DNA of 34,957 bases from Methanobacteriota archaeon (GTDB taxonomy: Archaea > Thermoplasmatota > Poseidoniia > Poseidoniales > Poseidoniaceae). Location of the stretch: contig PBMQ01000037.1 in the NCBI GenBank assembly GCA_002722615.1, positions 1 through 34,957 on the forward strand. Reading direction: 5' to 3'. The notes below the pieces were generated by a model, which was given only the letters and a program-made list of their open reading frames with translations, was not told the origin of the DNA and searched no databases. Below are positions 1 through 34,957 of this stretch, in pieces (position 1 is the stretch's first letter; every line of letters starts with the position of its first letter). The translations under genes and the position numbers were made by a program.

Positions 1-75
1 CGGAAGTCAAGCCCTTCTGCGTCTGTCCCAATACTGTGGTACGAGAGTCCACGGGAACGGCAGTCACTGTGCCCC
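1..75 (+). rRNA. rrf: 5S ribosomal RNA, 3' portion (5' end outside window)
   Basis: GAAGTCAAGCCC...TGCGTC...AATACTGTGGTACGAGAGTCCACGGGAACGGCAGTCACTGTGCCC matches the archaeal 5S pattern (GUUAAGCC / GUACUG-G-..GCGAGAG.., CGGGAA, terminal GCxGUxxCC). Followed by T-rich tracts. Confidence 0.85.
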
Positions 76-118
76 TCTTCTTTCCTCTTGGTTTTCCCCG
101 ATCTTCTTTTCCTTACAC
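76..118 (+). terminator. T/pyrimidine-rich tract likely terminating the 5S transcript
   Basis: TCTTCTTTCCTCTTGGTTTTCCCCGATCTTCTTTTCC directly after the 5S 3' end; archaeal termination occurs at T-rich runs. Confidence 0.4.
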
Positions 119-157
119 CTAAAATTTCTAAACTACGTATGGATAGACGTAACTAAG

Positions 158-829
158 GTGAAGGTCATGCCAATCGATACTCTAGACATCTTGGGTTCCG
201 ATCAAATCGGAATTCATCTTGCTTCAGTTGGTAAAGTCCTCTTCCATCCCCGAGAACTTCCTGATGTTGTCATGGAACAACTTGAAACCACACTGCAACT
301 GGAAATGGCTCCCATTTCCATTGGCGGATCAAACTTAATTGGTGCACTGTTAGCGGGAAATTCAAATGGACTCGCTGTAGCAGACATTGCATCCGATACC
401 GACATTGATGAATTGACCGCCTTTGGTGACGTTGTCGTCATGGAAGGTGGTGTCAACACCGCTGGTAACCTTCTCTTGGCTAATGAACAAGGATGCGTTG
501 CATCACCTAGCATCCCTCAAGATGGATTGGAGATTTTAGCAGATGTACTCGGTGTCGACATTATCGCAACCACCATCGGAGGGCAAGATGTTGTTGGAAG
601 TCTTGGTGTTGTTAACGATCAGGGGGTTTTGCTTCACCCAGATGTTGCTAGTGATGAAGTCTTGCTCATTGAAGAAATTCTTGGAGTCCCCCCAATGGTT
701 GGAACTGTATCATTTGGTTCTCCATATGTTGGTGCCGGTATTTGTGCATCGAATGAGGGTGCAGTTGCAGGTAGTGAAACGACTGGACCAGAATTAAATC
801 GAATTGAAGATGCTCTTGGCATCATCTGA
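158..829 (+). CDS. eif6: Translation initiation factor aIF6 (start GTG 158 or ATG 167)
   Basis: 223 aa ORF with aIF6-like repeats (IGIHLASVGKVLFHP, GSNLIGALLAGNSNGLAV, VNTAGNLLLANEQGCVASP, VGSLGVVNDQGVLLHP, VGAGICASNEGAVAG). Confidence 0.93.
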   Translation: MKVMPIDTLDILGSDQIGIHLASVGKVLFHPRELPDVVMEQLETTLQLEMAPISIGGSNLIGALLAGNSNGLAVADIASDTDIDELTAFGDVVVMEGGVNTAGNLLLANEQGCVASPSIPQDGLEILADVLGVDIIATTIGGQDVVGSLGVVNDQGVLLHPDVASDEVLLIEEILGVPPMVGTVSFGSPYVGAGICASNEGAVAGSETTGPELNRIEDALGII

Positions 830-875
830 TTGTTGAACACGAATGTTCAAGAGCCTCTCTTCATGATTTTACTCC

Positions 876-1781
876 ATGGGAGAAATGCTCTATCAAGGAA
901 AGGTTAAGCAAGTTTGGTCAACAGATGACCCAGATGTACTCGAATTTCGTTTTACTAACCAAATTTCAGTATTTGATCAAATCATTCCTTCGTTGATTCC
1001 TCGGAAAGGTGAATCACTCAACCGAACCACGGCACACTGGTTCAAACTCGTCGAAGAGGAAGGAGTGTGTGGTACGCATCTTGTTGAAGTCAATTCAGCT
1101 GACCGATGTCTTGTTCGTAAGGTCGAGGTAATCAAAGAACCTGGAGCAATTCCCCGAGACATGGAATGGGTATTTGTCCCATTGGAATTCATTTGTCGAC
1201 ATTATCTCTCCGGGTCTGCATGGCGACGTTTTCAACGAGGTGAACTCACTCCTGAACAACTTGGTGTTTCTGCAGATTGTGAATACGGTGCTAAATTGGA
1301 GAAACCATTCGTTGAAGTTACGACGAAATTCGAAGCATATGATCGAAACATTGACCGCAATGAAGCATTAGAAATCTCAAACATCACTGATGAAGAATAC
1401 GATTCAATTGTAACGGCAGTTCTGAAAATCGATGAAATCATTGAACGTGAGGCAGCAAAGAATGGTCTTATCCATGTTGATGGAAAGAAAGAATTCGCCC
1501 TCGGCCCTGGAAGAAAAGTCGTTCTTGTCGACACCTTTGGTACACTTGATGAAGACCGGTGGTGGGATGCTGAAGCATATGCGAACGGTGAATGCATTGA
1601 ACTCTCAAAGGAATTCGTTCGAACCCATTACATCAATACGGGTCATCAAGCAGAATTGAAAGCTGCACGTGATGCTGGGACAACGGATCCTCCGATTCCT
1701 GCTCTTCCACAATCCGTTATTGACGAAACTGCAGCTCTCTATGGCTCTATGTATGAGAGGCTCACTTCTGAGACATTCTAA
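876..1781 (+). CDS. purC: Phosphoribosylaminoimidazole-succinocarboxamide synthase (SAICAR synthetase)
   Basis: MLYQGKVKQVW, DQIIPSLIPRKGESLN, YLSGSAWRRF, DTFGTLDEDRWWD. Confidence 0.93.
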   Translation: MGEMLYQGKVKQVWSTDDPDVLEFRFTNQISVFDQIIPSLIPRKGESLNRTTAHWFKLVEEEGVCGTHLVEVNSADRCLVRKVEVIKEPGAIPRDMEWVFVPLEFICRHYLSGSAWRRFQRGELTPEQLGVSADCEYGAKLEKPFVEVTTKFEAYDRNIDRNEALEISNITDEEYDSIVTAVLKIDEIIEREAAKNGLIHVDGKKEFALGPGRKVVLVDTFGTLDEDRWWDAEAYANGECIELSKEFVRTHYINTGHQAELKAARDAGTTDPPIPALPQSVIDETAALYGSMYERLTSETF

Positions 1782-1783
1782 TG

Positions 1784-2452
1784 TCAAGCATGCATACGAT
1801 GTATAAGCCCTGCACCATTGCGTTCAGCAGCCAAGAGTAAGGCGCTCAAATGCCGTACAGCATCGCGAACACCTCCGTCAAGAGGCTCATCCTTTGCAAC
1901 AGACCATCCACCGCCTAGCAATGTCGAACGTAGTGTCTTAACTTCATCAGCAGTAAGAAATCCCATGATGTTCAATCCAGCCTTTCCACGCATGTATCGT
2001 TGATCGCCTACAGCGTCTGAATCACACCTCGTAAGTAGATAATCGAGATGTATGGTTAGATCTTTATACAGATCATTAGTTTGAGAACTAACATTTCGCA
2101 CATTCTCCCTAACGTACTGAACTGCTGAACCCGAAGGATGGGGGAATCGACCAAATCGTTCCCTGTTCTTATCCTCTCCCAACATGATTGGTAAACCATC
2201 GCGATCAAGCATTCTTGTTAATGTAAACAAAATTGTGGGGTCATCCCATTGAATCCCATCTCTTTCTCCATAGTCCTCGAGACCTTGGGTTCGAAAACGC
2301 TCCTGAATACGTGGGTGTTCGCATACATCATTCCATAGTTTGTGTGAATTGTCCTTCCAGTGGTTCAATGCATCAAACACATCCAAGACCAACTCTGAAT
2401 GGCATCCATCCAATGTGTAGAATGCAGTTGTACTCTGATGTGAGTTCTTCAT
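1784..2452 (-). CDS. Conserved hypothetical protein (start at internal ATG; ORF track extends to 2551)
   Basis: Long ORF convergent with purC. The upstream extension would overlap the C-terminus of the next gene, so MKNSHQSTTAFY... is the likely start. Confidence 0.65.
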   Translation of the reverse strand: MKNSHQSTTAFYTLDGCHSELVLDVFDALNHWKDNSHKLWNDVCEHPRIQERFRTQGLEDYGERDGIQWDDPTILFTLTRMLDRDGLPIMLGEDKNRERFGRFPHPSGSAVQYVRENVRNVSSQTNDLYKDLTIHLDYLLTRCDSDAVGDQRYMRGKAGLNIMGFLTADEVKTLRSTLLGGGWSVAKDEPLDGGVRDAVRHLSALLLAAERNGAGLIHRMHA

Positions 2453-2492
2453 AGAACTGCCGAAAGCATCTACTCTATTGAGGTATGTGATG

Positions 2493-5400
2493 TCACTGGA
2501 AGAACTTCGACATTCGTTCTTCAATACTTGACTGTTCTTGGTCTTCTTCATCAGGATTCAATTCTTTTCGTATTGAATCTAATCGCCCTGATGCAGTCTC
2601 ATCCTCCTCAAGTGGAATCTCTTCAATCATTGCCTCTTGCAATGGTATGTCCTCTACAACTTCCTGTTCGAAAGAAATGTTATCGTTTTCTTCTTCTTGT
2701 TGAATTGGCTCTTTTTGTTTTGGTTGTGGTTTAGAATTCTTTGCAGGCTTCTTGTTTTGTTCTTTCATCATGTCGCGGACAATTTCATTATCCTTCCTCT
2801 TAACCATAAAGAGGTACATGCCAACGAGTAGAAGTGTTACTGACCCACCCCACACAAGGTTTGTCGAACTAATTACTGAAGCAGCCTCAGCCTCGTAAAT
2901 GATTGAATTTGAATTATCGCTCTCATCATCATCAACATCGAATGGGCTGTTGCATCCGATTGTAGCTTTGAGTTGTTCCTTGTCTTGAAGCCCATTGGCA
3001 TCGATTCGGACATTCGGGGAGAATTGATTCCCGGCAAAATCGATCAGGACTTCAGCTTTGTAATCGCTTTCCAAACTTTCCACAACAAGCACACATACTG
3101 CCTCTTCGAGAACTGCGTAGTTGGTTCTGGATAATGCCACATTAATATCGCCTTTAGCGGAGATACTACTAATCCCTATGTTCCATCCTGATTCTCGAGA
3201 TGTCAATTCTTTGCTGATTGTTGAAATGGTGTTCCCATATTCATCATATCCGGTCACGTGAAGAGTGAAACTGCCGGGTGATGGATCCCAATTTTCTACG
3301 CTTAAATTCGCAAACATCGTTTGATTAAGTGGAATGGCAAAAGACGAGGATTGTAGAGGAATAGTATCTCCACGGCTGGTTGTAACTACAAACGAAAGCC
3401 TCGTGTTTGCTAAAGAGTCACCTTGGACATCACACGTTATGAAATCACCTGATATGGCTGTTTTTCCTAGGTCATTAAACGCCTCGTTGATGAACGAACA
3501 TGATGCACTCATCTGTGGAGAATCTTTACCGATGAGTACCAATTGAATCTGGTCTTGACCATCGGTAAGATTCATGTGTTGAATTCCAGATGGAATTATG
3601 AATGAATACGATGATCCAGATTGGATTCCATTTGTTTCTTCGATGGAGGATGTTCCTTCATTAGTGACATCAACGGATAACTGCATACCGCTTCGAGACC
3701 AAAGAACAGGCGTCGAATTAAACGACAAGTTCGAAGAATGAACAGTGAACTCTTTCATCTCTTGGCCCAATTCAGAATGAGTGATTTGAAGGTTGATTGC
3801 AAAGGATTCCTTGTTCCAATCCTGTGGAGGAATGAGATTAATCGGCAATCCTTGTACTTCACCAGGAGTTAGCATCATTGGAGAGTCAAGATTTGCCACC
3901 CACCCCTGTGGTAAATTCAGAACTTCAATATCAATTTCTGGTACGTCATTTCCAGTGTTCTCAATCCAAGCAAGAGGGTATCCTCCAACGGATGATACAT
4001 ACCAATCAATCGTTGCTTCAAGGTTGTAATTTGATGCTCCGATGACTCGTACAGGTACTTCAAAGACTTCCATTCCTTTTCCAGTTGCATCCGAAACTCG
4101 AATTTGCAATAGGTTGACATCGCCTTCTCTTGCATTGTCTGGTGCGTCAACAAAGATGTCAATCGAAGCCATCTGGCCAGGTTCCATAAGAGTGCCTTCA
4201 GGAAGTGATATGTTCCATCCTTGGCCAAACTTTGTCATGAATGGAACAGATGGACTATTCCCTTTTTGTTCAAGCTCAACTTGAATATAATCTCCTCCAG
4301 GCATAATCTCAAGATTACTGTTCGCAAGGTTGAATCCCCATTCTGCATATTCTTGGACAATCAGATCGATCTCAAATTCTCCTAATTCATATCCTCCTGA
4401 CACGATAGTGTAGGTAATCGTAGCCTCTGCGTCTTTCCAAGCGTAGGGTATTGATTGAACCACACTTAGGGTTGTGGAACCGTTAACACTGAGGGTTGAG
4501 GAACTGATTGGATTATGAATTTGCCAAATCGACGTATCATTGTCTGATGAAGTAACGGAGAGTGTCGGAATCAGTTGAACTTCGTCAAGATAATTACCGG
4601 TGTTTGTTATGTTGTATTCTAGGAGGTGTTCCGACCGAGGATCAACGGATTGTTGATCTCCTCCTAACGGTACGATAATCCATTCATGTCGTTGTTCAGC
4701 CTCGACGAGAAGTGTTGTGGTCGCAACAACTGACTTGTTAATGATCGATGCCCATTCGAATTCAATTGTGAAGGGTTGTGCTGCTGGAAGTGTTTCACTC
4801 AGCATTATGTCAAGTGGCATTATCGTCGTAGCAAGTGGACCCAATGTGCGTTGAGGGTTGTAGTACGTAAACACAACATCTTGAATTGATATTTCATCGC
4901 TCGGAATAACCCGCGCCTCAAACATATACGTGTCTTCTCCGTTTCCTGGATTTTCCAATTGAATGAGGATTTGATGCGTTGTACTCACATTGAATCCTGC
5001 AGGTTCCATAGATGGTTGCGGATTGATGACAGACAAACTTGCTCTGTGAATTTGGAGGACATGGACACTCATGTCAAAATCATGATGTGCAAGGGAAGTT
5101 GCCTCTTGTGTGATGAAACTAAGACGCTGCGGCGGTGCGTCTGGTGGTATGTACACTTCGAGTGCTACGGTATGAGCGGAATTAGAGGGACCTGTAGCGG
5201 AAAGAACCCCATTCTGTATTGTTCCGCCGCTTGTCGCATTCCATTGCCAGTTTGGTAGTGCGATGTTAGCTTGATTTAGATCCCAACTGAGTGTCCCAGA
5301 TTGCGGTAAAATCATCTTAATTTCAAATTCATGATTTGTTGCGGGTTCAGTGCGTATGTGTGTAGGCGTTGTGTGGGCTCCAACAGCAGAGAAATTAGCA

Positions 5401-8123
5401 TCGAGTGAACGACAAAGTGTGTCTTCTCCACTACCGATGCAGGTCGTTAGCGTAGTTGAAGTGACACTTCCTAATGATTTTGAACTCGGAACGTCAAGGC
5501 GGATGGTCAATTCTTTGATTTCTCCTGGGAGGAGTGTAATAGAGTATACGTTGCTTGAACCATCGTACAAGACTGGAGTTCCTCCCCATGAAGGGTTTGT
5601 CCAATCGATTGAGGTTGTGGTCTCAACTGCATTGCCTAGATTTTCGATGAGAACATATGCCTCTGCGCTGAAGCCTGGGATCCCGTATCCTTCTGATGAG
5701 GTTAGTCCATCAGGGCCAACCAAAGATAATCCACGTGTGCGTAGTGCCTCGATAGGAATCCATGAGGTGGTATGAACGGATGAATCGCTAACGAGTGTTG
5801 CTGTGACTTCGATATATCCGTCTTCGTCACCAAGTGCGTCCGCAGGAAGTGATGCTATGAATGAGAAATCAACAGGTATTGAAGGGACTAGCTCAATGTT
5901 CTGCAGTGCTGTTCCGACTTCTGGTTCGACAACCCAGTCTTCTGGAAGATTGGATGTATCGTATGATATGTTCCAATTTGCAGTGCGTGAACCAATTGCA
6001 GTAATGCTGATATCCACAGAATCGGACGCCCCTGGCTCTATTCTAGAAACTAGTTCTGGGCCCTGAATCAATACCGAATATGGTTCGACAACCGTAAGTG
6101 ATGCGTATTCTATATTGTTGTCTTCTCTAGCCTCGGTTAAATTTTGATTAACATCGAGAATCATCTCAAAGGTATGTGTCCCAAGTGATGCGATGACATC
6201 GACGCTAAAGGTTGCAGGTCCACCTTCCCCAGTGGGTGATAAGGGTTCGAGCTCATCGACACGAATTCTCGTAATTTCTTGACCATCCATGTACAATGCA
6301 CAATCGATACTGTCATCGTTTTCCCATGTTCCTATGTTGGCAAATTGACCGGTTACAGTGAGTGTTTGTCCCGGGTCAGGGGATGCTGGATTGAACGATA
6401 TTCCGTTGTTATCCGGAAGGGGGGCAAGGTCGAGCATACGTTGAGACACGAGCGTATCTCCGTAAAGGATGTCCAGATAGCCATCTCCATCCATGTCTGC
6501 AAATGCTGGTGCAGACCATACCCTGTGGGGCATAGAAAGTGGATCGTCCCATCCCTCCGAGATTTCGTTTGAATAGCCAGTATCACCCTCAAAGCCAAAA
6601 ATTCGCTTTCCGAAAGCGATAACAATCTCTGGATCTCCTTCTCCGTCAATATCCATCCAGGCAGGGGGTGAAACAGCGATTTCATCGTTGTCGTTTCCTG
6701 ATGCGCCACGATTCATCACCTTGCTCCATTCTTCGGTTGGCGGATCGTTGTCAAGATTGTGACATCCAACCATTCCTTCCCGATCGAACGTGACAGATGA
6801 TGCGGAGTACCATGTTGTCCAACACAATCTGTCATCGACACCATCCATGTTCAAGTCAATGGGAAGTGGGGGGGCGTCAGCATACCCGTTAACTGTACGG
6901 AATGAGAAAAGTTCCTCTGTTGAGGTTAGTTCCATCCCAATAAATCGAGCGCCAAGGCCAACTGTTCGACCATTAGCGTCTGTCGGGATAGTTAGAATCA
7001 TTTCTGGGGCGGCGTCGGAATCCAATTGAGCAACAACTGGGCTCGGTAGGCGAAGACGAGGAGCATCAGAATCAGTATCGGTACCGGATAATGAAACTCT
7101 GCCCCAATCATTTGAACCAGTGCTCCCATCAAGTCTCCAAACCCACATGTTGCCTGAATTTTCGTCGATTGTTGTTGCTACGACGACGGAATTTTGGCCA
7201 TCAAGTTGAGCCCAGGCAGGATCGCTTGGATGTGTACCACGGTCCAACGTAACATCCCAATTTTCTGTTGGACTGTTGGACCCCAATGGGAGGCTGAGTA
7301 TGTGTGGGTCATCGGTTGTTGTATCGACAACGGTCAGAACCAATTCGGGTGTTCCATCGAGTTCTAAATCGGCAAGAAGAGGTTGTGTCACGGACAGATG
7401 GTTGCTTTGGCGTGTTTGAAAGTGTGGACTTGTAATTCCAATACGATAATCGGTATTGGTCCATGACCACATTAGTTCGTTTGAATGTCCTCCTGTTTGC
7501 CATCCAGACTCGTCACAATAAAGTTCAGGTGACCAGACGTCTACTGTGAGTGAATTATCGGTGTCATAGACAACAACAATCTCAAATCTGCCGTCAAGAT
7601 CTACATCCACAAGAACAGGAGTTGACCGAGCTGCTCTCGTATCGCCTAAATCAACACGCCATGCGGTAGCAGCATCATCTCCTGCGATGAGAGACAATTT
7701 CGTTGATGAGGTGGTGGTGCTGTCGTGTAAAATTACAGCAAATAAACCAGAGGGAGTACATCGCTCCACTGCTCCAGAGCTAACAGTAAGGCTTCCAGAG
7801 AAGTTCCCAATTATGGAGCCGTAAGCATCTGAACCGATGTCATCATCGAGAGCAACCCAGTTGATGACAGGGTCGTCGATACTAAGCATATTTCCCGAAC
7901 TGGAATTGTGGTCTGGCATCGATCCGTTGCGAGAGGCTGATCCTCCGTATTGACCCCATGGTTGTTCTTGATCATTCCAAGGTAGTTGGTTTGACTCAAA
8001 GACTGAATTGTTATCTTTAAACTGAGTGAACTCGATGTGAGTAAACGATACCATCAGCATCAACAAAACGATGATGGATGCAGAGAGACGACGCCCTGCA
8101 ACAGAATGGCTTACGCTACCCAT
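2493..8123 (-). CDS. Giant cell-surface protein: signal peptide, FG-GAP/VCBS-like propeller, CARDB/Ig-like repeats, C-terminal TM helix, long acidic cytoplasmic tail
   Basis: 1876 aa; N-terminal hydrophobic SASIIVLLMLMVSF; repeated DxDxDGxxE motifs (VDVDLDGRFEIVVV, ADMDGDGYLDILYGD); CARDB segment (VTGQFANIGTWENDD...VDVNQNLTEAREDNNIEYAS); C-terminal LVWGGSVTLLLVGMYLFMVKRK then E/Q/K-rich tail. Confidence 0.88.
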   Translation of the reverse strand: MGSVSHSVAGRRLSASIIVLLMLMVSFTHIEFTQFKDNNSVFESNQLPWNDQEQPWGQYGGSASRNGSMPDHNSSSGNMLSIDDPVINWVALDDDIGSDAYGSIIGNFSGSLTVSSGAVERCTPSGLFAVILHDSTTTSSTKLSLIAGDDAATAWRVDLGDTRAARSTPVLVDVDLDGRFEIVVVYDTDNSLTVDVWSPELYCDESGWQTGGHSNELMWSWTNTDYRIGITSPHFQTRQSNHLSVTQPLLADLELDGTPELVLTVVDTTTDDPHILSLPLGSNSPTENWDVTLDRGTHPSDPAWAQLDGQNSVVVATTIDENSGNMWVWRLDGSTGSNDWGRVSLSGTDTDSDAPRLRLPSPVVAQLDSDAAPEMILTIPTDANGRTVGLGARFIGMELTSTEELFSFRTVNGYADAPPLPIDLNMDGVDDRLCWTTWYSASSVTFDREGMVGCHNLDNDPPTEEWSKVMNRGASGNDNDEIAVSPPAWMDIDGEGDPEIVIAFGKRIFGFEGDTGYSNEISEGWDDPLSMPHRVWSAPAFADMDGDGYLDILYGDTLVSQRMLDLAPLPDNNGISFNPASPDPGQTLTVTGQFANIGTWENDDSIDCALYMDGQEITRIRVDELEPLSPTGEGGPATFSVDVIASLGTHTFEMILDVNQNLTEAREDNNIEYASLTVVEPYSVLIQGPELVSRIEPGASDSVDISITAIGSRTANWNISYDTSNLPEDWVVEPEVGTALQNIELVPSIPVDFSFIASLPADALGDEDGYIEVTATLVSDSSVHTTSWIPIEALRTRGLSLVGPDGLTSSEGYGIPGFSAEAYVLIENLGNAVETTTSIDWTNPSWGGTPVLYDGSSNVYSITLLPGEIKELTIRLDVPSSKSLGSVTSTTLTTCIGSGEDTLCRSLDANFSAVGAHTTPTHIRTEPATNHEFEIKMILPQSGTLSWDLNQANIALPNWQWNATSGGTIQNGVLSATGPSNSAHTVALEVYIPPDAPPQRLSFITQEATSLAHHDFDMSVHVLQIHRASLSVINPQPSMEPAGFNVSTTHQILIQLENPGNGEDTYMFEARVIPSDEISIQDVVFTYYNPQRTLGPLATTIMPLDIMLSETLPAAQPFTIEFEWASIINKSVVATTTLLVEAEQRHEWIIVPLGGDQQSVDPRSEHLLEYNITNTGNYLDEVQLIPTLSVTSSDNDTSIWQIHNPISSSTLSVNGSTTLSVVQSIPYAWKDAEATITYTIVSGGYELGEFEIDLIVQEYAEWGFNLANSNLEIMPGGDYIQVELEQKGNSPSVPFMTKFGQGWNISLPEGTLMEPGQMASIDIFVDAPDNAREGDVNLLQIRVSDATGKGMEVFEVPVRVIGASNYNLEATIDWYVSSVGGYPLAWIENTGNDVPEIDIEVLNLPQGWVANLDSPMMLTPGEVQGLPINLIPPQDWNKESFAINLQITHSELGQEMKEFTVHSSNLSFNSTPVLWSRSGMQLSVDVTNEGTSSIEETNGIQSGSSYSFIIPSGIQHMNLTDGQDQIQLVLIGKDSPQMSASCSFINEAFNDLGKTAISGDFITCDVQGDSLANTRLSFVVTTSRGDTIPLQSSSFAIPLNQTMFANLSVENWDPSPGSFTLHVTGYDEYGNTISTISKELTSRESGWNIGISSISAKGDINVALSRTNYAVLEEAVCVLVVESLESDYKAEVLIDFAGNQFSPNVRIDANGLQDKEQLKATIGCNSPFDVDDDESDNSNSIIYEAEAASVISSTNLVWGGSVTLLLVGMYLFMVKRKDNEIVRDMMKEQNKKPAKNSKPQPKQKEPIQQEEENDNISFEQEVVEDIPLQEAMIEEIPLEEDETASGRLDSIRKELNPDEEDQEQSSIEERMSKFFQ

Positions 8124-8299
8124 TGTTTCTATTGCACCGTGAGGGGTTGTTATTGTTTTGCTCTAGAAGCATCACTACACCTTCTTTTTTGCATCAAATT
8201 CTACCCTTCACTCGTGTATTCTTCAAAGCGCAGTCGCTTGAATACATCCGTGGGCTTCATATAGGGGCCGACAGTGGGCGAAATGACTTCGGTCGACTT

Positions 8300-8360
8300 C
8301 TCTCCCGAGGCGCAAGCCGGTGAAGGACGGAAAGGTGTTACCTCTTCCCCCTTCATCAAC
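8300..8360 (+). promoter_or_regulatory. Structured leader/hairpin upstream of rpo7 (candidate 5'-UTR element or small RNA)
   Basis: GNRA hairpin GGC-GCAA-GCC (8309-8318). Compound stem GGTGAAGG (8319-8326)/CCTTCATC (8350-8357) encloses GGAAAGGT-GTT-ACCTCTTCC (8329-8348). Confidence 0.5.
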
Positions 8361-8390
8361 CGATGAGAGAAGCCAAAGGAGAGGAACAAG

Positions 8391-8942
8391 ATGTACAAAA
8401 TTGTCACAAAGGAGGATACCATTCGTATCCCTGCAGAGTACATGAAGAAAGGACAATCACTCGATCAACATATCGACCGCCTGGCCATGACTGCTTTCGA
8501 GGGTCGCTTCGATGAACAAAACAGATTCATTTTGGTTACGAGTAACCACACTCCACTCGGCCGTGGACGTATCATCCACGGTGACGGAGCAATCTATCAG
8601 CGAGTTCGATTTGATGCCCTTTTGTTCTGCATGGACGATTACGAAGTTGTCGAAGGCGCAGTTTCCGAGGTCAACGAGTTTGGTGCATTCGTGCGCATCG
8701 GCCCAATGGAAGCCCTGCTTCACAAGTCTCAAATTTTGGATGATCAAGTAGAAGTCAACGTCGGAGCGGGAACAATCTCCGGACGTAACGATGACAAGCG
8801 ACTAGGAATTGGTACTGCAGTTCGTGCGCGAATAGTTTCACTCTCTCCAGATACAAGTGACCCACGACGCTCAAAGATTGGTCTTACATGTAAACAACCA
8901 GGTCTTGGATCTCTCGAGTGGCTAGGCGAAACAGGTGAATAA
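8391..8942 (+). CDS. rpo7: DNA-directed RNA polymerase subunit Rpo7 (E')
   Basis: 183 aa; MYKIVTKEDTIRIPAEYM..., GDGAIYQRVRFDALLFCMDDYEVVEGAVSEVNEFGAFVRIGPMEALLHKSQ (S1 domain). Confidence 0.94.
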   Translation: MYKIVTKEDTIRIPAEYMKKGQSLDQHIDRLAMTAFEGRFDEQNRFILVTSNHTPLGRGRIIHGDGAIYQRVRFDALLFCMDDYEVVEGAVSEVNEFGAFVRIGPMEALLHKSQILDDQVEVNVGAGTISGRNDDKRLGIGTAVRARIVSLSPDTSDPRRSKIGLTCKQPGLGSLEWLGETGE

Positions 8943-8944
8943 TC

Positions 8945-9148
8945 ATGGCTAAAAATCCATACGCATGTGCAGACTGTGGCCTAATTCTCCAAGATGGAGT
9001 TGACCAATGTCCGCGTGACCCTTCAGCACAAACCACCACTGATTGGCAAGGATATGTCATCATCATTCATCCTTCACGCTCTGAAATTGCCGAGCGTTTG
9101 AATATCGACCAACCCGGTCGATACGCTTTGAAGGTGAACATCCGGTAA
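8945..9148 (+). CDS. spt4: Transcription elongation factor Spt4 / RNA polymerase subunit E''
   Basis: Zn-ribbon YACADCGLILQDGVDQCPRD, WQGYVIIIHPSRSEIAERL; directly after rpo7. Confidence 0.93.
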   Translation: MAKNPYACADCGLILQDGVDQCPRDPSAQTTTDWQGYVIIIHPSRSEIAERLNIDQPGRYALKVNIR

Positions 9149-9161
9149 GGAGGACGAAAAC

Positions 9162-9503
9162 ATGGAAATTGTAAGTCGAACTGAAAACAAACTACTCAAG
9201 CGAGTTGAAATTGATTTTAAATGGAGTCACAAGGGCTCAAAAACTCCGTCTAAGAAGGAAGTTATGGATCTCGTCAAGACACTTGAGCCAGGTTCAAACC
9301 CTGATTTCATCGTTGTCAAAAATTGCAACACGCGATACGGACAAGCTCTCACAACTGGTCAAGCATTGATTTACGAATCTGCTGATGCAATGACTGTTGA
9401 ACCTGAATACATTCATGAACGACACAAGGGATTCCGAAGTGGAAATGCAACTGAAGAATCATCTGAAGAATCATCTGAAGAATCAGAGGATGGTGGTGAA
9501 TAA
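9162..9503 (+). CDS. rps24e: 30S ribosomal protein S24e with acidic C-terminal extension
   Basis: [64 protein letters not shown]; archaeal rpo7-spt4-S24e-S27ae order. Confidence 0.93.
9451..9485 (+). repeat. 12-nt tandem repeat (CTGAAGAATCAT, about 3 copies) encoding the [11 protein letters not shown] tail
   Basis: ctgaagaatcat ctgaagaatcat ctgaagaatca. Confidence 0.9.
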
Positions 9504-9673
9504 TGGGCGAACCGAATCCAAAAGCAAAGTGGTCAAAATACGGAATTGCAGAGGACGGTACGCTCGAGCGCAAAGCTGAGCATTGTCCTAGCTGTGGACC
9601 TGGTGTTTTCCTTGCAGCGCATGCTGATCGCAAGTCCTGTGGACGATGTGGTTACTCAGTTAAGATTGAGTGA
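9503..9673 (+). CDS. rps27ae: 30S ribosomal protein S27ae (missing from the ORF track because it is under 60 aa)
   Basis: ATG overlaps the S24e stop (taATG). Translates to [56 protein letters not shown] with a CxxC...CxxC zinc ribbon. Confidence 0.92.
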
Positions 9674-10611
9674 GCAAGCAACCCATCGTTCGTGAGCAAC
9701 CAAAGTTGCTCCTCTTTGATGATATGTTGCATGACAACTTCATTTTGCTGAACAACGTTGACTCCAATCTCATTGAGAACAATTTCTTCTCGCCATCCAG
9801 CCAGAATCCATGTTGTTTGATCTTTGTTCAGCGCATGCTGAATTGGCCCCTTTGTTGAGAAATTTGCGACTCGTTGACCTTCCTTGTAAAGATAGCAATG
9901 TCCATCAGAGAGGGTGAGGAGACGTTGCGAGCCATTTCCGTAAACGTTTGCAAGGCCACCCTCAAGTTGAAAACTACCAGTTCCAATCTGTGTGCCATTT
10001 GTTTTTGAAAGTCGAAGACACCCACCTGCTCTTGACCATACTTCGATCGTTGTATCTGTTTGGTGAAGTGTAACGGTTTCTTGACTCATCGGAAGATGAG
10101 ACAATTCCGGCCACTCAGGGGGAGGCGCTCTCCAACGCTCGACTCCATTAGTGTCAAATCCATACACGCCTCTATTCCATAAAACAAATGCAAATCCATC
10201 ATCCATTGGTGTGAGGGCCAGAGGTTCAGCATCCAAAACGTGAGCCCAAAGAGACCCTTCAGGCAAATGTGCATGCTCTATTTGTCTTGCGATTCGTAAA
10301 TCGCCTCGTTCAACACCGTCTTTGAAGGGTTTATCGAGGGGTAAACATCCCATTCTTGCAAGGAGTAACTCACGGTCAATCCACGTTGCAATCAAAACAT
10401 CCTTGACAATAACGGCGTGCTGGATTGCCATAGGAAAGGGTTTCGCGAAGTGTTCGATAGCATTCCATTGCTCATCGAGCCTACAGAGTTCACCATCAAC
10501 TCCAACTGCGATGGCATGTACTCCCTCAACCTCGGGTGTCTCCAAGATTTTTATCGCTCGAAAAGGGAGCTGAATGGTATCCCTTCCTTCGACCATGCCA
10601 AGACGACGCAT
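9652..10611 (-). CDS. Hypothetical protein, probable beta-propeller (ORF track start 10647 is a TTG; ATG at 10611)
   Basis: Repeating short W-containing blades ([65 protein letters not shown]). Confidence 0.65.
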
Positions 10612-10662
10612 TGCCTCTTTGTCAATACTCGCTTTGAAGAAGGCCAATACTCTCGCAACACT

Positions 10663-11616
10663 ATGGCCGATGTTGTACTTATTGCAATCAACAGCGACGA
10701 CATCGCTTCTACAAATCAGGGTAAGTATCTCATGGAACTTATTTCATGGGATCGACGCGCTGATGTGGAAACATATCCCAGTTACGAATTGAAAAATGTG
10801 AGATTATGGTACTTGCCTAGCCGGATTTTATGGGAGGATCATCTCGACATTCGTTGGAAAGAAGCTACTGGGGAAGATGTCGCTGAAGTTATTTTTCCAT
10901 CACGCCATGCTGCAAAAAGTGGGAAACCATGTCTGACATTACATCCCATTGGCGTCCCTCATCACCCGATTGAGGAAGAGCCACCATTCGGAGGCCAATC
11001 TGGTTTTGCCCCTCCTCCGAATCCACGAATTGCTCCATGGTGGAGGCTTCTTCACCAAAAATGGAATGAACACGCTATTCCCGACTTCTCCTTATCGTTA
11101 GAAGTGACGCATCATGGCCCTATTCTGAATGTTCCATCCTTGTTTATCGAAGTTGGTTCAACAGAGCCATACTGGCCAAATGAAAGTGCTGCAAAATTAC
11201 TCGCTGAAGTAATTCTAGAGGGTCTCGGGCTTACCAGTGATTCCTCAAAAACATGGCAATCGTATAATCGTGGGGAACCGGTATTGGTCACGTTAGGAGG
11301 CGGTCATTACGCGCCCAAAGCCAACAAATTGGCATTGCAACCTAACGTATGGTTGGGTCACATGCTCGCCAATCATTCTCTTCCATTTGAGTCACAAAAG
11401 GAACCAGGTGTCTTATGGAAGCAATCCATTGATGCAGTTATCGCGTCGACCCAAAGAGCATATCCAGGAGGGACCATTGTGTGTAATGTTGAAAAAAAGT
11501 CGTTTAAAGGATGGCAACGACAACTGATCTATGGATACTTGGAATCAATTGGAGTTGAAGTGGTGAAGTCTAATGCGTTCTTGGAAATGGTCAAAGGATG
11601 TCAATCAAGCCGTTGA
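10663..11616 (+). CDS. dtdA: D-aminoacyl-tRNA deacylase, archaeal type DtdA (start trimmed from 10417)
   Basis: LEVTHHGPILNVPSLFIEVGSTEPYW and VTLGGGHYAPKANKLAL are DtdA-like motifs. MADVVLIAINSDDIASTNQGKYLMEL is a sensible N-terminus. Confidence 0.88.
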   Translation: MADVVLIAINSDDIASTNQGKYLMELISWDRRADVETYPSYELKNVRLWYLPSRILWEDHLDIRWKEATGEDVAEVIFPSRHAAKSGKPCLTLHPIGVPHHPIEEEPPFGGQSGFAPPPNPRIAPWWRLLHQKWNEHAIPDFSLSLEVTHHGPILNVPSLFIEVGSTEPYWPNESAAKLLAEVILEGLGLTSDSSKTWQSYNRGEPVLVTLGGGHYAPKANKLALQPNVWLGHMLANHSLPFESQKEPGVLWKQSIDAVIASTQRAYPGGTIVCNVEKKSFKGWQRQLIYGYLESIGVEVVKSNAFLEMVKGCQSSR

Positions 11617-11633
11617 TTTGTTGAGGGAATCCC

Positions 11634-12602
11634 ATGTTGTCGAAGATGATTGTAGCGATGACTCTTCGGATGCCACGTTGGTTTGTTCGATGGGTTTCCC
11701 GCCGATATGTTGCCGGTGCAACTCTTGATGATGCAGTACGAGTTATGCAACGCTTGGAATCCGAAGGTGCCTGTTTCACAATTGATGTTCTGGGTGAAGA
11801 AATCTCATCAATGGACGAAGCTCAATATTTCCTCGATGAGTATGTTCGGGTAATGAATGCCATTGTTGAACACGACATTGATGCCAATCTTTCGATTAAA
11901 CCAACTGCTTTCGGACTCCTCATCAATAAAGAACAAGGATTGGAAAACATTGAATCTCTTGTCCGACAAGCCTCACAGCATGATATGTTTGTCCGACTTG
12001 ATATGGAGGACCATCGCGTAACAACAGAAACCATACAAGTTGTATTGGATCTTCATGCTAAAGGATTAACCAACGTTGGTACAGTTCTACAAGGACGTTT
12101 GCACCGTACTCCTGATGACATCGAGAGTGTAGCCTCCACAATTGGCTCGAATGCAGATTATCGAATTTGTAAAGGCATTTACTTGGAACCTGAAGAGATT
12201 GCATATACATCTAAGAGCGATATCCGATGCAAGACAAATGAAGCAATCCGCATGGCTTTGGAGCACGGGGCCTACGTAGGGATAGCATCTCATGATGTTC
12301 CTGTAGTCGATTATACACTCGCTGTCCTTGATGAATTCAAGATGGGGCCTTCCATCGAAGACCCTCGTGAGAACTCTGGTCCTGATCGTAAAGGAAAAGG
12401 CCCGGGTTATGAATTCCAAATGTTGCTTGGCGTTCGCGGACCAATGCGCCGAAAACTAACGAAAGCAGGACATCGAACTCGAGTGTACATCCCTTATGGT
12501 GAGAAATGGTATGAATACAGCATTCGCCGACTTCAAGAGAATCCAACAATTGGTTTGCAAATTGCAAAGGCATTTTTGATGCCATGGACGAACCGTCCAT
12601 GA
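11634..12602 (+). CDS. Proline dehydrogenase
   Basis: 322 aa; RYVAGATLDDAVRVMQRLESEGACFTIDVLGE, LSIKPTAFGL, VRLDMEDHRVTTETIQVV, VGTVLQGRLHRTPDDI, RICKGIYLEPEEIAY, YGEKWYEYSIRRLQENP. Confidence 0.9.
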   Translation: MLSKMIVAMTLRMPRWFVRWVSRRYVAGATLDDAVRVMQRLESEGACFTIDVLGEEISSMDEAQYFLDEYVRVMNAIVEHDIDANLSIKPTAFGLLINKEQGLENIESLVRQASQHDMFVRLDMEDHRVTTETIQVVLDLHAKGLTNVGTVLQGRLHRTPDDIESVASTIGSNADYRICKGIYLEPEEIAYTSKSDIRCKTNEAIRMALEHGAYVGIASHDVPVVDYTLAVLDEFKMGPSIEDPRENSGPDRKGKGPGYEFQMLLGVRGPMRRKLTKAGHRTRVYIPYGEKWYEYSIRRLQENPTIGLQIAKAFLMPWTNRP

Positions 12603-13373
12603 TTACTTTCGAGCCTTCTTCTTATTACGTCTGCTTGTCGGCTTGACTCGCTTCTTGATCTGTTCTTTTGGAAGGATTGGATTTGGATTAAATCCAAGTT
12701 TTCCTTCTTTCCAGGCTTGTCGACGCTCTCGAGGGGTCTTTGGCTCGAATCGTTCTGGGCGAGGTGGTTCGTGGAGATACATGCGTTTGATGTTAGAAGC
12801 ATCAACTGTTCCTCTTAGTGTGCGTCCTTCACCAGTATGTATCGCACGAATACGCCAAGTCTGAACACCTATGTCGATGATCGTTCCAGCCTTGAATGAG
12901 GTGCCTTGTTCAACAATCAATACATCAGGCGTTGAAAATTCACCGCGCGTCTTGGTGATTTTGACTCTGAGCATGTCTTGTCGAAGCGCTACCGCTCGGA
13001 TGATTTTGGTTGCTTCAAGGGCTTCAATCGGTCCTTTATCCGATTCAATGCGCGTAATTCTCCAAGCCATGTCATCGTGTTCGAAGACATCGCCGAGTTC
13101 AAGCCATTCATCGGCATCAAGGTCGATTGTGGCCATGTACGATTCTGGGCCATCAGTGAGCATAAATGGAATTTTCTTGAGGGGTGGTGGCCTAAACTGC
13201 ATTTCATGGACGTTTGAGCAATCTTCGCATCGCAGAAGATAATCGACACCTCGGCCAATCTCCTTTTCTCTAAGAATTTGATGACCGGTGACATCCTCGC
13301 AAATGGGGCAGAGAACAGCGTTCTCCATGACTTCATCTTCGTCGAAGTCATCCTCGTCGTATTCATCATCCAT
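12603..13373 (-). CDS. HVO_0476-like zinc finger protein (start at 13373 or 13469; ORF track extends to 13712)
   Basis: MDDEYDEDDFDEDEVMENAVLCPICEDVTGHQILREKE..DYLLRCEDCSNVHEMQFRPP (paired CxxC), basic C-terminal tail KKRVKPTSRRNKKKARK. Confidence 0.7.
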   Translation of the reverse strand: MDDEYDEDDFDEDEVMENAVLCPICEDVTGHQILREKEIGRGVDYLLRCEDCSNVHEMQFRPPPLKKIPFMLTDGPESYMATIDLDADEWLELGDVFEHDDMAWRITRIESDKGPIEALEATKIIRAVALRQDMLRVKITKTRGEFSTPDVLIVEQGTSFKAGTIIDIGVQTWRIRAIHTGEGRTLRGTVDASNIKRMYLHEPPRPERFEPKTPRERRQAWKEGKLGFNPNPILPKEQIKKRVKPTSRRNKKKARK

Positions 13374-13467
13374 GCTTCTCAAGTCGGGCTCGATGCGTTT
13401 CCCCTTTGAATCCACCGCATGTGGTTTCGTCACAGTGTTCAAAACAAACCTCCTGTGAGACTTGATC

Positions 13468-14184
13468 ATGAGCGAGAATATTCGAGACCAAGTCTTGCCA
13501 AGTTTGCTCAACGCTGACCATGAACGCTCGCGTGATGAACCTGAAATTGCTGCGAACATTGCAACACAACTCGAGCACATGGGCTTGTCCACGTGGTCCA
13601 TCTCTGTTCTTCGCCGTTTGCGAGATTCAATCGGTCGGCAAGAAGCGAAAAAAATCCTTGAAGTCGGCGGGAGTATCGGACACCGTTCAGCATGGCTATT
13701 TGATTTATTCAAAGATCAAACCATTGATCGTTTTGACATCGTAGAACAAGGTGCAAAATTTGGTGTCATCCTACACCGATTACAAACCCGCTACGATGCC
13801 TCCTCATGGTCGTCAATTATCGTGAATGATTTTTCAACTCTTTGCGCAGAAGAAAAGGCATGGAAATTGACCACTGCATCTGGTGTTGGAGCCCATGAAC
13901 GAAGATTGGCGGAACATTATGATGCAATCATTGTTGATTCACCGCTTTCACGCCTCTCTACGGATTTGAAAAACGGTATGGAACTTCTCTCACCCAATGG
14001 TGTACTTTACACGATAGAACCAGAAACTCCGGTCGGAGATTATGATGAATTGGATCAAGATGGGAAAGCAAAAGTCGATGGATTCAATGCTTGGATTCAA
14101 TTAATTCAATCAACGCAATCAACATATTATATTGCATTCGTTCCGTTGTTTGGTGGTACGATTGTTGCGTTTTTCAAACGTTAG
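13468..14184 (+). CDS. Putative class I SAM-dependent methyltransferase (O-methyltransferase-like)
   Basis: KKILEVGGSIGHRSAWLFDLF (motif I), VEQGAKFGVILHRLQ, YDAIIVDSPLSRLSTDLKNGMELLSPNGVLYTIEP. Confidence 0.65.
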   Translation: MSENIRDQVLPSLLNADHERSRDEPEIAANIATQLEHMGLSTWSISVLRRLRDSIGRQEAKKILEVGGSIGHRSAWLFDLFKDQTIDRFDIVEQGAKFGVILHRLQTRYDASSWSSIIVNDFSTLCAEEKAWKLTTASGVGAHERRLAEHYDAIIVDSPLSRLSTDLKNGMELLSPNGVLYTIEPETPVGDYDELDQDGKAKVDGFNAWIQLIQSTQSTYYIAFVPLFGGTIVAFFKR

Positions 14185-15313
14185 TCTCTTGTGCTGCTTT
14201 CTCAAGAAGTGCCTCAATATCGAGCAGTCCATATCCGTAATCATCGTCATGTTCCGATTGTCCATTCTTTGGTTGGACCGTTTGCATAATCCAATCTTTA
14301 ACTTGATCGATGGTTGATACATCACCATCCGTCCCATTGCTAGCAAGTTCAGGCTCTGCCTCAAGCAGCAAAGCAATCGCACCGGTGACAAAAACGGTTG
14401 CAGCACTGGTTCCGCTCGCAGATGACCAAGTACCTTGTGTGTTTAGAACAGGAACTTGTTTTGCAGGAGCAACAAGTTCCGGCTTTTTGTCAGGGTCCCC
14501 GCGTGGCAATTTTGGAGGAAATAAGTTGGCTCCGTTGTTACCTGTCGAAGATTTGGACCAATGCGCTCCTGATAGTGTCACACCTCCAACACAAATCACT
14601 CGCCTTTCACTTCCTGGAGATGCAACGTCTCCATCGTCCTCTTCTCCACCATCGTTACCAGCAGCTGCTACAACGAATATACCACGTGCAGTGGCATCAT
14701 TAACAGAATCTTCAATCGTTCGTCCTGAACCTCCCAGGAGAGGGAAGAGATCTTGTCCTCCTCCCAATGAAAGAGAAATGATGTTAACATTTTGATTGAT
14801 GCACCAATCGATTCCTGAAACAACATCTTCTTCATAGCCTGATCCATTTGCGTGAAGTGCTTTTGAGACATAGAGATTGACATCTTTGGCAATACCATTT
14901 ATCCATCCATCTGCAATTAAAATCCCTGCCATGTTGGTTCCGTGGCCATTGTCATCATACGGGTTTGATTTGCCTTGGACAATATCAACCCAGCCAGCAA
15001 CATCAAACCCCTCAAGATCGGGATGATTCAATTCCAACCCGGTATCAACAATGCAAACATTCACGCCTTCTCCAGTGAGGTCTGAAGGTACATTGATCAT
15101 ATTTTGGTAGATTCGCTCAGAATCCATCAATTCATCACTTGGTTTGACAAAACTCAATCCATCTCCAAAAAATATGTTGTACGTAAAACCTGCAACAAGA
15201 ATCAGTAATATGCCCATGGCTATACTGACAATTTTTCGAACCACTTCCAAGTCCCTCTCCAATTGTGGCTTGATTGGGGCATGACCATCAGCAGAATGTA
15301 TCCCTTCTGACAT
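14174..15313 (-). CDS. S8 family subtilisin-like serine protease, membrane-anchored near N-terminus (ORF track start 15376)
   Basis: Triad regions GVNVCIVDTGLELNHPDL (D), DDNGHGTNMAGIL (H), GTSAATVFVTGAIALLLE (S); hydrophobic IVSIAMGILLILVAGFTYNIFF near the N-terminus. Confidence 0.9.
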   Translation of the reverse strand: MSEGIHSADGHAPIKPQLERDLEVVRKIVSIAMGILLILVAGFTYNIFFGDGLSFVKPSDELMDSERIYQNMINVPSDLTGEGVNVCIVDTGLELNHPDLEGFDVAGWVDIVQGKSNPYDDNGHGTNMAGILIADGWINGIAKDVNLYVSKALHANGSGYEEDVVSGIDWCINQNVNIISLSLGGGQDLFPLLGGSGRTIEDSVNDATARGIFVVAAAGNDGGEEDDGDVASPGSERRVICVGGVTLSGAHWSKSSTGNNGANLFPPKLPRGDPDKKPELVAPAKQVPVLNTQGTWSSASGTSAATVFVTGAIALLLEAEPELASNGTDGDVSTIDQVKDWIMQTVQPKNGQSEHDDDYGYGLLDIEALLEKAAQETNV

Positions 15314-15323
15314 GGTGTAAACC

Positions 15324-16547
15324 TCATTGGAATGCTTGAACTGCTTCGGAAAAGGTATCAACAAATCGGCGAACATCCTCTTCGGTGTTGTAAAAGTACG
15401 CAGAGGCCCTCAACGAACCATCGTATCCTTTGCTGTTGAACCATGAATGGACACAGTGTTGACCCGATCGCACCATGACTCCAGAAACTTCGTCAAGAAG
15501 AAGGGCAATGTCATGAACGGGAAGTTTGTCATCAAGAAGGAGCGAACAAATCCCCCCTCTCTTTGAGGGGTCTTCAGGGCCAATAATAGAGACACCTTCC
15601 AAATCCTTCACGCCATTGGACATAATCGTGTTTAGACGAACCTCATGTTCGTGAACATCGTTCATGTTCAATGTTGAAAGATAATCGATAGCAGCTCCAG
15701 TTGCCATCATCCCTGCGAAGTGTCCAAGTCCGCCTTCAAATTTGGAAGGAGATTTTGCCCATTCAATTGCATCATAATACGATGTTTTGACCGTTTGTCC
15801 ACCAGATTGTATCGTCCGCATTGAATTGAGGAGTTCTTCACGGCCCCAAAGACCACCCATCCCTGATGGCCCCAGCATCTTGTGAATTGAAAAGGCGAAG
15901 AAATCGATTCCCATTTCTTGGACATCGACTGGCATGTGTGGGGCAGATTGTGCTCCATCAACACAAACGAGTGCACCGAAATCTTTCGCAATTTTCGTGA
16001 TTTCCCGAATTGGAGTTTCAACCCCGTCAAGGTTCCCCACTTGGCTGACTGACACCATCTTGAGTTGTTCTCCTGCTTCTGAACACATTGCTTCAAATGC
16101 TTCCAGATCAAAGGTATTGTCCGGATTGGAAGGGACTACTCTGTGGTCTACACCTTGTTCTTCTTCGAGTTGAAGCCATGGAACCAGATTCGAATTGTGC
16201 TCACGATCAGTCGTAAGAATCACATCACCCTTCTTCCAAGACAGTCCTTTCGCCACCTGATTCAAACTATGCGTGGCATTTCTTGTGAAGACGAGTTCGT
16301 TCACAGATGGTGCATTAAAGAATCCAGCTAGGGTCGTTCTTGATTGTGCTATTGTCTTTGACACAGCGGTGCTAAAACGATGGACAGAACGACCGCCACA
16401 TCCGGGTGACTTAACGTAATAATCGGAAATAGCATCAATCACAGATTGAGGCCGGAGAGTGACACAAGCATTGTCCAGGTAAGCGATAGGGTCGTCGAGA
16501 CACAATGCTGGGAAATCTTCTCTTAACGCCTTCAGGTTCATCACCAT
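15324..16547 (-). CDS. sufS: Cysteine desulfurase, SufS-like class V aminotransferase
   Basis: PIAYLDNACVTLRP, TRNATHSLNQVA, REHNSNLVPW, VCVDGAQSAPHMPVDVQEMGIDFFAFSIHKMLGPSGMGGLWG (PLP Lys), VMVRSGQHCVHSW. Confidence 0.9.
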   Translation of the reverse strand: MVMNLKALREDFPALCLDDPIAYLDNACVTLRPQSVIDAISDYYVKSPGCGGRSVHRFSTAVSKTIAQSRTTLAGFFNAPSVNELVFTRNATHSLNQVAKGLSWKKGDVILTTDREHNSNLVPWLQLEEEQGVDHRVVPSNPDNTFDLEAFEAMCSEAGEQLKMVSVSQVGNLDGVETPIREITKIAKDFGALVCVDGAQSAPHMPVDVQEMGIDFFAFSIHKMLGPSGMGGLWGREELLNSMRTIQSGGQTVKTSYYDAIEWAKSPSKFEGGLGHFAGMMATGAAIDYLSTLNMNDVHEHEVRLNTIMSNGVKDLEGVSIIGPEDPSKRGGICSLLLDDKLPVHDIALLLDEVSGVMVRSGQHCVHSWFNSKGYDGSLRASAYFYNTEEDVRRFVDTFSEAVQAFQ

Positions 16548-17512
16548 GCCTCCTCATCTGGAGAAACATCAAGTAACGCTGCTTTACTCAACAAATCTTC
16601 TTCAGCCACTACTGCGGCTTTTGTTCGAACTTTTGCTTCGGAGCCCAACATTTTCTGTGGGAACCATATGACCCATAGCATGAGTGGTATTGCAACGATT
16701 GCAAAGAGAAGGTGCAAAACTAAAGCCCAGGTTCGGGAACCTGTACGTTCAGCAACGTAATGCGCCCCTGACCAAGCACTTACCATCACTGAAACTGTCC
16801 ATGAAGCGCTAATGACGACCCATCCCCGTAGGGAATGTTCACTCATTGCGGTTTCCATTATTCGAACATCTTCGTGCAAATGATGTGTTTCTACATGTAG
16901 ATCTCTTGTCTCCCTTACGGCTTTAATGAAGAAATATAAGAAGAATACACAAACGAGTGAAATCAAAAATCCACCCATCATGTCGGATAAAGAAAAGGCA
17001 AGTGGGAAATCTTTGTTTTCTGAATGGAAGTAAATCTGAGAAACACCAAATCCGCCCCAAATCAACAACAGTGTAATTGTATGTGTTTTCATGATTGGGA
17101 AAAGTTGAATCAATGAAAACAAGAACCAGCCCCAACACAATACAGAAATGACCATTTGGAAATAAGCAGTACTTCCTGCATCTTGGAGACCTTCTAATCC
17201 AGCTATTTTTGCGTTACCTCCATCGAAGATATCGACATTCAATGAACCGAGGATAACAGCGATGAGTGCTGAGATTGCGGCAAGAGTGAACTGTGGATTC
17301 CAATCCGTTCGTATTAATTTCCATTGAAACAACAATTCTTGTCGAATGTTGAGAATCAATGGATGAAAATCGAAGAATTTTGGCTCGATTTTCACATCAC
17401 TTAAGCGTAAGGGGAGACCGTCATGAGATGCATCATGGGTCGCTGATTCCCCACCGTCCATGTTGGCCCGAGAAGGTTCACCTTTGAGTTTGTTGTGTTG
17501 CAACAATGACAA
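16541..17512 (-). CDS. Hypothetical multi-pass membrane protein
   Basis: Several hydrophobic helices (FTLAAISALIAVILGSL, ISVLCWGWFLFSLIQLFPIM, GGFLISLVCVFFLYFFI, VLHLLFAIVAIPLMLWVIWFP). Confidence 0.65.
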   Translation of the reverse strand: MSLLQHNKLKGEPSRANMDGGESATHDASHDGLPLRLSDVKIEPKFFDFHPLILNIRQELLFQWKLIRTDWNPQFTLAAISALIAVILGSLNVDIFDGGNAKIAGLEGLQDAGSTAYFQMVISVLCWGWFLFSLIQLFPIMKTHTITLLLIWGGFGVSQIYFHSENKDFPLAFSLSDMMGGFLISLVCVFFLYFFIKAVRETRDLHVETHHLHEDVRIMETAMSEHSLRGWVVISASWTVSVMVSAWSGAHYVAERTGSRTWALVLHLLFAIVAIPLMLWVIWFPQKMLGSEAKVRTKAAVVAEEDLLSKAALLDVSPDEEAW

Positions 17513-17554
17513 GCGAGAGCGTTAAACCCTGATGCAGATTGGGTTGATTTGCGA

Positions 17555-17640
17555 GCCGAGATCGCATAGCCTGGTAGTGCGCGCGACTGGAAATCGCGTG
17601 GGCCTGTCCCTCGGGAGTTCAAATCTCTCTCTCGGCGCCA
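17555..17640 (+). tRNA. tRNA-Ser (GGA anticodon), type II with long variable arm, CCA encoded
   Basis: Acceptor GCCGAGA/TCTCGGC; anticodon arm CGCGA-CTGGAAA-TCGCG; variable arm TGGGCCTGTCCCTC; T arm GGGAG-TTCAAAT-CTCTC; G + CCA. Confidence 0.95.
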
Positions 17641-17712
17641 ACTCACTCGGATGATTGCTGATTAAGCATGGCGCGAAGCGATTATATCGAAATGCTCGGT
17701 GGATTGGACACC

Positions 17713-17787
17713 GCCACCGTGGCTTAGTGGTATAGCACCTCATTGGTAATGAGGAGGTCGCGAGTTCGATCCTCGCCGGTGGCTCCA
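17713..17787 (+). tRNA. tRNA-Thr (GGT anticodon), CCA encoded
   Basis: Acceptor GCCACCG/CGGTGGC; anticodon arm CCTCA-TTGGTAA-TGAGG; T arm GCGAG-TTCGATC-CTCGC; T + CCA. Confidence 0.95.
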
Positions 17788-17887
17788 TTCTCAAATTGCA
17801 TTGTAAGCGTATTTTTCTCAACAAACATTAAGAGTCGTCGAGAGGAACTTTGGTTTGAAGAAGGCATCTTCTTCGGATGGGATAAAC

Positions 17888-18070
17888 ATGAGCACTACTA
17901 CTGAAAAGAGGAACGACACTCGAGCTAGAATAAAAGAACTCCAAACTCAAGTAGACGATCTAAAAGAACTTGTGAACACGCTTCTTTCTGTTATCGTCGA
18001 AGAACCTGATGGAGTACATACTGGTTCTGCACCTACTGGTGGCCATCCATTGGCAAATACCTGTATGTGA
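17888..18070 (+). CDS. Small hypothetical coiled-coil protein (ORF track start 17855)
   Basis: MSTTTEKRNDTRARIKELQTQVDDLKELVNTLLSVIVEEPDG: heptad-like helix; plausible start after the tRNA pair. Confidence 0.45.
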   Translation: MSTTTEKRNDTRARIKELQTQVDDLKELVNTLLSVIVEEPDGVHTGSAPTGGHPLANTCM

Positions 18071-19546
18071 TCAACCTTTGATAACTGCCATCGGTTCGAG
18101 CCGTAAGACAGCTCTTGCAAGGTTTGCCTTCATGGTATTTTCAATGACTGTATCAACATTCTTGTACGCTTCAGGCGCTTCTTCAGATAGGATGTTTTTG
18201 GTTGCAGCCTGAACGATAATCCCTTTGTTACGCAATTCTATTTCTTTATCATCAGCATTGATTTGCTTTCGTGCCGCTGAGCGTGACAATGCCCTACCTG
18301 CTCCATGGCATGCGCTCCCAAATGCTTGGTTTTGTTTAACTTGTGGTCCGGCCATTAACCAAGATCCTCGTCCCATATCACCGGGAACGACTACCGGCTG
18401 ACCTGTTTTCGAGAATGAGTGGTGGAGGTCGGCTTGATCTCCACTAAATGCTCTGGTTGCTCCTTTCCGGTGGACTGCACATGTGCAATTCTTACCGTGA
18501 ATTACATGTTCCTCTATTTTCGCAATATTGTGGGAGACGTCATAGAGGGTTGAAAGTTCAAGGGATTCTCCTAGTTCAGCCCGTAATCCTTTGAACAGTC
18601 TGTCGGTCAAGACAGCACGATTTGCAAATGCGAAGTTTGCGGCTGATTTCATGTCATTGAGGTATGCTTGACCTTGTTTGGAATGGATTGGTGCTGAAGC
18701 AAGTTGTCGATCGGGAAGAACATAGCCCCATTCCTCATCAACCCAATCCGAACCTCGCTGTTTGAGCCGCAATTCGAGTTCATGGATATGATCGCTACAG
18801 ACCTGATGGCCCAAACCTCGTGATCCTGAGTGTATCATTGCAACTACTTGGTTTTCAGACAGATTCCATTCCTTGGCAGTTTCCGCTTCGACAATTTCAG
18901 AAACCCTTTGCAATTCAAGGAAGTGATTGCCGCTACCGAGAGTTCCTAGTGCCTTCAACCCACGCTGCTTTGCCCGATGGCTAATACGAATTTCATCGAC
19001 TTCAAAGGACCCTTCGGATTCAACGTTACCAATGGTGTGGTGTTGCTCAACATTGATTGAGTCCAATTCTTCCAAACCAGCTCTTAGGATAAGGTTCAGT
19101 TCGGATTCAGTAATGTCAATTCCTCCCTTTCCAGAACCTCCAGCAGGAATTCGGCCATTGAGGCGTCGAGCCAATTTCTCTAGGTTCGGGATGTCATCGG
19201 CTTCGATGTTCAATGCAACTGCTCGAACGCCACAATTGATGTCAAACCCAACAGCACCCGGTGAAATTGCCCCTCCTTGTTCACCGTGTTCAACATCAGT
19301 TGCGACCACTCCACCAATTGGAAGGCCGTAGCCATAGTGCCAATCCGCCATTCCCCATGCAGTTCCAACTGCTCCTGGCAATTCTGTTGCGTTCATCAAC
19401 TGGATTGGCCCACGTCCATCCTGGTAATTTTCAATCTCCTCCATCGAAGATATGATTGCAGCATCGATCTTCATTCGGTCATGTGCTTTGATGCGAACGA
19501 CGCCCGGTGTCGACAAGTCGACATGCTTGGTCCATTCTGCACCCAT
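18071..19546 (-). CDS. rtcB: RNA-splicing ligase RtcB (ORF track start 19591)
   Basis: GMADWHYGYGLPIGGVVATD, GGAISPGAVGFDINCGVRA, LGTLGSGNHFLEL, MIHSGSRGLGHQVCSD, VPGDMGRGSWLMAG, SACHGAGRALSR. Confidence 0.95.
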   Translation of the reverse strand: MGAEWTKHVDLSTPGVVRIKAHDRMKIDAAIISSMEEIENYQDGRGPIQLMNATELPGAVGTAWGMADWHYGYGLPIGGVVATDVEHGEQGGAISPGAVGFDINCGVRAVALNIEADDIPNLEKLARRLNGRIPAGGSGKGGIDITESELNLILRAGLEELDSINVEQHHTIGNVESEGSFEVDEIRISHRAKQRGLKALGTLGSGNHFLELQRVSEIVEAETAKEWNLSENQVVAMIHSGSRGLGHQVCSDHIHELELRLKQRGSDWVDEEWGYVLPDRQLASAPIHSKQGQAYLNDMKSAANFAFANRAVLTDRLFKGLRAELGESLELSTLYDVSHNIAKIEEHVIHGKNCTCAVHRKGATRAFSGDQADLHHSFSKTGQPVVVPGDMGRGSWLMAGPQVKQNQAFGSACHGAGRALSRSAARKQINADDKEIELRNKGIIVQAATKNILSEEAPEAYKNVDTVIENTMKANLARAVLRLEPMAVIKG

Positions 19547-19649
19547 GGTTGTCGTTCGACATCTTTCATTTGATGATTTCCACTTTACCACGTTTTTGAA
19601 CGGGAGGGTTGAAAGGACTGGGGACCACCCGCAAACTGGAGGCGTTGGT

Positions 19650-22499
19650 ATGAGTCTACCCCCTATTGACTTGGCAGTATTCCATGAGCATGGTTACGTT
19701 CGTCGTCAATGTAAAATCACGGATTTGTGGTTTTGGACGTGCGATGATGAAAGAACGACATGCGGTGATACGCATGAAGATGAGTATACCTTCATCGGAA
19801 AACCACTGATTGCTGGATATGATCAACGTGGAAAAGCATTGAAAGATGCAATGCGTGAATCCTTTCTTTCGTTCTTTGAAACACACGACCACCATCGAGT
19901 TGACCCGTACCCCGTTCTTGCTCGATGGAGAGATGATATCCATCTCACAATTGCCTCAATTGCTGATTTCCAACCGCACGTTACATCCGGTCAAGTCGCA
20001 CCTCCTGCAAATCCATTAACGATTTCTCAGCCTTGTATTCGCTTGACAGACGTAGATGCTGTGGGTCGTTCAGGACGTCACTTGACAACATTCGAAATGA
20101 TGGCACATCACGTATTCAATCGTCCAGATGAGGGTGAAATATACTACTGGATGGAGGAATGCGTGGCTTATTGTCACACGATGTTGACAGATACATTTGG
20201 AATTTCTGCTGATGAAATCACCTATGTTGAAAATCCATGGTGCGGAGGAGGAAATGCCGGTCCTGCAGTAGAGGTAATTGTCGGTGGCCTTGAACTCGCA
20301 ACATTGGTTTTCATGAACCTTGAAGAATCAGAGGATGGAGATATCGAACTCAAAGGTGATCGCTACAAGGAAATGCCATTGCAAATTATTGATACTGGAT
20401 ATGGACTTGAGCGATTTTGTTGGGCAGCAGCTGGAACGCCCACAATATACGAAGCCATTTATCCCGAGACAGTTGATTGGCTCAAGGACATTTCAGGTTT
20501 TTCTGAAGTAGCATCCAGATGGCCAGATTTGGATTTGGACACACTTCTCGGAGAAATGAGTCGATTAAATGGGATAATGAACATCGAACCAGGTGTGGAT
20601 GCAGAGGAACTTTCACAGTTGTTTATCGCTCGACTCTCTCAGCGGAGTGTAGATTTGACTCAAGAACAGTTTTTGGCGATTACAGAGCCACTGTCAAGAA
20701 TTTATGCAATCCCTGACCACCTGCATGCATTAACACACATGCTTGGAGATGGCCTTGTTCCATCGAATGCGAAGGCAGGATATCTTGCAAGAATGCTCGC
20801 TCGTCGAATCCTTCGAATGCGTGATGATTTAGGCATTGATGTCTCTCTCTCAGATCTCATTACCCATCACCTTGATGTCAACATGGAAAATCATGAGATG
20901 AAACAAACAAAAAGCGGTTTATTGACAATTATGAACTTGGAAGAAGATCGGTACAGCGAGGTGCTTCGAAAGGGTTCAAACCTCATTAATCAGTCGTTAA
21001 AATCGATTGACAAGAAAGCAGAACAACTCCCCGATGATTTGTTGTTCCAACTTAATGATTCACACGGCCTTCCACCTGATATGGTCATCAATATGGCCCA
21101 AGCGAGTGGATGGAGTCAGTTGAGACTTCGAACTGGTTTTTCAGCAGAAATGGCTGAGCGCCATGCTAAGATGGCTAAAGCAGCTGCTACCACGAGCCAA
21201 CAATCATCGCTTGTGGGTGAACTTCCTTCTCTACCAGAAACTGTTCCTCTGTACTACACTGATGTTCAACAACGAAGTTTCGATGCGAGTGTTTTGGCCT
21301 CCCTCCCTCTCGTTGAGGGGATGGGTCCAGAAGACGCGACCCATGCGATTGTTCTTTCTGAATCTTGTTTCTATCCCGAGGGTGGTGGTCAAGAGGGCGA
21401 TTATGGTTCCTTGACAACAGATGGAACTTCTCGTCAAGTCTTGGATACACAGAAGGAAGGGGGGCTCATTTTCCATCTTTGCGATGGACCATTTGAAGTC
21501 GGAGACCTTGTTCATGGTTCAATTGATTGGCGACGCAGAAAGCAATTGATGGATCACCATACTGCAGTCCACATCGTTGGTGGTGCGGCTCGACGGATTC
21601 TTGGCCCACACATTTACCAAGCAGGCGCAAACAAATCTACAGAAGTCGCTCGCCTTGATATAACCCATTATCGAAGATTAACTCGGGACGATCTCGACGC
21701 TATAGAAATCCTTGCAAATGAAGTATTGGGACAGGTCTCTCGTACTGAAAAGACGATTCTTCCACGCCATGAAGCAGATAAAAAATACGGATTTGATTTG
21801 TATCAAGGTGGCGCTCCGAAAGGAAATGAAATACGGGTGTTGAGAATTTCTGACCACGATGTACAGGCCTGTGGAGGTACACACCATGATGAACTTGGTC
21901 AAATAGGTTCCATTCGTGTAATTCGCTCAACAGCGGTTCAGGACGGTGTTGAACGACTTCATATTGTAGCTGGAGAATCTGCACTCCAATTTGCTCGAGA
22001 ACAAGATAGACTTCTTCGTGAAACTTCCAAAACATTCGCAGTTTCATCTGAAGACTTACCAAAAACAGCAGAACGTTTCTTTTTGGAATGGAAAGAGCAA
22101 CGCAAGCGAATTGAGCAACTTGAGGCAGAAATAGTACGTCTTCGGACTTCTGGTGGCGGTGGTGACTCCATATCCATCGATGGCGTTCGTGTTGTCATTA
22201 TGGAAGTGGAAGGTAACCTCAAGCAATTGACATCGATGCTACAAGAGTTGACAAGAGATGCTGATCATCCGACCCTAGCCATTCTAGGCTCGAGGGAAGG
22301 GGGAGGCAAATTGATGGTCGCGTGCACAGAAAACTCAGTAGCAGCCGAACGATACAATGCTGTTGACATCCTACGCTCCATAATTCCTCATATCAAGGGA
22401 GGTGGCGGCGGTCGACCAACCATGGCACAAGGCGGCGGTTCGGACTCTAGTGGACTTGATGCAGCTCTCCAGGCAGCAAAAGACCTTCTTCAACCCTGA
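19650..22499 (+). CDS. alaS: Alanyl-tRNA synthetase, archaeal type (ORF track start 19452)
   Basis: YVRRQCKITDLWFWTCDDERTTCGDTHEDEYTFIGKPL, QPCIRLTDVDAVGRSGRHLTTFEMMAHHVF, MDHHTAVHIVGGAARRILG, VQACGGTHHDELGQIG. Confidence 0.96.
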   Translation: MSLPPIDLAVFHEHGYVRRQCKITDLWFWTCDDERTTCGDTHEDEYTFIGKPLIAGYDQRGKALKDAMRESFLSFFETHDHHRVDPYPVLARWRDDIHLTIASIADFQPHVTSGQVAPPANPLTISQPCIRLTDVDAVGRSGRHLTTFEMMAHHVFNRPDEGEIYYWMEECVAYCHTMLTDTFGISADEITYVENPWCGGGNAGPAVEVIVGGLELATLVFMNLEESEDGDIELKGDRYKEMPLQIIDTGYGLERFCWAAAGTPTIYEAIYPETVDWLKDISGFSEVASRWPDLDLDTLLGEMSRLNGIMNIEPGVDAEELSQLFIARLSQRSVDLTQEQFLAITEPLSRIYAIPDHLHALTHMLGDGLVPSNAKAGYLARMLARRILRMRDDLGIDVSLSDLITHHLDVNMENHEMKQTKSGLLTIMNLEEDRYSEVLRKGSNLINQSLKSIDKKAEQLPDDLLFQLNDSHGLPPDMVINMAQASGWSQLRLRTGFSAEMAERHAKMAKAAATTSQQSSLVGELPSLPETVPLYYTDVQQRSFDASVLASLPLVEGMGPEDATHAIVLSESCFYPEGGGQEGDYGSLTTDGTSRQVLDTQKEGGLIFHLCDGPFEVGDLVHGSIDWRRRKQLMDHHTAVHIVGGAARRILGPHIYQAGANKSTEVARLDITHYRRLTRDDLDAIEILANEVLGQVSRTEKTILPRHEADKKYGFDLYQGGAPKGNEIRVLRISDHDVQACGGTHHDELGQIGSIRVIRSTAVQDGVERLHIVAGESALQFAREQDRLLRETSKTFAVSSEDLPKTAERFFLEWKEQRKRIEQLEAEIVRLRTSGGGGDSISIDGVRVVIMEVEGNLKQLTSMLQELTRDADHPTLAILGSREGGGKLMVACTENSVAAERYNAVDILRSIIPHIKGGGGGRPTMAQGGGSDSSGLDAALQAAKDLLQP

Positions 22500-23239
22500 A
22501 GTGATTCTAGAGCGATTCGATCAAATTCTGATACAGCACGATCGATTGCATCTTCCAATGAGAACCATGCAGCATCTGCAATCTCTCCCTCTTTCAATTT
22601 GAGATCAGCGATTGAACCGTTCCATTGTCCGCAATATGTGAAACTCATGAACGAAACACCATCTCTGAAGAAAGAGCGTTGGGTAATGACTGGCCTTGTC
22701 TCATCAAGTTCTATTGTAATGCCTAATTCTTCTTCAGTTTCCCGGATGCATCCTTGAGCAGGTTCCTCACTGTGATTCATGTATCCACCCGGGAGATTCC
22801 AATGGCCTCGGAAAAATCCTCGTTCAACCTTTGCCATGAGGATTTGTTGTTGATCGTTTCGAATCATGACTTTTGATACCAACCGATGGATCGACCGATA
22901 CACAGCTTCACGGGCGACTGGGTGTACTGCACCATCCGATACAACTTTGTCTTTCCAAGTCCAATGTTCTGGCCAATCAATCAGTGGATTGCCGTGAATT
23001 ACCTTGTATGTTATTCCAGAAAACTTGACATCCGTTTGTCGTTCTTCTTGATACTCAATGCCCATTGATTGAACTTCATCAACAGTAGGGAATCGCAAAG
23101 AAGAGTGATCTTCATCTCGTCCCATGATGCATTCTTTCGGGCCATTGCCTTCAGCGTCGACCAGCAAAAGTTTTCCATCGTGTTCAAGATAAACAACGGT
23201 TGGTGGGTGCATGTGTTGCTCTCGACGTTTGCCCCTCAT
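22490..23239 (-). CDS. Nudix hydrolase (ORF track start 23329)
   Basis: Nudix box GGYMNHSEEPAQGCIRETEEELGI. Confidence 0.88.
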   Translation of the reverse strand: MRGKRREQHMHPPTVVYLEHDGKLLLVDAEGNGPKECIMGRDEDHSSLRFPTVDEVQSMGIEYQEERQTDVKFSGITYKVIHGNPLIDWPEHWTWKDKVVSDGAVHPVAREAVYRSIHRLVSKVMIRNDQQQILMAKVERGFFRGHWNLPGGYMNHSEEPAQGCIRETEEELGITIELDETRPVITQRSFFRDGVSFMSFTYCGQWNGSIADLKLKEGEIADAAWFSLEDAIDRAVSEFDRIALESLQG

Positions 23240-23292
23240 GAAGGCTCGTCTTACAGGAATGAATTGAAGTAGGACTTCATCTTCGACGATAT

Positions 23293-24000
23293 ATGCAAGT
23301 TGAAGACATCCGACCCGAAGGCTGGGCATGTACGTATCTTGTCGCTAACGATGGTGAAGCAGTACTCATTGACCCTGTTTGGGACTATATTTCACATTAT
23401 GAAACCGTTCTTCAGAATCAAGACCTCGAACTAGTTGCATGCATGGCAACACATACGCACGCAGATCACATCACCGCATGTTTCACGCTATCCCAACAAC
23501 ACCAAATTCCATTTTATATGTGGAAGGACACAGCATCTTTGGGTGTCACTGATTATGTTGATGAGACCACTATCTTGACGATTGCTGGCGTTGAATACAC
23601 GTTTCATCACGTCCCAGGACACACGCAGGATTCGGTCATCATCTCCATTCCAGGACACATCTTCACCGGTGATTTCTTGTTCAACGGGTCTGCAGGAGTC
23701 GGTCGAGATGATTTGCCAAGCGGTCGTTTAGAGGAACACTGGAATTCGATTCAAAGCCTCACAGGTTTATCCGATGATGTATTGGTTTGCAGTGGGCATG
23801 AGCCACCCGAGACTGAATTGCAGACACTTGGTTGGAATCGTGTCAACAACCCGATTCTGAAGATGAGATCGTATGAGGAATTTGTCGAATGGCAAAACAA
23901 GACTGCCGAACAACTTGGTTCTGTATCGAAAATTAAAACTGCACTTCCAGCAAATATTTTTGCTGAAATTCCTGAGCATATTCCATGGATTTCACAATAA
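23293..24000 (+). CDS. MBL-fold hydrolase, ETHE1/persulfide dioxygenase-like
   Basis: ATHTHADHITA, HHVPGHTQDSVII, IFTGDFLFNGSAGVGRDDLPSG, VCSGHEPP. Confidence 0.85.
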   Translation: MQVEDIRPEGWACTYLVANDGEAVLIDPVWDYISHYETVLQNQDLELVACMATHTHADHITACFTLSQQHQIPFYMWKDTASLGVTDYVDETTILTIAGVEYTFHHVPGHTQDSVIISIPGHIFTGDFLFNGSAGVGRDDLPSGRLEEHWNSIQSLTGLSDDVLVCSGHEPPETELQTLGWNRVNNPILKMRSYEEFVEWQNKTAEQLGSVSKIKTALPANIFAEIPEHIPWISQ

Positions 24001-24038
24001 GTGCAAACACCTTTGAAGTACGTTCTAGTCGTTGATTC

Positions 24039-26573
24039 ATGGGCAAATTAGAACGTAAGAAAATCCAACTGGTATTTTTCCTTCAACTGATGTTTTTGCT
24101 TTCCTTAACAACTCCAGTGGTGCAAGGAACCAATCCATATGGAAACCTTGACAAAATGGATGAGGCTCTTGAATCGGCATTACAGACTGCGGATGATGTA
24201 GGATCTTCTTTTGAAGTTATTTTTCAATTGAATTCGCCAGTAACCGACGACGATATCAATTTCATGAAGAATGTTGGTGCGACGTATTTGGATGGCGCGA
24301 AATTGATCGATGGAGGCCTGATTGATGCATCGCCTGACGTCATTCGAAAACTTTCAACATGGGATCGAGTCGAATATCTCGAACTTAATCGAGAGTTAGA
24401 TTTCTTCTACCTACCTGCCGAATGGGGTGGAGACCCTACCGACCCATCAACAATGATGCATGAGACGACACACGTTGTTCGGGCCACTGATGCTTGGCAT
24501 CGAGCGATTATCGATGTGAATGGTAATGTCCAATTCGACATTGATAATGCATTTACAGAGTGGGATGGCGATGGTACGGCTATTGTCGACCTCGATACAG
24601 GTGTCGATGCAGGTCACCCAGATTTTGATTATCTCGAGCCATGGACTGGAGAGAAAGTAATCTATTCTGCGAAGTGGAATGGCGTTTGGACAGAAACTCG
24701 CAATTCTGATACTTCATCAGGTCACGGCACGCACGTAGGTGGCACGATCGCAGGGAACGGAGACGCTTCATCTGGACGTCGTGCTGGTGTAGCGAAAGGT
24801 GGGCAATTGGTCGCCCTTGGTACAGGTGATGGAGCATCGATTTTTGCAGCAGAGCAAGGACTTGAATGGACATATGAACATTCCATCCCATCGCAAAACC
24901 CTTACCATATTCGCGTTGTATCTAATTCGTGGGGTACAGATGGAGATTATGACCCAAATGGTGCCATTGCAACCATCACAGACATGCTCACTTTCGACAA
25001 CGGTGTTGCTGTTATCTTTGCAGCATCGAACTCAGGTGGATCCGGTGGAGGAGGCGAATGCAGTGGCGACTTACGTACCAACGTCTATGCGAACACCCCA
25101 TCAGCAATCTCTGTTGCAGCATTAACTCACGACGGTACTCAAGTTACCTCATTTTCCTCACGAGGATGCATGACACAACAACACACATGGCCTGATGTTG
25201 GTGCTCCTGGCCGTGATATTTGGGCTACTGCTCCTCGGGGCACTGCTATTGATGCAAGTACTCGAACTCAAGGTGACCTGTATTACATGGCCATATCAGG
25301 TACTTCGATGGCTACACCACACGTTGGTGGTATGGCTGGTGTCATCCTCGATATCGCACCATCTCTGGGAGTAGCAGATTATCATCGAGAAGACCACGAC
25401 GAAGGTGACAGTCTTGTTGGTGGGGACGGAACTGCTTCTTATGGACAGTTTGACGATTGGGATACAGCCAACTATTCTAGGGTTCATGAACTGGAACTCA
25501 TCCTCGAACTCACTGCTCGCTACGAGGGGATGGAAAATTCATGCGAGGATGGTAACGATGAAGATTCATGCAACGATATTCCCGCTGAATGTTATCGCTC
25601 AGCAACAGGTGAATGCCATGATTGGCGAGTCGGACATGGACTTACCGATGTCGATGCGGCAATGGCCTTGGCACGAACATTGCAATTAATGAGAGATCAA
25701 GATGGTGATGGATTTGTCGATCATCCTGAATACACCGTTTGGGATGCGTGGGCAATATATGAATCCATGATGGTTGAGTCTTCTATTCCTGTCAATACGG
25801 ATCGTGTAAGTCACAGTTGGAAAGGAGATTGGAATCACTTCAATAACGGAGCAAGTGGTGCTGTTTACTATACTGAAGACTCTCACTATGTTTGGATTCC
25901 AAACGGAACAACTCAACTTGAAGCTCGATTTGTTCCAACAGAATTTGATTTGGATACTGCTCAAGGTGGAGCTTTGCAATTGGAGATAGATCTTGGTGAA
26001 GATGGTAGCAACGATGCTCAAGGTTCGTGTAGTCGCGTCTCAGATGCGTGGGTTTGTGATCTTGATGTCGAATCCTCTCACTGGAACTCATGGGCCCACT
26101 TCGATGTGACAGGTCAAGCATTCACTTTCTTAGGAATCCTTAACGATCCTGAGTTCTTTGAATCAAGGATCCCATACACTGTTGACGTCACCTTGACACT
26201 TGATTTGAGCCAGCCCGTTGATATCTCGATCGAACAGCGTCCTGATTTCTATTCAGACCTTGACCCTGCATCACCATCTGATTCTTACGATTCTGACTAC
26301 GATGGTATGCTAACCTTCACTCGTCCAGTTTACGACCAACAGGCTGTGTTTGCTCTCATAATGCCGAAGGAGACGATGTCTGAGGATACGGATGATGGCT
26401 TCTTATCAGCCTTTGGAAATCTCTTCTCCAATTACTTTGGTACAGCGAGTTTCTTCTTCCTATTCGTTCTTCTCTCTGCGCTTGGAATTGGATACATGGT
26501 TCGGTCATCACGAATTGAGCAGCCAAAAATGTTGATTCCATCGTCAGTTGATGCTGAATTACTTGAAGATTAA
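24039..26573 (+). CDS. Secreted S8 subtilisin-like protease with C-terminal TM anchor
   Basis: Signal peptide LVFFLQLMFLLSLTTPVVQG; triad AIVDLDTGVDAGHPDF, SGHGTHVGGTIAG, SGTSMATPHVGGMAGV; C-terminal SFFFLFVLLSALGIGYMV. Confidence 0.93.
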   Translation: MGKLERKKIQLVFFLQLMFLLSLTTPVVQGTNPYGNLDKMDEALESALQTADDVGSSFEVIFQLNSPVTDDDINFMKNVGATYLDGAKLIDGGLIDASPDVIRKLSTWDRVEYLELNRELDFFYLPAEWGGDPTDPSTMMHETTHVVRATDAWHRAIIDVNGNVQFDIDNAFTEWDGDGTAIVDLDTGVDAGHPDFDYLEPWTGEKVIYSAKWNGVWTETRNSDTSSGHGTHVGGTIAGNGDASSGRRAGVAKGGQLVALGTGDGASIFAAEQGLEWTYEHSIPSQNPYHIRVVSNSWGTDGDYDPNGAIATITDMLTFDNGVAVIFAASNSGGSGGGGECSGDLRTNVYANTPSAISVAALTHDGTQVTSFSSRGCMTQQHTWPDVGAPGRDIWATAPRGTAIDASTRTQGDLYYMAISGTSMATPHVGGMAGVILDIAPSLGVADYHREDHDEGDSLVGGDGTASYGQFDDWDTANYSRVHELELILELTARYEGMENSCEDGNDEDSCNDIPAECYRSATGECHDWRVGHGLTDVDAAMALARTLQLMRDQDGDGFVDHPEYTVWDAWAIYESMMVESSIPVNTDRVSHSWKGDWNHFNNGASGAVYYTEDSHYVWIPNGTTQLEARFVPTEFDLDTAQGGALQLEIDLGEDGSNDAQGSCSRVSDAWVCDLDVESSHWNSWAHFDVTGQAFTFLGILNDPEFFESRIPYTVDVTLTLDLSQPVDISIEQRPDFYSDLDPASPSDSYDSDYDGMLTFTRPVYDQQAVFALIMPKETMSEDTDDGFLSAFGNLFSNYFGTASFFFLFVLLSALGIGYMVRSSRIEQPKMLIPSSVDAELLED

Positions 26574-27715
26574 AGTGGGTTTTGTGGTGCTTCTTTAGGA
26601 GTGCTACTTGGCATCGAGTCAAGGTCCTCAAAGGTCAGTTGTCCCGTATGAATCTCTTCAATTTCCTGCAATCGTTCAGCCATTGGCTTCCGTACAATAA
26701 ATTCGATACGTCCTTTGCTTCGGGTTAAATCATAGGATAGGGGGTCGAGAGTTTCGATGACTTGTTGTTCGAATGAACGTTGTACCTTTCTCCCTCTCCA
26801 TGATGAGTATCCCCATTGGTAAGCAATACCGACAATCGCTGCACCGTAGAGAATAGCAAGGAAAGTTGTGGCAAACAACGCTGCATTCCCTCCCCGTGCT
26901 TCTTCAAGAACATCTCTTCCCAGTAGGAAAATCAAACCAACACCAACCAATGGTTTGAGGAGTGATTCGACCCACTGATCAATAGGTATCAATCTCCCTT
27001 TCGAAGGATCGACAAAAACCAAATCTGTTTCAAACGCTGTTGATAGAACACCTACAAGAGCCAACAAAGCGATGTAGAGAAGTGATGAAAGAATGACTTC
27101 TGTTCCGAAGTTCTCCAACTTGAAAATCCAGTGCACGATAAGGTAAGCAAACAACCCTAAGAAAACTCCACGGGGCACTTTATGAAAATGTTCAATGTGT
27201 TGCGAAAATTCGGTGTAATTACGTTCCTTAGCAGGACTTCCTCGATGTGCTTGTGGAATGTGAATAATCTGCCAGTGCATCGTACGCTCGATGAAACTCA
27301 TAATCTTGATAAGAATGCGTTGACGTATCAACAGGAACTCCACTAAAAGAATTACCGGAAGTCCAACAATCATGACCGGTAACGCAACAATAAAGGCCAA
27401 TGGGAAGATGATAAGTGCTGGTAAAATCAAGAAGTGAGAAATAGAGAGCGGATTGAGAATATCGGCTTCTATCAATCGTTGTCTTGATGGAGTGATGCGA
27501 AGACTTCGAGCAACATCGTTGAGAGAATTTCGGTAACTTTCCAATTGTCTTCCAGAATCAATAATCTGCCTTACCGTTGTTTTGTACTCTGATTCTTCAT
27601 GGCTTCCACCAATCCATAATTGCCAAATAAAACGTAGCGGAATTGCTGTCAAAACCGGCACGGCGAGAATGCCAAGTGCCCAGACAAGGGACTGAATGTC
27701 GACTTCAGTAGCCAT
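26570..27715 (-). CDS. Hypothetical polytopic membrane protein
   Basis: 381 aa with multiple hydrophobic segments (ALGILAVPVLTAIPLRFI, LILPALIIFPLAFIVALPVMIVGLPVILLVEFLLI, GVFLGLFAYLIVHWIF, VILSSLLYIALLALVGVL). Stop codon overlaps the subtilase stop in TTAA. Confidence 0.65.
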   Translation of the reverse strand: MATEVDIQSLVWALGILAVPVLTAIPLRFIWQLWIGGSHEESEYKTTVRQIIDSGRQLESYRNSLNDVARSLRITPSRQRLIEADILNPLSISHFLILPALIIFPLAFIVALPVMIVGLPVILLVEFLLIRQRILIKIMSFIERTMHWQIIHIPQAHRGSPAKERNYTEFSQHIEHFHKVPRGVFLGLFAYLIVHWIFKLENFGTEVILSSLLYIALLALVGVLSTAFETDLVFVDPSKGRLIPIDQWVESLLKPLVGVGLIFLLGRDVLEEARGGNAALFATTFLAILYGAAIVGIAYQWGYSSWRGRKVQRSFEQQVIETLDPLSYDLTRSKGRIEFIVRKPMAERLQEIEEIHTGQLTFEDLDSMPSSTPKEAPQNPL

Positions 27716-27815
27716 GGGCTCACCAGTTCATCCGACATTTACCCTTCCTATCAATCCATTGTGGATTTCGTAGTGGAAACCCAATGTTCTAACACCTGAT
27801 TGTTTACCTCAACTC

Positions 27816-28802
27816 ATGCGAAGAGTTGCTGTTACGGACGGTATGGCTCAAGAGGCGGTAAAAAAACTTGAGAATGCAGGTTGTGAAGTTGTTGAACAAT
27901 TCATCGAACATGATGATCTTGTTTCTGGCGCTCTTGGGGAATTCGATGCCGTCATCGTCCGTAGTGCTACGAAAATTACGTCGGAAATGCTTGATACAAG
28001 TCTACCACGTCTCAAGGTTGTTGCTCGTGCAGGTGTTGGTGTCGATAACATCGATATTGAAGCCGCTTCTCGGTGTGGAATCCCTGTTGTCAATGCACCT
28101 CGAGCCAGCACACAGAGTGTGGTTGAATTGACCATTGCACATTTACTTGGCTCACTTCGTTTCATTCCTCGTGCCGACCGTTCCTTGAGGTCAGGAGAAT
28201 GGGCAAAGAAGGAACTTAAGGGGACAGAATTGTATGCAAAAAGATTGGGATTAATTGGTTTTGGTCGTATTGCACAAGGTGTGGCTAAAGTTGCTCAAGC
28301 GTTTGGAATGGATGTTCATTCTTACGATCCATATCTTCCACTGTCCGTTGCAAAAAAGGCAGGTGTGACTATGCACAAGAACGTAGACAACCTCTTCAGA
28401 ACGTGTACACACATCTCAGTACATTGCAATTTAACGGACGAAACGCATCATCTCATCAACACCAAACGCATTGCCATGATGCCAGGTGTAGACCCTTACA
28501 ACCTCAAGTGTGGCAATCACATTGTGAACTGTGCACGAGGAGGAATTGTCGATGAGGATGCAGCGTTAACAGCCTTGGATTCAGGTCAACTCTCCTCGCT
28601 CGCTCTCGACGTTTTCGAGCATGAACCTGTCGACGCCTCATCACCTCTTCTTCAACATCAGCATTTCCATGGAACGCCCCACATTGGTGCAGCAACAATC
28701 GAAGCTCAACGTCGTGTTGGATTGGACATTGTTGATGCAGTCCTCACAGTTCTTGACGGTGGAATCGCTGAAACGACAGTAAACAGAAGCAACCTTGGCT
28801 GA
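27816..28802 (+). CDS. serA: D-2-hydroxyacid dehydrogenase, D-3-phosphoglycerate dehydrogenase-like (no C-terminal ACT extension)
   Basis: VVARAGVGVDNIDIEAASRCGIPVVNAP, LIGFGRIAQGVAKVAQAFGMDVHSYDPY, HIVNCARGGIVDEDAALTAL, LDVFEHEPV, GTPHIGAAT. Confidence 0.9.
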   Translation: MRRVAVTDGMAQEAVKKLENAGCEVVEQFIEHDDLVSGALGEFDAVIVRSATKITSEMLDTSLPRLKVVARAGVGVDNIDIEAASRCGIPVVNAPRASTQSVVELTIAHLLGSLRFIPRADRSLRSGEWAKKELKGTELYAKRLGLIGFGRIAQGVAKVAQAFGMDVHSYDPYLPLSVAKKAGVTMHKNVDNLFRTCTHISVHCNLTDETHHLINTKRIAMMPGVDPYNLKCGNHIVNCARGGIVDEDAALTALDSGQLSSLALDVFEHEPVDASSPLLQHQHFHGTPHIGAATIEAQRRVGLDIVDAVLTVLDGGIAETTVNRSNLG

Positions 28803-28864
28803 CCATTTTCACTTTTCGGAAGGGGTTCTCAGAAGTCTTGCTTATGGTTTGCTGATGAACGTAT

Positions 28865-29152
28865 ATGGGCAGAACAGTACCGACATGGCGGGGCCGAGTG
28901 GAACAAGAAATCGAGGCTCTTGTACCGTACAGGCGAGCACTTTCATCTGCAGATCGAAATCGTTTTGATGTGATGCTTCACGATGTTCGAATACGTCGTG
29001 CTGCAGGTGGTATGTTGCCTGCACAAGAAGCCTGGAAACCCATGCTTTTGTCGATGCTTCTTGGTGCTCAGGAGCGTATACAAATACTTGAACAGCAAGT
29101 TTTGCTTCTTCAGGAGCAACTACTTTCACCGGGTGGAGACAATGGTCGATGA
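28865..29152 (+). CDS. Small helical/coiled-coil protein (MGRT-PT-R family), translationally coupled to the PolB-like gene
   Basis: MGRTVPTWRGRVEQEIEALVPYRRALSSADRNRFDVMLHDVRIRRAAGGMLPAQEAWKPMLLSMLLGAQERIQILEQQVLLLQEQLL; 11-bp overlap with the downstream start. Confidence 0.7.
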   Translation: MGRTVPTWRGRVEQEIEALVPYRRALSSADRNRFDVMLHDVRIRRAAGGMLPAQEAWKPMLLSMLLGAQERIQILEQQVLLLQEQLLSPGGDNGR

Positions 29153-31514
29153 AATCATTGGCTGGATCTTGGATGTACATCTTTGTTCAAAACAGCAGGA
29201 TATTCTTGTCTGGATTGTTAATGAACAGGGCTCTGTCGTTTCCGTTCGTGAACCATGGAATCCAGTTGTTCATGTGGCAGGGACTGCTCTTGATCTGAAG
29301 AACTTGATCGATTGGTTATGGCAACCTGAGTTGTGTCTGAGATTTGGCATCCAGTCCTATACATTTGAAACAAAGCGAACAGAATTGGGTTCGCAAGATG
29401 AGAGGCGCATGCTTGCTCTCACGCTCCATTCATGTAAAACAATCCGTTCGTTAGCGGAGCACATCGATGCCCGAGGTGAACATGTGCGATTCACACTTTA
29501 TTCGGTGGATCTGTTGCCTGAGCAACAATTCCTTACCTCAAAGCGTTTGACAATTGGTTCTCCTGTTCGTTTTGATAAGAATCAATTATCGCTTTGGGAG
29601 CATGATGTCGAACGGAGAGAATGGCGCTGTTGTAGGTTTGAAGTTGTTCTTGATCATTCATCAGAACAGCCGTGTGAAGTCATTCTTACACCTTGCAGTA
29701 CTTCGGGTGATGTCATAGCACCATCCACGAGTATTCTTCTAGAACAACCGAACGATGTAGTTTCCATAGAGGAATGGTTCCATCGATTTGACCCAGACAT
29801 TGTCCTCTCCATCCAAGGTAATACAACGTGTTTCCCTGCTCTTTTGACATATCTTGAAACAAAAGGGCAGACATTGCGTCTTGGTAGAAATCAATCAGAA
29901 TTGCGTCAACTTGGTCGTACTCGAATTGTTTCATCTTATGGTCAAGTGCTTCGTAGCGATCCACAGTTCCCTCTTGAAGGGCGTATTCACATTGATCTAT
30001 CAGCGAGTTTCATGTTTCGGGAAGGTAGCTTGGATGGACTGTATGAACTCGCAAGTGTCTCAGCCACTCGAATCAGTGATGCTTCGCGAAAATCACCTGG
30101 TTCGGTCATTAGTGCAATACAATATCGAGTTGCTATGGAAGACGGTGTCCTTGTCCCGTGGAAAAAGACCCGTCCTGAAGATACAAAATCTGCTTGGGAC
30201 TTGCTTCAATCCGATCGTGGTGGGCTTTACCTCGACAGTAAGCCAGGTGTTTACTCAAATGTGATTGAACTCGATTTTGCTAGTCTCTTTCCAAGCATTA
30301 TTGCTACGCGCAACATTTCACCTGAAACACTGAATTGCAGTTGTTGCCAACCGATTGCCAACAACAAGCCGTTACCGCTTCATCCGGATGAAGCCAAAAA
30401 AAGATTTCACCTGCAACAATGGAAATCTGCAAGTCTTGTGTTTCCACAACAGAGTACAAAAGCGTTTCAAGTTCCTGAGTTGTCAACACACACATGTGGG
30501 CGCGTACATGGTTTTCTTGGCCGTGTAGTTGCACCTCTCATCGAACGTCGACGACAACTAAAGCAACAAATTATGGTCAAAGGGGATTCTTTCGACCGTC
30601 AACAAAATGCTCTCAAGTGGCTTCTTGTAACCTGTTTTGGTTACACGGGTTATCGCAACGCACGTTTCGGTCGAATCGAAGCACATGAAGCAATTTGTGC
30701 ATGGGCCCGCGAACTCCTTTTGCAGACAATCGATTCTGCTCAAGAACGTGGATGGGAGGTTTTGCATGCAATCGTTGATTCAATATGGATTCGAGATGTT
30801 GCTGGAAGGTCTTTGCAGGATCAACACAATTCAGCGCTTGAGTTGGCCCAACATATTCACGCGACGACAGGGATTCCTCTTGAGTATGAAGCTACATATC
30901 GCTGTATTGCGTTTGTTCCAAGCAGAATGCACAGTGGAGGCTCGTTGACAAAATATTGGGCATATGGGGCGAATGGGATCAAAGTACGTGGTCTTGAGTT
31001 GCGCCAACATTCAACCTGTCGTTGGATTGTTCGGTTACAAGAACAAGCCTTGGATTTACTTTCAAAGTCTGATGATTTGGTCGATGGAATTCCAAGTTAT
31101 GGAGTTCAGTGTGAGATTCAATCTCTACTCATCGATGCAATACAACAATTGGAGCAGCATCATTTGTCGCCAAAAGACCTCATCATCACACAACGCATCT
31201 CACGCAAGCCAACGCAACACTCCTCGCAAACAGTTGCAGCCTTAGCCTTTCAACGTTCGGAACGGCTTGGATTCACTCCTGAATTGGCATCGAAAGTTCG
31301 CTTTGTGATTTGCTCAAAGAATACGAATAATCCGCTCGAACGTGTCCTTCTCGCTCATGAATGTGAAACACTGAAACATCCGATTCGTCACATTGACGTG
31401 GACCATTATCGCCAGTTAGCAATCCGTGCGATATGGGCAATCCTCGCACCCTTTGGTTGGAGTGAGGAAGACTTGCTTGAAACCAACATCACACGTTTGG
31501 ATCAGTGGATGTGA
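29142..31514 (+). CDS. Divergent family-B DNA polymerase (PolB2-like), exonuclease motifs degenerate (ORF track start 28983)
   Basis: Motif A VIELDFASLFPSIIATRN; motif B QNALKWLLVTCFGYTGYRNARFG; motif C VLHAIVDSIWI instead of YGDTDS; exo II-like DPDIVLSIQGNTTCFPAL. Confidence 0.85.
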   Translation: MVDEIIGWILDVHLCSKQQDILVWIVNEQGSVVSVREPWNPVVHVAGTALDLKNLIDWLWQPELCLRFGIQSYTFETKRTELGSQDERRMLALTLHSCKTIRSLAEHIDARGEHVRFTLYSVDLLPEQQFLTSKRLTIGSPVRFDKNQLSLWEHDVERREWRCCRFEVVLDHSSEQPCEVILTPCSTSGDVIAPSTSILLEQPNDVVSIEEWFHRFDPDIVLSIQGNTTCFPALLTYLETKGQTLRLGRNQSELRQLGRTRIVSSYGQVLRSDPQFPLEGRIHIDLSASFMFREGSLDGLYELASVSATRISDASRKSPGSVISAIQYRVAMEDGVLVPWKKTRPEDTKSAWDLLQSDRGGLYLDSKPGVYSNVIELDFASLFPSIIATRNISPETLNCSCCQPIANNKPLPLHPDEAKKRFHLQQWKSASLVFPQQSTKAFQVPELSTHTCGRVHGFLGRVVAPLIERRRQLKQQIMVKGDSFDRQQNALKWLLVTCFGYTGYRNARFGRIEAHEAICAWARELLLQTIDSAQERGWEVLHAIVDSIWIRDVAGRSLQDQHNSALELAQHIHATTGIPLEYEATYRCIAFVPSRMHSGGSLTKYWAYGANGIKVRGLELRQHSTCRWIVRLQEQALDLLSKSDDLVDGIPSYGVQCEIQSLLIDAIQQLEQHHLSPKDLIITQRISRKPTQHSSQTVAALAFQRSERLGFTPELASKVRFVICSKNTNNPLERVLLAHECETLKHPIRHIDVDHYRQLAIRAIWAILAPFGWSEEDLLETNITRLDQWM

Positions 31515-32166
31515 ATTCCAATGAACGTTGATGTTGATCCGTTGCAACAGAAGTATGCAATTCGATCAAGAGGTTACTCCTTTCGTCAAGAAAGCGTAGT
31601 TGCCTCCTCTTTTTATCCCCCCATACACCTCTCAATCGTTGGGCAATGTATGGCTTCATGGTGTGTTTGAGCTGTTGATGCAAAGGCGAAACAATATCTC
31701 CATCGAGTACTACAACTGGACAGATCCGTGAGAGTTCTTCCAATGCATCCATGCAATGTCGTAAAATTGAACGTGCTTCAAATCTCTTGATTTGCTCATC
31801 GAGGAACATCGCCAACATTCCATCGATGACGACCATGGATGCTTTGGTTAATGTCACTTCATGGCGCACTCTCCGAATGAGTGCATGAAGTTGATGCAGT
31901 GTGAATCCTCGGCCAATATACAATCGACGTAAGCTCTCCTCAAGGTTGCAATTCAGTGAACGCATAACTGGAAAAAAACCACATGGATCAAACCTGTGTC
32001 CTCCATCGATCCAATGAACGGCATTATCTTGTGAAAGCAGAACTGCAGTCCAGTGTTGAACGACAAAACGAATTTCCTTTCCATAAAAGCCAGGTCCTTC
32101 GAGTAGGGTGATTCCCGTTGAAGGAATGTTCAATGCTGTGTTCATATTTCTTGCAGGAAGCATCAT
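31489..32166 (-). CDS. RecA/RadA-like protein with degenerate Walker A (ORF track start 32184 is TTG)
   Basis: GITLLEGPGFYGKEIRF at the Walker A position (GK followed by E); AVHWIDGGHRFDPCGF; LRRLYIGRGFTLHQLHALI; ASMVVIDGMLAMF at the Walker B position. Confidence 0.65.
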   Translation of the reverse strand: MMLPARNMNTALNIPSTGITLLEGPGFYGKEIRFVVQHWTAVLLSQDNAVHWIDGGHRFDPCGFFPVMRSLNCNLEESLRRLYIGRGFTLHQLHALIRRVRHEVTLTKASMVVIDGMLAMFLDEQIKRFEARSILRHCMDALEELSRICPVVVLDGDIVSPLHQQLKHTMKPYIAQRLRGVWGDKKRRQLRFLDERSNLLIELHTSVATDQHQRSLEFTSTDPNV

Positions 32167-32236
32167 CTCACCAAGTATTGCCAATCATTAAAGTCAAACC
32201 TCAGTGTTTTTGCAGGGGGTAATGCAAAAGTGAAGG

Positions 32237-33385
32237 ATGAATTTCAAACACTGTCGCCAAGTGTATCTTCATGTGCGCAAGGAGCGAATTCTCATCCATT
32301 GCGATCTTGATGCCTTTTTTGCATCAGTGGAAATCCTCCATCACGGATTTCCTGATGATGAACCCCTGATTATTGGCTCCGATCCGATGCAGGGTAGAGG
32401 CAGAGGAATTGTATCGACATGCAATTATGCTGCTCGAAAATATGGCGTCCGTTCTGCAATGCCAATTTCTGAAGCATGGAGGCGATGCCCAGGTCATCCA
32501 TTTGGTCCAGCGCGCTTCATTCGTGGGACTCGTTCTCTTTACTCAATGGCCTCACGTCGAGTGATGAGAGTTCTACGAAAGGATTCGGATAAGTTTGAAC
32601 AAGCTAGTATCGATGAAGCATACTTGGATGTAACCGAAACTGTAGATGGCGATTGGGACGAAGCAATGGCTCTTGCACGACGTTTGCAACGATCGATCCA
32701 TGAGACTGTCGGCCTTACTGCATCATTTGGAATCGGACCGACTCGGATTATCGCAAAAATGTCCTCTGAAGTAAACAAACCAAATGGAATTCACAGAGTA
32801 CTGCCCGATGAAGTGACAGATTTTTTTGATTCAAGATCAGTGAGGGAGGTTCCGGGAATTGGCCCGAAAACAGCCAATATCCTTTCCGAATGGGGAATTA
32901 CGACAATGGATGATGCTGTTCAATTAGGAGAACTGGCATTGGCAAGGATGACTTCTGATCGCTTCGCTTCATGGCTTGTGCGAGTGGTTGATGGTTCAAC
33001 ATCGAATGTTGTCAGCCCATTGCGTTCTCGACGATCAATTGGGAAAGAGCGAACGTTCTCAATCGATCAGGATGATCATGAGCAAGTACTCAACATTCTC
33101 GAGCAACTGACACGAGGTGTCTTGGAGAAAGCCCGAACTGAAGGAATTGCAGGTCGACTTGCGGAAGTTAAGATTCGGTATACTGGATTTGAAACACATA
33201 CGCATGGACGCTCCATTCCCGTTGCGATGGATGATACTGAGGTTTTCTTGCGTCAGGTGAGACGATTGTTTGCTGAAAACGTACATCAAGAAGAGAAGGT
33301 CCGATTGGTAGGCTTTCGCCTTGGCCAACTCGAAGAGTTGGAAACGAGGCAAACAACGCTGAACTTCCCGGACGAGTCAGAGTAG
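32237..33385 (+). CDS. dinB: Y-family DNA polymerase (DinB/Pol IV type)
   Basis: ILIHCDLDAFFASVEIL, GRGIVSTCNYAARKYGVRSAMPISEAWRRCP, FEQASIDEAYLDVTE, TASFGIGPTRIIAKMSSEVNKPNGI, VREVPGIGPKTANIL; catalytic acidic residues intact. Confidence 0.95.
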   Translation: MNFKHCRQVYLHVRKERILIHCDLDAFFASVEILHHGFPDDEPLIIGSDPMQGRGRGIVSTCNYAARKYGVRSAMPISEAWRRCPGHPFGPARFIRGTRSLYSMASRRVMRVLRKDSDKFEQASIDEAYLDVTETVDGDWDEAMALARRLQRSIHETVGLTASFGIGPTRIIAKMSSEVNKPNGIHRVLPDEVTDFFDSRSVREVPGIGPKTANILSEWGITTMDDAVQLGELALARMTSDRFASWLVRVVDGSTSNVVSPLRSRRSIGKERTFSIDQDDHEQVLNILEQLTRGVLEKARTEGIAGRLAEVKIRYTGFETHTHGRSIPVAMDDTEVFLRQVRRLFAENVHQEEKVRLVGFRLGQLEELETRQTTLNFPDESE

Positions 33386-34957
33386 TTTGTGCATTCGAGT
33401 AAGTGTTTGACGGAACCCTTCCAAAGATTCGGGAATCTCAATACCTTCGATCTCAGCATTCAATGAGAGTCCGTTTTCTTTTTTTGTCTTCCAAACTTCA
33501 CTGTTGAACGCTTCAATGTCAGATGTAATGGCATTCAAATCGTTCTGAACACTAGGTAGGGCAGGGAATGCCTCAACATCGACAGAACTTTCTCCATACA
33601 ATGTCATTGAGATGTGATGGCAGAAGAATGGGCATATGGGGCTAAATGCGGCCAAGAACTTACGAAGGATTTGGTGTATGGTCCAAGCGGCATGTTCATC
33701 TCCATCATAGAGTCTTGATTTCGCCATTTCAAGCCAGTGCGATGGAAGAACGCCTGTTCCGAAGGTTTTGAGAGCCTGTGTTGCAGTATAGATGTCTAGA
33801 TTTTTCCAAGCATCTTTAACAGACATCATCATTGATGCGAATTCAGATTGTATCCACTGATCCTCAATTGGATATGATGTTGAAGGTTCTTGATCCGGAC
33901 ATTCGAATTGGCTTGCAAACCGTGCGACATTGAAAATCTTGGTCAACACGCCGAAATATTTGGATTCAATTTCTTCGGGATTGATGTGGAAATCATCTCC
34001 CACTTGTGCTTCACATGCTTTCCATAATCGGAAGCATTCGCTTCCAATTTTGTTGGCTTTTAGGCTCACAGACCCGTCGGGGCCCCGAACTTTCCATGAG
34101 CCTGTGCGGCCGCCTGCTCCACATTCAAGAACACTGTCAGCATCAATTCCGTTGCCAAGTGACTTGGACATTTTCCGACCCCAAGGGTCCATTCCCAAAC
34201 CGTCAATCCAGACGTGCTTGAATCCAGGTTTGTCGAGGAGCAAGGCTGATTTGAGTAGTGTGTAATAGAGCCATGTGCGTACAATCTCTTTTCCTTGTGG
34301 TCTCAAAGCGGTAGGGAACGCTCGTTCAAAGACATCCGGATGATTGAGATATCCGCTGACGAAGAGGTTTGAGTTGGATGAATCCATCCACGTATCGAAT
34401 ACTTTCTTTTCTCCACGTATCTCGCCCAAACTGTCCTGCAACTCTTCATATGAACCAATATCTTCTCGGGTTTCACGTTGCAAGACCCTTGATTCATTTG
34501 GGGGCGAGTCCTTCCATGGTTGGACATATGTCCCAGCCGGTGGGATGACAATATGCGATTCATCTTCTGAATACCAAATTGGAATTTCTGTGTGATACCA
34601 ACGACGTCTTGAGATTGGCCAATCTATGCTGATGTTTTCCATCCAATCAAGCAAAAACTGACGATTTCGAGGAGGGTGGAATTCGATTTCTTCAACCAAT
34701 TCAAGCATCTTGTCTTGAATATGAGTTTGTCGAACATACCACTCTTTGAGAAGAATGATTTCGACCGGATTCTTACCCCTCTCAGAAACAGGGATTTCTT
34801 GCTGTCGTTCTTCAACAGAGACAAGATCATTTTGCGACTCCAAGAGTTCAATCGCCTTGGAACGAGCGTCAAGTACCGATAGCCCGTTGAGTGGTCCAGA
34901 AATTGTTGTCATACAACCGTTGAGATCGATTGCCTGAAACGGTTTTAGACCCAATTC
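33377..34957 (-). CDS. valS: Valyl-tRNA synthetase, C-terminal part (5' end beyond window)
   Basis: ISIDWPISRRRWYHTEIPIWY, KVFDTWMDSSNSNLFVSGY, KMSKSLGNGIDADSVLE, anticodon-binding region; reading frame runs to the window edge. Confidence 0.9.
   Translation of the reverse strand, partial: ELGLKPFQAIDLNGCMTTISGPLNGLSVLDARSKAIELLESQNDLVSVEERQQEIPVSERGKNPVEIILLKEWYVRQTHIQDKMLELVEEIEFHPPRNRQFLLDWMENISIDWPISRRRWYHTEIPIWYSEDESHIVIPPAGTYVQPWKDSPPNESRVLQRETREDIGSYEELQDSLGEIRGEKKVFDTWMDSSNSNLFVSGYLNHPDVFERAFPTALRPQGKEIVRTWLYYTLLKSALLLDKPGFKHVWIDGLGMDPWGRKMSKSLGNGIDADSVLECGAGGRTGSWKVRGPDGSVSLKANKIGSECFRLWKACEAQVGDDFHINPEEIESKYFGVLTKIFNVARFASQFECPDQEPSTSYPIEDQWIQSEFASMMMSVKDAWKNLDIYTATQALKTFGTGVLPSHWLEMAKSRLYDGDEHAAWTIHQILRKFLAAFSPICPFFCHHISMTLYGESSVDVEAFPALPSVQNDLNAITSDIEAFNSEVWKTKKENGLSLNAEIEGIEIPESLEGFRQTLTRMHKLL

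Follow-up and report, generated by a model that had tools for sequence, protein, structure and literature searches.

A PolB2-type DNA polymerase with an IVD motif C and adjacent mutasome partner genes in uncultured Poseidoniales

The 34,957 nucleotides of DNA analysed here (hereafter, the window) come from an uncultured archaeon of the Poseidoniales (Marine Group II) and encode a family-B DNA polymerase belonging to PolB2 (Dpo2), with an altered but highly conserved set of motifs, a signature of purifying selection, and the genes of two partner proteins, PPB2 and iRadA, in an order shared with related loci. We consider it highly probable (about 0.88) that this protein serves as the catalytic subunit in a PolB2 mutasome and works as an active, proofreading-free translesion extender, its activity, extender role and complex formation being predicted by analogy with Sulfolobus work. 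The polymerase family was already known; for this lineage, no account of PolB2 was found in the literature searched, the coverage of which was incomplete. In this context, our data settle the IVD motif as a family trait backed by published biochemistry, and place a predicted PolB2 mutasome in an abundant archaeal group of the surface ocean.

Motif state and conservation of the polymerase

The polB2 gene occupies positions 29142..31514 of the forward strand and encodes 790 aa, with the start assigned to ATG 29142 on the basis of homologue starts and the overlapping upstream gene. Motifs A and B, described as clear in the first-pass annotation, are both intact: motif A, ELDFASLFPSII (30267..30302, +; residues 376-387), has LDFASLFPSII as its core (residues 377-387) and D378 as metal ligand, and motif B, KWLLVTCFGYTGY, lies at 30615..30653 (+; residues 492-504). 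Motif C reads LHAIVDSIWI (30762..30791, +; residues 541-550), and alignments bore out the earlier observation that Ile (I544) stands for the first Asp while the second Asp (D546) is retained. The closest solved-structure sequences are Pyrococcus/Thermococcus PolB, where LHAIVDSIWI aligns to an LYIDTDGLYA-type motif C; in profile-profile comparisons with E. coli Pol II, Methanomethylovorans PolB and the genome's own second PolB, HAIVD falls on YGDTD. Since IVD aligns exactly on the DTD of these reference enzymes, the palm has no canonical DTD at another place; indeed, neither such a motif nor an intact exonuclease, the two features named beforehand as counter-evidence, was found by sequence, profile or fold comparison.

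Pfam matched DNA_pol_B (6e-29) and detected no exonuclease domain in the 790-aa protein. The exo I-like strand (29628..29660, +; residues 163-173) is devoid of the DxE pair, whose positions are taken by V168 and L170 in the profile alignment, and the exo II-like segment, DPDIVLSIQGNTTCFPAL (29790..29843, +; residues 217-234), carries C230 at the position of the catalytic Asp, both in agreement with what had been read from the sequence earlier. Furthermore, the exo III segment is deleted in the profile alignment. In turn, H542, V545, D546 and the motif A D378 are identical in 50/50 aligned relatives and K492 is invariant as well (n=50 sequences), and the non-catalytic exonuclease columns drift. 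Compared with a 94%-identical relative, dN/dS was 0.107 for the whole protein and 0.085 for its polymerase domain; judged by these invariant residues and the low dN/dS, the motif pattern is not due to chance.

The missing canonical motifs are the sole point in favour of a recently degraded gene, or of a sequencing or assembly artefact of a canonical polymerase, an explanation to which we give practically no weight, since it is refuted by a dN/dS of ~0.1 and by active-site conservation across genera. Moreover, the polB2 frames are uninterrupted by stops in almost every relative, and the same genome holds a separate, intact canonical family-B polymerase (YSDTDS motif C, exo I YDLE).

The AlphaFold model, based on a 50-sequence alignment, reached a mean pLDDT of 88.5 and superposed on active archaeal PolB structures, those of the 9N and KOD polymerases, at TM ~0.7. 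Its main low-confidence stretch is a loop around residues 341-360, which leads up to the D(K/R) motif and corresponds to a part that touches iRadA in other PolB2 models (PMC11791011). The C-terminus, checked for PCNA binding, reads ITRLDQWM, with the usual Gln absent. Between motifs A and B, a CxCC...HxC set (C399, C401, C402, H450 and C452; window 30336-30497) is kept in nearly all relatives and in part in haloarchaeal PolB2, and is a possible metal or disulphide site.

Family assignment and distribution

Judged by its sequence features, the window polymerase is a PolB2 (Dpo2), and IVD is a trait of the family rather than a peculiarity of this gene; the first-pass annotation was right about the substitution, but had taken it as particular to the gene, and had named Dpo2 for comparison without recognising the gene itself as PolB2. 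The protein combines a family-B fold and intact motifs A and B with the HxxxD that is the general PolB2 rule at motif C (PMC8764526), present as H542-A-I-V-D546, in which the first Asp is lost and the His and second Asp are kept. Exo I is not conserved and exo III is missing in PolB2 (PMC7544198), as in the window polymerase, and Sulfolobus Dpo2 reads IID at the motif C site (PMC11791011). We regard IVD as the PolB2 norm because of the invariant residues, the Sulfolobus IID and the general HxxxD rule.

One further motif, D(K/R), is confined to PolB2 and to bacterial homologues of the family. It is represented in the window by DRGG (30213..30224, +; residues 358-361), where the low-confidence loop ends, with D358 in 50/50 and R359 in 48/50 aligned sequences, its position being deduced from published motif spacing (PMC11791011). 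CGR (residues 452-454) was considered as the D(K/R) site, which would have implied loss of the motif, and was dropped, as the published spacing points to DRGG.

In the ML tree, a check proposed with the first-pass annotation and run here without Sulfolobus sequences, all Poseidoniales copies grouped with haloarchaeal PolB2, the polymerase of a Leptospira phage and two IMG/VR contigs, and were separated from PolB3/Pol II (support 100/100; branch in all 200 bootstrap trees). Haloarchaeal PolB2, from Halobacterium, Halorubrum, Halorussus and Halosegnis plasmids, is the sister group at ~30% identity, and shares with the window an HGIVDS motif C, DRGG, an MGRT PPB2 and iRadA. Counting against our main reading are the missed NCBIfam cut-offs, an iRadA on the opposite strand and a patchy presence. 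With respect to the first, the closest NCBIfam entries are NF004418 and NF004416, both named 'type B DNA-directed DNA polymerase', and the window protein falls below both curated cut-offs (364 bits vs 692, and 340 vs 516). One of these is passed by haloarchaeal PolB2, and the PolB2 homologue of the Leptospira phage likewise scores too low; the models are narrow, and a missed cut-off bars the curated name, not membership in the PolB2 family.

PolB2 homologues on Leptospira phage LkmZ_Bejolso9 (L118) and on putative viral IMG/VR contigs (L120, L121) have ITD or YVD as motif C, and the phage copy contains YDLE in its early part. The variants IVD, ITD and YVD thus form a natural series for probing the role of the first Asp. 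A second family, f2 (L023, L025, L029, L030), keeps the exo II Asp (GDxxDFPAL) with exo I and exo III gone, and represents an intermediate stage of exonuclease decay.

The source assembly comprises 1.84 Mb (82% complete), and among named sequences the best matches come from Candidatus Poseidoniales, with isolate MCMED-G34 at 94% identity. Within the class, polB2 was present in 75/195 sampled genomes, many of them incomplete, and is therefore dispensable. A full-length family-B polymerase fold would suit an enzyme that replicates the organism's genome and merely has an unusual active site; however, this is very improbable, since canonical PolB was found in 36/40 genomes of the class, polB2 is missing in healthy close relatives, and the protein clusters with a translesion family and has mutasome partners. 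In genus g11, PolB2 and photolyase seldom occur together: 2 genomes have both, 10 have PolB2 only and 12 have photolyase only, in raw counts uncorrected for phylogeny or completeness, genomes lacking both being incompletely listed.

Partner genes and the predicted extender role

Upstream of polB2, and overlapping its start by 11 nt, lies the gene of PPB2 (28865..29152, +), an arCOG07300-type small helical protein of 95 aa. It falls in the ~90-aa class and begins with an N-terminal MGRT arm, the published PPB2 hallmark (PMC11791011), and hhalign aligned it to haloarchaeal PPB2 at 99.3% (E 5e-20). On the other side, iRadA (31489..32166, -; 225 aa, with an alternative start possible at TTG 32184) is convergent with polB2 and overlaps its 3' end by 26 nt. 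This truncated protein has the RadA/Rad51 ATPase fold with the N-terminal domain absent; RAD51/RadA were the best Foldseek matches (E ~1e-9), and hhalign aligned it to haloarchaeal iRadA at 98.8%. Its Walker A, GPGFYGKE, ends in GKE and misses the Ser/Thr, as predicted for an inactivated ATP site; the motif is further decayed in many relatives, though a few retain GKS or GKT. Divergent from iRadA is a Y-family polymerase gene, DinB/Pol IV (32237..33385, +).

Almost all of the related loci examined share the order PPB2(+), polB2(+), iRadA(-), and in many Poseidoniaceae DinB comes after iRadA. PolB2 is thus encoded with both partners, although iRadA is on the opposite strand, whereas in published PolB2 operons the three genes mostly run in one direction (PMC11791011). 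Haloarchaeal plasmid loci with all three genes have the order iRadA-PPB2-PolB2 in one direction, sometimes with a Cdc6 gene, in contrast to PPB2-PolB2 with an opposed iRadA and DinB beyond. The convergent iRadA, the adjacent DinB and the shared upstream box described below are specific to this lineage.

Sulfolobus islandicus/solfataricus Dpo2 provides the closest biochemical reference: it likewise has no first Asp in motif C (IID there, IVD here), conserves the His and second Asp, has a decayed exonuclease and the D(K/R) motif, and is encoded alongside PPB2 and iRadA (PMC8764526, PMC11791011). At 790 aa, the window enzyme is larger than the smallest PolB2 of Sulfolobus, and its iRadA is convergent, not co-directional as there. 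Sulfolobus Dpo2 roughly equals the replicase in nucleotide incorporation, has no exonuclease, and inserts poorly opposite lesions while extending mispaired ends well (PMC8764526). In PolB2, D378 (motif A) and D546 (motif C) hold the catalytic metals, and since both are kept, polymerisation is still expected; in known structures the first Asp of motif C is reported to face away from the active centre, and it would be dispensable here. As the exonuclease is absent, the enzyme could extend primers that end in a mismatch or at a lesion and that would be degraded by a proofreading polymerase.

A catalytically dead scaffold, which would bind primer-template and recruit partners but synthesise no DNA, would be consistent with the absence of both the exonuclease triad and the first Asp of motif C, and with the tight linkage of polB2 to an ATPase-decayed RadA. 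This older 'inactivated polymerase' view of PolB2 (PMC4104785), which the first-pass annotation had offered as its second option, has since been contradicted by experiment for Dpo2, as active as the replicase with the same Asp loss (PMC8764526); moreover, D378, D546 and K492 are invariant in the aligned relatives (n=50) while the non-catalytic exonuclease columns drift. With the IID enzyme of Sulfolobus being an active exonuclease-free extender, an active extender is far likelier here, and we consider a scaffold unlikely. The other option, an active polymerase that does not proofread, has good support: the protein belongs to PolB2, its catalytic residues are invariant, the gene is under purifying selection, and Dpo2 has published activity (PMC8764526).

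For the active extender, PPB2 and the ATPase-decayed iRadA probably bind PolB2, as modelled for other PolB2 systems, and would place it at damaged DNA, with the neighbouring DinB as a plausible inserter. Such an assembly resembles the E. coli Pol V mutasome (UmuC, UmuD', RecA), in which a specialised polymerase is combined with a small oligomer and a RecA-fold protein (PMC11791011); the Pol V polymerase is, however, of the Y family and non-homologous, and the likeness is in organisation only.

A candidate regulatory box shared with radA

De novo comparison of the PPB2 and iRadA promoter regions ranked TTCACTTT first. In the window, this candidate regulatory element occurs upstream of PPB2-polB2 as TTTCACTTTT (28807..28816, +) and between iRadA and dinB, in iRadA sense, as CTTCACTTTT (32226..32235, -). 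After dereplication, TTCACTTT was present in 24/45 PPB2 and 18/45 iRadA upstream regions, out of a total of 67 occurrences in 480 kb. The box also precedes canonical radA in 29/30 loci (L213-L242), usually twice and in reverse sense, with 3 others in 107 kb; in the source genome this site is G000:C7:95652-95672. Since the loci are related by descent, these counts are not independent. The pattern HTTCACTTTY has 30 occurrences in the source genome, and the intergenic box sites that recur in another species of the genus lie at radA, behind rfcS, between two uncharacterised genes and at iRadA/dinB, the PPB2 site recurring at octamer level.

These distributions tentatively suggest, at slightly under an even chance, a small Poseidoniales DNA-damage/recombination regulon in which the TTCACTTT box, often doubled, would control the PPB2-polB2 and iRadA/dinB promoters and radA. 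Under such common control, the mutasome genes on opposite strands would stay co-regulated; damage-inducible expression of polB2 is hinted at by the shared promoter box. The Sulfolobus damage element is ANTTTC (PMC9738581), which many box copies contain (as ACTTTC) and the iRadA copy of the window does not; given this fit, box control might be ancient. If real, the shared box would open a first way into studying DNA-damage control in Marine Group II. As to the putative regulator, only a single clear Orc1/Cdc6 was found in the source genome (82% complete).

A general promoter/terminator element was rejected, as the box, with 20 nonamers in 809 kb, is too rare elsewhere. The copy at PPB2, however, stands in many loci right behind the stop codon with which the preceding gene ends, so it may act as a terminator. 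A third recurrent pattern site, inside an MCM gene (L210), was judged to be chance. Between convergent genes, the TTCACTTT box, often as TTTCACTTTCACTTT, stands directly after the rfcS stop in several genomes (L203, L184, L188, L243, L309). Finally, a tandem box kept in two species of the genus lies between a 90-aa gene, whose product has a Cys-rich C-terminal half, and an uncharacterised gene of ~200 aa (L245, L307, L205).
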